Source: an uncultured Bacilli bacterium (GTDB taxonomy: Bacteria; Bacillota_I; Bacilli_A; RFN20; CAG-826). Taken from it: 64,000 nucleotides of DNA. The stretch spans positions 1 to 64,000 of the forward strand of contig CAJOMQ010000006.1 of NCBI GenBank assembly GCA_905236715.1. Reading direction: 5' to 3'. The position numbers were made by a program, and so were the translations under genes. Positions within the stretch are counted from its first letter, which is position 1. Each line of letters opens with the position of its first letter. This document shows positions 1 to 64,000 of this stretch, piece after piece. The notes beneath the pieces are model-generated. The model saw only the letters and a program-made list of their open reading frames with translations, was not told where the DNA came from and did no database searches.

Positions 1-90
1 TGTTTTATCAACATAATATGTTTTAATCGCATCAATATAATTCTCTACTCCTAAAGGTGTATTCATATCTATTTTCCATCCATCTGACAC
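1..90 (-). CDS. 5' end of an unidentified protein, cut by window edge
   Basis: Reading the minus strand from a GTG at 90 gives about 30 open codons running off the left edge, with protein-like composition (VSDGWKIDMNTPLGVENYID is the beginning). Tandem TAA stops lie three codons upstream of the GTG, so the frame cannot extend further back. An in-frame ATG at 66 is an alternative start. No Shine-Dalgarno sequence is visible. I do not recognise the family. It could equally be the 3' scrap of a decayed gene. Confidence 0.35.
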   Translation of the reverse strand, partial: MSDGWKIDMNTPLGVENYIDAIKTYYVDKT

Positions 91-412
91 TTTTAATTTT
101 TATTAAAAAATAGATAAATGTCAACATAATGTTAATAATTATGTGCAAAATGTTAATGAAATGTTAATTGTGATAAAGAGATGAAAATGAGTTAAATTCT
201 CTTTGCTTAATGTAAATGCTGAATTATAGAAATAGCCATTCAAATACGGCACCTATAGGGGAGATGTCGTGACCCCCCAGCAGTGAGAAATGTTCCCCCG
301 GCACGGAAAAATGTCCCCCTAGCAAGATATTTATCCCTCTAGTAAATTTAAGTCTTTCAATTTGTAAGCGAAAATTTCTTCGAACTCTAGGTCTGATTTC
401 TTCAAAAAGCAC
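91..412. other. intergenic stretch with repeats, no gene seen
   Basis: About 320 bases without a supportable gene. It holds three exact copies of ATGTTAAT (129-136, 150-157, 161-168) and a block of about 20-bp repeats (265-344). The 62-codon ORF in the track (224-412, minus) is low complexity and is produced by reading through the repeat block, so I do not call it. Confidence 0.5.
265..344. repeat. four degenerate ~20-bp tandem repeats resembling a transposon end
   Basis: The units have the pattern GAnAAATGTnCCCCCnnGCA and recur at about 285, 305 and 325, with a more diverged unit at 265 that starts TGTCGTGACC. On the minus strand this reads as repeated GGGGGACATTT blocks. Multiple copies of a terminal motif at roughly helical spacing are typical of ends bound by some transposases, for example the IS21 type. 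No transposase gene is adjacent, so this is probably a solitary remnant. The family assignment is a guess. Confidence 0.45.
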
Positions 413-440
413 AAAAAAATGAGCTTTTCAGCCCATTTTT
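413..440 (-). terminator. rho-independent terminator of tRNA-Arg
   Basis: On the minus strand an 11-bp stem, aaaaatgggct / agctcattttt with a GAAA tetraloop, is followed by a T run. It lies about 50 bases downstream of the tRNA 3' end. Confidence 0.75.
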
Positions 441-489
441 GCGGTTTTCCGCATATTTTACTTTGAGTATCAAAGTATGTATACGGTTA

Positions 490-566
490 TGGCGCGCCCG
501 AGGCGATTCGAACGTCCGACTCCTTTCTTAGGAGGAAAGTACTCTATCCAGCTGAGTTACGGGCGC
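490..566 (-). tRNA. tRNA-Arg (anticodon CCT)
   Basis: The minus strand folds as a full cloverleaf. The acceptor stem is gcgcccg/cgggcgc and the anticodon arm is ctttc-CTCCTAA-gaaag, giving anticodon CCT (reads AGG). The T-loop is TTCGAAT, and the discriminator base is followed by an encoded CCA. The T stem contains one A-C mismatch. The gene follows the hydrolase gene with no promoter of its own obvious, and is closed by the terminator at 413-440. Confidence 0.95.
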
Positions 567-582
567 GTTTTGAAAAGAAGAA

Positions 583-1515
583 TTAAATAATATTCTTATT
601 TTCGATATCTTCTTTAAAGAACCTCACGATATCGGCGTAAACTTCTTCTTTTCTATCTTCGTTTAATATTTCATGTCTTAAACCATCATAGACTTTAGTT
701 TGGACATTTTTCACACCAAGACGATTATACATCTTCTGCAATTTGCCAACCGAAGAGCCATAATTGGTCACTGGGTCTTCAGAACCAGAAATAATAAATA
801 TGTCTAAGTCTTTGCGGATCTTTTGTAAGAATTTCTTCTTGTATAGACGGTTCATACCTTTGACGAATTCGAGGCAGAAACCATTTGTGGGTCCAAAGCC
901 ACATAATGGGTCAGCAATATATTTATCAACGTTTTCTTCATTAACTGATAACCAGTCAAAGGGAGTGCGAGGATTTTTAATTTTCTTATTGAAATTACCA
1001 AACATGAGTTTGTTTAATAAGCCCGCTTTTTTGTTTCTATTTTTCTTGTTCACTATTAATTTAGCTAAGAAATAACCAACGGGAACGGCGGGATTTTTTG
1101 AACCACTTCCGCATAAGACAACTTTACTAACGTGTTCAGTATATCTTTGGATATAGTCTTGGCACATAAATGAACCCATGGAATGAGAGAAAATAAAGGT
1201 GGGGATACAAGACACTCTGAGTTTTTCCACTAAAGCATCAACGGCTTGTACTTGTTTACGGAAACCAGATGTCGGCCATAAACCGATATTAGATAAATCC
1301 TCTTTCACGTTTAAACCTTGTCCGTAGGTATCAATAGCGTAAACGTTAAAATTTTCTTTATTTAAATATTGGGCAAAATCATCATAACGAGAAACATGTT
1401 CCTCCATGCCTTCCATAATAATGACATTCGCAATTGGTTCCTTAACGGTCCAAGCTAAGCCAAGGAGAATATCACCATTTTTATTTGTGGTTTTAAATTT
1501 TTGTGCTTCACTCAT
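583..1515 (-). CDS. alpha/beta hydrolase, lysophospholipase/monoacylglycerol-lipase type
   Basis: A 310-residue serine hydrolase of the S33 / 'hydrolase_4' kind, like YtpA and PldB. The nucleophile elbow is SHSMGS (Ser about 112), the acid lies in SGSEDP (about 250) and the histidine in GLRHEIL (about 283), so the triad is complete. It has no signal peptide and is probably cytoplasmic, cleaving acyl chains from lysolipids or monoglycerides; the substrate is not readable from sequence. The start has an AGGAAGG ribosome site 9 bases upstream. It is the last protein gene of the block that includes galE and gatCAB, 14 bases after galE, with tRNA-Arg downstream. Confidence 0.8.
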   Translation of the reverse strand: MSEAQKFKTTNKNGDILLGLAWTVKEPIANVIIMEGMEEHVSRYDDFAQYLNKENFNVYAIDTYGQGLNVKEDLSNIGLWPTSGFRKQVQAVDALVEKLRVSCIPTFIFSHSMGSFMCQDYIQRYTEHVSKVVLCGSGSKNPAVPVGYFLAKLIVNKKNRNKKAGLLNKLMFGNFNKKIKNPRTPFDWLSVNEENVDKYIADPLCGFGPTNGFCLEFVKGMNRLYKKKFLQKIRKDLDIFIISGSEDPVTNYGSSVGKLQKMYNRLGVKNVQTKVYDGLRHEILNEDRKEEVYADIVRFFKEDIENKNII

Positions 1516-1529
1516 AATCTATTACCTTC

Positions 1530-2549
1530 CTATTTGTTATATCCATTAGGATTTTTACTTTGCCAATTCCATGAATCACGACAAGCATCAACGATATCAT
1601 ATTGGGCTTTCCAACCTAATTCATTGTAGGCTTTATCACAATTAGCATAATTTTCCGCGACATCACCAGCGCGACGTGGACAAATTTGATATGGAACTTT
1701 CTTACCAGTGGCTTTTTCAAAAGCCGTAATCATTTCTAAGACAGAAGTGCCTTTACCGGTGCCTAAATTATAAATGACTACACCTGGATTAGTATCTAAT
1801 TTTTTTAATGTCGCGACATGGCCATTAGCTAAATCAACGACATGAATATAATCTCTCACACCTGTGCCATCAGGAGTTGGATAATCATTTCCCCATACAC
1901 GGAGATATTCGCGTTTACCAATCGCCACTTGCGTAATATAAGGCATGAGGTTATTAGGAATGCCATTTGGATCTTCACCCATTAAGCCAGATGGATGGGC
2001 ACCAATGGGGTTAAAATAACGGAGAATTGCTACATTTAATTCAGGCCATGCATCTTGGGTATCCATCAATATATGTTCAATCATGACTTTGGTTTCACCA
2101 TATGGGTTAGTGGCGTGATTAACTGGATCACTTTCATATAGTGGCACTCTTTGGGGAATACCATATACTGTCGCGGAAGAAGAAAAGACGATATTACGGC
2201 AATCAAATTCTTTCATTACTTTTAATAATGTCAAAGTGGATAGCAAATTATTTTCATAATAACTAAGTGGTTTTTCCACAGATTCACCCACTGCTTTTAA
2301 ACCCGCAAAATGAATGACGCCTTCTGGATGATGCTTGGCAAAAACGGTGCGTAAATTTTCTTCATCACAAACATCAATGATATATAAAGGGACTTCTTTA
2401 CCAGTAATTTGTTTAATACGGTCAATAACCATTTCTTTGGAATTACTCAAATTATCAACAATGATTGGTTCATAACCATTTTCAATTAATGAAACAACTG
2501 TTGTCGAACCAATAAATCCTAAACCGCCTGTCACTAAAATTTTACGCAT
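1530..2549 (-). CDS. galE: UDP-glucose 4-epimerase
   Basis: Interconverts UDP-glucose and UDP-galactose (Leloir pathway), giving UDP-galactose for surface glycans. The 339-residue length equals the family norm. The N-terminal Rossmann motif is GGLGFIGS, the catalytic serine region is VFSSSATVYG, and the catalytic pair is YGETK (YxxxK, about residue 150). The C-terminal substrate-binding region YNLGTGKGTSV is typical. The start is led by AAGGAG and overlaps the gatB stop by 8 bases (ATGCGTAA), so it is translationally coupled to the gatCAB genes. The three glycan gene clusters in the window are likely consumers of its product. Confidence 0.95.
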   Translation of the reverse strand: MRKILVTGGLGFIGSTTVVSLIENGYEPIIVDNLSNSKEMVIDRIKQITGKEVPLYIIDVCDEENLRTVFAKHHPEGVIHFAGLKAVGESVEKPLSYYENNLLSTLTLLKVMKEFDCRNIVFSSSATVYGIPQRVPLYESDPVNHATNPYGETKVMIEHILMDTQDAWPELNVAILRYFNPIGAHPSGLMGEDPNGIPNNLMPYITQVAIGKREYLRVWGNDYPTPDGTGVRDYIHVVDLANGHVATLKKLDTNPGVVIYNLGTGKGTSVLEMITAFEKATGKKVPYQICPRRAGDVAENYANCDKAYNELGWKAQYDIVDACRDSWNWQSKNPNGYNK

Positions 2550-3969
2550 AATTTTCTCCTTCCAAGACTTGGACTACCAAATCATGTATGTGTTGGGGGT
2601 TAACACTCCCCTTTGTAGATTTTATAACTTTTCCTACAAGGAAACCAATAACTCTTGTTTTTCCTTTCCGATAATCATTAATACAACCCGGGTTTTCTTT
2701 TAAATATTGCTTGATAAAATCTAATAAAATTTCATCACTAATAATTAAATCACAATTTAAATTTTTTAGTAAAACTTCAATGTTTTCTTTATCAGTCAAA
2801 GCCTGTAGAAAAATCTCTTTAGCCTGCACTTGTGTTATTTTTCCTTCTTCTAAAGTTTTTAATAGTAAAACCATATCAGAAAATGAAATTGGGAATTCGT
2901 CTATTTCAATATTGTGTTCATTTAAATAGCTCTGGATATTTTGGCTCACCCAAGAAAACGCTAATTTGGGGTTAATACCACTTTCAACCAAACCATCAAA
3001 ATATAAAGATGTTTGTTTATTTTCTAAAAGCGAAAATATTTGTTGATTCGACAATCCATACTTACTAAATTTTTGATAAAAATCATCAGGGGTTAATGGC
3101 ATTTGTAAAATAATCTCATCAATAAAAGAATCAGACAATTGAATCGGCAATAAGTTTGTCTCGGGAATATATCGATAATGATTATCCTTATCTCGCATAT
3201 GAAGTGTTTGTTTCTTCATTTCATCGTAGCGACGCGTCTCTTCAATTACTTCTTGTCCCGACAAAAGAATGGCGTTTTGCTGATTAATTTCATATTCAAT
3301 TGCTTTTCGACAATCAGCATAAGAATTGAGATTTTTGATTTCCACTTTATGCCCTAATTTATTATCACCATATGGACTTAAAGACATATTAATATCAACT
3401 CGGATAGAGCCATCTTCTAATTTACCATCACATATATCTAAATAAAGGAGGTCCAATCTTAATAATTTTAGGAACGCCACTACTTCATCAGCGTTAGTAA
3501 AATCAGGTTCGGTAACAATTTCAATTAGCGGAACACCCGAGCGATTGTAATCAATATAAGTATATTTATCATCATGCTTTTGTTTAGCGGTATCTTCTTC
3601 TAGATGTAATCTTCTTAAACGAATTTTTTTATTACCATCAACATTAAATAATTCAACATAACCATTTCTTCCAATCGGACGATAATATTGTGTGAGTTGA
3701 TATCCTTTGGCTAAATCACTATAAAAATAATTTTTGCGGTCAAAGCATAAATGATGATCTATTTGAAGATGAAAGGCGTTGCACGCTTTTATTGCCATGA
3801 TGACGGCGTCTTTATTGATAATGGGCATCGCGCCAGGAAAACCAATATCTAAATTAGAGACATTTGTGTTTGATTTCTCACCAAACAAAGATAAGGCAGA
3901 AGAAAATAATTTAGTCTTTGTTTTTAATTGAATATGAATTTCTAAACCAATGGATACTGCAAAATTCAT
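2542..3969 (-). CDS. gatB: Asp/Glu-tRNA amidotransferase subunit B
   Basis: The kinase subunit of GatCAB, which activates misacylated Glu-tRNA-Gln (or Asp-tRNA-Asn) with ATP before amidation. The 475-residue length matches the family. The N-terminal signature GLEIHIQLKTKTKLFS and FPGAMPIINKDAV and the central RSGVPLIEIVTEPD are diagnostic. The C-terminal helical/YqeY-like tail is present (KVIKSTKGSVNPQ). The start ATG overlaps the gatA stop (ATGA). Because asnS is also in the window, the complex probably serves mainly for glutamine here, in place of a GlnRS; that is inference. Confidence 0.96.
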   Translation of the reverse strand: MNFAVSIGLEIHIQLKTKTKLFSSALSLFGEKSNTNVSNLDIGFPGAMPIINKDAVIMAIKACNAFHLQIDHHLCFDRKNYFYSDLAKGYQLTQYYRPIGRNGYVELFNVDGNKKIRLRRLHLEEDTAKQKHDDKYTYIDYNRSGVPLIEIVTEPDFTNADEVVAFLKLLRLDLLYLDICDGKLEDGSIRVDINMSLSPYGDNKLGHKVEIKNLNSYADCRKAIEYEINQQNAILLSGQEVIEETRRYDEMKKQTLHMRDKDNHYRYIPETNLLPIQLSDSFIDEIILQMPLTPDDFYQKFSKYGLSNQQIFSLLENKQTSLYFDGLVESGINPKLAFSWVSQNIQSYLNEHNIEIDEFPISFSDMVLLLKTLEEGKITQVQAKEIFLQALTDKENIEVLLKNLNCDLIISDEILLDFIKQYLKENPGCINDYRKGKTRVIGFLVGKVIKSTKGSVNPQHIHDLVVQVLEGENYA

Positions 3970-5426
3970 TTTTTATCCTTTTTGGGTTGAAGATCTTTTA
4001 AACCTAATTTATTCTCAAGAGCTAACGCTACATTCAAAACCGTTTGTTCGCCAAAAGCGCGTCCAGTAATGTTTGCACCGAAAGGCATATTGTTACTAAA
4101 CCCTATTGGAAGAGTTAAAGAAGGGAGACCACTAAAATTATTCATAGGAAGATGATTTTCACCTATAAGAAAAGCGTCGCTCATTTTATCAAAGGAAACA
4201 TCAAATCGAGGGGCAGTGGTTGGTGAAGATGGTAAATAAATGACGTCATTATCTTCTAAAATTTTATTGATAGAATCTACTATTAAGCGACGGGCCCTAA
4301 GAGCTTTGACATATAGATTATCTTCTTCAACGCTACTTAAAGCATAACCCCCGATGATAAATCTCTTCTTGATAGGGGCGGAGAATCCCTCACTGCGAGA
4401 TTTTATAACAGTCTCTTCATAACTATTTCCTTCAATTCTATTACCGAATTTAATTCCATCTAAATTAGCGTTGTTAGATGAAGATTCAGAACAAGAAATA
4501 ATCACATAGGTAGGATAAACAGCTCTAAGAATTTCTTTATCAATGGTAATGTGGTTGATCTGCGCTCCCAATGATGCAAGCAATGCGACTGAATCATTGA
4601 AAGATTTCAAGATATTTTCATCTTTAGTTTGCTCCACTATTTCATCAATGATAGCAATTCTTTTACCACTAATATTGTCATTTAAGTTTTCAAAATATTT
4701 ATCCACTTTTTGTTTAGCACAAGTTGTGTCTTTTTCATCTTCTCCCGCTAAAGCTCCTAAAACAATCGCGGAATCCGCCACTGATTTTGTGAAAAAACCA
4801 ACAGTATCTAAAGAAGGAGCAAAAGGAAATAAACCATGACGAGAAATTCTTCCCCAGGTTGGTTTAAAGCCGACAATACCACTATAACTTGCTGGCTTTC
4901 TGACACTATCACCAGTGTCTGAACCGATTGAAAAAGGAACTATACCAGCGCTAACAGCAGATGCGCTTCCACCACTAGAGCCGCCAACAATATGTTCGTG
5001 TTTGGGGTCCCAAGGATTATATATCTTACCTAAATGTCCAGTGACTCCCATACCACCCATGGCTAATTCATCCATAGTAGTTTTGCCAATCAAAATGGCG
5101 CCGTTATCAATAAGTCTTTGATATACTTCACTAGAAAAAATCGGTTTATAACCATTTAAAATATTGCTTGAAGCAGTTGTGGGAATATCTTTAGTGGAAA
5201 AATTATCTTTTAAAACAAAAGGGATACCATAAAGTAAGCAATTCTTTTTACTAGGATCTAATTCATTTAATTGTTGATAAGATTCTTTTTCACAAATATA
5301 TTCAAAACAATTGTTATCATCTTCTTTGGCAAGAGAAATAGCGTGGTCGATTAAATCTTTTGAATTTATTTCTCCGTCCACTAAAAGTCTATGCAAATCA
5401 ACGATATTTAATTCAGAATATTTCAT
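3966..5426 (-). CDS. gatA: Asp/Glu-tRNA amidotransferase subunit A
   Basis: The amidase subunit, which releases ammonia from glutamine for transamidation. It has 486 residues, the normal length. The Ser-cisSer-Lys triad is readable: Lys in VLKDNFS (about 75), cis-Ser in GGSSGGSASA (about 150), nucleophile Ser in SDTGDSVRKPAS (about 174). The residue before the nucleophile is Asp where the usual motif is TGGS. It starts at the gatC stop (TAATG) with AAGG 11 bases upstream. The operon order is gatC-gatA-gatB-galE-hydrolase. Confidence 0.95.
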   Translation of the reverse strand: MKYSELNIVDLHRLLVDGEINSKDLIDHAISLAKEDDNNCFEYICEKESYQQLNELDPSKKNCLLYGIPFVLKDNFSTKDIPTTASSNILNGYKPIFSSEVYQRLIDNGAILIGKTTMDELAMGGMGVTGHLGKIYNPWDPKHEHIVGGSSGGSASAVSAGIVPFSIGSDTGDSVRKPASYSGIVGFKPTWGRISRHGLFPFAPSLDTVGFFTKSVADSAIVLGALAGEDEKDTTCAKQKVDKYFENLNDNISGKRIAIIDEIVEQTKDENILKSFNDSVALLASLGAQINHITIDKEILRAVYPTYVIISCSESSSNNANLDGIKFGNRIEGNSYEETVIKSRSEGFSAPIKKRFIIGGYALSSVEEDNLYVKALRARRLIVDSINKILEDNDVIYLPSSPTTAPRFDVSFDKMSDAFLIGENHLPMNNFSGLPSLTLPIGFSNNMPFGANITGRAFGEQTVLNVALALENKLGLKDLQPKKDKK

Positions 5427-5716
5427 TATTTAATAACCTTGGGGATGACAATTTGATAGTCTTTGATAGAAGAACAATTAGACAAAACATCTTCACTAGG
5501 AGAATTGGCATCATTATCTTCGCGGAAAAAGCCAACTGAATCATAAGGAAAAAGCATTGGTGAGGCATTATCAATACCATCAATAAAATCTAACAACGCA
5601 AATTGTTGATTATAAATTTCAAATTCTTTTAACAATTCATCATATTCATTTTCTTTTAATTCGAACATTAATTGAAGCGCTATTTCTTTTAATGATTCTT
5701 TATTCATTTTTTCCAT
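5426..5716 (-). CDS. gatC: Asp/Glu-tRNA amidotransferase subunit C
   Basis: The small belt subunit that holds GatA and GatB together. It has 96 residues, the usual size, and is mostly helical and acidic with the typical DNASPMLFPYD segment near the middle, followed by a basic-poor C-terminal tail. It is the first gene of the gat operon. The start at 5716 has no clear Shine-Dalgarno site, and an in-frame ATG three codons in is an alternative. A TATTAT hexamer about 21 bases upstream could be its -10 box, but the -35 is poor. Confidence 0.88.
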   Translation of the reverse strand: MEKMNKESLKEIALQLMFELKENEYDELLKEFEIYNQQFALLDFIDGIDNASPMLFPYDSVGFFREDNDANSPSEDVLSNCSSIKDYQIVIPKVIK

Positions 5717-5772
5717 AACTATAAATTTGATTGCATAATATCACACTTTTTCATTTTATAGAAATAAAAGAA

Positions 5773-5798
5773 AAAATCACCCAAAATAGGATGATTTT
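5773..5798 (-). terminator. terminator of the pcrA-ligA operon
   Basis: On the minus strand aaaatcatcc / gggtgatttt forms a 10-bp stem (one G-T pair) with a 6-base loop, followed by a T-rich run (ttttttctttt). It lies between ligA and gatC and separates the two transcription units. Confidence 0.75.
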
Positions 5799-5828
5799 AA
5801 AAATAATTAATTAATAAGAATATGTGGG

Positions 5829-10042
<4,214 letters not shown>

Positions 10043-10048
10043 AGCAAT

Positions 10049-10077
10049 ATATTATCATAAGCCCAAAAAACATTCAA
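10049..10077 (-). promoter_or_regulatory. pcrA promoter, leaderless type
   Basis: On the minus strand: -35 TTGAAT (10072-10077), a 17-base spacer ending in the extended element TGA, -10 TAATAT (10049-10054), then 6 bases to the ATG. The expected start site coincides with the A of the ATG. This is the best -35/-10 pair among the leaderless genes. Confidence 0.7.
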
Positions 10078-10100
10078 TATTGACCATTCATTATTTGTTT

Positions 10101-10553
10101 TTAGGCCATTTTTGCTATTGTTTTTAAGAAATTTAAGATGCTATTCTCTCCTGCGATATTATTGGTGATTGCTGATTCGGTAACTTCTAAGAGTGTTGGT
10201 GTTCCAAGGATTCCAACATCTTCGATTTGCTTAGCGCCAATCGTGCCACTAACATCCGAAAGAATCGGAATGTTATGGTCATATGTAAGAAAATAAAAAT
10301 TGTCTAATGTTAATGCTATATCAATAACATTGTTTTTGATATTTTCACAATGAGAGCAATAAGGTGAATAAATATAGCAATGATACAATTCATTGCTTTG
10401 GATAAATAATTCTTCCCATTTGATTAGTAGATGAGAGATTTCATCATAATCGTGGCTTGGTATTTCTTGTGAAATGGTGTTTGTATTATTTTGGCAAGCC
10501 GAAATCATAAAAATGGTCATTAATGGATAAATTTTCAAATATTGTTTTTTCAT
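10101..10553 (-). CDS. thioredoxin-fold lipoprotein
   Basis: A 150-residue predicted lipoprotein. I start it at the ATG at 10553 rather than the track's 10583, because AGGAGG lies 5 bases upstream and MKKQYLKIY begins a proper signal peptide ending in the lipobox MISAC. The mature part carries CSHC (a CxxC dithiol site, about residue 82) and a cis-proline GTPTL, so a thioredoxin/DsbA-like fold on the outside of the membrane is likely. It may oxidise or reduce exported proteins; the partner is unknown. It is divergent from the next gene, with overlapping 5' regions. Confidence 0.7.
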   Translation of the reverse strand: MKKQYLKIYPLMTIFMISACQNNTNTISQEIPSHDYDEISHLLIKWEELFIQSNELYHCYIYSPYCSHCENIKNNVIDIALTLDNFYFLTYDHNIPILSDVSGTIGAKQIEDVGILGTPTLLEVTESAITNNIAGENSILNFLKTIAKMA

Positions 10554-10615
10554 AAAGCCTCCTATCATACATATAGGAGACAAATTGTAATTTTTACCAA
10601 AAATATTTTATTTAA

Positions 10616-10624
10616 TGGTAAAAT
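10616..10624 (+). promoter_or_regulatory. promoter of the membrane-protein gene at 10632, leaderless type
   Basis: Extended -10 element TGG followed by TAAAAT (10619-10624), then 7 bases to the ATG at 10632. There is no Shine-Dalgarno sequence. Confidence 0.6.
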
Positions 10625-10631
10625 TCTTTAT

Positions 10632-11540
10632 ATGAGCACATTTAAGAAAAGAGAAACTGTTGTACAAAATATCGCCTACATGGGATTAATGGCGGCGATT
10701 AATGTTGTCTTTGTCTTGTTAACAACTTTTGTTCCTGTCTTGTTTTTCTTAATTGTCTTTGTGCTTCCACTAACTTCAACGGTTGTGGCTTTGCACTGTA
10801 AGAAAAGATATTATCCCATTTATGCAGTGGCCACGATTGGTATCTGTATGCTTTGTACAATGTGGAAAATTGATGACACGATTTTCTATATTATCCCCTC
10901 CATTATTACTGGTTTTATATTTGCCCTTATGGTGGAAAAAGAAATATCCGCTCCATGGATAATTATTACAACCACTATTATTCAACTAATTTTTTCTTGC
11001 TTGGCTATTCCTTTAATTATTGTTTTATTCGGCCGCGATATCGTCATCACTTTTGCCTCTATTTTTGGTTTACAAAGTTATCAATATATTGACTATATTG
11101 CTCCAGCATCTATCTTTTTCTTATCACTAATTCAATGCAGTTTATCTTTCATTGTGACAAATGAAGAAATTAAAAAATTTGGATATGAATTAAAAGAAGC
11201 AAAATTAAATTCATATTACTTATTGATTGCCTTATGGTCATCGATGGTTGTGACAATGGTTTTTGCTTTAACTTATAAACCATTAAGTTATACAAGTATG
11301 CTTATCTCGCTATATTTTGTTTGTGTATTAATCGCTGGATTATTACAAAGGAAAAAGAAATGGATTTATATTGTTTTACCAATTTCCTTTTTCCTTTCCT
11401 TTTTCTTATTCGCCATATTCTATCCTTATGCCGAAGAGCCTCTTGGTTTATTGTTATTAAATATTTTCTTTTTTGTTGTTTCAATTATCGTTTTAATCGA
11501 TAATTCTTTGTTAAACAAACAAAATAAAGATACAATTTAA
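10632..11540 (+). CDS. polytopic membrane protein, function unknown
   Basis: 302 residues with about eight hydrophobic segments and short loops. The first region (VVQNIAYMGLMAAINVV) resembles the N-terminus of ECF S-components and DUF2232-type proteins, but I cannot assign a family. I choose ATG 10632 instead of the track's 10542 because the longer version would overlap the divergent lipoprotein gene and its N-terminal 30 residues look non-coding, and because a -10 box sits exactly 7 bases before 10632. The next gene follows after 7 bases, so the three membrane genes 10632-12756 look like one operon. Confidence 0.6.
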   Translation: MSTFKKRETVVQNIAYMGLMAAINVVFVLLTTFVPVLFFLIVFVLPLTSTVVALHCKKRYYPIYAVATIGICMLCTMWKIDDTIFYIIPSIITGFIFALMVEKEISAPWIIITTTIIQLIFSCLAIPLIIVLFGRDIVITFASIFGLQSYQYIDYIAPASIFFLSLIQCSLSFIVTNEEIKKFGYELKEAKLNSYYLLIALWSSMVVTMVFALTYKPLSYTSMLISLYFVCVLIAGLLQRKKKWIYIVLPISFFLSFFLFAIFYPYAEEPLGLLLLNIFFFVVSIIVLIDNSLLNKQNKDTI

Positions 11541-11547
11541 ATACGTT

Positions 11548-12042
11548 ATGGGAAATTTCTTTAAAAGTTTTGGTAAAGGTATCTTATATGTCCTCGTATT
11601 ACCAGTGTTACTGGTAGTATTAGTGCTTTATGCAATCGAGGCCATCATTGTTTTCCTTATCATGTCAATCAAAGGATTGGTCTTATTCTTCACAGGCCGA
11701 TCTTTATTCGATGATTTACCAGAAGATAAGAAAGCGAAAGAAATCTTATTGGCCACTGCTGGTGGTAACTTACAAACTACCCCCGAAAATAACGCAGAAG
11801 TCGCCACTGGGCAAGTCAGTGTTGACCAATCAATTTATAATAATCCCTCTAATGTGGATGAAGATCCTTTCTATGTGCCGGAATATTTAAAAGAGCCAAG
11901 ACAAGAAAATAATCAAGATGAAAATCCACAAACAATACCAGAAGAAGATTATGTGAATGAAAACGATATCACATATATCAATAAAACAAATGATCAAGAG
12001 TCACCATTAGATGACAGTGACACCGATGATTATCAATTATAG
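11548..12042 (+). CDS. small membrane protein with acidic tail, unknown
   Basis: 164 residues. Two close hydrophobic segments (about 10-32 and 33-50) form a hairpin, then comes a soluble tail rich in Asp, Glu, Asn and Gln that looks disordered (ENNQDENPQTIPEEDY, ending SDTDDYQL). No motif is recognised. It lies 7 bases after the previous gene and 12 before the next. There is no ribosome site; a TACAAT hexamer 11 bases upstream suggests a very short leader or coupling to the upstream stop. Confidence 0.6.
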   Translation: MGNFFKSFGKGILYVLVLPVLLVVLVLYAIEAIIVFLIMSIKGLVLFFTGRSLFDDLPEDKKAKEILLATAGGNLQTTPENNAEVATGQVSVDQSIYNNPSNVDEDPFYVPEYLKEPRQENNQDENPQTIPEEDYVNENDITYINKTNDQESPLDDSDTDDYQL

Positions 12043-12054
12043 AAAGGAGAAGCA

Positions 12055-12756
12055 ATGATAGTTCATTTAATTTCATTATCCGAAAATGATAAGCGCCTAT
12101 TATTAGCTCTCCTTTTGGTGTTAATTTTAGTCTTTGTTTTAATTGGCTATTTAGGCATGCTAATCACACGCATCATGAAATGGCAAGGCAAAAAATTGGA
12201 TAACGCTGTATCTGATGTTTTAAGAACACGAGTGGTTACCGAAAAGAAACATTTTATTTCTTACGCTAGAAAAAAGAATTGGCGGGTCTTTTTCAAACAA
12301 GCCTGGATTCCTATTATTATCATGATAACTTCTGCGTTGGTGTTAATTATTAGAGACGCTATTATGCATGATTTTTCTTATAATCCTATTAATAAAGAAA
12401 ATGGCTTTTCTTCTTTATTGTTCTTATGGGATTTTGGTAATGATGAATATTATGTCCGTATCTTCGGTATCAAAGTATTATCCACCTGGCCCGGATTAAT
12501 TAATTCACCCCATTTTGTGGGAGAGGCATGGGCGGCTTATATATTTGTTATCGGTATGCTTGTCGGTGGTCTATGGTTCTTATGGGCCTTACAATCCTTA
12601 ATAGCCCGTACCATTAGAATGATCAAATTATCCAGAAGTGTCTTTGATAAAAATTTGGACAATTTCAACACTAATGATGATTTAACGCAAAGGTTGAATA
12701 ACCCCGCAAATCCACAAGAAAATCCACCGGTTAACAATAATCCTGGTCAGGAATAA
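12055..12756 (+). CDS. membrane protein, unknown
   Basis: 233 residues with three membrane segments (about 12-38, 83-100, 158-183) and a C-terminal tail rich in Asn and Pro. The loop between segments 2 and 3 is about 60 residues. A clear AAAGGAG lies 6 bases before the ATG, unlike the two preceding genes, consistent with an operon-internal position. It ends at the bidirectional terminator at 12755-12791. No family is recognised; conserved co-occurrence with the two upstream genes would be the best clue to role. Confidence 0.6.
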   Translation: MIVHLISLSENDKRLLLALLLVLILVFVLIGYLGMLITRIMKWQGKKLDNAVSDVLRTRVVTEKKHFISYARKKNWRVFFKQAWIPIIIMITSALVLIIRDAIMHDFSYNPINKENGFSSLLFLWDFGNDEYYVRIFGIKVLSTWPGLINSPHFVGEAWAAYIFVIGMLVGGLWFLWALQSLIARTIRMIKLSRSVFDKNLDNFNTNDDLTQRLNNPANPQENPPVNNNPGQE

Positions 12757-12791
12757 AAAAGCAATTCCACGCTCGGAATTGTTCTTTTTTT
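12755..12791. terminator. bidirectional terminator
   Basis: CAATTCC / GGAATTG stem with a 6-base loop, flanked by an A run on the left and TTCTTTTTTT on the right. It closes the plus-strand membrane operon and the minus-strand gene ending at 12790. Confidence 0.8.
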
Positions 12792-13005
12792 ATCTCAATA
12801 ATTTTATAAATTCAAATATTTCTCGAATGGAAGCAATTGTGGTTGAAGAATTGTTTCGGTTATTACCAGTAAAGACGGAAACCATTTCATAAACCAGATA
12901 TCCCGCTAAAAGAATATCAAAGACAATCAAAATAATGAAAAGACGGAATTTTAAGCGGTCTTTTCTTTCTTTTTCTTCAGGTGTCAAAATCTTCTCTTTT
13001 GCCAT
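12790..13005 (-). CDS. small single-span membrane protein, unknown
   Basis: 71 residues: a charged N-terminal helix (PEEKERKDRLKFR), one membrane segment (about 25-45, LFIILIVFDILLAGYLVYEM), and a short polar C-terminus. The function is unknown. It starts just past the asnS stop, and a TAAAAT box whose position overlaps the last asnS codons ends exactly 6 bases before its ATG, so it probably has its own leaderless transcript in addition to read-through. Confidence 0.6.
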   Translation of the reverse strand: MAKEKILTPEEKERKDRLKFRLFIILIVFDILLAGYLVYEMVSVFTGNNRNNSSTTIASIREIFEFIKLLR

Positions 13006-13006
13006 A

Positions 13007-14398
13007 TTAATATTTTATACTTCCACTTGTTCTTGGATAAGGTTGAACATCACGAATATTTTGCATACCGGTGACATACATTAATAAACGGTCAAAACCA
13101 ATACCGAAGCCAGAATGGCGGCATCCACCATAGCGGCGTGTGTCTAAATACCACGCTAATTCCTCGGCATTTCCTAATTCTTCCATTTTTTGTTTTAATA
13201 AATCGTAGCGTTCTTCTCTTTGTGAACCACCGACGAGTTCACCAACTGCGGGCACCAATAAGTCACAAGCGGCAACGGTTTTGCCATCGTCATTTTGACG
13301 CATATAGAAGGCTTTGATTTCTTTGGGATAATCAGTTAAGAATAATGGACCTTTGATAACTTCTTCGGTCAAGTATCTCTCGTGTTCAGATTGTAAATCC
13401 ATACCCCATTCGATTTTGTTATTGTCAAATTTATGACCATTCTTCACGGCTTCTTGTAATAATTCAATACCGCGTGTATAAGTCATTCTTTCAAATTTAG
13501 AATTAGCAACATGAGTTAATCTATCAAAGAGAGTGGTATCAATCATCGTGTTAAAGAAATTCATCTCTTCCGGGCAAGCTGCTAAGACGTAATTGATACA
13601 ATATTTCACACAATCTTCAATGACATCCATATTGTCATTTAAATCCGCAAAAGCCATCTCTGGTTCCACCATCCAGAATTCAGAGGCATGTCTAACGGTA
13701 TTAGAATGCTCAGCGCGGAAAGCAGGACCAAAAGTATAAACATCGCGGAACGCAAGAGCGAATGGTTCCACATGTAATTGACCAGTAACTGTAAGATTAA
13801 CTTTACGACCATAGAAAGAATTGGGGTCTTTGGTATCATGAGTCACGACATCAAAAACATTACCCGCTCCTTCTCCATCATTCGTAGTAATTAATGGAGT
13901 GTGGACATAGATAAATCCTCTTTCTTGGAAGAATTGATGAATTGCAAATGATAAAACGCTTCTGACACGGAAAACCGCTTGGAAAGTATTAGCTCTTGGT
14001 CTGACATGAGCAATTTCTCGTAAGAATTCAAAGCTATGTCTTTTCTTTTGTAATGGGTAATCTTCAGCAACGTCGCCTTCTAATTCACAGTCAGTCACTT
14101 GAATTTCAAAAGGTTGTTTATTTTCTGGTGTTAACACTAATTTACCTAAAACTCTAATCGCGGAACCGGTATTTAAACTAGATAAAATATCGTGATTTTT
14201 TGATTCGTTGTTATAGACGAGTTGGACATTTTTAAAATATGTGCCATCGTTAAATTCAATAAAGCCAATTGAACCATTATCGCGGTTAGTGCGTACCCAA
14301 CCTTCTAATTCAACATAAGCAAAATCTTTTAATTCTTCAGGTTCGTTGGCAATCACGACATCATATAATTCAAAGTTAGTAGTTTTAATAGGTTCCAT
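13007..14398 (-). CDS. asnS: asparaginyl-tRNA synthetase
   Basis: A class IIb synthetase charging tRNA-Asn. It has 463 residues from the start I prefer. An N-terminal OB-fold anticodon domain (ELEGWVRTNRDNGSIGFIEFND) is followed by motif 2 (FRAEHSNTVRHASEFWMVEPEMAF region) and motif 3 (GFGIGFDRLLMY), with the AsnRS-specific ending QNIRDVQPYPRTSGSIKY. The track start (14416) lies only 2 bases from a TATAAT box, too close to be transcribed as a codon; AAAGAGG then precedes ATG 14398 at good spacing, so that is taken as the start. Confidence 0.94.
   Translation of the reverse strand: MEPIKTTNFELYDVVIANEPEELKDFAYVELEGWVRTNRDNGSIGFIEFNDGTYFKNVQLVYNNESKNHDILSSLNTGSAIRVLGKLVLTPENKQPFEIQVTDCELEGDVAEDYPLQKKRHSFEFLREIAHVRPRANTFQAVFRVRSVLSFAIHQFFQERGFIYVHTPLITTNDGEGAGNVFDVVTHDTKDPNSFYGRKVNLTVTGQLHVEPFALAFRDVYTFGPAFRAEHSNTVRHASEFWMVEPEMAFADLNDNMDVIEDCVKYCINYVLAACPEEMNFFNTMIDTTLFDRLTHVANSKFERMTYTRGIELLQEAVKNGHKFDNNKIEWGMDLQSEHERYLTEEVIKGPLFLTDYPKEIKAFYMRQNDDGKTVAACDLLVPAVGELVGGSQREERYDLLKQKMEELGNAEELAWYLDTRRYGGCRHSGFGIGFDRLLMYVTGMQNIRDVQPYPRTSGSIKY
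13012..13017 (-). promoter_or_regulatory. -10 box inside the 3' end of asnS, leaderless type
   Basis: TAAAAT on the minus strand, followed by ATTAAT and the ATG of the 71-residue gene. The hexamer overlaps the last codons of asnS. A weak -35 candidate (TTATCC, 13035-13040) has a 17-base spacer. Confidence 0.5.
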
Positions 14399-14418
14399 AG
14401 GTAAATCCTCTTTCATAA

Positions 14419-14427
14419 ATTATAGCA
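14419..14427 (-). promoter_or_regulatory. asnS promoter
   Basis: Extended -10: TGC directly before TATAAT (14419-14424) on the minus strand. The start site is expected near 14412, giving a leader of about 14 bases that contains AAAGAGG. Unlike the leaderless genes, this one therefore keeps a ribosome site. Confidence 0.55.
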
Positions 14428-14446
14428 AGTAAATGTATAAATGCAT

Positions 14447-15466
14447 TTAATTTTCAAATTTTAAATAATCTTCAATAAACCAGTTGGGGTCCGCACCAAG
14501 ACTTAAATCCGCGAAGACTTGTCTTTCATATAAATGCTCAGCAACTTTAGCAATCATTGCCGCATTATCGGTAGTACACCATAAGGGAGGGATGACTATT
14601 TTAATATTTCGTTTATCCATTTCTTCTTTCATGCGACTACGAAGATATGAATTAGCGGAAACTCCACCCGCAAGAATCACTTCTTTAACAGCAAATTCCT
14701 CCACTGCTTTTATAGTACGATCCACGACCATCCCAATAGCGACATCTTGGAAGCTTCGGCACATATCTGGAACATTGACCTTTTCTCCTCTTTGTTCCAA
14801 ATTGTGAACCAAATTAATTACATTTGTTTTTAAACCAGAGTATGACAAATCGTAAGTATGTTCACCTTTTAATGGTGTTGGTAAATCATATGTGTGTTGA
14901 CCAAGTTTGGCATTTTGATCAATTGGTAAACCACCAGGATATGGTAAACCAAGAACACGGGCGACTTTGTCATAACATTCCCCAATTGCGTCATCGCGTG
15001 TTTCACCAATAACTTCAAATTGGAGATGGTCTTTCATAATGACCAATTCGCTATTACCACCAGAAACAACTACCGCGAGAAGAGGGAATTGTAATTCATC
15101 GACATATTCATTGGCGTAGATGTGACCAGTTAAATGGTGAACAGGAATTAAAGGCTTTTTATATAACATTGCCAATGTTTTTGCGGCTTGTAAACCAACG
15201 TGTAATGCGCCGATTAAGCCAGGACCACGTGTGACCGCAAAAGCATCGACATCTTCTAATTTGATATTAGCCTGCTCAATTGCTTCTTTTAAAACCGCAC
15301 CGATATTTTCGGCATGTAAACGAGAAGCAATTTCGGGCATCACACCACCATATTTACGGTGAACTTCAATTTGGGTGGAAACGACATTAGAAAGGAGTTT
15401 GCCATCTTTTGTAATAGCAACCGCAGTTTCATCACAACTACTTTCAATAGCTAAAATAATTGCCAT
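14447..15466 (-). CDS. tsaD: tRNA N6-threonylcarbamoyladenosine transferase TsaD
   Basis: Transfers the threonylcarbamoyl group to A37 of ANN-decoding tRNAs, acting with TsaB and TsaE. It has 339 residues of the ASKHA fold. Iron-binding histidines are in HHLTGHIYA (about 109-113), with the nucleotide-binding GGNSELV and GGVSANSYLR and the late metal aspartate in TTDNAAMIA. The start has AAGGAGG with 8 bases spacing and touches the rimI stop (1-base overlap). The tsaE-tsaB-rimI-tsaD genes are contiguous and minus-strand, as in many Bacilli. Confidence 0.96.
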   Translation of the reverse strand: MAIILAIESSCDETAVAITKDGKLLSNVVSTQIEVHRKYGGVMPEIASRLHAENIGAVLKEAIEQANIKLEDVDAFAVTRGPGLIGALHVGLQAAKTLAMLYKKPLIPVHHLTGHIYANEYVDELQFPLLAVVVSGGNSELVIMKDHLQFEVIGETRDDAIGECYDKVARVLGLPYPGGLPIDQNAKLGQHTYDLPTPLKGEHTYDLSYSGLKTNVINLVHNLEQRGEKVNVPDMCRSFQDVAIGMVVDRTIKAVEEFAVKEVILAGGVSANSYLRSRMKEEMDKRNIKIVIPPLWCTTDNAAMIAKVAEHLYERQVFADLSLGADPNWFIEDYLKFEN

Positions 15467-15912
15467 TAGATATTTCCTCCTTCTTGTCTCACCATATAAA
15501 TAGCGTCTTCGCCGTTGTTATAATAATGCTCTTTCACCACAATTTGCTGAAAACCAAATTTTTGATATAAGTTAATGGCTTTCGTGTTACTTGTTCTTAC
15601 TTCAAGAGTGATGCTATTAACTTTTTTAGCAAAGCAATCATCAATCATTTCTTGCATTAATAGATAGGAAAGGTGTTGACCTTGATATTGCTTTTTAATG
15701 GCGATTTGTGCGATAGTTGCGGAATCAAATGTAATCCAATAATCAAGAAAGCCAATTATTAATCCATCATTTTCTAAAACTAAAATCACACTAACTGGAT
15801 TTCCTTCTAATTCATAAAGAATGTCATTTTCTTTCCAAGGCTGGACAAAACATTCTTCTTCTATTTGTAATATTTGTGATATGTCATTTTTATTAGCAAA
15901 GCGAATTTCCAT
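15466..15912 (-). CDS. rimI: ribosomal-protein-alanine N-acetyltransferase RimI
   Basis: A 148-residue GNAT acetyltransferase. The acetyl-CoA loop is QYQGQHLSYLLMQ (Q/RxxGxG/A variant, about 77-85), beta4 is ATIAQIAIK, and the C-terminal segment NLYQKFGFQQIVVKEHYY is characteristic of RimI. The family acetylates the N-terminus of ribosomal protein S18 in E. coli; substrates may be wider elsewhere. AAGGA lies upstream of ATG. Its place between tsaB and tsaD is the standard one. Confidence 0.9.
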   Translation of the reverse strand: MEIRFANKNDISQILQIEEECFVQPWKENDILYELEGNPVSVILVLENDGLIIGFLDYWITFDSATIAQIAIKKQYQGQHLSYLLMQEMIDDCFAKKVNSITLEVRTSNTKAINLYQKFGFQQIVVKEHYYNNGEDAIYMVRQEGGNI

Positions 15913-15913
15913 A

Positions 15914-16498
15914 TCAATCCTTCATATATACAGGTACTAAACCGAGAGGGTTTTGCAACTTTTTTGTTGTCTTCAATAAAGAAAACATCTGAGTAGGAAT
16001 ATCACTAACAACACCTTTTAATCCAAGATATTCCACATCACCACATATAGAATAATCGGGGTGAGCGGTAATATATTCCATAACTTTGTCATTAGTCATA
16101 ATTTGATCATTTAATAAACATTTATCGCCTTCATAAACACCGATATATGATCTTTTACTTCTTGCATTAATTAAACAAATAGATGGGTTGTCGTTGTCTT
16201 TCAAAACATGTAAAGAACTAACCACATATAAATCGCAATCTAAGACAGTGCAAATGGTCTTAGCGATAGTTACCGTGATTCGCACCCCTGTATAAGAACC
16301 AGGGCCATTAGCCACCATTATAGATTTGATATTTTCACGAGAAATATTATGCTTTTGAAGCATTTTATCAATTTCCGGAGCCATTATTTCGGATTGCGTT
16401 TGCCAAGCATCCATAGACAAAGAATCAATTAGCCCGCTATCATCTGCGAGACCAATTGACATATTTCTGTTAGAAGAATCCAAAAATAATATTGCCAT
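15914..16498 (-). CDS. tsaB: tRNA threonylcarbamoyladenosine biosynthesis protein TsaB
   Basis: The ASKHA-fold partner that stabilises TsaD and TsaE. It has 194 residues from the ATG at 16498. The track begins one codon earlier with TTG, but the ATG overlaps the tsaE stop (TGATG) and has GGAGA at a good distance, so I use it. Signature: LFLDSSNRNMSIGL at the N-terminus and NGPGSYTGVRI (about 67-77). The C-terminus is shorter than E. coli TsaB, as is usual in Firmicutes. Confidence 0.92.
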   Translation of the reverse strand: MAILFLDSSNRNMSIGLADDSGLIDSLSMDAWQTQSEIMAPEIDKMLQKHNISRENIKSIMVANGPGSYTGVRITVTIAKTICTVLDCDLYVVSSLHVLKDNDNPSICLINARSKRSYIGVYEGDKCLLNDQIMTNDKVMEYITAHPDYSICGDVEYLGLKGVVSDIPTQMFSLLKTTKKLQNPLGLVPVYMKD

Positions 16499-16938
16499 CA
16501 AATCTTCTCCAAAATTTCTTTATTCGCGGATATCGTAAGCATACGGTTATCTCCGCCTTTATTGATTATTTCAATCTCAATCAAGTCATCTGGTAATAAA
16601 GAAGAAATATACATTGGCCATTCAATAACAGTGATACCTGTTTCATAGCCAATATATTCATCTAAACCGATATCAGTGTTAACATCCGCGAGACGATAAG
16701 CATCGATATGAATTAGAGGTTTAGGATATTTAGCATATATTTTCATGATATTAAAAGTAGGTGATTGCACCACTTCTTTAATACCTAAACCTTCCGCTAT
16801 ACCTCTCACTAATGTCGTTTTACCAGCGCCTAAATCGCCAGTTAAAGCTAAAACACTTCCAACAGGAAGCACCTTGGCTAAGTAAGCTCCAAGTCTCATG
16901 GTTTCTTCTTTATTCGACGTTAAAATAACTTTTTCCAT
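16498..16938 (-). CDS. tsaE: tRNA threonylcarbamoyladenosine biosynthesis ATPase TsaE
   Basis: A small P-loop ATPase (146 residues) needed for turnover of the TsaBD complex. Walker A is TGDLGAGKTTLVRG (about 34-47); the switch region SPTFNIMKIY and the LIHIDAYRL strand are typical, and EWPMYISSLLPDD is the usual C-terminal motif. It heads the tsaE-tsaB-rimI-tsaD set. There is no convincing ribosome site; the 23-base gap from the upstream gene contains AT-rich sequence with only a poor -10 match. Confidence 0.94.
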   Translation of the reverse strand: MEKVILTSNKEETMRLGAYLAKVLPVGSVLALTGDLGAGKTTLVRGIAEGLGIKEVVQSPTFNIMKIYAKYPKPLIHIDAYRLADVNTDIGLDEYIGYETGITVIEWPMYISSLLPDDLIEIEIINKGGDNRMLTISANKEILEKI

Positions 16939-16961
16939 AATATTTCAATATGAAGCAAAAT

Positions 16962-17501
16962 TTAGCCGTTATTCTTATCTACAATTTCTAAATATCGATT
17001 GTAATACCGCAAGATATCTTCATCGATAAAGGGAAATACGTGTTCTTTCATTCTTTTAACAATCACTCTCGCTTGATAGCGGAGAATGACATCTAAGTCA
17101 TCATTATATTGATATGTTTCACGATGATGAGCGTATTCTTTTTGATCTAAAAGGCGAATGTCGCCATTAGGAAATAATTTAACATCTAAATCATAATCAA
17201 TATATTTTATATATTCGTTATCAATTAAAGATGGGGAAGCGATATTGCAATAATAACAAATGCCATCATTTTTAATCATACAAATAGCGTTCCACCATTC
17301 CTTTTTCGAAAAGATAGTGACCGCTGGTTCTTTAGTAAACCAACGACGGCCGTTATTTTCAATGACCTTGGCTCTCTTTGAGGCAACAACGATAAAATCA
17401 TCATTATTTTCCAATACTAAACCACGATCCCATGTACGATGAATGGTACCATCATGTTTAAAACATTGTATGCCTAGCCAACGGCCCACTAAAGATTTCA
17501 T
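16962..17501 (-). CDS. DUF402 nucleoside di/triphosphatase, NtdP-like
   Basis: 179 residues of the DUF402 fold typified by B. subtilis YgaC and S. aureus NtdP, which hydrolyse nucleoside di- and triphosphates with divalent metal. Signatures seen: KHDGTIHRTW near the N-terminus, WFTKEPAVTIF, WWNAICMI, and the metal-site cluster YCNIASPSLIDN...YIDYDLDVKLFPNG. The sequence follows the family throughout. It sits 2 bases after the upstream membrane protein gene, so the two are co-transcribed; the link to t6A genes downstream may only be positional. Confidence 0.82.
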   Translation of the reverse strand: MKSLVGRWLGIQCFKHDGTIHRTWDRGLVLENNDDFIVVASKRAKVIENNGRRWFTKEPAVTIFSKKEWWNAICMIKNDGICYYCNIASPSLIDNEYIKYIDYDLDVKLFPNGDIRLLDQKEYAHHRETYQYNDDLDVILRYQARVIVKRMKEHVFPFIDEDILRYYNRYLEIVDKNNG

Positions 17502-17503
17502 AA

Positions 17504-18556
17504 TTATTTATTAATACTGTTAAATACCGCTAAAACATCATACAAATCTTGTCTAAATTTATTATTGGCTTTACCAGTAAAAACAGATTGGAAAGGTAAG
17601 GTCATAATTTCATCACTATATGATAAATAAGCGGAAGAATGACCAGCCCAAAAGACAAAATTCGCATTTAAGAGATTTTCATCAAGAGAAATTTTCTTGA
17701 TTTCCGAAAGGAATTTATTACCAAAAATCTTCTTCACATCAGCATCTTTTGGTCCACAGATGACAAAATTATCTTCATCCACTAAAGCCACCATATTTTC
17801 AACATTATTTGGTAAATCGACTGGTTTATCTTTATTCTTAATTGTCACAATGAAATGATCTTCAAAATGTAACGAATTAGTGGTCGTTAAATATTTACCC
17901 ACAAATAAAGATAATCTCTTGCGACCTTGACCATTGTCGTATAAGCCTAAATCACCAACCACAAATGATTGGCCATTATATTTACCATGAACAAGATTAC
18001 GAGAAGCAATGTTGCCTAAATTGGTATAGGCACCTTCAACAATTAAATCGGCGAGATCAAATTTTTCTTTTTCATCGGTATAAACATCAGCGGTGTTGCT
18101 ATCGATAAAATTATGAGAATTAAAAACTTTGTTAACTAATTTGATATATTCTTTGGTCATATCTGGGGTTCTATTTTTGGTAATGATATAAAACACCAAC
18201 ATACCAACAACCGCCGAGCCAATCAAACACCAACCGGCAATTTTAAAACCCATTGCCTCTTGCGTTATAAAGATGACAGAAGCAATAGCCACCGCCATGA
18301 CAATACCCATCATGATATAGCTTAAGCGACGGCTCTTATTATATTTTTTGATGAAGTCCAAACGAGCGGTTTCAATAATCTCTTCATAGGGACGTTCATC
18401 TTCTAATTTTTCAATGAGAGTTTTTTGTGATAATAAATCTTCTTGATTTTCTTTTTGTTCAGTTTCATTTTCTAGTGCAGGAGCATCTTCTGATACAGGA
18501 ACATCTTGTGATAATTCCTCTTCCTGGACATTTAATTCTTTCTTTTCTTCTTCCAT
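17504..18556 (-). CDS. two-span membrane protein with cytoplasmic domain, unknown
   Basis: 350 residues. An acidic, Glu/Gln-rich N-terminus (about 1-75) is followed by two membrane segments (about 80-100 and 108-126) and a soluble C-terminal domain of about 220 residues rich in beta-strand-like segments (NGQSFVVGDLGLYDNG, FEDHFIVTI). The layout resembles DUF3137-type proteins, but I am not sure of the family. GAGGA lies 7 bases before the ATG, and an extended -10 box lies further upstream. It leads a probable operon into the NtdP-like gene. Confidence 0.6.
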   Translation of the reverse strand: MEEEKKELNVQEEELSQDVPVSEDAPALENETEQKENQEDLLSQKTLIEKLEDERPYEEIIETARLDFIKKYNKSRRLSYIMMGIVMAVAIASVIFITQEAMGFKIAGWCLIGSAVVGMLVFYIITKNRTPDMTKEYIKLVNKVFNSHNFIDSNTADVYTDEKEKFDLADLIVEGAYTNLGNIASRNLVHGKYNGQSFVVGDLGLYDNGQGRKRLSLFVGKYLTTTNSLHFEDHFIVTIKNKDKPVDLPNNVENMVALVDEDNFVICGPKDADVKKIFGNKFLSEIKKISLDENLLNANFVFWAGHSSAYLSYSDEIMTLPFQSVFTGKANNKFRQDLYDVLAVFNSINK

Positions 18557-18578
18557 ATTAAAGTCCTCGATTTCTAAT

Positions 18579-18587
18579 AGTATATCA
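18579..18587 (-). promoter_or_regulatory. promoter of the 17504-18556 gene
   Basis: TGA directly followed by TATACT on the minus strand (extended -10). The expected leader of about 16 bases contains GAGGA. Confidence 0.45.
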
Positions 18588-18631
18588 TACTAAATTAGAA
18601 AAGCACGATTTTTACAAAGTAAGAGATTTTA

Positions 18632-19669
18632 TTATTTAACAGGGTAACGCTTTTCAATAGCTCTAATCGCGGGGAACAATAACATTAAACCCGCAATCGC
18701 AATACCACCAGAAACTAAAACATACAATAAATTGTATTCTAAGGCATCTATAGAAGTACTGCTCCACAAGGGAAGATGATAAATGACAACGCTAGAAGTT
18801 GTACTACCAATATATCTCACTAATGTGGAAAGCAAACCACCAACAAAAATAAAGAGAAGTGATTTCCATGTAGAATATTTGCTTTCATCTTTTGAAAGAA
18901 TAAGAGGTTTAAAGAATCCTAAAATAGCGACAGAGCCAAAACCAAGTAGGTAATCAAATGGGTAAGTAGCAAATCCATATCCGTCAGAAATACAGGTTAA
19001 TAATCCATATATAAAACCACCGCAAATAAAACCAGTTAGTGGTCCTCTTCTTAAGGCTATAATCATCAAAGGAAGCATTTGTAAATTTACTGATCCACCA
19101 GTTGGAGAGCGGAAGAAAGTTATAAGGTTTAAAACAAAAGCCGCCGCAATTAAAATAGCGTCTTCCGCAATGCCTCTAACTGATTGACTGGAGAAGCTAG
19201 ATAAAGAGATAAAACACATAAATTCAATTGCCAACAAAAAGATACTTACTGCGGTTCCCCAGGCAATACTAGCATCTTTAAAATTCTCCACTAATTCATA
19301 TGCAAAACTTGTAAAAATTTCCTTATTCAAGAACAAAAAACAAACATCTACGGCAATAAAAATTAAGCCAACGGTAACTAAAACATCGTGCACTTTTTTG
19401 TGATTTTGAAAAATATAAGCAAATATAAGAAGAAGCAAAATAATACCAATCAAACAGACAAATAAAACACCAAGCCATGGTTCAGTTATCTTGCCATCAA
19501 ATAACTTGATAATATTAACTTTAAAATAAGTGTCAATTTTATCTTCACCAACGTAAATTCTTGTGCGATAGCTTAAAAGTGGCGCAAACAAAAAACCAAT
19601 AATTGCAAGATTGAGTATAAAAGCAATAATATAGGTTAAGTTTTTCTTAATAAATTCTTTGAATTTCAT
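18632..19669 (-). CDS. thiT: thiamine ECF transporter S-component ThiT with N-terminal membrane extension
   Basis: 345 residues. The C-terminal half (about 165-335) matches ThiT/YuaJ: GGSVNLQMLPLMIIALRRGP followed by GFICGGFIYGLL and a further set of membrane helices; ThiT binds thiamine and works with the shared EcfAA'T module. The N-terminal half adds about four or five extra membrane segments (about 13-33, 62-85, 92-110, 138-158), which normal ThiT (about 190 residues) lacks. I use ATG 19669, four codons inside the track ORF, because GGAGG lies 5 bases upstream. A TPP riboswitch precedes it, which independently supports the thiamine role. Confidence 0.85.
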   Translation of the reverse strand: MKFKEFIKKNLTYIIAFILNLAIIGFLFAPLLSYRTRIYVGEDKIDTYFKVNIIKLFDGKITEPWLGVLFVCLIGIILLLLIFAYIFQNHKKVHDVLVTVGLIFIAVDVCFLFLNKEIFTSFAYELVENFKDASIAWGTAVSIFLLAIEFMCFISLSSFSSQSVRGIAEDAILIAAAFVLNLITFFRSPTGGSVNLQMLPLMIIALRRGPLTGFICGGFIYGLLTCISDGYGFATYPFDYLLGFGSVAILGFFKPLILSKDESKYSTWKSLLFIFVGGLLSTLVRYIGSTTSSVVIYHLPLWSSTSIDALEYNLLYVLVSGGIAIAGLMLLFPAIRAIEKRYPVK

Positions 19670-19797
19670 AAAAACCTCCAAGTATTGTACCTGGAGGACA
19701 TCAAATAAAAAAATCTCCTACGCTTGCATTACCAAGATCAGGTACAAGGTCGAATGGTGCACCATTCCTCTCAGCCGAGTTCACTCAGCTCCCAAAA
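19670..19797 (-). promoter_or_regulatory. TPP riboswitch controlling thiT translation
   Basis: The aptamer lies at about 19714-19797 on the minus strand. It shows the conserved CTGAGA, ACCTGATCTTGG, TAATGCAAGCGTAGGA string and a P3 stem agctgag/ctcggct. The expression platform (19670-19713) carries CCTCCA pairing with TGGAGG, the ribosome site. The segment CAGGTACAA inside that hairpin is exactly complementary to TTGTACCTG of the aptamer (19739-19747), so aptamer folding and ribosome-site release exclude each other. Inference: TPP binding hides the ribosome site and shuts off thiT. Confidence 0.93.
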
Positions 19798-19828
19798 CAA
19801 TATTATGCTTTTATAAATATTAATTCCA

Positions 19829-20506
19829 CTATTTTTGTTTGCACCAATCTATTGGAGACAAGCCATTATTTTTTAAGAATTCATTTGCTTTACGGAAATG
19901 ACCATTGCCAAACCATCCACCATGGTTAGCGGCAAGCGGTGAAGGATGAACACATTCTAAAATCAAGTGATTAGGGTTGTGAAGATATTGTTTTAATTTG
20001 CGGGCATAGCCACCCCAGAGAAGAAAGACAATTGGATGATTTTGTTTATCTAATACTTCTAACACATCATGGAAAAACATCTGGTATTCGGGTATATTAT
20101 GGCTCAATGCTTGATGGGCTCTCACACTTAATATTGCGTTAAGCATCAGAACTCCTTGTTTTGCTAAATAAGTTAAATCACCACTATTTAAATCAAGGCT
20201 TGTGTCATATTCATCTTGTATTTCCTTATAAATATTAACTAGTGAAGGAGGTACTTTAACGCTGTTAGGAACAGAAAATGATAAGCCCATAGCTTGCCCT
20301 GGTTCGTGATATGGGTCTTGACCAATAATAACCACTTTGACGTTTTTTAAAGGTGTCAATTTGAAGGCATTAAAAAGTAATTTTCTAGGCGGGTAACATT
20401 CGAAGTGGTCATATTCGTAATCGAGAAATTTATTTAATTTTTGCGAATATTCCTTTCCTTGAATTGATTTAAAAAATTCGTTCCAAGTTAGAGGTATTTT
20501 ATCCAT
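19829..20506 (-). CDS. ung: uracil-DNA glycosylase
   Basis: Removes uracil from DNA to start base-excision repair. It has 225 residues, normal for family 1. The water-activating motif IIGQDPYHEPGQAMGLSF (Asp about 64) and the minor-groove loop CVHPSPLAANHGGWFGNGHF are both present. The ATG has no ribosome site; TATCAT ends 6 bases upstream. It is divergent from the glycosyltransferase at 20558. Confidence 0.96.
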   Translation of the reverse strand: MDKIPLTWNEFFKSIQGKEYSQKLNKFLDYEYDHFECYPPRKLLFNAFKLTPLKNVKVVIIGQDPYHEPGQAMGLSFSVPNSVKVPPSLVNIYKEIQDEYDTSLDLNSGDLTYLAKQGVLMLNAILSVRAHQALSHNIPEYQMFFHDVLEVLDKQNHPIVFLLWGGYARKLKQYLHNPNHLILECVHPSPLAANHGGWFGNGHFRKANEFLKNNGLSPIDWCKQK

Positions 20507-20557
20507 GGAAAAATGATAACATTTTTAATGTTTAATAAAAATATATATAATATTTCC
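20507..20557. promoter_or_regulatory. divergent promoter region, both sides leaderless type
   Basis: Only 51 bases separate the two divergent ATGs. On the minus strand TATCAT (20513-20518) ends 6 bases before the ung ATG. On the plus strand TATAAT (20546-20551) ends 6 bases before the ATG at 20558. Neither gene has a Shine-Dalgarno sequence, and -35 matches are poor. Confidence 0.6.
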
Positions 20558-21643
20558 ATGAAAGTATTTTTCGCTTTTAATCATCCTGCCCCATATAAAG
20601 TCAGAACTTTTAACGAATTAAATAAATATTTCGATATCTTTGTCATATTTGAAAGAACCAAGGCGAAAAATAGACCTCTTTCTTTTTATAACTGTAACCA
20701 GTATGACTTTCCGCATATGTTTTTAAAAAGAGGTAGTTTTGGGGATGAGCAATCAAATACAGGAGAACTAAAAAAATATCTCAAACACCATCACCAGGAA
20801 TATGACTTGATTGTCATGAATGGATATAGCACTATTTCGGAAATGCGTGCTATTAGATATCTAATTAAAAAGAAAATTCCTTATGTTTTACAAATTAATG
20901 GGGGAATTCCTCACAAAAATAATGCGATAAAAAGAAGACTGAAAAACTATTTCATTTCCCATGCCTATAAATATTTATCTCCAGGAGATATAGCCGATGA
21001 ATATTTACTAACTTATGGTGCTAAAAAAGAAGATATTCTCCACTACCCATACACAACACTAGAGCAAAAAGATAACTTAACTAATTTAATAAAAGACAAA
21101 GAACCAATTAGAAAAAAATATAATCTCCCATCTTCTCCATTATTTATTGCGGCCTCACAATTTATTGAAAGAAAAAATAATGTCTATCTCATACATTTAT
21201 TTAAAAATGTGAACGCCAATCTATTACTCATTGGTGATGGAAAAGAAAAAGATTTATATAAAGAAATCATTGAAAAAGAGAAAATAAATAATGTTTTTGT
21301 AAGAGATTTTGTTCCTAAAGAAACTCTATATGAAATTTTACAAGGAGCAGACTATTTCATCACTTTATCCAAAGAAGACATTTATGGTCATTCCACATTA
21401 GAAGCGCTCGCAAATGGATTACCAGTGATCTCTTCAGATAGAGTAATTAGTTCACGTCAGATTATCAAAAATAACGAAAATGGATTCCTTGTTTCTATAG
21501 AAAAGGAAGAGGAAATTTTGTCTGCCATTAACAATATTGGTAAAATAGATCTAAATAAATGTTTGGCAAGCGCGAAAGAATATACCATCGAAAATTCAGC
21601 CAAAACCATTGCGGACAAATTGAAAGGATTAATAAAACAGTGA
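20558..21643 (+). CDS. glycosyltransferase, GT4 family
   Basis: A 361-residue GT-B fold transferase. The N-terminal domain begins MKVFFAFNHPAPYKVRTFNE. The C-terminal domain has the sugar-nucleotide site: LLIGDGKEKD, VFVRDFVPKETLYEIL and the acidic motif EDIYGHSTLEALANGLPVIS (ExxxxxxxE-type, about 280-300). I start at 20558 because a TATAAT box ends 6 bases upstream; the 15 extra residues of the track ORF are transcribed promoter sequence. It is followed without a gap by a second glycosyltransferase (GTGA overlap). Probably cytoplasmic glycan or glycolipid assembly; sugar unknown. Confidence 0.82.
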   Translation: MKVFFAFNHPAPYKVRTFNELNKYFDIFVIFERTKAKNRPLSFYNCNQYDFPHMFLKRGSFGDEQSNTGELKKYLKHHHQEYDLIVMNGYSTISEMRAIRYLIKKKIPYVLQINGGIPHKNNAIKRRLKNYFISHAYKYLSPGDIADEYLLTYGAKKEDILHYPYTTLEQKDNLTNLIKDKEPIRKKYNLPSSPLFIAASQFIERKNNVYLIHLFKNVNANLLLIGDGKEKDLYKEIIEKEKINNVFVRDFVPKETLYEILQGADYFITLSKEDIYGHSTLEALANGLPVISSDRVISSRQIIKNNENGFLVSIEKEEEILSAINNIGKIDLNKCLASAKEYTIENSAKTIADKLKGLIKQ

Positions 21644-22794
21644 AAATCATATATTTCACCACTGCCATTGAAAGAGATGATTACCGTGATTTTGTGAAAT
21701 TATGGAATATTTCACTTAACCCATCGAACCAAAATTTCCATAATAAGATGGTTCGTTCATTGGGCATAAATAATCAGGTAGATGTTATATCTATTCGTCC
21801 TTTTTCTAAACGTCATTGCAAAGTGAAAAGATTAATTGGGGAAACAAAAACCGAAGGCAATATAACTTGGCATTATATTCCTATTCGTGGAAATCGTTTA
21901 ACTAGACCCGCGAATATTCAAAAAGAAGTTACTAAATTATTAAAGAAATTGGATTTAACTGATGCCATTTTCCTGAGTGATACCATCAATCCAAATGTCA
22001 TCACTAACGCCAATAAAGCCAAGAAAAAATATGGAAATCCATTGGTTGGAATATTAACAGATTCACCAAGTAATATTAGTGGAACGGGAAGATCATACAC
22101 TTTATATTTGTTAAAGCAAGGCAATGATTTAGATGGATATATCGCCTTAACAAATGGTCTTAATGATTTATTTAACGAGAATAAAAAACCATCAATTATT
22201 AATGAAGGAATTGTGGAAGAAGATAAAATTATTCCCAAAGAAAATAAATATGGAAAATATTTCTTTTTTGGGGGAGCCTTATTAGAAAGATATGGCATTT
22301 ATAATTTGGTATCCGCTTTTAATAAATTAAAATGTGATGATGCAAAATTAATCATCTGTGGTCACCATGGTGATGAAAGAAAATTAAAAGAGGCTTTTAA
22401 TAAGAACCCCAATATTAAATATCTAAAAATTCTCCCAGTAAAAGAAGTTTTGCAATTAGAAGCTAATGCTTTAGCCAATATCAACCCAAGACCATATAAC
22501 CACGACTTAGATAAATTTTCTATCCCCAGTAAAACAATTGAATATTTTATTTCTGGAAAGCCCACAATTACTGCCAAAAGCACAATATTAGAAAATTACT
22601 TTCATAACGAGGCAATTTGGTGTGGATACGCTAAAGAAGATGAATTATTACAAGCTATGCAAAAAGTTTTAAAAATGGATGAAGATAAACAACTAAAAAT
22701 GGGTCAAGAAGCCAAAAAGAAAGCACTTGAACTATATTCATTAAGTGCCGTTAATAAAAAATTAAATGAGTTTTTAAGACAATTCATCAATTAA
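21640..22794 (+). CDS. glycosyltransferase, GT4-like
   Basis: 384 residues from GTG 21640. The track's longer start lies inside the upstream gene; GTG overlaps the previous stop (GTGA) and has AAGGA upstream, so coupling is likely. It has a Rossmann-like N-domain (IIYFTTAIERDDY) and a C-domain with KYFFFGGALLERYG, LIICGHHGDE, NINPRPYNHDLDKFSIPSK (nucleotide-sugar ribose/phosphate region) and a GKPTITAKS loop. Family placement is by fold-level resemblance. Its 3' end overlaps the convergent gene by 21 bases. Confidence 0.72.
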   Translation: MKIIYFTTAIERDDYRDFVKLWNISLNPSNQNFHNKMVRSLGINNQVDVISIRPFSKRHCKVKRLIGETKTEGNITWHYIPIRGNRLTRPANIQKEVTKLLKKLDLTDAIFLSDTINPNVITNANKAKKKYGNPLVGILTDSPSNISGTGRSYTLYLLKQGNDLDGYIALTNGLNDLFNENKKPSIINEGIVEEDKIIPKENKYGKYFFFGGALLERYGIYNLVSAFNKLKCDDAKLIICGHHGDERKLKEAFNKNPNIKYLKILPVKEVLQLEANALANINPRPYNHDLDKFSIPSKTIEYFISGKPTITAKSTILENYFHNEAIWCGYAKEDELLQAMQKVLKMDEDKQLKMGQEAKKKALELYSLSAVNKKLNEFLRQFIN

Positions 22795-23961
22795 GATTTG
22801 ATTAATGTCTTTTCCCACTTTTTCTAAATTAAAATGATGCAAGAAATATTCTCGGTTAGCATTTCCGAGATTTTCTTTTTCTTCTTTGCTAAAACGGGCA
22901 ATTTTTTCAATGCCAATAGCTAATGAATTAGCGTTTTCTTCAACAAAAATGCCACCTTTTGCTTCTTCTAACACTTTCTTACCATCGCCTTTTAACATTG
23001 CTAGAATAGGTTTACCAAAAGCCATAGACATCACTAATTTGTTAGGAATAGTTTTGCCAACATAGCCTTCACCTTTTAAAGAAACATATAAAGCGTCCGC
23101 ACTTTGGAAATATGCAGCGGCTTGTTTCGCGGGAATCGGCCCATGATAAAACACTTTATCTTGTAAATTTAAACTGTTAATTTTTTCCACTAATAAATCA
23201 GACATTGGCCCCATACCAATGATATGGAATTTGACATTATCGGTATTTAATAATTTCATGGCGTCAGGAATTAATTCTGTCAATTGAATTTGGCCAAGAT
23301 TACCACAATATAAAATATTCGTTCCGTCAGGGTATTGATATGGTGGAACATCACTATTTTCCACGAGAGATGGCTGTGGAATATATGTCATTTTCTTATT
23401 TGGTAATTTTAAAACATCCGCAAAATATTCTCTAAATGAGGGGGAGCCCACAATGATATGATCGACATGTTTATAAAGTTTTTTAGACCAATCATAAAGA
23501 ATTTTATATGTTAGCGATTTTCTTTTTACCGCATGAGTCACTAAAACACTTTCGGGCCATAAATCAACACAATGAACAACATGTTTGACGTGATGTTTCT
23601 TCTTATACAAATTACCGGCAGCTAAAATAGTCACTGGTGATAAAGACATCGAATAAACGATATCATAATTTTCACGACATTTCTTTATCCATGTTTTCGA
23701 ATTTTTCCAAAATGATAAATAATTTTCGATAATCGAAAGTCGATTCTTTTTTCTTGGTCTTAAATTGACACGGTGGACTTTAACACCATTGATTTCTTCA
23801 TATTTGATATCTTTATATTTAGGCAAAATATAGCCATAGCCGTAATTGGGCTTACCAGTTAAAACGGTAACATCATTACCTTGCCTTACTAAATCTTCAC
23901 AAATCTTCGATATGACAAAATTTTCTGGGAAATAAAACTGACATACAACAAGAATTTTCAT
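22774..23961 (-). CDS. glycosyltransferase, GT4 family, WbuB/WcaI-like
   Basis: 395 residues. The N-terminus KILVVCQFYFPENFVISKICEDL and VLTGKPNYGYGYILPKY are typical of the WbuB-type enzymes that add N-acetyl-amino sugars in O-antigen and capsule pathways. The C-domain shows NILYCGNLGQIQ, FHIIGMGPMSDLL, FYHGPIPAKQAAAYF and KTIPNKLVMSMAFGKPILA. It is transcribed alone on the minus strand within a plus-strand glycan cluster. TAAAAT ends 6 bases before the ATG and no ribosome site is present. Confidence 0.82.
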   Translation of the reverse strand: MKILVVCQFYFPENFVISKICEDLVRQGNDVTVLTGKPNYGYGYILPKYKDIKYEEINGVKVHRVNLRPRKKNRLSIIENYLSFWKNSKTWIKKCRENYDIVYSMSLSPVTILAAGNLYKKKHHVKHVVHCVDLWPESVLVTHAVKRKSLTYKILYDWSKKLYKHVDHIIVGSPSFREYFADVLKLPNKKMTYIPQPSLVENSDVPPYQYPDGTNILYCGNLGQIQLTELIPDAMKLLNTDNVKFHIIGMGPMSDLLVEKINSLNLQDKVFYHGPIPAKQAAAYFQSADALYVSLKGEGYVGKTIPNKLVMSMAFGKPILAMLKGDGKKVLEEAKGGIFVEENANSLAIGIEKIARFSKEEKENLGNANREYFLHHFNLEKVGKDINQILIDELS

Positions 23962-23967
23962 GTTCCT

Positions 23968-23973
23968 ATTTTA
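23968..23973 (-). promoter_or_regulatory. -10 box of the WbuB-like gene, leaderless type
   Basis: TAAAAT on the minus strand, then AGGAAC and ATG. AGGA sits too close to the start codon to act as a ribosome site. The -35 is not convincing. Confidence 0.5.
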
Positions 23974-24018
23974 CTCGCATTTTATAAATAACGTTAGTCA
24001 TTATCTATAAATCATTAG

Positions 24019-24024
24019 TATAAT
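24019..24024 (+). promoter_or_regulatory. -10 box of the flippase gene, leaderless type
   Basis: TATAAT, then GAGAGAA (7 bases) and ATG at 24032. The track's earlier ATG (24023) overlaps the hexamer itself and cannot be in the transcript if this box is used. Confidence 0.6.
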
Positions 24025-24031
24025 GAGAGAA

Positions 24032-25567
24032 ATGAAAAACAATATCCGTATTAATGTCATAGTTAATGTCATAAGAACATTAGTCCTTACATTATTATCA
24101 TTTATTACCTTCCCATGGGTCTGCCGTTATCTAGGAGATTCAGCGGTAGGTGCATATACATGGGCTAACACATTTGTTTCCTACTTTCTTATTCTCGCTA
24201 AAATCGGTATTCCTAATTTAGCGGTAAGAGAATGCGTCAAAGTCCGTGATGATAAAGAAAAATTATCTAATAAAGCCCAAGGATTTTTCCTCCTACAATT
24301 AATCGCTACAGCATTATCATTCGGTTTAATGTCCATTGTGGTTTTTACTGTTCCAGCGATTAGAGAATCCGCTTCATTAATATTCATTTTATCTATCAAC
24401 TTTTTAGTAGGTGCCTTCTCATTTGAGTGGATTTTCATCGCGCTAGAAAAACAATTTTATATGTCAGTGAGAAGCATTGTTACATTAACTCTTGCGGCCA
24501 TTTTAATTATTGTGATGGTCACCACTCCTAGTGACATTTACATTTATTCCTTAATTACAGTCAGCGTTACGGTAGTTACCACTATCTGTAATTTGGTTTA
24601 TGTGAGGAAATTTATTTCATTCAAAAAAACAATGCCTTTTGTTTTGAAACAATACGCAAAACCCCTATTAATTTTATGTTCTTTATCTTTAATACTTTCT
24701 TTATATAACCAAACTGATACCTTTATTTTAGGCTTCATTAATCCTAGTAAATCTGATGTTGCATCTTATTCTGTTGGTATAAAAGGAATTGATATTATTA
24801 TTGGTATCATTACCTCTTTAAGCACCGTATTTATTCCGCGAGCGGCATATTATTATGAAAAAGAAGATAAAAGGTTCTTTAATAATCTCACCAAATATTC
24901 TATTAACATTTGTTTATTTGTGGTATTACCGGCAATCGTAACAATGTCTATATTATCTAAACCGATATGTTCATTGATTTCTGGTACATATGATTATTCT
25001 AGTGTTGATGCTAGCTATAAAGATGCGCCTATTGTTCTTATCACTCTATCAGCGATGATGCTCACATATTCTTTAGGTGATATTATCTATGGACAAATAT
25101 TACTCCCGATGAAAAAAGAAAAATATTATTTAATCGCTATTGCTACTGGAACAGTATTAAACGCTATATTGTCTATTGTTTTAGGTGGCGTTATTGCGCC
25201 TAGGTTAGATTGGATGTCTCCAGCATTAGGTGTTGCTCTTGGAACCGTGGTGACAGATTTATTGATAATCATATTCTTATTAGCTTTAACGTGGAAATGG
25301 GTCAAAAAAGCTATCTTTAATTACAATTCATTAAAATTATTAATTGCGAATGTGGCCATATTAGTAGTTTCATTATTGCTCTATCAACCATTATTTAATT
25401 TATGGTCCTTAATGCATTTATCACAATCGATTTCCTGCATTTTAGAATTGATCAGCATCGTCCTTATTGACGCGATTATATATTTAGTTTTATTAGGTCT
25501 AATGAAAGAAGATTTAGTTTATTCTTTTATAAGAAAAAATAAAACGGGAGAAAATCAACAAATCTAG
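24032..25567 (+). CDS. polysaccharide flippase, Wzx/MATE-like
   Basis: 511 residues, 12 to 14 membrane segments, polysaccharide-synthase type. It begins NIRINVIVNVIRTLVLTLLSF and contains the early motif FPWVCRYLGDSAVGAYTWANT and a late RLDWMSPALGVALGTVVTD, as in lipid-linked oligosaccharide flippases. It presumably moves undecaprenyl- or lipid-linked sugar units made by the neighbouring glycosyltransferases to the outside. Start chosen at 24032 from the -10 box. It ends at a strong bidirectional terminator. Confidence 0.85.
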   Translation: MKNNIRINVIVNVIRTLVLTLLSFITFPWVCRYLGDSAVGAYTWANTFVSYFLILAKIGIPNLAVRECVKVRDDKEKLSNKAQGFFLLQLIATALSFGLMSIVVFTVPAIRESASLIFILSINFLVGAFSFEWIFIALEKQFYMSVRSIVTLTLAAILIIVMVTTPSDIYIYSLITVSVTVVTTICNLVYVRKFISFKKTMPFVLKQYAKPLLILCSLSLILSLYNQTDTFILGFINPSKSDVASYSVGIKGIDIIIGIITSLSTVFIPRAAYYYEKEDKRFFNNLTKYSINICLFVVLPAIVTMSILSKPICSLISGTYDYSSVDASYKDAPIVLITLSAMMLTYSLGDIIYGQILLPMKKEKYYLIAIATGTVLNAILSIVLGGVIAPRLDWMSPALGVALGTVVTDLLIIIFLLALTWKWVKKAIFNYNSLKLLIANVAILVVSLLLYQPLFNLWSLMHLSQSISCILELISIVLIDAIIYLVLLGLMKEDLVYSFIRKNKTGENQQI

Positions 25568-25596
25568 CTTCCTCAGTATTTTTACCATTGCATAAT

Positions 25597-25624
25597 AAAA
25601 GGGCCGTCAAACGGCCCATTTTTA
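25597..25624. terminator. bidirectional terminator
   Basis: GGGCCGT caa ACGGCCC, a 7-bp GC-rich stem with A and T runs on both sides. It separates the flippase gene from the convergent BspA-like gene. Confidence 0.9.
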
Positions 25625-25636
25625 AGGATTTAACGA

Positions 25637-28357
25637 CTATTCAACGGTAATACCGGAGATGGTAACTGTCAAAGTGACATCACCAACTACATATGTACCA
25701 TTAACAGAAGTCATACCAGATTCTAATTTTTCCCATAAGATATCCTTTAAGCCATCAATAGTGATAGGATTAGAATCACTATATTCGGCGGTAAAAGATA
25801 AACCGGTGGAATCAAAACTTTCACCAGCAACATAAGATGTTTTTTCTAATGTTCCCGTATAAGTCAAATTGGTTAAAAGAATATCTTGAGGATTAGATGA
25901 ATCTCCGTTCCAATATGCTACACCAGGTTTTTTAATTTCCTCAGCACCTAAAATGACAGCCGAATAAGCTTGTTCACTATCTATATAGGAATCACTTAAG
26001 TTGACACTTGCTAATTCTTTTAAAGTGCGGCAGAAATAAATTGGTAAACGGGTATTGTCATCATGAAGAGTGTTGACAAAAGCACCGTCTAAAATTTGCG
26101 TAACATTCTTTGGCACGACAACATAATCTAAGGATTTAGCGCCATTGAAAGCATTACTTTGAATAGCGGTCACTGTTTCTGGTAAATCAACATGTGCTAA
26201 TTTTTCACAATTATAGAATAGTTGCGCACCGACAGTTCTAAATTGCGTATCTTTTAAATCGATAGTTGTTAAATTAGTGCATCCAGAGAAAACTCCACTA
26301 CCTAAAGAAGTAACTTTAGAAGGAAGCGATACATTATCTAATTTCGTATCATTTAAGAAAGCATAATTGCCAATAGAATTAAGAATAGAAGAAGGACCAA
26401 ATTCAATTTCTTCTAAATTCGCGGCATTAGCAAATCCATAAGAGCCAATGGAACGCACATTACCACTTAATTTAATTTTAGTGGCGTTGGTGTTAGCAAA
26501 TGTGTAATTAGTATTGTTGTTATAAGAGTCGTTATGAGTGGTACGAAGAGTGTGAGGGAAAGTAAATGTTCCTTCGTCACATCCTGGTAATTGATTGCCA
26601 TCATCACCATATAAAGCAATTGTGGTTAATTTATCACAATTATTAAATGATTTAGAACGGATATCTCTCACACCAATCAAAGTACCAGCGCCATAGGCAC
26701 CATCATCAGCCACATAATAATTCATCGGCGTTAATAAATAGGCTTTACCAGATGAAGATAAATTAAGTTCATAGAAGTTTTTCTCACTGACAATATATAA
26801 ATCAGGAGAAGAACCTTTTAATTGTTCAACTTCATCACTACTTAATGTAAATGTAGCGGAAGGAATACCATATTGCGATGGTAAATTATTGATAGTAAAT
26901 GTTAATGAGCCATCACTAGCCACAATAGCGGAAACAGAAGCATCAACATAATCGCCTTTAAGTTTTAAACTGAAATTATTGGAAGATAATGTATATGAAC
27001 CGCTTGCTTCTTCGCTTTCATAAATAGGATGACCTTCTTCATCAACAGTGATACTATCTAAATCAACTAAATAATTTGGATTGCCATATAAAGATACTTT
27101 TGTAAGGTTTTTACAATCTTCAAAAGTCATGTCTAAGATACTGGTAACATTTTTAGGAACCACAAATTCACTAAAAGCGGTGTTACTAAAGGCTTCCATA
27201 CCAAAGCTATTAACGTAATCAATCGCAGAATTATCGGTATCTCCCCAATAGATGTGAGATAAAGAAGTGCAATCTTTAAACATCGCCTCAGATACAGAAG
27301 TAAATGTTTCGTTCGCGGGATAAATAACGGTCTCTAAATTTGTACAGCCTTGGAAAATGCCAATGCCCATGTTTTTCACATTGTGAAGAGCAGGAATATC
27401 TTCCACCGCCGTATTAGCGAAAGCATAATCACCAACTTCGGTTAAAATATCAGAGAAAGTAATATCTTCTAATTGCGTACAATTTTGGAAAGCACCATCA
27501 CCAATTTTGGTAATTTGTGAATTAGTAAAACTAATACCTTTCAAGTTAGTGCAATTATAAAATGTTTTGCTACCGACATCATTTAAGAAAGAAGGTAAAT
27601 CGATATAGACAATCTTTTTGTTATTTTGGAATAAACCAGAAACAAAATTAATAACGCCTAAATCATCAAAATCATAAATATTGCCGTCAGAAACGCCATA
27701 TTTTGTCTTAATATTATTTCTTTCTTCAATTGATAACTTAGAATCAACTAAGGCGGTATTATCGGCAAAATAATCAGGGCCTAAATAAAGCAAAACGCCA
27801 CTAGGAATGCGATAAAATCCTTTGGGATCTTCCACTAATTTGTTATAAAAAGCGGTGTCTTTAAAGGCATCTGGGCCAATATAAGAAAGCGAATTATTCC
27901 ATGAAATTTCGGAAAGATTTTTTAAGCCGTAGAAAGCTTTTTCACCAACAGTATTAACGTATTTAGTGAAAATAATTTTCTTAATTTCATTATGGCCATT
28001 AAAAGCTTCAGGAGCAATTGAGGTCACTTTATAACCTTGTACTTTTTCAGGAATACGGAAAGTGCTTGGATAGGTTGTATTAGGATCCAATTTATAAAGA
28101 GTTAAAGTTGGTTCTTCCGCGTTAGGGTTAGAAGCGTCTTTCGGAGTGTAATAGAATTGGATATTAGTCAAATAATCCATATCTTGGAGCCATAAATTAG
28201 CCGCGGTGATGCCAAAAGCAATCGCGCCAATAACTAAAACACCAGTAATGGATAAACCAATAATATAGTTTCTTTTTTTAGGAGAAATACGATGTTTTGA
28301 CTCAACTATGGTATCATCAACGACATCCGCACCGAGTTCTAAAATATCACGTGCCAT
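25637..28357 (-). CDS. BspA-like leucine-rich-repeat surface protein
   Basis: 906 residues. A short basic cytoplasmic N-terminus and one membrane anchor (about 29-51) are followed by many LRR_5 repeats of about 23 residues (for example KIGDGAFQNCTQLEDITF and LGSGVFSGCTNLTTIDL), split by a non-repeat segment at about 445-570. The C-terminus has an Ig-like domain (SYVAGESFDSTGLSF...). BspA-type proteins bind host or matrix proteins. It starts just after oppF with AGGAGG, so it is the last gene of the first opp operon, unusual company for a surface protein. Confidence 0.85.
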   Translation of the reverse strand: MARDILELGADVVDDTIVESKHRISPKKRNYIIGLSITGVLVIGAIAFGITAANLWLQDMDYLTNIQFYYTPKDASNPNAEEPTLTLYKLDPNTTYPSTFRIPEKVQGYKVTSIAPEAFNGHNEIKKIIFTKYVNTVGEKAFYGLKNLSEISWNNSLSYIGPDAFKDTAFYNKLVEDPKGFYRIPSGVLLYLGPDYFADNTALVDSKLSIEERNNIKTKYGVSDGNIYDFDDLGVINFVSGLFQNNKKIVYIDLPSFLNDVGSKTFYNCTNLKGISFTNSQITKIGDGAFQNCTQLEDITFSDILTEVGDYAFANTAVEDIPALHNVKNMGIGIFQGCTNLETVIYPANETFTSVSEAMFKDCTSLSHIYWGDTDNSAIDYVNSFGMEAFSNTAFSEFVVPKNVTSILDMTFEDCKNLTKVSLYGNPNYLVDLDSITVDEEGHPIYESEEASGSYTLSSNNFSLKLKGDYVDASVSAIVASDGSLTFTINNLPSQYGIPSATFTLSSDEVEQLKGSSPDLYIVSEKNFYELNLSSSGKAYLLTPMNYYVADDGAYGAGTLIGVRDIRSKSFNNCDKLTTIALYGDDGNQLPGCDEGTFTFPHTLRTTHNDSYNNNTNYTFANTNATKIKLSGNVRSIGSYGFANAANLEEIEFGPSSILNSIGNYAFLNDTKLDNVSLPSKVTSLGSGVFSGCTNLTTIDLKDTQFRTVGAQLFYNCEKLAHVDLPETVTAIQSNAFNGAKSLDYVVVPKNVTQILDGAFVNTLHDDNTRLPIYFCRTLKELASVNLSDSYIDSEQAYSAVILGAEEIKKPGVAYWNGDSSNPQDILLTNLTYTGTLEKTSYVAGESFDSTGLSFTAEYSDSNPITIDGLKDILWEKLESGMTSVNGTYVVGDVTLTVTISGITVE

Positions 28358-29400
28358 TAATTCTTACCTCCTAATCTTTCTAATTCTTTTTTGTATGCTT
28401 CTAATTCAGGAGTATTGCAACGGACAAAATGTTCCGGTTCAATTTCCACTAATTGAGGAGCGTCACTTTTCACATAATGATGTATTTCATGTGGATTATA
28501 TACAACAATCTCTTTCTTCTTTTCGATATTGGGATCAGGAATAGGAACCGCAGAAAGTAGAGATTTAGTATAAGGATGTAAAGGTGCTTCGAAAAGTCTA
28601 TTCGCACTAGCGATTTCCACAATATGGCCGGCATAAATAACGGCAATACGGTCAGAAATGTATTTCACCACGGATAAGTCGTGAGCAATAAATAAAACCG
28701 TTAAATTACGTTCTTGTTGGAACTCTTTGATTAAATTAAGTACTTGCGCACGAATAGAAACGTCTAAGGCGGAAATAGGTTCATCAGCAATAATGAATTC
28801 GGGATTCATAATCATCGCACGAGCGATACCAATTCTTTGTCTTTGACCACCAGAGAATTCGTGGGGATAACGCGTCAAATATTCGGGACGTAAGCCCACT
28901 CTTTGCATCATCTTAGTGACTTTATCAAGACGGTCGTTTTCATCTTTATATAATTTAAATGCGCGCAAACCTTCAGAAACAATATAGTCGATATTTGCAC
29001 GGTCATTTAAAGAATCACCTGGGTCTTGGAAGATCATTTGCATCTTTGTTTTTAATAATCTTTCCGTGGATTTAGGAATTTTTCCAGAAATCGGAACGTT
29101 GTTATAGGTAACAACACCACCACTGACTGGATTAATACGAATTAATGCACGGCCAATCGTGGTTTTACCAGAGCCAGATTCGCCCACTAAACCAAGAATT
29201 TCACCACGTCTGATGTCTAAATTTAAGTGGTTAATAATAACTCTTTCAATAGAACCAATTTTAAAAGCCACACGCATATCGCGCATCTTGACGATAATAT
29301 CATCATCTTCAGGATGATCTTTACGGCCTTGTTCAAAGATATCAAGGGCTGTTTCTTCGGAGCCAGGCACTTCTTGTTTGGATAATTTATTCTTTGCCAT
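28357..29400 (-). CDS. oppF: oligopeptide ABC transporter ATPase OppF
   Basis: 347 residues. Walker A GESGSGKTTIGR (about 75-86), Q-loop MIFQDPGDSLNDR, signature FSGGQRQRIGIARA, Walker B EFIIADEPISALD, H-loop IAHDLS, and the Opp/Dpp C-terminal region HPYTKSLLSAVP. Energises peptide uptake together with OppD. It starts at the oppD stop (TAATG) and is preceded by GGAGG. Here the ORF carries no large insertion. Confidence 0.93.
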   Translation of the reverse strand: MAKNKLSKQEVPGSEETALDIFEQGRKDHPEDDDIIVKMRDMRVAFKIGSIERVIINHLNLDIRRGEILGLVGESGSGKTTIGRALIRINPVSGGVVTYNNVPISGKIPKSTERLLKTKMQMIFQDPGDSLNDRANIDYIVSEGLRAFKLYKDENDRLDKVTKMMQRVGLRPEYLTRYPHEFSGGQRQRIGIARAMIMNPEFIIADEPISALDVSIRAQVLNLIKEFQQERNLTVLFIAHDLSVVKYISDRIAVIYAGHIVEIASANRLFEAPLHPYTKSLLSAVPIPDPNIEKKKEIVVYNPHEIHHYVKSDAPQLVEIEPEHFVRCNTPELEAYKKELERLGGKN

Positions 29401-30521
29401 TATTCTTCAACGCCCTCCTGTCTTTTTAATTCTTTGGCTGCGTTTTTCATTCTCTCGTGGAGTTCTTCAATGACCTTTGGTTTTTGTACCTTAGGCGCAC
29501 GAGGGTCTAATAACCACGTTTTCGCGCAGTGCGTTTCACTGATTTGAAACATTGGTGGTTCTTTCACGAAATCAATATTCATCGCATATTCATTACGAGG
29601 AGCAAAGGCATCACCGATAATTTCGGAAGAGAATGATGGGGGATTACCTTTAATATAACTTAATGGTTCATCTTTAGTACCAAGTTGGGGTAATGAGCAT
29701 AACAAGGCCCAAGTATATGGGTGTGCGGGACGATAGAAAATATCTTCAACAGTGCCGTATTCGATAATTTGTCCACCATACATCACCGCGATACGATCCG
29801 CCACATTAGCCACAACACCTAAGTCATGGGTAATGAAAATTGTGGTCCAATGATATTCTTGTTGTAATTCTTTAATTAAGGCAATAATTTGTGCTTGCAC
29901 AGTCACATCTAACGCAGTGGTCGGTTCATCACAAATGAGAATTTCAGGACGACAAGCAAGAGCGATAGCGATAACCACTCTTTGACGCATACCACCAGAA
30001 TATTGGAATGGATAATCGTTATAACGACTTTCCGCATTAGGAATATGCACTTTCTTTAATAATCTAATCGCTTCTTCTTTGGCTTCTTTTTTGTTAAGTC
30101 CATGATGTAAACGTAAGACTTCGCTAATTTGGAAACCAATGGTTAATAAAGGATTTAAAGAAGTCATTGGATCTTGGAAAATCGTCGCAATTTTCTTGCC
30201 TCTAATGGGTTGCCATTCTGCATTAGTGGTATATTTAGCAATGTCTTCACCATGGAACATGATGGAACCACCAGTCACACGACCATTGCTATCAAGCATA
30301 CCGGTAAATGTTTTTGTGGTCACGGATTTACCAGAACCAGATTCACCAACAATGGCTAATGTTTCACCTTTATAAACTTTTAAAGAGATGTTACGAATAA
30401 CATTAATTTTTTTACCACGAACAGTGAAACCAACAGATAGATTTTTGACGTCTAAAACAACCTCTGGTTCGTCATTTTCGGGAGTATTAGCTATGACTTC
30501 AATTTTGTTTTCTTCTACCAT
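29400..30521 (-). CDS. oppD: oligopeptide ABC transporter ATPase OppD
   Basis: 373 residues of ordinary layout: Walker [13 protein letters not shown] (about 56-67), Q-loop [13 protein letters not shown], signature [15 protein letters not shown], Walker [15 protein letters not shown]-loop ITHDLG, then [14 protein letters not shown] and the C-terminal cysteine-poor tail. The start is led by AGGAGG. It serves as a built-in comparison for the enlarged OppD at 61529-63727, with which it shares the ending (EEPPMF-like, H-A-W-LDPRAP). Confidence 0.93.
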
Positions 30522-30532
30522 AAGCTAACCTC

Positions 30533-31606
30533 CTAACGATGGCTCTTCGGATCTGTGGCATCCGCTAAAGCCATGCCCAGATAGAAGAATGTAATTGTTA
30601 ATGGCGCCATAACCATCATCGGCGCGATTAATAGATAAGGATAATTGACCCAGTTCATCGATTGACAAACAGTCGTCAAAACTTGACCTAAAGTAATCTC
30701 GTTATTACTGGCAATAAAGGAAAGATTGAAGTAAGCTAAGCCAACTTCGGAAGAAATGGCTTCTGGAATCGCTGTCGAAACAACAGTAATAATAACGGAG
30801 ACTAAATAAGGTAATAAGTTATGGGTAATCATGGTCATAGAGGAGCTACCCAAAGTTTGTGAAGCAATATTATATTCACGGTTTCTAATAATGATAATTT
30901 GGTTACGAATAAAGCCCGCTAAACCAATCCATCCTAAAGCCGTTAATAACAAAACTAATGTCCAGAAATTACGTGGTAATATCTGCATCAAAAGAATGTA
31001 TAACAATAAGCTCGGGATGTTATTAACGAAATTACGGAATTCAATAAGGATAGGGTCTAACCAACGGAAATATCCCCACAAAGAGCCCATTAAAATACCA
31101 ACTGCGGTATCAATTAAAGCGACAATTGTACCTAAAAGAAGGGATAATTGAGCGCCTTTCCAAACGACATACCATAAATCAGAACCGGAAAACACGGAGC
31201 TTTGGCTCGGATAGAAAACACCAAACCAGTGCTCGGCATTAGGACCGATGACTTCTTTCCAACGATATTCACTATCAATGTAGCCAACACCTCTTTTGAC
31301 GAGAGGTGGGAAATTACGCATCGATGGTCCAAAGATGGTAAAGAAAATAAGAATAACTAAGATGACTAAACAAACGATAACCATCGGATTCTTAAATAAA
31401 TAAGAGAAAGTTAACCGCCAATAAGAATATGGTGTGCTATCTAATCTTTCTGCTCTTTCATCGGTGGTTCCCACAACTTTGAATAAATCATCAATGTTTT
31501 CCGGAATCGTTTCTTCGACATCGACACTACCAGCTAAACGAGGATCATCATCAATGACTTGAAAGATAACATCATTTTCATTTATTTTTTTGTTTTTCTT
31601 TTTCAT
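30533..31606 (-). CDS. oppC: oligopeptide ABC transporter permease OppC
   Basis: 357 residues from ATG 31606; I reject the track's 22-residue extension because AGAGGAGG sits just before this ATG. A long charged cytoplasmic N-terminus (about 1-70) precedes the first membrane segment (VIVCLVILVILIFFTIFG), then the BPD-transp domain with the coupling region ASQTLGSSSMTMITHNLLP. The C-terminal segment ITFFYLGMALADATDPK is typical. Operon position is between oppB (14 bases) and oppD (11 bases). Confidence 0.9.
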   Translation of the reverse strand: MKKKNKKINENDVIFQVIDDDPRLAGSVDVEETIPENIDDLFKVVGTTDERAERLDSTPYSYWRLTFSYLFKNPMVIVCLVILVILIFFTIFGPSMRNFPPLVKRGVGYIDSEYRWKEVIGPNAEHWFGVFYPSQSSVFSGSDLWYVVWKGAQLSLLLGTIVALIDTAVGILMGSLWGYFRWLDPILIEFRNFVNNIPSLLLYILLMQILPRNFWTLVLLLTALGWIGLAGFIRNQIIIIRNREYNIASQTLGSSSMTMITHNLLPYLVSVIITVVSTAIPEAISSEVGLAYFNLSFIASNNEITLGQVLTTVCQSMNWVNYPYLLIAPMMVMAPLTITFFYLGMALADATDPKSHR

Positions 31607-31619
31607 AAATCCTCCTCTC

Positions 31620-32807
31620 TTAGTTGGTAAAGCTAATACGCGGGTCAACCGCAGCGGTGACAATATCACCAAATAGATAAGATAAAACAGATAAAGCCGC
31701 GGAGAATAAGATAATACCTTGGATTAACCAAACATTAGAGGTGTTTTGCGACACCATCAAAGCATTACCAATACCGGGAATACCATACATGTTTTCAATA
31801 AAATAGGAACCAAGCAAGGCACCAATGACCGCGCTTGGGAATGTTCTAACTAAAGGAACAACAGCGTTACGTAAAATATGAACAGTCATAATACGGTTTT
31901 CTTTTAAACCTTTACTACGTGCAAATTTCACATAATCACCATTAAATTCGTCAACCATGTAACGTCTGACCCATAAGCCAATGCCAGACATACCTGTAAT
32001 ACCCATGGTCAATATCGCAGGTAAATATGATGCCACGTTATCCGCGTCATATTGGAATGGGAGATTAAATAATCCACATAAAATAGACATCCAAATGAAG
32101 TAATATGCGACACCAGGAATCGCATCGATAATCATGATATAACCTTTACCGATACGGTCAAAAAGACGATTTTGATATTTCGCCATCAAGATACCAAATG
32201 GATATCCTAACGCTAATTCAAGAATGACGGCAAAAATACCAATTTTAAATGAGATAGCAGCTCTGCTTAATAAATAATCAGTAACTAAATAACCATCAGG
32301 GACACCGGGAATTTTATAAATACGTCCTAAATTAAATATCACGGTGCGGCATTCAGAAATAATACCTTTTGTTTCCGTAAGTCCTTCAATAGTGAGAGTA
32401 GCAAATTCGGTTTTGCAAACTAATTTTGGAAATGGAATCACTGAGAAAAAGAATTTTAATAATTGTTCGACCAAAGAACCGCTTAAACCCATCGCATCTT
32501 TCCAGGCAGAACATTGCATTTCATATAATGCTGGGTTTTTCATTTTGATTTGGCCAAACAAAGCCCCACATGTTTCATCTGCGGGTTTGGCGGCACGAAT
32601 AAGAAAGAAAGTAACTAACATCGCTAAGACAATGGAGATTAACGATGAAAGAATTCTTCTAATCGAGTAATGGAGCAAAGGATTCGCAAAAATTCTTTGC
32701 ATGGAAACTGTGTTGCCAAAGAGAATTTTCTTTTTAACAAGGACTGAAAATACAATAAAAACTACAAGTAGAATGATTACTGTGTAGCCAATAATGTACG
32801 TTGCCAT
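31620..32807 (-). CDS. oppB: oligopeptide ABC transporter permease OppB
   Basis: 395 residues, longer than the usual ~310. An additional N-terminal membrane segment (about 3-28) and a linker precede the canonical first segment (SLISIVLAMLVTFFLIRAA). The loop after it is also long. The BPD-transp domain carries the coupling motif KFARSKGLKENRIMTVHILRNAV and the PGIGNAL signature near the end. AAAGGAGGG precedes the ATG. It is separated from oppA by 95 bases holding a strong hairpin. Confidence 0.9.
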   Translation of the reverse strand: MATYIIGYTVIILLVVFIVFSVLVKKKILFGNTVSMQRIFANPLLHYSIRRILSSLISIVLAMLVTFFLIRAAKPADETCGALFGQIKMKNPALYEMQCSAWKDAMGLSGSLVEQLLKFFFSVIPFPKLVCKTEFATLTIEGLTETKGIISECRTVIFNLGRIYKIPGVPDGYLVTDYLLSRAAISFKIGIFAVILELALGYPFGILMAKYQNRLFDRIGKGYIMIIDAIPGVAYYFIWMSILCGLFNLPFQYDADNVASYLPAILTMGITGMSGIGLWVRRYMVDEFNGDYVKFARSKGLKENRIMTVHILRNAVVPLVRTFPSAVIGALLGSYFIENMYGIPGIGNALMVSQNTSNVWLIQGIILFSAALSVLSYLFGDIVTAAVDPRISFTN

Positions 32808-32830
32808 AAAACCCTCCTTTATGCACTAAA

Positions 32831-32864
32831 TTAGGGTCGGAGGCGAAAACCTCCGGAGCCCTAA
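32831..32864 (-). promoter_or_regulatory. hairpin between oppA and oppB
   Basis: TTAGGG-t-CGGAGG / CCTCCG-gag-CCCTAA, a 12-bp interrupted stem with a 6-base loop. No T run follows on the minus strand, so it is more likely a partial terminator, RNA-processing or stability element that raises oppA over oppBCDF. A similar hairpin occupies the same place in the second opp operon. Confidence 0.65.
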
Positions 32865-32902
32865 TTAAATTTTTATTGATTATGAGAAGAAAATTTTAAT
32901 TT

Positions 32903-35380
32903 CTAATCATTGTAGAAATCATAAGCGCCATGTTTGCTGGTGTATTCTTTCTTAGCTTCTTGATAAGCTTCACGAATTTCGTTACGTTCTTGTCTGGTTA
33001 AGGTATCTTTTAAGACCCACATACCAGTTAAACGTTCATTAGATAATCCATAGTTAGATTGAGGCATTTCGTAGCCAGCCGATTTACTGACAGATAATGA
33101 CCAACCTTGACCATAGTTCACTTGTGGTTGATAGATGTTCAAATTGTTGATTAATTCATATTCTGCTTCCGCGAATTTGGTATAACGGTTGGTTAAGTTT
33201 TCGGTTTCAACCGCACCGGCATCAACGAGTTCAGAATAGGCTTTTAATAAATCAACAGGAGCATTGAGTGTTAATGTATCTAAATCATCACCAGTGGTTT
33301 TGAAGTTAGGAACATTTTCATCATCAATCCATGGGAAGATGGATTTCCAGTCGCCACCTTTTTTGTAAGTAGCTAAGAATGTTAATGGATCGCCGTAGTC
33401 AGCGCCCCAACCCCATAAAACAGGAGAGAAGTCATAGTTAGCAGCACCATCAGATGAACCACTAATATCGTTGTAGTTAGAAGTGTTGCATTGATCAGTT
33501 GGAACGACATGGAAATATGGGCAGTTGCTTAAATCACTCTTAGGTGCTACTGTCATTTTGTTGAGTCTGATGTTCATGCTGTTAATTTCTTGCGTATCAA
33601 AAGTCTTTGATTCTTGATCAGCATTCCACATTGAATAATATTCAACATTAATTGGTAATGTAATAGCGCCATATTGGCTAGCATATTCAGAAGCATTGTA
33701 TAATTCAACGGCTTTTAAAGCTCTATCGACTAAGGCAGCCACTTCATCTTTAGAATGTTGACGAGTGACAAATTGGCCAGTTTTTAATTGATAAGCAGCG
33801 GAATCTACATCTGGTTGCCAGACACCACTATTATCATAATGACCGTTGGCACCGGAAGCTTCACTACCGACTTTGTCATAACCTTTTTCGATAGCAAATC
33901 TTTCCGTGTAATATTTATCAACATATTCATAACCATTGTCATCATAAACGAAGTTCTTGGGGACATAGGTATGAACGAGATATTGGCTAGCGAAGACGCT
34001 TGTTTCATCGCCATCAGCATTACGTTTGTAATAAGTTGGATAATCCATAGCACCCAAAATGGCGGCTCTGACATCATCTAAACGGAGAGCTCTTTCAGTA
34101 TTGAGGACTGATTCAGCAGAACCGAAACTGGAATAAGATTTAGCACCATTGTTTCTCGTTCTTTCTAAAACAATATTAGAACCATACATACTGCCAATAG
34201 TGTCTAATAAACGGGAGTTAACATTAGCGTCGACTGGGTCTTCTAATGTGCCACTTCCATCGCCAGTAACATATTTTTCCCAACCAACAGTGTCGGACAT
34301 ATTTAAGCTGAAGCCATCAATATTGCCCATTTCATATTGATTACGGGTATAGTCAGAAGTAATATTATCGGATTTAATGATGTTGTACTTGATTGTTTCC
34401 GCACGAGCTTGCATAAATCCCTTGATATCTTTTCTTTGCGCATAAGTTTCGTTCTTTTTGTAGACAATAGTAGCTTCATCTAAAGTATCTAATCTATATG
34501 GTCCACAATAGAGAATAGAGTCAGCACTAGAAATACCGAAACTAGAACCTTTTTCATCTAAGAAATAGGAATTAACAGGTAAATAACAAGAATATGTTAA
34601 GAGTGTGGGGAAATAGAAAGCAGGACTATAAAGTTCATAAGTAACTGTTCTTTTTTCATCATCAGCCTTAACACCAAAACGAGATCCGTTAGCGACAAGA
34701 GGAATATCAGAAGCTTCTAATTTTTCATAAGAATCTAATTTCACGATATTTTCTTTTTCTGATGCCATAGTGTTATTAATCCAGTTGGCTTTCTTGGCAT
34801 CTGAATTGAGTGCAACGAAAGCAGGAGTTCCTTTGGCAATCTCATTAAGAATGTTGGTGTAGTAATAATATTCAGCGGCACCTTTGACAAAGTCTGTAAT
34901 TAAATAGGCAGTATCAGAGCCAGTGGAATAAGTACAAACATATTTGGCACCTGTCACAAAGTCAGAAGCTTTGACTTTTTGAATTTTTTCTTCACCATCT
35001 TCATAGTGAGTATAAGGTTTTCCGTTGTATTGGACCCAAGCTAAAGCATCATCATCACGAACAGTAAATGTGAATGTCGTATTGGTAGCATTGTGTTCAG
35101 CGTGTTCCGCTAAGTTTAAGTTCAAAACACCGAAATCGTTGTGGGTAAGTAATCCATCAACAAAGTTAGCAAAGTGCGTGGCATTGGCTTGTGCGGATGT
35201 TTGCAAATAATTCAATGAAGCAATACCGGTGGTTGTCAACGTATTATACGTAGCCTTTGCCGCCCTACCATTGAGTTTGTCATATGGCGAATCCTTAACC
35301 TGTGTATAGGATGCTCTTGAACATGACGCCATTAGACCAACAAATGATAGAATCATAAGTGATTTAACTTTTTTGTTCAT
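32903..35380 (-). CDS. oppA: oligopeptide-binding lipoprotein OppA
   Basis: 825 residues, much longer than E. coli OppA (about 540). Signal peptide with lipobox LMASC (Cys about 20), then an SBP_bac_5 fold: an early AEYYYYTNILNEI segment, LYCGPYRLDTLDEATIVYKKN (the GPY-l motif), DDVRAAILGAMDYPTYYKR, and a late WGWGADYGDPLTFL. It captures peptides outside the membrane for OppBCDF. First gene of the operon. AAAGGA lies about 14 bases before the ATG, rather far. The extra length is spread through the second lobe. Confidence 0.9.
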   Translation of the reverse strand: MNKKVKSLMILSFVGLMASCSRASYTQVKDSPYDKLNGRAAKATYNTLTTTGIASLNYLQTSAQANATHFANFVDGLLTHNDFGVLNLNLAEHAEHNATNTTFTFTVRDDDALAWVQYNGKPYTHYEDGEEKIQKVKASDFVTGAKYVCTYSTGSDTAYLITDFVKGAAEYYYYTNILNEIAKGTPAFVALNSDAKKANWINNTMASEKENIVKLDSYEKLEASDIPLVANGSRFGVKADDEKRTVTYELYSPAFYFPTLLTYSCYLPVNSYFLDEKGSSFGISSADSILYCGPYRLDTLDEATIVYKKNETYAQRKDIKGFMQARAETIKYNIIKSDNITSDYTRNQYEMGNIDGFSLNMSDTVGWEKYVTGDGSGTLEDPVDANVNSRLLDTIGSMYGSNIVLERTRNNGAKSYSSFGSAESVLNTERALRLDDVRAAILGAMDYPTYYKRNADGDETSVFASQYLVHTYVPKNFVYDDNGYEYVDKYYTERFAIEKGYDKVGSEASGANGHYDNSGVWQPDVDSAAYQLKTGQFVTRQHSKDEVAALVDRALKAVELYNASEYASQYGAITLPINVEYYSMWNADQESKTFDTQEINSMNIRLNKMTVAPKSDLSNCPYFHVVPTDQCNTSNYNDISGSSDGAANYDFSPVLWGWGADYGDPLTFLATYKKGGDWKSIFPWIDDENVPNFKTTGDDLDTLTLNAPVDLLKAYSELVDAGAVETENLTNRYTKFAEAEYELINNLNIYQPQVNYGQGWSLSVSKSAGYEMPQSNYGLSNERLTGMWVLKDTLTRQERNEIREAYQEAKKEYTSKHGAYDFYND

Positions 35381-35473
35381 AAGTTGTTTTTCCGTCCTTT
35401 CTTCAAAGTTGTTTCTGTAAAGATTGTTTATAACCTTACTCTAATCACGCGCAAAAAGCAATTATTTTTTATA

Positions 35474-35498
35474 ATAAAAAAGGCGCCCGCAGGCGCTT
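35474..35498 (-). terminator. terminator of the 35524-35892 gene
   Basis: AGGCGCC / GGCGCTT stem with a CGCA loop, followed on the minus strand by TTTTTTATT. It also lies upstream of the opp operon, insulating it. Confidence 0.75.
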
Positions 35499-35523
35499 AT
35501 GCAACAAAAAAATTAGTTTTTGC

Positions 35524-35892
35524 TTACAAAAATGGGTAATTTCCGGTAACCCAGAAAATAATTTCAAAAACCATGAAAACCACAAAAATAATTAAGCAAG
35601 AAATATAAAATGGCAGTCTTCTTATCCAGGCTTCAACTTTAACGCCATCAGGGACTTGATCATCCCAATTTTTGTTTTTGCGGCGATAAGAAACAATATG
35701 TAAATCGCCCCAGATAAATCCAACAAGCAAATAGAATGCCGCAAAGGCACCTAATATAGCGGGATAATATGCCGGCTGGGCATTATCAACATTTAAAGTG
35801 ATGACTAAAACAATAAAAGGAATGCCAAGACCAACAAGAGTCAATATCGCAGCAAATATATAAATTTGATATTTCTTAAGGGCAATTTTCAT
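35524..35892 (-). CDS. small three-span membrane protein, unknown
   Basis: 122 residues with three hydrophobic segments (about 9-30, 42-62, 96-118) and a charged loop (YRRKNKNWDDQVPDGVKVEAW). No family recognised. Probable monocistronic gene with its own terminator. Extended -10 TGA-TAGACT ends 6 bases before the ATG; no ribosome site. Confidence 0.6.
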   Translation of the reverse strand: MKIALKKYQIYIFAAILTLVGLGIPFIVLVITLNVDNAQPAYYPAILGAFAAFYLLVGFIWGDLHIVSYRRKNKNWDDQVPDGVKVEAWIRRLPFYISCLIIFVVFMVFEIIFWVTGNYPFL

Positions 35893-35948
35893 AACAATAG
35901 TCTATCACTAGACTTTAAAAACGCAAATGCAAGATATATACTCTAGAT
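35893..35948. promoter_or_regulatory. divergent promoter region, both sides leaderless type
   Basis: 56 bases separate two divergent ATGs. Minus strand: TGA plus TAGACT (35899-35904) ends 6 bases before the ATG at 35892. Plus strand: TATACT (35937-35942) ends 6 bases before the ATG at 35949. This is the second divergent pair in the window with this geometry. Confidence 0.55.
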
Positions 35949-36866
35949 ATGCCAAACCCCAATTTAAAAGAAAATAAATTCAAAAGAGCATTAGTAGCGC
36001 CATTTCGTAATGTTGTAAAAGCCATATCGAAGACATGGTACGTTAAATCACAATATAAATATATAACCCACCATAAGTTAAATTTAAAAAATCCAACAAG
36101 ATATACAGAGAAGTTACAATATCTTCGTTTATTTGTTTATCCAAAAGACCCATTGGTCATTCAATGTGCTGGACGCGTGGGTGTTAGAGATTATCTAAAA
36201 AAACGTGGGTTTTGCGATAAATTAATACCTATTTATGGTGTTTTTGATTCATTTGATGAAATTGATTTTGATAAATTGCCCAATCAATTTGTCATGAAAT
36301 GCAGTCATGCTTGTGCCTTTAATTACATATGCTTAGACAAGAGCAAAATTGATAAAACTGCACTAAAAAATAAATTTGATAAGTGGTTAAAAATAAACTA
36401 CGGAAAGAAAACTGTAGAACTTCAATACGCTCCCATTAAGCCACAGATAATTATTGAAAAATATCTCGTGCAAGAAGGACAACCTTTACCCATTGAATAT
36501 AAAATTCATGTCTTTAATGGCAAAGCTAAGTCAATGTATGTTGTTACTTCTCGCGGTGTTGATATACGTTATAACAATTATTACATTGACTGGACACCTT
36601 TTGATGGCAGCCAATTTAATGGTTGGAAAAAAACAGATTATCCATTAGAAAAACCGGACCATTGGAATGATATGGTAGAGATGGCCCAAATCTTAGCGGA
36701 GCCATTCCCCTTTGTTCGTGTCGATTTATATAACATCAATGGAAAAATATATTTCTCAGAATTAACTTTTACTCCCGCAAAAGGGACTCTCATTTTAGAT
36801 GATGATAAATGTGATTTTGAAATGGGAGAATGGTTAGATATTAGTCAATATATTAATGCCAAGTAG
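35949..36866 (+). CDS. TupA-like ATP-grasp protein (surface polysaccharide synthesis)
   Basis: 305 residues of the ATPgrasp_TupA type, first known from teichuronopeptide synthesis and frequent in capsule/exopolysaccharide loci, where such enzymes are thought to ligate amino acids to sugars. Seen: RYTEKLQYLRLF, the K/R-rich CAGRVGVRDYLKKRG, KLIPIYGVFDSFDEIDF, NQFVMKCSHACAFN (ATP-binding), and the metal-site end FVRVDLYNINGKIYFSELTFTP. The usual KxxHG lysine strand reads MKCSHAC here. Its 3' end overlaps the convergent lipoprotein gene by 14 bases. Confidence 0.8.
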   Translation: MPNPNLKENKFKRALVAPFRNVVKAISKTWYVKSQYKYITHHKLNLKNPTRYTEKLQYLRLFVYPKDPLVIQCAGRVGVRDYLKKRGFCDKLIPIYGVFDSFDEIDFDKLPNQFVMKCSHACAFNYICLDKSKIDKTALKNKFDKWLKINYGKKTVELQYAPIKPQIIIEKYLVQEGQPLPIEYKIHVFNGKAKSMYVVTSRGVDIRYNNYYIDWTPFDGSQFNGWKKTDYPLEKPDHWNDMVEMAQILAEPFPFVRVDLYNINGKIYFSELTFTPAKGTLILDDDKCDFEMGEWLDISQYINAK

Positions 36867-37788
36867 AATATGGCAAACTAATTTCATAAAGCATTATAGA
36901 ATGATAAACAGTTAAATTATCTGGATGTAAATCAACAGGTGCACCACCGTAATTGATTTGTTTTAATTCGTATTCAAATGAGATACCAGCTAGACGATTC
37001 AAATCTAATAAAGCATCGTCGTTTTCTTGATGAAGTTTAAAGCCAAAGCACATGTAACCATTATAGCGATCTCCATCACCACTATTGGTGGGAGCATTCA
37101 CGATATCATATTCCACAGGAACACGTGTAAAGCCATTATCATTTTTCAAATAAAAGCTGAGTTTTAAAGTAAAACTAGATGAACAAAGACCTAAATTTTG
37201 ACTTTCGTTTGTCACATAAGAGCATTTGAAATTGCACATGAAATATTCAGAGTAAGTGCATTCTTTAGCAAAGCGAACACCAAAGCCTCCAAAATCACCC
37301 AAATTAGTGGAACCAACTTGTGTGCGAGATAATTGATAGTCACCATTACAAAAGATTTGACCATCAAATAATTTAGAGGCAACCCCGTAATTAAATGATT
37401 GATCAATCGCGCTTAATTTCACTGCAGGGCCATAGGCTTTTTTGCCGTTGTCTGGTTCTCTTTTATCAAGGCCGTATTCATAACCCGACCAGTTTTTTTC
37501 ACAAATTTTGAAATTTTCATAATCTGTCTCGAAACCTTCACCAGCAAAAGGCTTGACAAACACTTTGTCTTTTTCCTGTTCTAATATTCTCGTTTCGAGG
37601 GTTTTTGTTATTTTATTTTGTTCTTGACGATAGTCGATACTTTTATCCCAAACGCGATAATAATTTTCAGTAAATTCGGTGGAATTATATGGTATGCCTT
37701 CATAAACCTCTTTGAGGCCATAACCACATGACGTTAAAACTAAAGATGGAAATAATAAAAATATTTTAGAGATTGAATGTTTTTTCAT
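36853..37788 (-). CDS. lipoprotein, unknown
   Basis: 311 residues from ATG 37788, six codons inside the track ORF, chosen because GAGGAGG sits 9 bases upstream. Signal peptide with lipobox LTSC (Cys about 20). The mature protein has no membrane segment and looks beta-rich (YRVWDKSIDY, GFGVRFAKECTYSEYFMCNFKCSYV, VPVEYDIVNAP); it could be a carbohydrate-binding-like fold but no motif proves this. Its start lies inside the 3' end of the polymerase-like gene, so the two are coupled. Confidence 0.65.
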   Translation of the reverse strand: MKKHSISKIFLLFPSLVLTSCGYGLKEVYEGIPYNSTEFTENYYRVWDKSIDYRQEQNKITKTLETRILEQEKDKVFVKPFAGEGFETDYENFKICEKNWSGYEYGLDKREPDNGKKAYGPAVKLSAIDQSFNYGVASKLFDGQIFCNGDYQLSRTQVGSTNLGDFGGFGVRFAKECTYSEYFMCNFKCSYVTNESQNLGLCSSSFTLKLSFYLKNDNGFTRVPVEYDIVNAPTNSGDGDRYNGYMCFGFKLHQENDDALLDLNRLAGISFEYELKQINYGGAPVDLHPDNLTVYHSIMLYEISLPYSTWH

Positions 37789-39196
37789 CTTCAATGACCT
37801 CCTCATTTTTTATAGTGTTTGGTTCTTTTACAAATCTAAATGTATACGAAATTAAGAAAATAGAAATCAATAACGGAGTAAACATATAAACAGGATACAA
37901 ATTATCCGCGTTCACTAAAGGTGTACCATCATAGGCAAAAAAGACAATTGTCAAGGTGATAAAAACATAACTTACCAATAGCCATTTGTTGACAGGCAAA
38001 TCAATATCTTTATTTAAATAATTAAGCATTTGTTTAATGCAAAAAACAAAACCAAGGATCAAGAATAAAGAACCGAATAATCCACTGGTTAACAAATTAT
38101 CAAAAATGGAATAGCCACTTAAATTTTGTTCAACAAAACCTAACTTTGCATCTAAAACATATCCCACAAAAGAGCCAAATATTTTTCCAAAATTAAACAT
38201 TTCCCACAAGATGGAAATTACGGGTTTGACAAACCTATTAGTGTTGAACAAACGATTTAAGAAACTGTTATTGCTAATCGCGTTTTGCATAGGCTCTAAA
38301 AATGCCCAATTTGTCTGCGCGTTTAATGCTAAAAGAATACAGCCTAATAAGAAGAGAATTAAAAGAACTAACAAGGTAATCTTAATTGGTTTATGACTCT
38401 TCTTAAATTTCATTGCTAAGACAATAAGTCCAAGAGATAAAATAAGAACCAAATCACCAATTAATGATTCTTTGGAAATGGTGAAAAGCAAGCAAATCCC
38501 ACCCATAATAGTAAATGATAAATAAGTTAAAAATAATTTTTTATTATTCTTATATTTGATAAAGAAAAGGCCAATACAAGAAGACAAAAGAATACTCGGG
38601 AATAATGACCAATACACTAATGAGACTTCTAAAATCTCAAAACCAAATAAAGCATAAGCCGTTTGACCAATTGGAACACTAGATGGTCTCCCATCAAAAT
38701 AGATATAAGAATTGGAATAAATCAATGTATAAAAAGGAACGTAATACACCATCGTCGCGATAAAATTAATCAATACATAAACCGCTAAGGCGCCATAGAC
38801 GACAAGAAATACTTTTTGTAAATCAAACCCTTTGATGTGTCCCGAGAAGAAACCACACAACGCAATAAAAGTAAAAGTTATCGGGATAAAAACACCATTA
38901 GCGATTCCAATCGCGCCATTACTTTGGGTAACAAACGGTGATAAAGCACTTAATAAACCATAAACAAATAAGGGGAAGAGGAAATAAGCAAAATTAGCCA
39001 CTCCATCTTTTTTAATTTGGCGAAACGTTACTAAGAAAAGTAATATGGCTAATGCTAGAGATAATGATCCCCAAAGAATATAATTTTGGGCTAAGGAAAA
39101 ACTAATAAAAGCCAAAACTTCCAAACATAAAAATGCCACTACTAAAGCATAAGTAGAAGCATTGAATATCTTTTTAGTTGTCTTTTCTTTTTCCAT
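37766..39196 (-). CDS. O-antigen ligase/polymerase-like membrane protein
   Basis: 476 residues, about 12 membrane segments with one larger outside loop near residues 285-370 (NAISNNSFLNRLFNTNRF...). This layout fits Wzy/WaaL-type polymerases and ligases, but no diagnostic motif is clear. Neighbouring TupA-like and lipoprotein genes suggest a surface-glycan role. TATAAT ends 7 bases before the ATG, and no ribosome site is present. Its stop region overlaps the lipoprotein start by 23 bases. Confidence 0.55.
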   Translation of the reverse strand: MEKEKTTKKIFNASTYALVVAFLCLEVLAFISFSLAQNYILWGSLSLALAILLFLVTFRQIKKDGVANFAYFLFPLFVYGLLSALSPFVTQSNGAIGIANGVFIPITFTFIALCGFFSGHIKGFDLQKVFLVVYGALAVYVLINFIATMVYYVPFYTLIYSNSYIYFDGRPSSVPIGQTAYALFGFEILEVSLVYWSLFPSILLSSCIGLFFIKYKNNKKLFLTYLSFTIMGGICLLFTISKESLIGDLVLILSLGLIVLAMKFKKSHKPIKITLLVLLILFLLGCILLALNAQTNWAFLEPMQNAISNNSFLNRLFNTNRFVKPVISILWEMFNFGKIFGSFVGYVLDAKLGFVEQNLSGYSIFDNLLTSGLFGSLFLILGFVFCIKQMLNYLNKDIDLPVNKWLLVSYVFITLTIVFFAYDGTPLVNADNLYPVYMFTPLLISIFLISYTFRFVKEPNTIKNEEVIEDEKTFNL

Positions 39197-39203
39197 GGAA
39201 TTA

Positions 39204-39209
39204 ATTATA
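39204..39209 (-). promoter_or_regulatory. -10 box of the polymerase-like gene, leaderless type
   Basis: TATAAT on the minus strand, followed by 7 bases and the ATG at 39196. The -35 region falls in the T tract of the upstream terminator. Confidence 0.55.
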
Positions 39210-39224
39210 TAGATTTTTTTGGTA

Positions 39225-39247
39225 TAAAAAAAGCGGATTAGACCGCT
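39225..39247 (-). terminator. terminator of the small acidic protein gene
   Basis: AGCGG / CCGCT stem with a 6-base loop, followed on the minus strand by a seven-T run. Confidence 0.7.
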
Positions 39248-39269
39248 ACGCTAGAAGAATAATTAATGC

Positions 39270-39419
39270 TTATTCTTCAGTGTCGAAAAAGAAATCTTCG
39301 TCTTCAACACGCATGTCGAGAAATTCTTCCGCTGATTGATAAGCTTCTAAAACTTCTAATTCTTCATTTTCAGTTAATTCATCTGTCCGATCTCTGGGCC
39401 CACAGAAATAATTATTCAT
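39270..39419 (-). CDS. small acidic protein, unknown
   Basis: 49 residues from ATG 39419 (begins MNNYFCGPRDRTDE, ends DFFFDTEE). The track's longer ORF from 39509 is less likely because GAGGAGA lies 8 bases before 39419. Very acidic, one cysteine, no membrane segment. It has its own terminator. Upstream, three TTACTA copies may form an operator or part of overlapping -10 boxes. Function unknown. Confidence 0.6.
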   Translation of the reverse strand: MNNYFCGPRDRTDELTENEELEVLEAYQSAEEFLDMRVEDEDFFFDTEE

Positions 39420-39623
39420 ACAACAAATCTCCTCAATCACGGAATAAATTCTTAATAGTACTTCGTTACTACTTGCGATTACTATATCACTGCTTACTAT
39501 ACGTAGCAAACATTATTTTAATTAATTTATACACTGACAAATTATGACCATTTTTTTGTGGATTACTTTAGTAAAATGTGCAATGAAAATTGTAATTTGA
39601 AACATAAATATAAAAGAGTAAAA

Positions 39624-39629
39624 TATAAT
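39624..39629 (+). promoter_or_regulatory. -10 box of the XRE gene, leaderless type
   Basis: TATAAT, then AGCACTT (7 bases) and ATG at 39637. No ribosome site. The intergenic region from 39420 also contains three TTACTA repeats. Confidence 0.6.
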
Positions 39630-39636
39630 AGCACTT

Positions 39637-40245
39637 ATGAAAACTCAAACCGAAATTATTGCTGAAAATCTTGTCTATTATCGTAAGGCCGCTGGGTTTA
39701 CCCAATTAGAAATTGCGGAAAAATTTAATTATTCAGATAAATCAATTTCCAAATGGGAAAGAGGAGAAGGTGTCCCCGACATTTTTGTTTTAAAAGCTTT
39801 AGCGGATTTATATGGATTAAGTGTTGATGATTTCTTTAATCAAGAAAAAAGAAAAACAAAAACCAGTAAAGCAAGAAAGCATTGGTACATCACAGGACTA
39901 AGTGTTTCCTTAGCGTGGCTGGTTGCCGCGACGGGATTTACTGTTTGTATGATTGCTTGCCCCAATGTTTTTCCCTGGTGGCTATTTTATATTTATGCGA
40001 TTATCGCTACTGGAATTATTTGCACCGTTTTCACAAGTGTATGGAAGACTCTGAAATATCAATTGATATCTGTTTCTATTTTAATTTGGGCTACTGGCTT
40101 AGCGAGCTTCCTCACCTTACAAATATTATATCCAATGCAATATGCTTTCTTATTTTTTATCGTTGCCTTAATGGTGGAAATTTTAGCGGTCATTTGGTAT
40201 TTATTTAAACGAAGTAACCGCAAGAAAAAAGAAGTAAAAGAATAA
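39637..40245 (+). CDS. XRE-family transcriptional regulator with membrane domain
   Basis: 202 residues. The N-terminal HTH_3 domain (about 6-62) shows the helix-turn-helix AGFTQLEIAEKFNYSDKSISKWERG. A basic linker (KRKTKTSKARKHW) is followed by four membrane segments (about 85-105, 113-133, 141-161, 165-188). Such membrane-tethered XRE regulators probably sense envelope state; no ligand is evident. Standing alone, it most likely regulates itself or the divergent small acidic protein gene. Confidence 0.8.
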   Translation: MKTQTEIIAENLVYYRKAAGFTQLEIAEKFNYSDKSISKWERGEGVPDIFVLKALADLYGLSVDDFFNQEKRKTKTSKARKHWYITGLSVSLAWLVAATGFTVCMIACPNVFPWWLFYIYAIIATGIICTVFTSVWKTLKYQLISVSILIWATGLASFLTLQILYPMQYAFLFFIVALMVEILAVIWYLFKRSNRKKKEVKE

Positions 40246-40249
40246 TTAA

Positions 40250-40277
40250 AAAAACAATGGGCTGGCCATTGTTTTTT
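40250..40277. terminator. bidirectional terminator
   Basis: AACAATGG / CCATTGTT stem with a 5-base loop, A run on the left and TTTTTT on the right. It ends the XRE gene and overlaps the last codon of the convergent degV gene. Confidence 0.8.
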
Positions 40278-41127
40278 ATTCTTCGTCTAATCCATCATTG
40301 ATATATAGAATGCCAAGGGTTTTGGGACCACAGTGAGAAGTAATTGTGGCACCTGCGGTTGTTTCATAAATAGTTTTAAATCCCGCTTCTTGGAGAGCTT
40401 TTTTCGCGGATTGCACCATTTGCTCGGAAGCCACCGTATGTGTAATGAAGGCGATAGATTTATCAGGATTATTAAATTCTTGTAAGGTGTCTTGACAATA
40501 TTTTTCCACGAGGACATCGACTTTACCACGGTATTTCTTACCCATACCCATCGAACCATCTTTGACAACAATTTGGGGTTTGATTCTAAATAAATCAGCG
40601 GCAAATTTTGTTAAGCCAGAACATCTACCACCTTTATGGAGATAATCTAAAGTGTCTAAGATGAAACTAGCTTGGACATGAGGGATACGTTTTTCACAAC
40701 GCTCCACGATTTCTTTTGGTTCTAATCCACGATCCGCTAATTTGCGGGCATAGATGGCTAGTAAAGCTATACCAGTAGAAAGTGAACGTGAATCGATCAC
40801 ATACAAATCTTTGATAATTTTGGTAACTTTTTTCGCATTAGAACAAGCGGAAGAGATTTTACTAGATAACGAGAAGTGAATAATTGCATCATAATTTTGT
40901 TTCAACCTTTTGAAATAATTGATGTATTGATATTCATTAACCGCCGCGGTCTTGGGCAAGATTTTTGTTTCATCAACATAAGAAAATATTTTTTCTGGTG
41001 TAATATCACCATCAAAACCGCTTTTTTCACCTAAAAGGACCGTAAAAGGAATGGTTTGAATATCATATTGCTTTAATAGTTCTTTTGGTAAGTCACAAGT
41101 TGATTCACAAGATATACAGATTTTCAT
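40276..41127 (-). CDS. DegV family fatty-acid-binding protein
   Basis: 283 residues. DegV/FakB proteins bind a fatty acid and present it to the kinase FakA, feeding exogenous acids into phospholipid synthesis. Seen: N-terminal ISCESTCDLP, IHFSLSSKISSACSNA (carboxylate-binding Ser pair region), VIDSRSLSTGIALLAIYA, and LDYLHKGGRCSG. Third gene of a compact unit DegV-hydrolase-DegV; 8 bases from the hydrolase gene, with no clear ribosome site. Confidence 0.9.
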   Translation of the reverse strand: MKICISCESTCDLPKELLKQYDIQTIPFTVLLGEKSGFDGDITPEKIFSYVDETKILPKTAAVNEYQYINYFKRLKQNYDAIIHFSLSSKISSACSNAKKVTKIIKDLYVIDSRSLSTGIALLAIYARKLADRGLEPKEIVERCEKRIPHVQASFILDTLDYLHKGGRCSGLTKFAADLFRIKPQIVVKDGSMGMGKKYRGKVDVLVEKYCQDTLQEFNNPDKSIAFITHTVASEQMVQSAKKALQEAGFKTIYETTAGATITSHCGPKTLGILYINDGLDEE

Positions 41128-41135
41128 ATTAATAC

Positions 41136-42101
41136 CTATTTAACAAATTCAATAATGGCTTGATCATATTCCTTTTGATTGGCTAGACGGACATGTGAAT
41201 GATTACCTTTATCAAACCACTTGACCATTTTTTCAGTGGGACAAGCATCGATAAGTATTTGTCCTTTCGCGGGCAAGGAATATTTATCTTCTTTACTATA
41301 AATAAACAAAACGGGGGCTTCAATATTTTTGATTTCCTTTAAGGGGTTAGATTTATTAACCGAAACATGGGTGTAATGTCTAAACCAAATCCATATTTCA
41401 TAATAAACAGGGAATAAAGCGTGCCCTTGGGCAATATAGTGATTACGATAGCTTTCTTTAAAATTAATAAATCCACCATCGATGATAATCTTATGGACAT
41501 ATTGTTTGCCAAAATCGGTTTTGGCGGCCAAGATGCCAGTGGAACCACCAATGCAGATACAATGTAAGGCAAAAGATTCTTGATGGAAATTCTCTTTTAG
41601 ATATTGCATCCAAAGAACAGCGTCTTCACTTTCTTTGATACCGACAGTGCTATATTTTCCTTCACTTAAACCATGGGCGCGAGAATCAATAACTAAGACG
41701 TTATAACCAGCTTGATGATATGGGAAAGCATAATAATACCCATACCATGCACATTCACATCTTCCCGAAAGAATAATAACGGTTTTTTGACTACCAAAAT
41801 CAAAGAATTCCCCAAATAATTTCAAGCCATCTTTACTAACAATGGATAATTCTTTTTTATAAGATACATTTTCTTTTCCCCATGCTAAACCATCGTTCCA
41901 CATGGTCATTTGTTCTTCATTATCAGGTGCACTACAAACGCGACCCCACTCATCATCAGTTCGTTTGGCCAATGTATGGAAATATACTTCACGAGCAATA
42001 TACATCGTTAGGCATATAGAAAAGATGAGGCCGGCAATTAATAAAATACCGACACCGATGATTACCCAGTGATACCAAAGCAAATTAGCCATGACAGTCA
42101 T
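41136..42101 (-). CDS. membrane-anchored alpha/beta hydrolase
   Basis: 321 residues. One N-terminal membrane segment (about 10-34), then an alpha/beta hydrolase: oxyanion region VIILSGRCECAWYG, DSRAHGLSEG, nucleophile elbow IGGSTG (Ser about 187), acid in YSKEDKY (about 270), histidine in KGNHSHVRL (about 300). Resembles the YqkD/BD-FAE-like 'hydrolase_4' group. Lying between two DegV genes, it may release or modify acyl chains that the DegV proteins bind; that is inference. An ATG three codons in is an alternative start; no ribosome site is clear. Confidence 0.75.
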   Translation of the reverse strand: MTVMANLLWYHWVIIGVGILLIAGLIFSICLTMYIAREVYFHTLAKRTDDEWGRVCSAPDNEEQMTMWNDGLAWGKENVSYKKELSIVSKDGLKLFGEFFDFGSQKTVIILSGRCECAWYGYYYAFPYHQAGYNVLVIDSRAHGLSEGKYSTVGIKESEDAVLWMQYLKENFHQESFALHCICIGGSTGILAAKTDFGKQYVHKIIIDGGFINFKESYRNHYIAQGHALFPVYYEIWIWFRHYTHVSVNKSNPLKEIKNIEAPVLFIYSKEDKYSLPAKGQILIDACPTEKMVKWFDKGNHSHVRLANQKEYDQAIIEFVK

Positions 42102-42109
42102 AATGAATC

Positions 42110-43054
42110 TTATTTATTACCAGCGATAATATCAGTGAGAATCACTCTTTCTTGTTCGCAACCGACGGAAGTTTTATTGCCAAAATAGAAAGCGGAAATT
42201 AAACCAGGACCAATATTAGTGCCATCGGATTGACCAACTTTATTCATGATAATAGTGATATTTTGATCCGCAAAAGCCTCTTCGATTTCTTTTTTTAATT
42301 CTTCGGCTTGTTTTTCTCTAATTGATTGCGAAATAACAATAGTTTTATCTTTTGCGTCACCAATTGTGGCTTGCATATATTTAACGATGGATTTCCAAGC
42401 GTTTTTATAACCGCGAGAATTACCTAAAACAACGGGGTAGCCTGTTTCATTTTCGAAATCCGCCATCGGTTTCACACCAACCATACGGCCCATAAAGGCT
42501 TTGAATTTGGTGATACGACCACTTCTGGCTAAATAAGCTAAATCATCAAGAACACCCATTTGGTGTAATCCTAATTTATTTTCTTCCACCCAAGCGTGGT
42601 TTTCTTCAATAGACATTCCGGCATCTCTATTTTTCGCCGCGGATATCGCTAATAAAGCAATACCACCACTATAACGTTTGGAATCGGTGACAAGTAATTT
42701 TCTTTCGGGATATTTTTCCGCTAATTCCTTTTGAACGATTAAAAAGACATTATATGTTCCAGACATGCCACTCGATAAAGTAATGGCTAAAACATCAATA
42801 CCTTGTTTGAAATATTCTTCCACACGAGTGGAGACATCAAAAGGATTAGGCATCGCAGATTTATAGACAGTTTTCTTTTCCATTGAATGGAAGAATTCGT
42901 CAAAAGACATTTCTTCCCAATCCACATCGGCCTTTTTACTTTCGCCATTAGGGAAGGTAACATAACCTGGGATAGGATATTCAATGCCAAATTGTTTTCT
43001 TTGTTCGGCGTCTAAATCCACACAATTATCGGTTAATATGACATATTTACTCAT
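42110..43054 (-). CDS. DegV family fatty-acid-binding protein
   Basis: 314 residues, first gene of the unit, led by AAGGAGAG. Features: ILTDNCVDLD at the N-terminus, ITLSSGMSGTYN (lipid carboxylate site), VTDSKRYSGGIALLAISAA, and DDLAYLARSGRITKFKA. It is diverged from the second DegV downstream and about 30 residues longer (insert in the N-domain, VTFPNGESKKADVDWEEM), suggesting different acyl specificities. The partner kinase FakA is not in this window. Confidence 0.9.
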   Translation of the reverse strand: MSKYVILTDNCVDLDAEQRKQFGIEYPIPGYVTFPNGESKKADVDWEEMSFDEFFHSMEKKTVYKSAMPNPFDVSTRVEEYFKQGIDVLAITLSSGMSGTYNVFLIVQKELAEKYPERKLLVTDSKRYSGGIALLAISAAKNRDAGMSIEENHAWVEENKLGLHQMGVLDDLAYLARSGRITKFKAFMGRMVGVKPMADFENETGYPVVLGNSRGYKNAWKSIVKYMQATIGDAKDKTIVISQSIREKQAEELKKEIEEAFADQNITIIMNKVGQSDGTNIGPGLISAFYFGNKTSVGCEQERVILTDIIAGNK

Positions 43055-43143
43055 CTGTTTCTCTCCTTTAAAATAGACTTTTATGTATTTATAAGTTTAT
43101 AACTTATATAATTCTTTTTCAATTTTATTTTCGTTTGTTAAAC

Positions 43144-44205
43144 CTATAGAGTTTTAAATAATTTACGGAAAACCCAAGCAAAAAAGATATTTAATCCGCA
43201 ACATAAAACTGCTAAAACGGGCATGATAATCGCGGGGTCAAAATGACAGACATCAATAAATAAAACCGCTAGATGTAACAAAGCGTATGAACGAATCGCA
43301 GCGAATAATAATTCTTTCCATAATCTTCTGACTGGTGCTCTGGTTGGATAGAAAGTATTCATCAAAAGAAAATAGAACAAGAAACTCGCGGAACTACTTA
43401 AAATAACCGCTAAAGGGGTACAGGTATCAATATTGTGTTCGGTTAAAAAAGCATAATCTAAATGTAAATAATGACCTCTCGAGAGGATTATTAAACCCGC
43501 AATATATAAGCCCAAAGATAATAAAGAAATAATCGAATTTAACAAAATGATACTTTGAATTTTCATCGTGTCTTTAAAGGGATGGAAGTGACTACGAGAA
43601 TTGCTATCTAAATAAATTGTTTCAATAGGAATTGTAATCATTGGATATTGTTTGATTTGGAACAAAACAATTTCATTCATCTCGTATTCATAACGATTAC
43701 CCTTGATCTTAATTAATTCAGGAATATAACGGATGGGAAAACCCCTTAATCCACATTGGTCATCAGGGATATATGTTTTTGTTAATAAAGATCTCGTGGC
43801 TTTAGAAAAATTATTTCCCGCTTTACTTTTTGCGGGGACATCTTTATCAAAATTACGCACACCAAAAACTAATTCATTGCTTCTTTCCATTTCTTCGTGA
43901 ACAGCGATGATATCTTTAGTACTATGTTGCCCATCACCATCCGCGGTGATGACAAATTTCGCATCGGGATATATTTCTAATAATCTCTTATAGCCGTATT
44001 TCATCGCATAACCTTTACCATGATTTTCTTCATAGGAAAGATAAGCGACATCATCTTTGATTTTATCGAAAATAGGGTCAAATTCTTTTCCCGAACCATC
44101 ATTGACCACAAGGATAGGAAATCCCGCTTCTTTTAGTTCGTGAATAGTGTTAACCAGTAATTCATCTGGTTCATAGCTAGGAATTAAAATAACGGAACTT
44201 CTCAT
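43144..44205 (-). CDS. GT2 glycosyltransferase fused to GtrA-like membrane domain
   Basis: 353 residues. An N-terminal GT2 domain (about 1-220) has LIPSYEPDELL, VNDGSGKEFD and the metal/nucleotide motif TADGDGQH (about 88), as in dolichyl/undecaprenyl-phosphate sugar synthases. The C-terminal part (about 220-353) has four membrane segments and resembles GtrA, the proposed flippase of lipid-linked glucose. A single protein could therefore make and flip the carrier-linked sugar. Divergent from the next cluster. No ribosome site is evident. Confidence 0.75.
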   Translation of the reverse strand: MRSSVILIPSYEPDELLVNTIHELKEAGFPILVVNDGSGKEFDPIFDKIKDDVAYLSYEENHGKGYAMKYGYKRLLEIYPDAKFVITADGDGQHSTKDIIAVHEEMERSNELVFGVRNFDKDVPAKSKAGNNFSKATRSLLTKTYIPDDQCGLRGFPIRYIPELIKIKGNRYEYEMNEIVLFQIKQYPMITIPIETIYLDSNSRSHFHPFKDTMKIQSIILLNSIISLLSLGLYIAGLIILSRGHYLHLDYAFLTEHNIDTCTPLAVILSSSASFLFYFLLMNTFYPTRAPVRRLWKELLFAAIRSYALLHLAVLFIDVCHFDPAIIMPVLAVLCCGLNIFFAWVFRKLFKTL

Positions 44206-44365
44206 AATGTTGTAATCTTATAAGTGGCAATCATTTTTGTCAAATTGCCGCTTGATGCACAATAAAATTTTTACAAAGCAATGATAACAAAGACAGGCAT
44301 TCAAATAAACATATAATTATTTGTTATTTCACATTCATTGAAAAATTTATAAAATAGATAGCAAA

Positions 44366-45070
44366 ATGAAAATTTCCTTTATTATTCCATGCTATAACGA
44401 AGAGCAAGATATTAGCAAAAAATGCCAGCAAATGGTTTCTTTCTTCGTGGAAAATAACATCGATTACGAATTAATTCTTGTCAATGATGGTAGTAAAGAT
44501 AATACCTCCACGGTTATAAATAGCATTAAGGAAGCTGTCGCTGTCAATTACGAACCAAATCATGGAAAAGGATACGCAGTTAAGCAAGGTATTAATGCAG
44601 CATCCGGAGATTATGTGTTCATCATGGACGCTGATTTATCCACTGATTTATCTTGCATATTAGAATTTTTACCACTTCTACCACAATATGATATGGTTAT
44701 CGGCTCTCGTCATATGAAGGAAAGTGTGGTGCCGATTAAGCAGCCATTAAAAAGAAGATTTATTTCACTTTGCTGTCATATATTAGTGAATACCTATTTT
44801 GGTTTTAAATATCATGATACACAATGTGGATTTAAAGCCATTAAAACAGATATTGCTAAACAAATTGCGCAAAGACAAATTATTGAAGGTTTTGCCTTTG
44901 ATGTTGAATATCTTTATTTCATGAAACTCAATCATCATACAGTTTTAGAGAAGCCTGTTATCTGGCGCGATGATAGAGGCTCCACGGTTAAAAAAGGCGC
45001 TTCTAAATCTTTCATGAAGGAAATGAAAATCATCAAAAAGAACAAGAAAAATTATATTTATGAAAAATAA
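44366..45070 (+). CDS. GT2 glycosyltransferase, polyprenyl-phosphate sugar synthase-like
   Basis: 234 residues. SFIIPCYNEEQDIS at the N-terminus, LVNDGSKDNTS, the acidic motif IMDADLSTDL (about 92), NHGKGYAVKQGI and DTQCGFKAI, the pattern of ALG5/GtrB-type enzymes that load glucose or a related sugar on a polyprenyl phosphate. No membrane helices are visible. A TAAAAT box lies about 10 bases upstream, giving a very short leader. It overlaps the following GT-C gene by 11 bases. Confidence 0.82.
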   Translation: MKISFIIPCYNEEQDISKKCQQMVSFFVENNIDYELILVNDGSKDNTSTVINSIKEAVAVNYEPNHGKGYAVKQGINAASGDYVFIMDADLSTDLSCILEFLPLLPQYDMVIGSRHMKESVVPIKQPLKRRFISLCCHILVNTYFGFKYHDTQCGFKAIKTDIAKQIAQRQIIEGFAFDVEYLYFMKLNHHTVLEKPVIWRDDRGSTVKKGASKSFMKEMKIIKKNKKNYIYEK

Positions 45071-46556
45071 TATAAATGCCTTATTAAATAAACATCCACG
45101 AATAAGCCGCATCATTTTTTCTTTATTCGCAGGTTTTTTAACTGTCCTATTAGCGGCATCGGTCAGCAATATTATTTATCGGTTAGCACCTACGACGACA
45201 TTTAATAACGATCAAACAATGTTTTATTATATGGGGAAACAATTAGCGTTAGGTAAGACACCATATGTTGATTTCTATGATCATAAAGGACTCTATCTAA
45301 TTTATTATGTCGTGATTGGTTATTTAATTGGTGGCAAGGTTGGTTTCTTTTTTATTCAATGTTTGAACTTGTCTCTTTTTTATTACGTGTTCTTATTGAC
45401 CTGTCAGGTATTAAATTTCAACCTCAAAAAGAAAGTTATCGCCGTGATATTTTTTATGGCTATCTTTGGAGCTTTTCATCAAAGTCCATCGGATTTTGAA
45501 CCCCAAATGGTTGTCATCATGTGCTGCTTATATTTTTATATAAAAGGTATTAAAGAAGATAAAGAAAAAGACTATTTGATTGGCAATATATTTACTGGTC
45601 TTTCCGCGGGTATCGCTATAAATATCAGAGCGTCTGACGCGATGGTAGCATTTTCTTTAGTTGTCTTCTATTTAGTCCACTGCTTAAAACATCATCGATA
45701 TAAAAACATCTTTATTAATGCCGGGGTTTGTTTGGGAGCTTTACTATTAGCATGTTTACCACCTCTCGTACATTCTTATTTTGGTGGATTTACCAAACAA
45801 ATGTATGATGCGATTATCTTCACCAATTTCAAATATGTCTCTTCTATTGGCAAGGGTATGTCATCGCAACCAACCTCTATCTTGTGCCGAGTGGCAATCA
45901 TATTCGCAGTAATATTGTTATTTGTTACCATTTATCACAAGAGAAAACAAATCAGTGAAGATGAATATTATTTTCACTTAGTGTCTATTATTGTCGTCGG
46001 TTTAATCCAATATGCAATTGCGATTTACCCCCACTATTTCATGACTTGCTTCCCTTATCTTGTTTTATTTATTGTGCGGTTTACCACCTTATCCAAAAAA
46101 GAAAAACCAATACAAAACGCCATTTTATTTACTTCTTTAGCCACTATCTTATTCTCCATAATTTATTACCCAATGAATTACAAACTTGTGGAAGAAAAAC
46201 AAGCGGTAGCGATACAAGAATTTGTGGATGCCACAATAAGTGAAGAAGATAAGAAAAACGCTACCCTTTGTTATGGTTCATATGCTGGGGTTTATATCAA
46301 TAGTGATTTAGGAAATGCTTTTCCGGATTTTTCCGCACAAATCTTCCATAGCGCCATTAATCCAGATTTCAGCGATAGAAACGTCATTGAATATCTAAAA
46401 ACAGGAGAATGTAAATATATCATCATCAATGAAAATTATTTCTCCCGTGTCATTAGTTGGGTAAAAAGTCCTTCTAACCCGTATTTTGCTAAAATTGATG
46501 ACCGCGAGTTCGCCGGTGGAACTTATATAGATATATATCAATATCAAAACATATAA
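45060..46556 (+). CDS. GT-C type membrane glycosyltransferase
   Basis: 498 residues with about 10 to 11 membrane segments. The first outside loop holds the GT-C signature: NNDQTMFYYMGKQLALG and DFYDHKGLYLIYY (acidic residues expected to bind the polyprenyl-phosphate sugar). The C-terminus has a soluble outside domain of about 110 residues (from about 385). Probably transfers a sugar from the carrier made by the upstream GT2 onto a surface glycan or protein. The stop is followed by a palindromic hairpin. Confidence 0.78.
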   Translation: MKNNINALLNKHPRISRIIFSLFAGFLTVLLAASVSNIIYRLAPTTTFNNDQTMFYYMGKQLALGKTPYVDFYDHKGLYLIYYVVIGYLIGGKVGFFFIQCLNLSLFYYVFLLTCQVLNFNLKKKVIAVIFFMAIFGAFHQSPSDFEPQMVVIMCCLYFYIKGIKEDKEKDYLIGNIFTGLSAGIAINIRASDAMVAFSLVVFYLVHCLKHHRYKNIFINAGVCLGALLLACLPPLVHSYFGGFTKQMYDAIIFTNFKYVSSIGKGMSSQPTSILCRVAIIFAVILLFVTIYHKRKQISEDEYYFHLVSIIVVGLIQYAIAIYPHYFMTCFPYLVLFIVRFTTLSKKEKPIQNAILFTSLATILFSIIYYPMNYKLVEEKQAVAIQEFVDATISEEDKKNATLCYGSYAGVYINSDLGNAFPDFSAQIFHSAINPDFSDRNVIEYLKTGECKYIIINENYFSRVISWVKSPSNPYFAKIDDREFAGGTYIDIYQYQNI

Positions 46557-46560
46557 AAAT

Positions 46561-46580
46561 CCATAATCTTAAGATTATGG
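46561..46580 (-). terminator. terminator hairpin between tmRNA and GT-C gene
   Basis: A perfect 20-base palindrome CCATAATCTTAAGATTATGG. On the minus strand it is followed by ATTTTTATAT, fitting termination of tmRNA. In the plus direction the T run is weak. Confidence 0.6.
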
Positions 46581-46593
46581 ATAATTTCATTAT

Positions 46594-46991
46594 TGGTGGA
46601 GCCGAGGAGAATTGAACTCCTGTCCGAAGATGGTCCTTCCATAACGTCTACAGCTTAGACGATATGAATTATTTAACACAATTTCATCAATCGACAAAAT
46701 CCATTATGCGAGATTGACCTTATTTCGGAAGTGATTAACCAATCAACTTTCACTTCCTATCCTTTTGGTATGACACTCTTACCAGGCGTGAAAGGCGAAA
46801 ACCCTGGGGAATGCTCTGCCCGGCCAATGTGGTCGGATCTCTAACGTCGAGTAGCGATTACGCTAAGCAGAGAGATTGAGCTCTAGGAGCTCTCATATAA
46901 CTGTTGTCAGTTATTTTTCTTTTGATGTATATGGTCATCAGCCAGCTGCAGTTAAGGACTAACACATCCCCGTCGAAACCAATACGACCCC
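46594..46991 (-). ncRNA. ssrA: transfer-messenger RNA
   Basis: About 398 nt. The 5' end GGGGTCG pairs with the 3' end CGGCTCC, followed by ACCA; the T arm is aggag-TTCAATT-ctcct. The internal part holds the mRNA-like domain. The only frame open through it runs to a TAA at ...CTTAGCGTAA. Taking the resume rule seen in other tmRNAs (UARNN before the resume codon), TAACT precedes GAC, giving the tag DNSYMRAPRAQSLCLA after the charged Ala. The tag call is inference. Rescues ribosomes stalled on broken mRNAs. Confidence 0.95.
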
Positions 46992-47001
46992 GTGCTCATA
47001 T

Positions 47002-47029
47002 ATTATATATAGGCAATTTAATTTTGAAA
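47002..47029 (-). promoter_or_regulatory. tmRNA promoter
   Basis: On the minus strand: -35 TTTCAA (47024-47029), 16-base spacer, -10 TATAAT (47002-47007), about 10 bases before the mature 5' end at 46991. Confidence 0.6.
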
Positions 47030-47036
47030 GAATTTT

Positions 47037-48647
47037 TTACTTTTTCTTTTTTGTGGCTTGTTTTATTTGCTTTTTCGCTACTTTTTTCACCGTTTTCTTA
47101 GCTTTTTTGCGGCTTGAAGGTACAGCAATAATAACAATGATTACAATAATGACGATAACTGCTAGAACAGCAAGACCAATATAGATATATAGCCTTGGTA
47201 TTCCTTCGGTTTCTTCGTTATTAGGAGTGTCATTTGAAACAACGATATGGCAAGCTTTATTGACTAATTCTCCATCAACTAGAGCACTAGCAGTTAAATC
47301 AACTTCACCTTCACTTAAAGCAGTGATAGTAACAGCTTCTTTTGAAAGGGTGGCGATTTTATCTATAGAGACAATACCTTCTTTATTTAATGACCAATTA
47401 ACATATGCATTTCCATCAACAGTAGCGGAAATTTGATAAGTGCTTCCTGGCTTAATTGTTAATTCACTAGCGGAGATAGATAATCCAGAATTATTGATTC
47501 GATCGGAAGCGGGTTTAATCGTTGTGCCGATTTCATCACCCCAAATATAATCCGCCCATTGAGGGAAATCGATGAAGGGATTACGGTTATGTTGGAAATT
47601 CTTATAGATGAGATTATTACGGTGAATTTCAAATTCATCAACTGGATCAATACGATTCCATTCTAATAAATCTGACATGATACCCATAGCCACGGCATGT
47701 GTGGCACTGCTAGCTTCAGAATTACCGTTAGAAGTCGCATAATCAGCAAGAGTTAAATTGGGATTAAATTGTGTAATCGTATCACTACCACTTAAATTGT
47801 TGTAGCACGCGACCATATAGAAACAGGCTCTGGCGATATCACCTTTATCACAATCTTGTGGTTCAAATACAACCGTGCTTTCATCATCTTCGCTTGTTTT
47901 TACTGGGGCACCAAGCATATTGCCGGCAATATAATCAAGATATTTGGTTCCATCAGTATAAGATTTATTCTTATCGACATAACCATAAGGATTGTTATTA
48001 TGAAGACTTTGATTCGTACGAGAATCTCCCGCCATTAAGTGATGAACATCGGTTCCAGCAGGGCCAGATGCACCACTGCTAGCTTTAAAACCACGAGATT
48101 GACACCAAACGTGTTCACGGTCAGTGCCGCCACCAGTGCTACCATGATTATCCCAAGCTTTTAAACGGCCAGCTTCAAGAGTAACACCTTTTTCATCTCT
48201 ATTTTTATATAAATCATGCAAATATGGATTATTTCTTGAATTAGAAGTGCTGGTGCCAAATTGATAATCTTTAATCGTATTTGTGGAAGAATCATAGGTT
48301 CCATAAGTGGTCTCTTCCGCAGGTGACAAAGTCCATTCACGATCAGTGATTTCATATATCTTCCAGCAGGTATCGTAAGAATAATAAGTAAAATTTTGTA
48401 ATATCGGTTTGAGATTTTTTAAAATATTCGTCCCTTGTCTTTCTTCATCGTTGAGGCTATTCAAAGAAGAATAATACGCTCTGATTTCATCGGAAGTTGA
48501 ATCATTTAAATCGATGTTCATTTTCGATGGTAAAGAACCAGAAGTCGGAGCGCTTTCCGCTTTAGCGGGCACAAACTCTTTAACGGGTACACTATTGACC
48601 GCTAGAAGAGCTAATAACATTGGGGAAAATAACAATATTTTTTTCAT
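47037..48647 (-). CDS. membrane-anchored extracellular endonuclease I
   Basis: 536 residues. Signal peptide (LLFSPMLLALLAVNSVPV), then an endonuclease I domain (about 100-340): TDREHVWCQSRGF with the catalytic His, GTDVHHLMAGDSRTN, NNNPYGYVD and a late NRNPFIDFPQWADYIWG. A Big_2-like Ig domain follows (about 380-470: LSISASELTIKPGSTYQIS), then a membrane segment (about 483-508) and a tail with 13 lysines in its last 25 residues. It probably degrades DNA/RNA outside the cell while staying anchored, for nucleotide scavenging. No ribosome site is clear. Confidence 0.85.
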   Translation of the reverse strand: MKKILLFSPMLLALLAVNSVPVKEFVPAKAESAPTSGSLPSKMNIDLNDSTSDEIRAYYSSLNSLNDEERQGTNILKNLKPILQNFTYYSYDTCWKIYEITDREWTLSPAEETTYGTYDSSTNTIKDYQFGTSTSNSRNNPYLHDLYKNRDEKGVTLEAGRLKAWDNHGSTGGGTDREHVWCQSRGFKASSGASGPAGTDVHHLMAGDSRTNQSLHNNNPYGYVDKNKSYTDGTKYLDYIAGNMLGAPVKTSEDDESTVVFEPQDCDKGDIARACFYMVACYNNLSGSDTITQFNPNLTLADYATSNGNSEASSATHAVAMGIMSDLLEWNRIDPVDEFEIHRNNLIYKNFQHNRNPFIDFPQWADYIWGDEIGTTIKPASDRINNSGLSISASELTIKPGSTYQISATVDGNAYVNWSLNKEGIVSIDKIATLSKEAVTITALSEGEVDLTASALVDGELVNKACHIVVSNDTPNNEETEGIPRLYIYIGLAVLAVIVIIVIIVIIAVPSSRKKAKKTVKKVAKKQIKQATKKKK

Positions 48648-48775
48648 AACAAAATTCTCAAAAAAAGTTTAACATTATTAGCCTTTTTTATAAACCGAAA
48701 AAAATTTGTATGTAATTCTATTTGTAAAATAGTTCAACATACCATAAAATAATACGGCAAACAGGTGAATGAATT

Positions 48776-49903
48776 ATGAATGCTAAATTAAAAACACATT
48801 TATCGAATATCTTTGTTAGCCAAGTCAATAACGAACGTGCTATATATTCCGCGAAGACCTATCCTTGGTGGGTTTCTATCATTATGTTAATAATTGGTAC
48901 TTTCTTACCAGTCATCCCCATTATGGGCACACAAGGCAAAAGTTCTGGTGCCGCTTTTATGAATGGAACGGTTTATGGTTTTGATCAACATATTGCACAA
49001 GTTTCTTATGATATTAACCAAGAACAAAAATATCGTTTTAAAACAGAAAATTATTCTTTAGTAGCCGAAAAGAAAAACGCTGAAGATAAGTGGGAACCAT
49101 ATGAACAAACCTATCTTGGTGAAACTCCTGAAGATATGACACCAATCGGTTATTATGATGAAACTTATTCCATCATTGTAGATGATGTGGAATATAAATG
49201 TAAAAGACGTGCTTTTGAACTTTATTACACTGACCGTGTATATTCTAGTTCAGCAACTTCCTTAACTGTTTCTTCAATGGTTAAAACCTTATTAGCCCAA
49301 ACATATGTTGTGGGCGAAACAACACCTACTAAATATACAGGGCAAGAAGAATTTAAAGATTCAAGTTTTTATACACCAAGCTTTGTTGTTTTACACAAAA
49401 ATGGAATGTTGGCTTATATCTTTAAATCTGGAACCACCACTATATCTAGTTATACCTCAAGTGGCTATAACTGGAATCATTATGCCACAGACAATTTATT
49501 CGAAGATGTCGCTACCGTCGTAGCTGTTGATGCTAATCCATTAGATGCGAATTATGTCGCGGGAGTAAGAGAAAATTGGCGTTATATCTTTAACAAAGGA
49601 TATGACAATCAAAAAGTGAAAAACTTCTGGTCCATGTCTGGATTATTCTATGGTATTCACGTTGTGTTAGTACTCTTCATGGGCTTCATGCTTTGGTTAT
49701 TAACACGTGGTAAGAATAATCCAAATAGAGGTTTGAAAGTTTATACATGCTTCTGGATTGCTGGTTGGATTTGTGTGGCCCCCGCAATACTTGCCATGAT
49801 TCTTGGATTTATTTGGTCAATGGCGCAGCAAATCGCCTTTATCGCTCTCATTGGTTTAAGAACGATGTGGTTAGCGATGAGGCAATTAAATCCTCGTTAC
49901 TAA
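48776..49903 (+). CDS. membrane protein with large extracytoplasmic domain, unknown
   Basis: 375 residues. One membrane segment near the N-terminus (about 33-53), an outside domain of about 230 residues (YRFKTENYSLVAEK, SIIVDDVEYKCKRRAFELYYTD), then three membrane segments (about 287-370). The overall plan recalls DUF1189 proteins, but the match is only architectural. AGGTGA lies 8 bases before the ATG. Monocistronic, closed by the terminator at 49907. Confidence 0.55.
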   Translation: MNAKLKTHLSNIFVSQVNNERAIYSAKTYPWWVSIIMLIIGTFLPVIPIMGTQGKSSGAAFMNGTVYGFDQHIAQVSYDINQEQKYRFKTENYSLVAEKKNAEDKWEPYEQTYLGETPEDMTPIGYYDETYSIIVDDVEYKCKRRAFELYYTDRVYSSSATSLTVSSMVKTLLAQTYVVGETTPTKYTGQEEFKDSSFYTPSFVVLHKNGMLAYIFKSGTTTISSYTSSGYNWNHYATDNLFEDVATVVAVDANPLDANYVAGVRENWRYIFNKGYDNQKVKNFWSMSGLFYGIHVVLVLFMGFMLWLLTRGKNNPNRGLKVYTCFWIAGWICVAPAILAMILGFIWSMAQQIAFIALIGLRTMWLAMRQLNPRY

Positions 49904-49906
49904 AAA

Positions 49907-49933
49907 ATAAGCGGAATCAAATCCGCTTTTTTA
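49907..49933. terminator. bidirectional terminator
   Basis: AAGCGGA / TCCGCTT stem with a 6-base loop and A/T runs on both sides. It closes the plus-strand membrane gene and the long minus-strand replication operon. Confidence 0.85.
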
Positions 49934-49944
49934 TTACCTGTATT

Positions 49945-50286
49945 TTAATCGCCGTAATCACTACCGCGTGATTTATCTTCAGCATATATATGCAAAGGGT
50001 CTGTCACATCAGTGATTTCTAAAAAGATATATGAGTCATCTACATCCGTTTGCGGAAATTCAAAATTCCCGACAAAAACGATATGTTTGTTCTTTTTTAC
50101 CAACCTTATCATTTCTTCAATAATACGAGGAAATTCTTTTTTGTGTTGGTCATAGAATCCTTGTAATTGGGTATGAAATGCGGGTTCAATATAAAATCTT
50201 TCCCCACTATCTAAAGCATATAAATCGCAGAATGGATTTAAAGGGTCGTTTTCAATTTTATATTGATCAAAATCATTTATTCTCAT
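49945..50286 (-). CDS. small cytoplasmic protein, unknown
   Basis: 113 residues, soluble, acidic; begins MRINDFDQYKIENDPL and contains KNKHIVFVGNFEFPQTDVDDSYIFLEI. No family recognised. It overlaps the rlmH stop by 4 bases and is the last gene of the gdpP-rplI-dnaB-yycJ-rlmH unit. Confidence 0.6.
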   Translation of the reverse strand: MRINDFDQYKIENDPLNPFCDLYALDSGERFYIEPAFHTQLQGFYDQHKKEFPRIIEEMIRLVKKNKHIVFVGNFEFPQTDVDDSYIFLEITDVTDPLHIYAEDKSRGSDYGD

Positions 50287-50762
50287 TTGTGGTAAGTCTC
50301 ATTTCTATTTATTTTAAAAGCTCGATAAATTTGTTCAAGTAATATCAAACGTGTCATTTGATGTAAGAAGGTCATTTTAGATAAGGAGATAGAATTATTT
50401 GCCCTTTTCTTTAAAGTGTCACTAAGACCATAGCTGCCCCCGATGACAAAGGTAATATTGGAACCACCTAAAACAAATTTATCTTCAAGATATTTAGCAA
50501 AAGAAGGAGAGTCAAATTCTTTTTGATTTAAATCTAAAGAAATGACATAATCTTGCGGTTTTAATAATTTTAAAACTCTTTCTCCTTCAATATCTTTTAC
50601 GCGATTGATATCCGCATCTTTAGGATTATCATTTACGGGTTCATCGTTAACTTCGATAATCTCCGTTTGGCAATAAGGTTTTAATCTTAATAAATATTCC
50701 GCGATGCCTTGCTTTAAATAATTTTCTTTGATTTTGCCAATCGCAATAATTCTAATTTTCAT
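50283..50762 (-). CDS. rlmH: 23S rRNA pseudouridine-1915 N3-methyltransferase RlmH
   Basis: A SPOUT methyltransferase acting on helix 69 of 23S rRNA in assembled ribosomes. It has 159 residues from ATG 50762, equal to the family length; the track's 20 extra residues are removed because GGGAGG lies 8 bases before this ATG. SAM-knot motif FVIGGSYGLSD (about 105) and the conserved tail MTRLILLEQIYRAFKINRNETYHK-type ending are present. The start overlaps the yycJ-like gene by 11 bases. Confidence 0.95.
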   Translation of the reverse strand: MKIRIIAIGKIKENYLKQGIAEYLLRLKPYCQTEIIEVNDEPVNDNPKDADINRVKDIEGERVLKLLKPQDYVISLDLNQKEFDSPSFAKYLEDKFVLGGSNITFVIGGSYGLSDTLKKRANNSISLSKMTFLHQMTRLILLEQIYRAFKINRNETYHK

Positions 50763-51507
50763 CTTGATTGCCTCCCAATGTGGAATGCCATTGATGGGCA
50801 CAAACGACACGATAAGAATCAATATTCTTTTTGAAATGTTTAAATACCTTGCGATAAGATTCTAAAGCTAATTCAGGGGTATTAGCTTCTTCTGATAAGT
50901 GGGCTAAGATGATCTCTTTAGTTTTATCACCGATAATTTGACAGGCCGCAATCGCACTATCTTCATTACATAAATGGCCAACATCAGAAAGAATACGTGA
51001 TTTTAGTTCAAAAGGTCTATTCGTGTGTAATAACATCTTAATGTCGTGATTGGATTCAATAATGAGATATGTCGGATTATATATAAGCGGGAGATTATCT
51101 TCGATAAATACACCTGTATCCGTCATATAAACCAGACTTTCTTCTCCGGCAATTAATTTATAGCCACAGGGATTTTTCGCGTCATGGCTGACCTTAAAAG
51201 GAATAATGGTAAAATCACCAATTTCAAATGGTTCATTTAAATTAACAACATGACTTAACGAACCCGGTAACGTATTAGTCAAAGCATATTCTTTTTGGGG
51301 AGAAATAAAACGCACTCCACCGATATGGTCAGCGTGGTCATGAGTAAAAATAGCCCCATCAATATCGGAAACAGAAAGATTTAATTCAGATAAACCTTCT
51401 TCTAAACGTTTTAAAGGAATTCCCATATCAATGAGAACGACTGTCTTTTTATATATGACTAATGTCGCGTTTCCTTTAGATCCGCTAGCGATGACATTAA
51501 AATGCAT
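50752..51507 (-). CDS. MBL-fold metallohydrolase, YycJ/WalJ-like
   Basis: 251 residues from ATG 51507; the track ORF adds 15 residues that read through the dnaB end. The metal motif FTHDHADHIGGV (HxHxDH, about 58-63) follows NVIASGSKGNATLV at the N-terminus; the later SHDAKNPCGY and TNRPFELKSRILSDVGHLCNE fit YycJ, linked in Firmicutes to DNA repair/replication coordination. GGAGG is 12 bases upstream, and ATG overlaps the dnaB stop by one base. Confidence 0.88.
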   Translation of the reverse strand: MHFNVIASGSKGNATLVIYKKTVVLIDMGIPLKRLEEGLSELNLSVSDIDGAIFTHDHADHIGGVRFISPQKEYALTNTLPGSLSHVVNLNEPFEIGDFTIIPFKVSHDAKNPCGYKLIAGEESLVYMTDTGVFIEDNLPLIYNPTYLIIESNHDIKMLLHTNRPFELKSRILSDVGHLCNEDSAIAACQIIGDKTKEIILAHLSEEANTPELALESYRKVFKHFKKNIDSYRVVCAHQWHSTLGGNQDEN

Positions 51508-53036
51508 TAATCTTCGATACCTCCGGCAATTTCTCTTTTTTGTTCTTCCCAATCACGTGGAGGATCATCGAAACGGCCGAAAGCTTTGAAAAAGAATAAT
51601 CCCGCAATACCGGTTTGTCCATTACGGTTTTTAGCAATATTAACTTCAACGTAGGAAGCATCGCCTGGCATTTCTTGGGCTAATTGTTTTTCTTTTTGTT
51701 CTCTGGATAAAGCGGCTTTATCGGAATCAGTTAAATCCTTACCTTTCTTTTCTCCAGCGGAATTAGTTTGTTTTTTATAATAATCTTCACGATATAAAAG
51801 CATGACGACGTCAGCGTCTTGTTCAATACTACCAGAATCACGTAAATCACTTAACATTGGTCTTTTATTATCACGGGATTCCACACTTCTTGATAATTGG
51901 GAAATAACCACGATTGGGACTTTTAATTCACGCGCTAAATCTTTCATTTGTAAAGAAATTTTACGGACTTCTTCTTGACGAGAATCACCCGACTTACTAC
52001 CAGAATTACCTGTGGTTACTAAACCTAAATAGTCAACGATAATAAGACCTAATTCTTTTTGTTCAGATTGTAATCTTGCTTGTAATTTACGGCTTTTCGC
52101 CACAATGTCCATTAATTTAAGACCAGGAGAATCATCGATAAAAATAGGGGCGCTAGAAACTTTTTTAATGGCTTCCGCAACTTTAATACGGTCACTACCC
52201 ATCACATTACCAGAAGAGATGCTCTTTAAAGAAACACCAGATTCCGCGGCGACTAAACGTTTAACTAATAATTCGGAGGCCATTTCTAAGGAGAAAATAG
52301 CTACTGGGACATGGGCTCTAGTTGCGGCACGATAACCCATATTTAACGCGATAGCGGTTTTACCGACGGAAGGTCTTGCGGCAATAATAATCATGTCACC
52401 ACGTTGGAAACCTTGTGTGTATTTATTAACGTCACGGTAACCAGTGGTTAAACCAGTGACTTCATCTTCACCAATGATTTTACTGGTGTTAATTTCCATC
52501 TCGACAGCATGCGCCACTTCCGCAGTGGTTTTAAATTGGGAAACACGACGCTTTTCAGTCGCATCTTTGATATGAGCTTCACTTTCTTGAATGAATTGAT
52601 CGATATTTTCAATTTCTTCGGTGTGATATTTGTTATCAATATCACGAATAGTTAATAATAATCTTCTTAAACAGGATTGATCGTTTACGATATGAATATA
52701 GAAGTCTAATGATGATAAAGCCACCATTGAATCACTACATTCTTTTAAATAATTAACACCACCAACATTTTCTAATTCTTTCATGTTGATGAGTTCTTCG
52801 GTGATGGTTAAAACATCAACAGCAACTTTACGCTCACTAGCGTTTTTCATAGCGCGATAAATTAGTTGGTGTTTACCTTCATAAAAGTCGCTTTCTTCTA
52901 AAGAGGAAAGAACGCTAATTAAAGCATCTTTCGATAATAATGCGGAACCTAAAACAGCTTGTTCAGCTTGGCTATTGTGGGGCAAATCACTCACAAAGGC
53001 ATTCTTTTTTGTTTTATTGTTATAATTTCCCGGCAT
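51507..53036 (-). CDS. dnaB: replicative DNA helicase DnaB
   Basis: A hexameric helicase unwinding DNA at the fork (called DnaC in B. subtilis). It has 509 residues. N-terminal domain LPHNSQAEQAVLGSALL; RecA-like domain with Walker A AARPSVGKTAIALN (about 217), Walker B GLIIVDYLGL, and KNRNGQTGIAGLFF near the end. Between LLYREDYYKK and the KNRNGQTG strand it has about 35-40 additional charged residues (about 418-460) not usual in this family. AAGGGA precedes the ATG; 2 bases from rplI. Confidence 0.94.
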   Translation of the reverse strand: MPGNYNNKTKKNAFVSDLPHNSQAEQAVLGSALLSKDALISVLSSLEESDFYEGKHQLIYRAMKNASERKVAVDVLTITEELINMKELENVGGVNYLKECSDSMVALSSLDFYIHIVNDQSCLRRLLLTIRDIDNKYHTEEIENIDQFIQESEAHIKDATEKRRVSQFKTTAEVAHAVEMEINTSKIIGEDEVTGLTTGYRDVNKYTQGFQRGDMIIIAARPSVGKTAIALNMGYRAATRAHVPVAIFSLEMASELLVKRLVAAESGVSLKSISSGNVMGSDRIKVAEAIKKVSSAPIFIDDSPGLKLMDIVAKSRKLQARLQSEQKELGLIIVDYLGLVTTGNSGSKSGDSRQEEVRKISLQMKDLARELKVPIVVISQLSRSVESRDNKRPMLSDLRDSGSIEQDADVVMLLYREDYYKKQTNSAGEKKGKDLTDSDKAALSREQKEKQLAQEMPGDASYVEVNIAKNRNGQTGIAGLFFFKAFGRFDDPPRDWEEQKREIAGGIED

Positions 53037-53038
53037 AA

Positions 53039-53491
53039 TTATTTCCCTTCTTCGCTGATGTGGACATTAATCACACCGATAACACCTTTGAATAATTCAA
53101 TTTTTAAATGATAAAATCCTAAAGAATCAAGGGGACCTTTATCGATAAATTTACGTTTATCAATAACGATGCCATATTCTGAAGATAATATTTCTTCAAT
53201 TTGTTTTAAGGAAACATTACCAAAACATTTGCCATTAGAACCAACACGTAATTTGAACTCCAAAGTCATTGATTCTAATCTTTTCACTAATTCTTGCGCT
53301 TTGTTTTGGCTGTCTAAAAAATTTTGACGGGCTTGTTCTTGCTGATTTTCTAATATTTCATTGCTCTTTTTCGTGGCTTGCACCGCTAAACGATTAGGAA
53401 TGAGGTAATTAGAAGCATAGCCATCACTGACTTCAATGATTTGGTCTTTTTTGCCAAGTTTTTTCACATCTTTTAACAAAATAACTTTCAT
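53039..53491 (-). CDS. rplI: 50S ribosomal protein L9
   Basis: 150 residues, the family length. N-terminal rRNA-binding domain MKVILLKDVKKLGKKDQIIEVSDGYASNYLIP with the conserved GYA.N.L.P, a long connecting helix (about 40-75), and the C-terminal domain with GKCFGNVSLKQI and FHLKIEL-like ending. GGAGG precedes the ATG. It sits 1 base from gdpP, the standard Bacilli order gdpP-rplI-dnaB. Confidence 0.97.
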   Translation of the reverse strand: MKVILLKDVKKLGKKDQIIEVSDGYASNYLIPNRLAVQATKKSNEILENQQEQARQNFLDSQNKAQELVKRLESMTLEFKLRVGSNGKCFGNVSLKQIEEILSSEYGIVIDKRKFIDKGPLDSLGFYHLKIELFKGVIGVINVHISEEGK

Positions 53492-53492
53492 C

Positions 53493-55541
53493 TTACGCCT
53501 CCTCCGTCAAATTCTTTCTGCTCTTAGCATCAGCGGTGGCTTCACCAAGATATTGATCTAAGACATTATATAAAGTCTCTTTGACACTTTTGATGGTGGT
53601 TTTTTCAAAATTACCAGCGGCGCTGGTAAAGTGGCCACCACCACCCATTTTCTCTAATAATAATTGCACGTTAATGGAGCCATCACTTCTTCCAGATATA
53701 CGGACATCATGAGAATTGATTCTACCAATAACAAAGGAAACATGAACACCTTTAAAGCTTAAGCAGCGATTGGCGGCTTTAGCAATTGTAGCGTTATCCA
53801 CGGTTAAATTATCAGGAACACAAGCACAGACTACACCATAAGCGGGGTGCTCTAAATTAGCGATAATATCGGTAATAAGGGTATATTCTTCATAATCGTC
53901 TTTTAAGAAATCATCCGCCATCGCATTATCAGCACCGAATTCTTTTAAGATGGTACATGCTTCAAATGTTCTTAAACCTGTAGATTTGCTCTTGAAATAG
54001 GAAGTATCCAAATAAATACCAGATAACATAATCGTGGCGTAAATTGGTGGAATAATAATACGAGGATTAATCGAGGAGAATTTAATAAATTCGGAAATGA
54101 TTTCGGAAGCACTAGAAGAAGCGGGGTCAATATGGTTAAAGACTGGGGATTCAATATAATCTTCCGCACGACGGTGATGGTCGATAACGACGATTTTGCT
54201 ACTCTTATCTAATAAATTAGGCGCCATGACCATGTTAGACGTATGAACATCCACTACCACAGTCAAAGTGTTAGTTTTAATCATATCTTCAGCTTCTTTA
54301 GAAGTGACTATTAATTGATCTAATTCTTCTTTTGAGAAGGAAGAAGTTAAAGCACCTCTCGTTTTCGTTTCGGTATTTTTAATATCTACTACTAAACGAC
54401 AAGATTTATTTAATCTATCACAGATGGCTTTCACACCTAAACAGGCACCAAAAGCATCCATATCCATCATTTGATGGCCCATCACTAAAACATCGGAAGC
54501 ATTCTTAATTAAGGAGATAAGGGAGTCCGCTAAAACACGCACTTTCACTCTATTACGTTTTTCTTGCGCTTCGGATTTACCACCATAGAATTCCATATCA
54601 CTGCCATAAACAGAAACGACGACTTGGTCACCACCACGGCTCATGGCAATATCTAAGGCTTCATTAGCGAGATCATTCAATTTAATAACATCGGGGAAAT
54701 CCCTAGCAATACCGATAGAAATTGTTAAAGGAATATCTAAACCACGACATTCTTCTCTAGCTTTATCAATGATAGAGAAGTGATCTGCTTGCATTTTGCA
54801 ATAGCTTTGATAATTGCAAAGCATGGAATAATGGTCATCTTTAATACGTCTAAGTAAGACACCATATTCTTTACAATAATTAAACATGACGTTTTTCACA
54901 CGTGTGGCAATATCGTTAAAATCATCATCACCACGCACAACATCGTCATAATTATCAATCATTAAAACACCGACGACAGGGGCTTGTTCTTTGGAATAAG
55001 CATAAATTTCTTCATAATCAGTGTCGTCTTTGAAAATCCATAAACCCGCTTGCATGAGGTATTTCACTGCATAATTACGGGAATTAACCACTACTTTACA
55101 AATTTGTTCGCCATTTAAATTGTTCGCATCTTTCAGCACTCTTAAATCAGGAAGCCATTCTAAAATATTGGAATCGATAATATCCATATGACGGCTTTTG
55201 AATAATTCATTGGTCCATAAGACAATATCTTTATCATCAGTGACCGCTAAACCAATTTGGGCAAAGTTATACGCTTCTTGGACGTCACTACCGATAACTT
55301 CAGCCGCATGTAAATCAGTATTTCTTCTTAATGTTGAAATAAGCGCGGAGAAAACCCACACAAAGATACAATCCGTAAATACCAATGCGGAAGCACCAAT
55401 CAAAATATTTTCGGGAGTAAGAGCGGTTCTTAAATGAAATAAATCAGTAAAATAGGCAACGACAAAGAAAGCAATTAAGACAAATTGGACTACAATGATA
55501 ATAAATGAGATTAATTGAATAAGTTTAATTTTTCTTCCCAT
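53493..55541 (-). CDS. gdpP: cyclic-di-AMP phosphodiesterase GdpP
   Basis: 682 residues. Two N-terminal membrane segments (about 10-32, 42-65), a PAS-like domain (about 85-160), a degenerate GGDEF domain (about 175-310), then the DHH/DHHA1 phosphodiesterase (about 340-660) with DMDAFGACLG, VVDVHTSNM, VIDHHRRAEDY and the final GGGGHFTSAAG. Hydrolyses c-di-AMP to control osmotic and envelope balance. The first DHH motif reads GHQMMDMD where many GdpP proteins have GHxxPDMD; the metal aspartates are kept. The ATG is preceded by CAGGT only. Confidence 0.95.
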   Translation of the reverse strand: MGRKIKLIQLISFIIIVVQFVLIAFFVVAYFTDLFHLRTALTPENILIGASALVFTDCIFVWVFSALISTLRRNTDLHAAEVIGSDVQEAYNFAQIGLAVTDDKDIVLWTNELFKSRHMDIIDSNILEWLPDLRVLKDANNLNGEQICKVVVNSRNYAVKYLMQAGLWIFKDDTDYEEIYAYSKEQAPVVGVLMIDNYDDVVRGDDDFNDIATRVKNVMFNYCKEYGVLLRRIKDDHYSMLCNYQSYCKMQADHFSIIDKAREECRGLDIPLTISIGIARDFPDVIKLNDLANEALDIAMSRGGDQVVVSVYGSDMEFYGGKSEAQEKRNRVKVRVLADSLISLIKNASDVLVMGHQMMDMDAFGACLGVKAICDRLNKSCRLVVDIKNTETKTRGALTSSFSKEELDQLIVTSKEAEDMIKTNTLTVVVDVHTSNMVMAPNLLDKSSKIVVIDHHRRAEDYIESPVFNHIDPASSSASEIISEFIKFSSINPRIIIPPIYATIMLSGIYLDTSYFKSKSTGLRTFEACTILKEFGADNAMADDFLKDDYEEYTLITDIIANLEHPAYGVVCACVPDNLTVDNATIAKAANRCLSFKGVHVSFVIGRINSHDVRISGRSDGSINVQLLLEKMGGGGHFTSAAGNFEKTTIKSVKETLYNVLDQYLGEATADAKSRKNLTEEA

Positions 55542-55690
55542 AATGCGAATACCTGTTTCATTATAAATGAATCAAAAATATTAATAAATAGTATAATCCT
55601 TATTTTTTACAATATTGTAATATAAATCATCCGGCCGAAATATAGGAAATAAAATTTATTTTCGTTCACGAATGATACATTGATATTTTT

Positions 55691-56325
55691 TTAAATAAAA
55701 AGAGCCAAAACATCAATTTTTTGAATAAGTGTGTCTTTATCCGCGTATACATACACATATCTATCTTTTATTATTAAAAAATAGCGATGTTGTATCGATT
55801 TTTAAATGTGTATCCGACATTTTAGTGCCCGCTAATTCTTTGGGGACATTTTCTACATTAATATCCACTAAGGCATTAGGACCATAATTATTGATGATGT
55901 TAAATTCCTTGTTTTTATCTAATTCACCGATATTTTCAGTTTGATTAATTGAATCATTAAAAAACTTGTTTCATATCGTTGCTAAAACCATATAAGGCAA
56001 AAATATCAACATGATAAAATATGGACACCTCAAAAGTTGTAGCGGTAATAAGGACACAGGGAGAAAAAACAACAAATAAAACACTATACCCACAAAAGTC
56101 ACAGAGAAGGTGTGACCTGTATTAATACAGGCCAAAGCATTTTATTCCTTCTCTTGTCGCTAACGACTAATTCACTTTCCATGGTCACATGACCAGCACC
56201 AACAAACAAAGAGCCAACTTGAAATTTAATCTTACTAGCGGCTAACCCTGTTAATTTAAAGTAACAAAAATTATTTTAAAATCTCTTTTAATTGCATAAT
56301 TTGATGGCACGAATACCGAATTAGA
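55691..56325 (-). pseudogene. frameshifted relic of an unidentified gene
   Basis: The 900-base gap between gdpP and the second opp operon is not empty. On the minus strand, protein-like text continues across at least four frame changes: SNYAIKRDFKIIF, then GLAASKIKFQVGSLFVGAGH, then a hydrophobic segment (SVLFVVFSPCVLITATTFEV) to VDIFALYGFSNDMKQVF, then NIGELDKNKEFNIINNYGPN to DTTSLFFNNK, then DRYVYVYADKDTLIQKIDV and a TAA. Shifts fall at homopolymers. About 210 residues in total, one membrane segment; family unknown. No intact start is seen. Confidence 0.6.
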
Positions 56326-56333
56326 TAAAAAAG

Positions 56334-56363
56334 TTGACTTATGGTATCACTTTGTCGTAATAT
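56334..56363 (+). promoter_or_regulatory. promoter of the second opp operon
   Basis: -35 TTGACT (56334-56339), 18-base spacer, -10 TAATAT (56358-56363). This gives a leader of about 70 bases with AAAAGGAGG before the oppA ATG, unlike the leaderless genes. Confidence 0.65.
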
Positions 56364-56441
56364 ATGCGCATAAATATATAGGTGTCCAATTTTTATATCT
56401 TTGGTAGATGTAAAAAGGACAGAAAAAGGAGGAAAAAACTT

Positions 56442-58865
56442 ATGAAAAAAGTGAACAAAGTATCCTTAGTGGCCGTTCTTGCAGCAGGACTCATCGTGTC
56501 AGCTTGCGCTAAGAGCGCTCCCTCTAAATATACTTATCACACTTGGGCGACGTCTCTTGGTAACAACTGGAATCCGCACACATGGGAAACAAACGCTGAT
56601 GATAGCCTTTTAGGCTACATTTCTTCACCTTTTGTTGACATGGCTCCGTTAGATACAACGGCAGAATCTTGGCAATGGGTTTATGAAATGGCTACTGAAG
56701 TCGTTGATGTTTCCGCATCCCACAAAGCGGATTTGGCAAAATATCATGTCGAAGCCCCCGAAGACGATGAGGACTTGGTTGGCTACGTTTATGATATCAA
56801 GTTAAACACCAATGCCAAATGGGAAGAAAAACAAATTGACAAAAAAGTTTATGGTGGTAAAAACATCACCGCGGATGATTACATTGAATCATTCAAATTA
56901 TTGCTTGACCCAGCAAGAAAAAATTATAGAGCCAACCTCTATTATTCTGGTGAAAGTGCTGTTGCAGGTGGAAACCAATTTTATAATAATGACGCAAAAG
57001 GCACTTTTAATCCAATTTCATTTGCTGATTATGATGAAGCAGTCGCTGCTTTAGAAGGTGGTCTAGAAATCTACATCGATGTTTGGGATTTCTGGGGAGC
57101 CGAAGGCTATATTGATGAGGATGGTAACGAATGTTCACAATATCTTTCACTCACTGACACAACTGTTTATGACTGCGCAGAAGGATGGGCTGACGAAGCA
57201 GAATCTGATGCTTTTACTGCCAGTTCAATCTTTGAATACTATGGCCCTTCCTATTTCGATTATATGATTTTGACAACTTACGAAGAAAACTGGGGCTATG
57301 GCAAAACATTTGAAGAAACCGTTGGTTTAGAAAAAGTTGATAGTAGCACAATCCGTTATTATCTTGCCACACCACTTGACTGGAACTATTTCATGACTTC
57401 CTTAACATCCACATGGTTAGTTAATGTCGATTTATATAAAGATTTAAGTAAAGAGGGTGACACTGGTTTAATTGAATCTAAATATGGAACAAGTTTGGAC
57501 ACCACATTATCTTATGGTCCTTATAAATTAGTTTCTTACCAAGATGCCAAACAAGCCAAATATACTCAAAATGAAAACTGGTATGGTTGGGAAAAGAAAG
57601 GTGGAGCTTTAGTGTCCACTACTAATTTCAAAGTGAATGGTGAATATCAACGTCAATATCAAACTACTGATATCGTTATTGATGTCCTTGATCAAGCAGC
57701 CGCTAAATTAGCTTTCGAAAGAGGCGATTTAAACGAATACACACCTACAGCTGAAGAAATGTCTGGTTATACATTAAGTTCTCAACTTTATCAAGTTGAC
57801 GAAACTTACACAATGAGTTTCTTCTTTGACACCAATTTAGAAGACTTAAAAGCTATGGATTTGGCAGAAACCAATAAAAACGGTGTTGTCTTAAGCAATT
57901 TGGCATTCCGTAAAGCTTTCTCCTTAGCTATTGATAGAGCGGATTGGGTCACCAATACCGAAGGTTATAAACCTGCTTATTCATTAATGAATAGTTTATA
58001 TTATTACGACATTTATAATGATCCTACTTCTCAATATAGAAAAACCGACCAAGCTATGAAAGCTATCGTTGATTTATATGGTGTTGAATATGGCGAAGGA
58101 AAACTTTATCCAACTTTAAAAGATGCTTATGATTCCATTACTGGTTATAACCTTAACGAAGCAAAAGCATTATTTAAGCAAGCTTGCGATGAACTTGTCG
58201 CTGCTGGATTATATACTGCTGGTCAAGAAGTCAAATTCAAAGTGGCTTATAAGAAGGGCCAATTAGAATCTTCTGATTTCGCACAAATTGATGCATTAAA
58301 TAAATATCTTGAAGCCGCTAGAGAAGGCAGTGGATTTGGTAAGATTACTCTTGAAGCTCTTGGCAAATTAGAAGATAGATATGGTGACGTTGGTGAAAGA
58401 GGCACATACGCTATTGGTTATGGTGCTTGGGGTGGAGCCGCTTTCTATCCATTTAGAAATTTGGATGTTTATATGGATCCATCTAAATACTCCCTCCACG
58501 AAGGAAGATGTTGGGATCCCACAACTGAAACCTTTACTTTAAATGTAAATGGAACAGATGTGACTCTCACATATCAACAATGGGCCGCTTCATTATCAGG
58601 CGCTGGACAATATGCTAACGCTTCTAATGAAACCAAATTAGACATCTTATCTGCTCTAGAAAAAGAATTCTTAGGTAAATATTATCGAATCCCATTAGCG
58701 GGCTCTTGTAGTTGTTTCTTATTAGGCTATCAACAACACTATTTCACAGAAAAATACAACATTATGTATGATTTTGGTGGATTTAGATTAATGGTCTATG
58801 ATTACAATGATGCTCAATGGGCAAATTATGTCTCCAGCCAAGGCGGACAACTCAATTACAAATAA
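56442..58865 (+). CDS. oppA: oligopeptide-binding lipoprotein OppA (second system)
   Basis: 807 residues from ATG 56442, which has AAAAGGAGG upstream; the track's 20 extra residues are leader. Signal peptide with lipobox VSACAKS (Cys about 25). SBP_bac_5 features: SPFVDMAPLDT, the TADDYIESFKLLLDP segment, TTLSYGPYKLVSYQDAKQAKYTQN, NLAFRKAFSLAIDRADWV. Diverged from the first OppA (32903-35380) but of similar large size. Presumed to bind peptides for the following OppBCDF. Confidence 0.9.
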   Translation: MKKVNKVSLVAVLAAGLIVSACAKSAPSKYTYHTWATSLGNNWNPHTWETNADDSLLGYISSPFVDMAPLDTTAESWQWVYEMATEVVDVSASHKADLAKYHVEAPEDDEDLVGYVYDIKLNTNAKWEEKQIDKKVYGGKNITADDYIESFKLLLDPARKNYRANLYYSGESAVAGGNQFYNNDAKGTFNPISFADYDEAVAALEGGLEIYIDVWDFWGAEGYIDEDGNECSQYLSLTDTTVYDCAEGWADEAESDAFTASSIFEYYGPSYFDYMILTTYEENWGYGKTFEETVGLEKVDSSTIRYYLATPLDWNYFMTSLTSTWLVNVDLYKDLSKEGDTGLIESKYGTSLDTTLSYGPYKLVSYQDAKQAKYTQNENWYGWEKKGGALVSTTNFKVNGEYQRQYQTTDIVIDVLDQAAAKLAFERGDLNEYTPTAEEMSGYTLSSQLYQVDETYTMSFFFDTNLEDLKAMDLAETNKNGVVLSNLAFRKAFSLAIDRADWVTNTEGYKPAYSLMNSLYYYDIYNDPTSQYRKTDQAMKAIVDLYGVEYGEGKLYPTLKDAYDSITGYNLNEAKALFKQACDELVAAGLYTAGQEVKFKVAYKKGQLESSDFAQIDALNKYLEAAREGSGFGKITLEALGKLEDRYGDVGERGTYAIGYGAWGGAAFYPFRNLDVYMDPSKYSLHEGRCWDPTTETFTLNVNGTDVTLTYQQWAASLSGAGQYANASNETKLDILSALEKEFLGKYYRIPLAGSCSCFLLGYQQHYFTEKYNIMYDFGGFRLMVYDYNDAQWANYVSSQGGQLNYK

Positions 58866-58910
58866 TTCAAGATACATTCTCGATTTATTGAAATTATGAG
58901 AATTTGTAAC

Positions 58911-58937
58911 ATGCAAGGGTGATTTTCACCCTTGCAT
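58911..58937 (+). promoter_or_regulatory. hairpin between oppA and oppB (second system)
   Basis: ATGCAAGGGTG / CACCCTTGCAT, a perfect 11-bp stem with a 5-base loop (atttt), followed by TGTTGCAT rather than a T run. Same position as the hairpin in the first opp operon; it probably limits read-through or protects the oppA transcript end. Confidence 0.7.
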
Positions 58938-58959
58938 TGTTGCATATTGAAGAGAAGCA

Positions 58960-59937
58960 ATGGATAAATCAAAAATTATATACATATTAAAAAGATTAGG
59001 GTTGATGTTAGTCACATTATTTATTATTGTGACGATTTGCTTTATTTTGGTGCGTTTATTACCGATGACCCCACCAGAAGGACAAAATATTGCCCAAACA
59101 GAAGCCATCAAAGCCAGATGGGATGCGCTTGGATACAATAAGCCAATCCTTGTTCAATATGGTATTTATTTGAAAAATATATTTACCAAATTTGATTTTG
59201 GAACTTCTTGGAAAATTTCTCCTTTAAAAGATGCTTCCGAACTTCTTTTCTCCCGTTTAGCCCCCACTGTTTTAGTAAATGTTTATTCATTATTATTCTC
59301 TGTTCCAATTGGAATATTGCTTGGAATATACGCCGCTATTAGAAAAAACAAATGGCAAGACCACGTCGTTTCGACATTGGTTATGTTATTTGTGTCTATT
59401 CCTAGCTATATTTATGCTTTCTTAATTCAATATGTTTTATATTACAAATTAAAATTATTCCCACTTGTGGTATATTCCTTATCTGATGGAGGTGGCTCTT
59501 ATTTCACTTTCCAAATGTTTTATTCCATGATTCCTCCAATTTTAGCTTTATCTTTTGGTGAAATCGCAGGTTTAACTCGTTTTGTCCGGGCGGAATTAAC
59601 CGAAACATTAACATCGGATTATATGCTATTAGCGAGAACTAAAGGCTTAAAGAAAAGCCAAGCCACTATCAGGCATGCTTTAAGAAACGCCATGGTACCT
59701 ATTTTACCGATGATTATTGGTGATTTCTTATCCATTTTAGGTGGCTCAATGATTATAGAACAAATATTCTCAATTCCCGGCGTTGGCCAATTATATTTGA
59801 TGTCCATTCAACAAAGAGACTTTGATGTCTTTATGATGGATACGGTTTTTTATACTTTCATTGGCCTATTAGCGGGCATTGTGATTGATATTAGTTATGG
59901 GTTTATCGACCCAAGAATCAGAATGGGGGAAAAATAA
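58960..59937 (+). CDS. oppB: oligopeptide ABC transporter permease OppB (second system)
   Basis: 325 residues, close to the usual OppB length and without the N-terminal extension of the first-system OppB. First membrane segment LGLMLVTLFIIVTICFILVRLLP, then the BPD-transp domain with DYMLLARTKGLKKSQATIRHALRNA (coupling helix) and PGVGQLYLMSIQQRD near the end. Only a weak purine-rich site (AGAGAAG) precedes the ATG. Three bases separate it from oppC. Confidence 0.92.
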   Translation: MDKSKIIYILKRLGLMLVTLFIIVTICFILVRLLPMTPPEGQNIAQTEAIKARWDALGYNKPILVQYGIYLKNIFTKFDFGTSWKISPLKDASELLFSRLAPTVLVNVYSLLFSVPIGILLGIYAAIRKNKWQDHVVSTLVMLFVSIPSYIYAFLIQYVLYYKLKLFPLVVYSLSDGGGSYFTFQMFYSMIPPILALSFGEIAGLTRFVRAELTETLTSDYMLLARTKGLKKSQATIRHALRNAMVPILPMIIGDFLSILGGSMIIEQIFSIPGVGQLYLMSIQQRDFDVFMMDTVFYTFIGLLAGIVIDISYGFIDPRIRMGEK

Positions 59938-59940
59938 TCT

Positions 59941-61536
59941 ATGGACGACAAAGATTTATTAGCAAAGCCCATTCCAAAAGAGAAATTCGCTTTTGTCAAC
60001 AAAGATGCGAATATCCACGATCAAAAATTCGATACCAAACCTGTCGGTTATTTTAAAGATGCTTTTAGAAGATTTAGAAAAAATAAAAGCTCTGTAGTGG
60101 CCGCGATTATCATTCTTATCCTCGTTATATATGCTGTTTTTGTTCCTATATTCTCTAGTTCTGTAGCCCGTAATGTCAGAGATTCCCGCTATGCAAAAAT
60201 GGGACCGAGGACCACTTGGGGATATAACATTGGTATCAATGGCTCCACGAAAAAGAGTTATAATGAAAATCTTCTCTTAAAATATTATGCCATGGGTGTC
60301 GGTGCGGAATACCGTTACGATGAGGAAAATAATCTCGAACAACATGCCTCTTTTGATGAAGGAAGCAAATCATATTATTGTCCTGTTGTAAAAAGAGGAA
60401 ACATGACTACCGTCAGACAAGGCGCTGCTGTAAATAATATGTACGACGCTAATATTGATACATATTTAGGCGTAGGCTTTATTTATGCCGAATTCAATTA
60501 TGAACAATATAATAAATTATTAAATTGGCAAAACGAAACAGGCCTAATGGTCTATTATCCGATGATCGATACCTCTAATGAAAATTGTTTTGATACAACC
60601 GATCCCAATTTCTGGTATGCTGCCTCTAAACTCAATTCTTCAAAGGGTGCCCCTTTAGACACTGAAGGAAATATTCAAAAACTTTCCTCACCAAATTTCC
60701 AATTCAATGATATTTATTTAAGAAAAGATGGCGTTGTTCAATTTTATACAAGAGTGGGTGGCGGTGATCTTGATACCGCTTCTTACAAAGTAAGACTTCT
60801 TTATTATAACTATTATCGTTATTTATATGGCGTGGAACCAAATTACATATTTGGCACCGATTCTAGTGGCTATGATTTAGCTTATCGTATGGCCACTGGT
60901 ATGCGGCTAAGTTTTATATTATCAATCTCTGTTTCTATTATTAATTTTATTATTGGTGCGATTTATGGTTCTATTGAAGGATATTATGGTGGCGCCGCTG
61001 ACTTAATCATGGAAAGAATTACCGATATTTTAGTCGATGTTCCCTTTGTGGTTGTCGCCACTTTATTCCAACTCCATTTCGCAGCGAAAGTTGGCGGTTT
61101 TGTCTCTATCTTATTTGCCTTTATTTTGACAGGATGGATAGGTACTGCGAGCCGCGTGAGAAGTCAATTCTACCGCTTTAAGAATTCTGAATATGTATTT
61201 GCTGCCCGCACACTAGGTGCTAGCGATGCCCGTATTATGTGGAAACATATTTTCCCCAATACTTTAGGAACAATCATCACTTCTTCAGTGTTGGTTATTC
61301 CAGGAGTTATCTTTTCAGAATCAATGTTATCTTTTTTAGGTATTATTAATCTTGGTTCCGCTACATCTACTTCTTTAGGTACGATGATTTCGGAAGCGAG
61401 CAAAATCTGGATTGATTATCCACATTTGATGATCTTCCCTGCAATTGTTATTTCTTTACTTATGATTTGTTTTAACTTATTTGGTAATGGTTTGCGTGAT
61501 GCTTTTAACCCAACATTAAGAGGGGCGGATGAATAA
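59941..61536 (+). CDS. oppC: oligopeptide ABC transporter permease OppC, enlarged
   Basis: 531 residues against the usual ~300. Membrane segment 1 (about 52-72) is followed by about 230 outside residues before the canonical FGTDSSGYDLAYRMATGMRLS. That outer domain contains many Tyr and Asn (YYAMGVGAEYRYDEEN, GLMVYYPMIDTSNENC, DIYLRKDGVVQFYTR) and two cysteines. The rest is standard, with the coupling region AARTLGASDARIMWKHIFPN. The outer domain may contact the large OppA or the peptide. The stop overlaps the oppD start. Confidence 0.9.
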   Translation: MDDKDLLAKPIPKEKFAFVNKDANIHDQKFDTKPVGYFKDAFRRFRKNKSSVVAAIIILILVIYAVFVPIFSSSVARNVRDSRYAKMGPRTTWGYNIGINGSTKKSYNENLLLKYYAMGVGAEYRYDEENNLEQHASFDEGSKSYYCPVVKRGNMTTVRQGAAVNNMYDANIDTYLGVGFIYAEFNYEQYNKLLNWQNETGLMVYYPMIDTSNENCFDTTDPNFWYAASKLNSSKGAPLDTEGNIQKLSSPNFQFNDIYLRKDGVVQFYTRVGGGDLDTASYKVRLLYYNYYRYLYGVEPNYIFGTDSSGYDLAYRMATGMRLSFILSISVSIINFIIGAIYGSIEGYYGGAADLIMERITDILVDVPFVVVATLFQLHFAAKVGGFVSILFAFILTGWIGTASRVRSQFYRFKNSEYVFAARTLGASDARIMWKHIFPNTLGTIITSSVLVIPGVIFSESMLSFLGIINLGSATSTSLGTMISEASKIWIDYPHLMIFPAIVISLLMICFNLFGNGLRDAFNPTLRGADE

Positions 61537-63727
61537 TATGGCGGAAAATAATATTTTGGAAGTCAAAAGATTAAAAGTATCATTTCGCACGAATAACGGC
61601 ACCGTGAAAGCTGTCCGCGATATTTCTTTTAATTTGAAAAAAGGCAAAACTCTTGCCATCGTCGGAGAATCCGGTTCTGGTAAATCCGTCACTTCGAAAG
61701 TCATTTTAGGTATTTCCGCTGGAAACGCTATTATCGAAGGTGGAGAAGTTTTATACGATAACAAAGATATTATTAAATTAAATGAAGACGAGATGTATAA
61801 AATCCGTGGCGATAAAATCGCAATGATTTTCCAAGACCCTTTATCTTCTTTAAATCCCATTATCCGTATTGGCGCGCAAATTACCGAAGCTATGCTTTTA
61901 AAAAACAAAGAAAAAAGAAAGACGAGCCGGAAAATATTTAATTCACATTTGCGAGAATTAAAAAACAATATGATTGCCGCTTATCAATTAGAAGGTATCG
62001 ATTTCAGTAAAGAAGCCAAACAAATGTGTGATGAATTTAATAATTTCAATATCGAAGGTATCAAATTAGAAAATTCCTTTAATACATCTATGGTCGCGGT
62101 CCATGATGCTCTATCAATTTTGGAAGATTTCCTTTTCTTGGCTAATTTAAACAAAAAGCAAAATGTTCCATCGATTTTAAAGAAAATTAGAGACAAAATT
62201 CTTCTTATTGAAGATCCGTATCTAATTAAGCAAGATGCTCCAATAATTAAACAATATGCAAGCGAATTAAAAGCTTTAGCGAAAACGATTAAACACAACC
62301 CTAGTGAAAAGAAAACGATTGTTCCGGAACAAATCATTAGCAAAGCACAAGAAATTCAACAATTCTTGTTAAAATTATCCGCACAACCGAAACCTAATTT
62401 CTTTCGTTTTGGCTATTATTTATTACACCATGAAAAAGAAAATTTGGCCTTACTACCAATTGAGGAAGCCGAAGCTAAAACTTTGCAATATCTTGATGAA
62501 AATTTCATGAACAAATTTACCGAATGCGCGACTAAAGGTATTGAATATTCCTATAAACAAGCTTTGGAAGGTAAAAAATCCTCCTTACCGTATTTTGATG
62601 AATTATTAGAATTCTTTAATCATCCAAATTTTGAAAAAGATCAAGCGTTTGCTTTAGCTAAAAAATCCACTGATATCATGGAAAAATCATTTGATAAATT
62701 AAGTGTGGAAAGCGATACCATTGCTTATACTTTCTCCACCGCATTAAAAGATTTTGTAAAGAAATATTTCCAATCACAAAAAGAAAATATCAAAGATGAA
62801 GCCCGTTATAACCGCCAGGTGGCACAATACGAGAAAAAGATTGCCCGAGGCAAAAAATTAGATTGGAAAGTGGTTCCAGCGAAAAATATTGATCTTGAAG
62901 ATATACGTCAAGATATCTTGTCTTTAATTCAAAGATTAAAAGACCATTATGTGGACTTTATCAACAAAGCGGACCAAGTTGATTTTAATAAAATTTGTAT
63001 CACATTAATCGATCAATTTAAACAGCAAGCTTCGGATGTCGTTTTCAAATTATCTAAAAATGAAGCGAAAGAGAAAGCATTAAAACTCATGGAAGAAGTC
63101 GGTATTCCTGAACCGCGATTAAGATATAGACAATACCCCTTTGAATTCTCCGGTGGTATGAGACAAAGAATTGTTATCGCTATCGCTTTAAGCTCTGATC
63201 CTGAAATATTAATTTGTGATGAACCCACGACCGCTTTGGACGTGACCATTCAAGCACAAATTCTTGAATTAATTAACGATATTAAAAAGAAAAGACAATT
63301 ATCGATTATTTTTATCACTCACGATTTAGGAGTGGTCGCCAACATGGCGGATGAAATCGCTGTTATGTATGCTGGTAAAATTGTGGAATATGGGACTTCT
63401 GAAGACATATTCTATGATCCAAGGCATCCATATACATGGGCATTATTATCTTCCATGCCTGATTTAGACACCAAAGAAAAATTAGAAGCCATTCCTGGTA
63501 CACCTCCTAATATGATATATCCTCCAAAAGGAGATGCTTTCGCAGCCCGTAATAAATACGCTATGCAAATCGATTTTGAAGAAGAACCACCAATGTTTAA
63601 AATTTCTGATACCCATTATGCTGCGACTTGGTTATTGCACCCAGATGCTCCTAAAGTCGAAACACCAAAAATTATTCTTGACCGCATAAAAAGAATGCGG
63701 AAAAAGGAGAAAAATGATGGAAAATAA
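61529..63727 (+). CDS. oppD: oligopeptide ABC transporter ATPase OppD with ~380-residue insertion
   Basis: 732 residues. Walker [13 protein letters not shown] (about 49-60) and Q-loop MIFQDPLSSLNPI (about 100) are followed by a highly charged, mainly helical insertion (about 130-515), then signature FSGGMRQRIVIAIAL (about 540), Walker [15 protein letters not shown]-loop ITHDLG and the same C-terminal region as the first OppD. Mycoplasma Opp ATPases also carry long insertions. An ATG three codons in (61538) is a possible start, since AGAGGGG lies too close to the first ATG. Confidence 0.92.
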   Translation: MNNMAENNILEVKRLKVSFRTNNGTVKAVRDISFNLKKGKTLAIVGESGSGKSVTSKVILGISAGNAIIEGGEVLYDNKDIIKLNEDEMYKIRGDKIAMIFQDPLSSLNPIIRIGAQITEAMLLKNKEKRKTSRKIFNSHLRELKNNMIAAYQLEGIDFSKEAKQMCDEFNNFNIEGIKLENSFNTSMVAVHDALSILEDFLFLANLNKKQNVPSILKKIRDKILLIEDPYLIKQDAPIIKQYASELKALAKTIKHNPSEKKTIVPEQIISKAQEIQQFLLKLSAQPKPNFFRFGYYLLHHEKENLALLPIEEAEAKTLQYLDENFMNKFTECATKGIEYSYKQALEGKKSSLPYFDELLEFFNHPNFEKDQAFALAKKSTDIMEKSFDKLSVESDTIAYTFSTALKDFVKKYFQSQKENIKDEARYNRQVAQYEKKIARGKKLDWKVVPAKNIDLEDIRQDILSLIQRLKDHYVDFINKADQVDFNKICITLIDQFKQQASDVVFKLSKNEAKEKALKLMEEVGIPEPRLRYRQYPFEFSGGMRQRIVIAIALSSDPEILICDEPTTALDVTIQAQILELINDIKKKRQLSIIFITHDLGVVANMADEIAVMYAGKIVEYGTSEDIFYDPRHPYTWALLSSMPDLDTKEKLEAIPGTPPNMIYPPKGDAFAARNKYAMQIDFEEEPPMFKISDTHYAATWLLHPDAPKVETPKIILDRIKRMRKKEKNDGK

Positions 63728-64000
63728 GAAAGAACCATTACTAAAGGTGGAACACCTTTGCCAATATTTTAAAATGGGCCGCGGAGAATTAAAGGCGGTT
63801 CATGATGTCTCTTTTGATATTTATCCAGGGGAAGTTTTTGGTTTGGTTGGTGAATCTGGATGCGGAAAAACCACGACGGGAAGAAGTATCATCAAATTAT
63901 ATGACATCACCTCTGGAAACATTTATTTTAAAGGTCAACGTATCAGCGCAGGTACTAGGTCTTATAAAAAGGCTATTTTAAAGGCGAATCAGGAATATTC
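63714..64000 (+). CDS. oppF: oligopeptide ABC transporter ATPase OppF, cut by window end
   Basis: Not in the ORF track because it is open to the edge. From ATG 63714 (AAAAAGGAG just upstream; a second ATG follows immediately) the frame reads MMENKKEPLLKVEHLCQYF, then AVHDVSFDIYPGEVFGLVGESGCGKTTTG, the Walker A of an OppF/DppF-type ATPase. It overlaps the oppD end by 14 bases. Whether it also carries an insertion cannot be seen. Confidence 0.9.
   Translation, partial: MMENKKEPLLKVEHLCQYFKMGRGELKAVHDVSFDIYPGEVFGLVGESGCGKTTTGRSIIKLYDITSGNIYFKGQRISAGTRSYKKAILKANQEY

Follow-up and report, generated by a model that had tools for sequence, protein, structure and literature searches.

The window, the whole 64,000-nucleotide stretch of DNA analyzed here, comes from a gut Bacilli-type bacterium and carries on its minus strand a thiT gene whose leader holds a TPP riboswitch aptamer, a hairpin and a U-tract (Table 1); a uracil-DNA glycosylase gene lies upstream of the riboswitch and thiT on the same strand. 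The product of thiT matches PF09515 in a domain search (E 2e-20, residues 168-332) and is a ThiT, a thiamine transporter component; its thiamine ECF S-component domain is joined to an N-terminal membrane extension of ~165 aa, and no Pfam match was found for this extension. ThiT proteins of the window and its relatives fall into three layouts: plain, C-terminally extended or, as in the window, with an N-terminal membrane extension of at least 100 residues. The leader contains the only TPP element of its own 1.29-Mb draft genome. The window also features a tmRNA gene (46594-46991, minus strand) identified at 130 bits with an E-value of 1.4e-50.

Table 1. Features of the thiT locus, in coordinates of the window.
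Feature	Coordinates	Strand	Remarks
thiT	18632..19669	-	345 aa; start codon 19669-19667
UUUUU, putative terminator U-tract and spacer between Shine-Dalgarno and AUG	19670..19674	-	judged from T-run comparison in relatives
UGGAGG Shine-Dalgarno, in hairpin 3' arm	19675..19680	-	GGAGG 19679-19675, then 5 nt, then AUG
Terminator-like / Shine-Dalgarno-masking hairpin CCUCCAGGUACAAUACUUGGAGG	19675..19697	-	10 bp, loop CAA (3 bases), -13.5 kcal/mol
CAGGUACAA, platform side of the predicted competing helix (antiterminator/antisequestor), hairpin 5' arm and loop	19685..19693	-	
TPP riboswitch aptamer (RF00059)	19698..19805	-	P2, P3, P3a, P4, P5; CUGAGA and GCG motifs; few P1 pairs
GUAGG, P4 3' strand	19717..19721	-	captures the terminator 5' arm in most relatives
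UUGUACCUG, aptamer side of the predicted competing helix, J2/4 and P4 5' strand	19739..19747	-	complement of 19693-19685
CATAAT, probable -10 (1 mismatch to TATAAT)	19802..19807	-	9 nt before the first GG of P2; consensus match only

The aptamer was found by a permissive scan with the RF00059 covariance model, which is matched over its full length (1-105) at 49.8 bits with an E-value of 4.5e-9; since this is slightly below the curated gathering score of 54.3, the TPP element goes unlisted when the whole window is scanned with Rfam defaults. The minus strand presents GGGAGCTGAG, CTCGGCTGAGAG, the P3a hairpin and GACCTTGTACCTGATCTTGGTAATGCAAGCGTAGGAG in that order, then CCTCCAGGTACAATACTTGGAGG, TTTTT and ATG; read from 19793 it is GGGAGCTGAGTGAACTCGGCTGAGAGGAATGGTGCACCATTCGACCTTGTACCTGATCTTGGTAATGCAAGCGTAGGAGATTTTTTTATTTGATGT, next CCTCCAGGTACAATACTTGGAGG, TTTTT and ATG. 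The ligand-contact motifs are present, namely CUGAGA in J3/2, GCG on the P4/P5 side and the ACCUGAUC core, and the motif sequences GGCUGAGAGG, ACCUGAUC and AAGCGUAGG were all located in the aptamer. The downstream gene is thiamine-related, and a ThiT relative is found downstream of 198/198 leaders of the window's family that have a defined start. The preliminary description had assigned the leader to the TPP class and proposed the covariance search as a check; the assignment is borne out by the model match (under the gathering score), the ligand-contact motifs and the ThiT downstream. Judged from its sequence, the RNA belongs to a known kind of TPP OFF-switch, TPP binding being predicted.

The comparison set comprises 202 TPP leaders of the window's family from 35 genera; the window's genus is labeled g1, and g3, g4 and g9 are related genera. 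The P1 columns of the window's RF00059 match are mostly non-canonical and no closing helix is evident; P1 was treated as non-defining for the ligand class, as it is variable and lies outside the ligand pocket. No good -35 element was found for the window promoter; in 160 of the 202 leaders, P2 is preceded at a distance of 3-11 nt by a TATAAT-like hexamer with at most one mismatch. As the -10 adjoins P2, transcription is expected to begin at P2 or immediately upstream of it, and it is hypothesized that leaders of this arrangement transcribe little or no P1 5' strand. Across the 202 leaders, P1 strands pair at least as well with swapped partners as with their own. A strict absence of P1 throughout the family was considered and is not upheld, some relatives clearly having the stem: a P1 of 6 to 9 bp is possible in the window's sisters L002 and L049, and P1 is clear, as CCGAU/AUCGG, in some g3 leaders (L009, L011 and L016). 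P1 is also visible by eye in L226, L236, L239 and L241, from another family of the same order. RF00059 matches exceed the cut-off in only 76 of 224 family genomes, and the default setting therefore misses most elements of the family; the low scores are likely due to the promoter adjoining P2 and to P1 pairing being mostly lacking. In the limited collection of literature searched, no relevant report of a TPP riboswitch without P1 was found.

The preliminary description had proposed that CCTCCA/TGGAGG hides the thiT ribosome site; these letters make up the outer pairs of a hairpin of 10 bp, and the Shine-Dalgarno (SD) sequence UGGAGG does lie in its 3' arm. A terminator consensus scan of 19560-19900 flagged only this hairpin, shuffled sequences averaging 0.1. 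UUUUU stands directly 3' of the hairpin and AUG directly after UUUUU; the arrangement has the form of an intrinsic terminator, hairpin and U-tract, with the ribosome binding site (RBS) GGAGG inside the terminator 3' arm. Termination may be weak because the U-run is only five long and is then followed by AUG. The same anatomy, a terminator hairpin whose 3' side contains the RBS, was described by Barrick and Breaker (2007; PMC2258182) as a 'dual' platform, which could attenuate transcription and also, should transcription go on, translation.

Terminators of the family were picked on condition that the hairpin did not intrude on the aptamer, and with a weight on the tail, as the competing antiterminator stem is otherwise chosen in several leaders. 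An overlapping type, in which the SD is in the terminator hairpin 3' arm and the U-tract is the spacer to AUG, accounts for 99 of the 202 leaders; a separate type, in which the terminator is followed by an independent SD, accounts for 86. In eight leaders there is no hairpin and the start codon immediately follows the aptamer; at least one such start (L173) is probably misplaced. In this working classification, 4 further leaders are without a clear terminator and 5 are unassigned. Judged by sequence, the window is of the overlapping type and its platform is a putative 'dual' terminator/SD platform. Long versus short ThiT was tried as a cause of platform type and rejected, there being no clean correlation.

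The preliminary description had further proposed that part of the hairpin pairs with the aptamer core; TTGTACCTG (19747-19739) and CAGGTACAA (19693-19685) are indeed perfect 9-base complements, and because the resulting helix and the hairpin share bases, the two pairings are mutually exclusive. When the letters of the hairpin region were shuffled, at least 9 bases complementary to the aptamer arose in 91 of 20,000 trials (p ~0.005), so that the 9-base match alone is suggestive and not decisive. Duplex energies were therefore compared across the family, pairing each leader's aptamer strands with its own platform or with those of other leaders. In 24 distinct overlapping leaders from g1, g3, g4 and g9, J2/4 with the P4 5' strand binds its own platform at a mean of -10.2 kcal/mol versus -8.4 kcal/mol for permuted platforms (0/2000); elsewhere this strand gives no signal (other overlapping leaders, z -0.1; g31, 291/2000; separate leaders, z +1.1).

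In g1, g3, g4 and g9 the mean length of the J2/4-platform helix was reached by 0/5000 permutations, and compensatory changes are present at J2/4 positions -2 (U-A 5, C-G 9, G-C 1), -3 (G-C 6, U-A 2, A-U 2) and -4 (U-A 3, C-G 3, A-U 1). The J2/4 sequence is otherwise variable (UUGUA, GAACA, GCUCA, GCGUA, GUGCA, GUCGA and others), which makes matching changes in the platform informative; the set is partly related by descent and the permutations ignore shared ancestry, although, with so many distinct matched variants, one ancient coincidence is improbable. Within g1, 2 of 6 leaders have a separate terminator and no J2/4-platform helix; L061 of g30, also with a separate terminator, displays a 9-bp version of the pairing. 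In L005 and many other leaders both P4 strands are taken by neighboring parts of the platform, with CACCUG:CGGGUG around CGGAGG:CCUCCG; these pairings are nested and can largely coexist. Covariation of the 9-bp helix had been named in advance as a check, and homologous leaders lacking complementarity between platform and aptamer as counter-evidence; the helix covaries in g1, g3, g4 and g9, whereas most other relatives lack that complementarity and pair the P4 3' strand with the terminator 5' arm instead. The 9-bp switch predicted from these comparisons is well supported within the close relatives; the principle appears to be common to the relatives at large, with the strand used being lineage-specific.

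Minimum-energy folding of both states, also proposed in the preliminary description, gives -48.4 for the hairpin state and -44.9 for the competing state at full length, a gap of ~3.5 kcal/mol that is close to the model error; P4 is absent from the minimum-energy fold of the isolated window sequence. When growing transcripts of the window were folded in silico, the lowest energy at lengths 112-120 belonged to the competing helix with P5; at length 124, with its 3' arm complete, the hairpin was favored. Since the hairpin state is the better one at full length, the ON state would depend on timing. Across the family, the aptamer is predicted to capture the terminator 5' arm ahead of synthesis of the 3' arm in 93/99 overlapping and 68/86 separate leaders.

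The leader is probably an OFF switch that responds to TPP through a dual expression platform, whose hairpin is captured via J2/4 and the P4 5' strand. Without TPP, the emerging hairpin 5' arm and loop (CAGGUACAA) would pair with J2/4 and the P4 5' strand (UUGUACCUG), P5 remaining folded and P4 being opened; the hairpin would be blocked, RNA polymerase would read on, and the SD would be free. With TPP, P4 would be held closed in the aptamer, the arm would be released and the hairpin would form; this hairpin is predicted to act as an intrinsic terminator with a U-tract ending at the start codon, and to cover the SD in any read-through transcript. The OFF logic as first described, in which the folded aptamer frees the hiding hairpin, is retained. 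The aptamer match, hairpin, U-tract, complementarity, covariation and conserved architecture are evident in the sequences; TPP binding, actual termination, the effect on the SD and the order of transcriptional events are inferred.

The switch had at first been called translational; a purely translational reading, in which the sole role of the hairpin is to mask the SD and the U-run serves simply as a spacer, is unlikely. It is favored by the position of the SD wholly within the hairpin and by a few relatives (L167, L177, L206, L207 and L200) in which the SD-masking hairpin is retained and the U-run is degraded or missing; the window's own spacer, however, is a pure U-tract, and a T-run of at least 5 occupies the SD spacer in 76 of 99 overlapping leaders versus 2 of 82 separate leaders (Fisher p 2e-27) and in 0 of the 16 other window genes with a recognisable SD. 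In the separate leaders it is the hairpin that carries the T-run (at least 4 T in 86/86) and the SD spacers are ordinary; because T-runs among relatives follow the hairpin and not the SD spacer, the U-run looks like part of a terminator. U-rich tracts are also kept by the overlapping relatives nearest to the window (L002, L049, L005 and L006). The SD masking thus stands and the restriction to translation does not, a combined terminator and SD mask being more likely, on these comparisons, than a translational mask alone. A purely transcriptional attenuator, in which the SD overlap would not contribute to regulation, read-through RNA being already free of the hairpin, is considered improbable, since the SD is geometrically inside the stem and a formed hairpin should block ribosome loading; it would nevertheless fit the 86 relatives with a terminator and separate SD, the dominance of transcription attenuation in Firmicutes reported by Barrick and Breaker (PMC2258182), and the advantage of the hairpin at equilibrium, owing to which the ON state would need kinetic trapping.

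The remaining rival concerns the competing helix: the 9-bp complementarity could be incidental and the real competitor of the hairpin could be the P4 3' strand paired with the terminator 5' arm. That pairing is the norm of the family and outdoes permuted platforms (0/2000 in each of the separate, g31 and other overlapping sets). In the window, by contrast, it amounts to a 4-bp AGGA:UCCU contact whose energy hardly changes when platforms are swapped (-7.6 kcal/mol with its own versus -7.5 kcal/mol), as against -13.2 kcal/mol versus -2.9 kcal/mol for the 9-bp helix; with the J2/4 covariation in relatives also against it, incidental complementarity is very improbable here, and capture through J2/4 and the P4 5' strand is the preferred reading.

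Most riboswitches switch through P1 (PMC2258182); in the window no antiterminator with a P1 strand was found, and the exchange is instead predicted to involve J2/4 and the P4 5' strand, with no evident P1. A parallel for the strand used is seen in eukaryotic TPP riboswitches, which use the P4-P5 region in an alternative pairing that is displaced by TPP (PMC2258182); part of this region is likewise predicted to be engaged in the window, although the partner in the eukaryotic splicing riboswitches is the 5' splice-site region and in the window a bacterial terminator/SD hairpin. The thiT riboswitch RSthiT of Lactococcus lactis has a U stretch immediately before AUG as a probable terminator, and replacing part of this stretch led to constitutive expression (PMC8862789); the gene family and the U stretch directly before AUG are common to both leaders. 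RSthiT has all five stems from P1 to P5, a bit score of 62.4 and no obvious P3a (PMC8862789), whereas the window has a P3a hairpin and lacks a clear P1. The Enterococcus faecium thiT riboswitch Ef02 was predicted to be translational and was measured to be both translational and transcriptional (PMC12632268); like the window leader, it is a TPP riboswitch before thiT.

The riboswitch class and the dual platform are already known, and the single case is therefore ordinary; the switching strand is less usual for bacteria. It is tentatively hypothesized that TPP riboswitches of the family are mostly without P1 owing to a promoter lying against P2, and that the terminator arm may pry P4 open via the 3' strand, via the 5' strand with J2/4, or via both, on platforms ranging from separate terminators and terminator/SD masks to a P4 strand that is itself the SD; this generalization is possible, though held with some doubt. 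In one family of ~200 species the sensor and the target gene are constant and the output device varies (terminator, terminator with SD mask, direct SD capture); the family would thus provide a natural series for testing riboswitch moves between transcriptional and translational control, and for testing if P4 can serve a TPP aptamer as the switching element without P1.

Direct burial of the RBS in TPP aptamers has been described (PMC2258182) and is resembled by the g27 leaders. In L023, L047, L052, L053 and L101 of this genus, and also in L222 (g2) and L085 (g16), the aptamer directly adjoins the thiT start codon; in these leaders the P4 3' strand GGAGG(G) is itself the Shine-Dalgarno (e.g., GCGGAGGGAAAAATG) and there is no separate platform. 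L106, from genome G018 of genus g3, has apparent tandem TPP aptamers, the second with a degenerate P4 region (GGAATTCCATTCGGGTAATGCCGGTGGAGG). Four g20 leaders, including L017, L083 and L135, feature compensatory changes within P4, where CCAGA or CCGGA with GUUGG replaces CCUGA with GUAGG.
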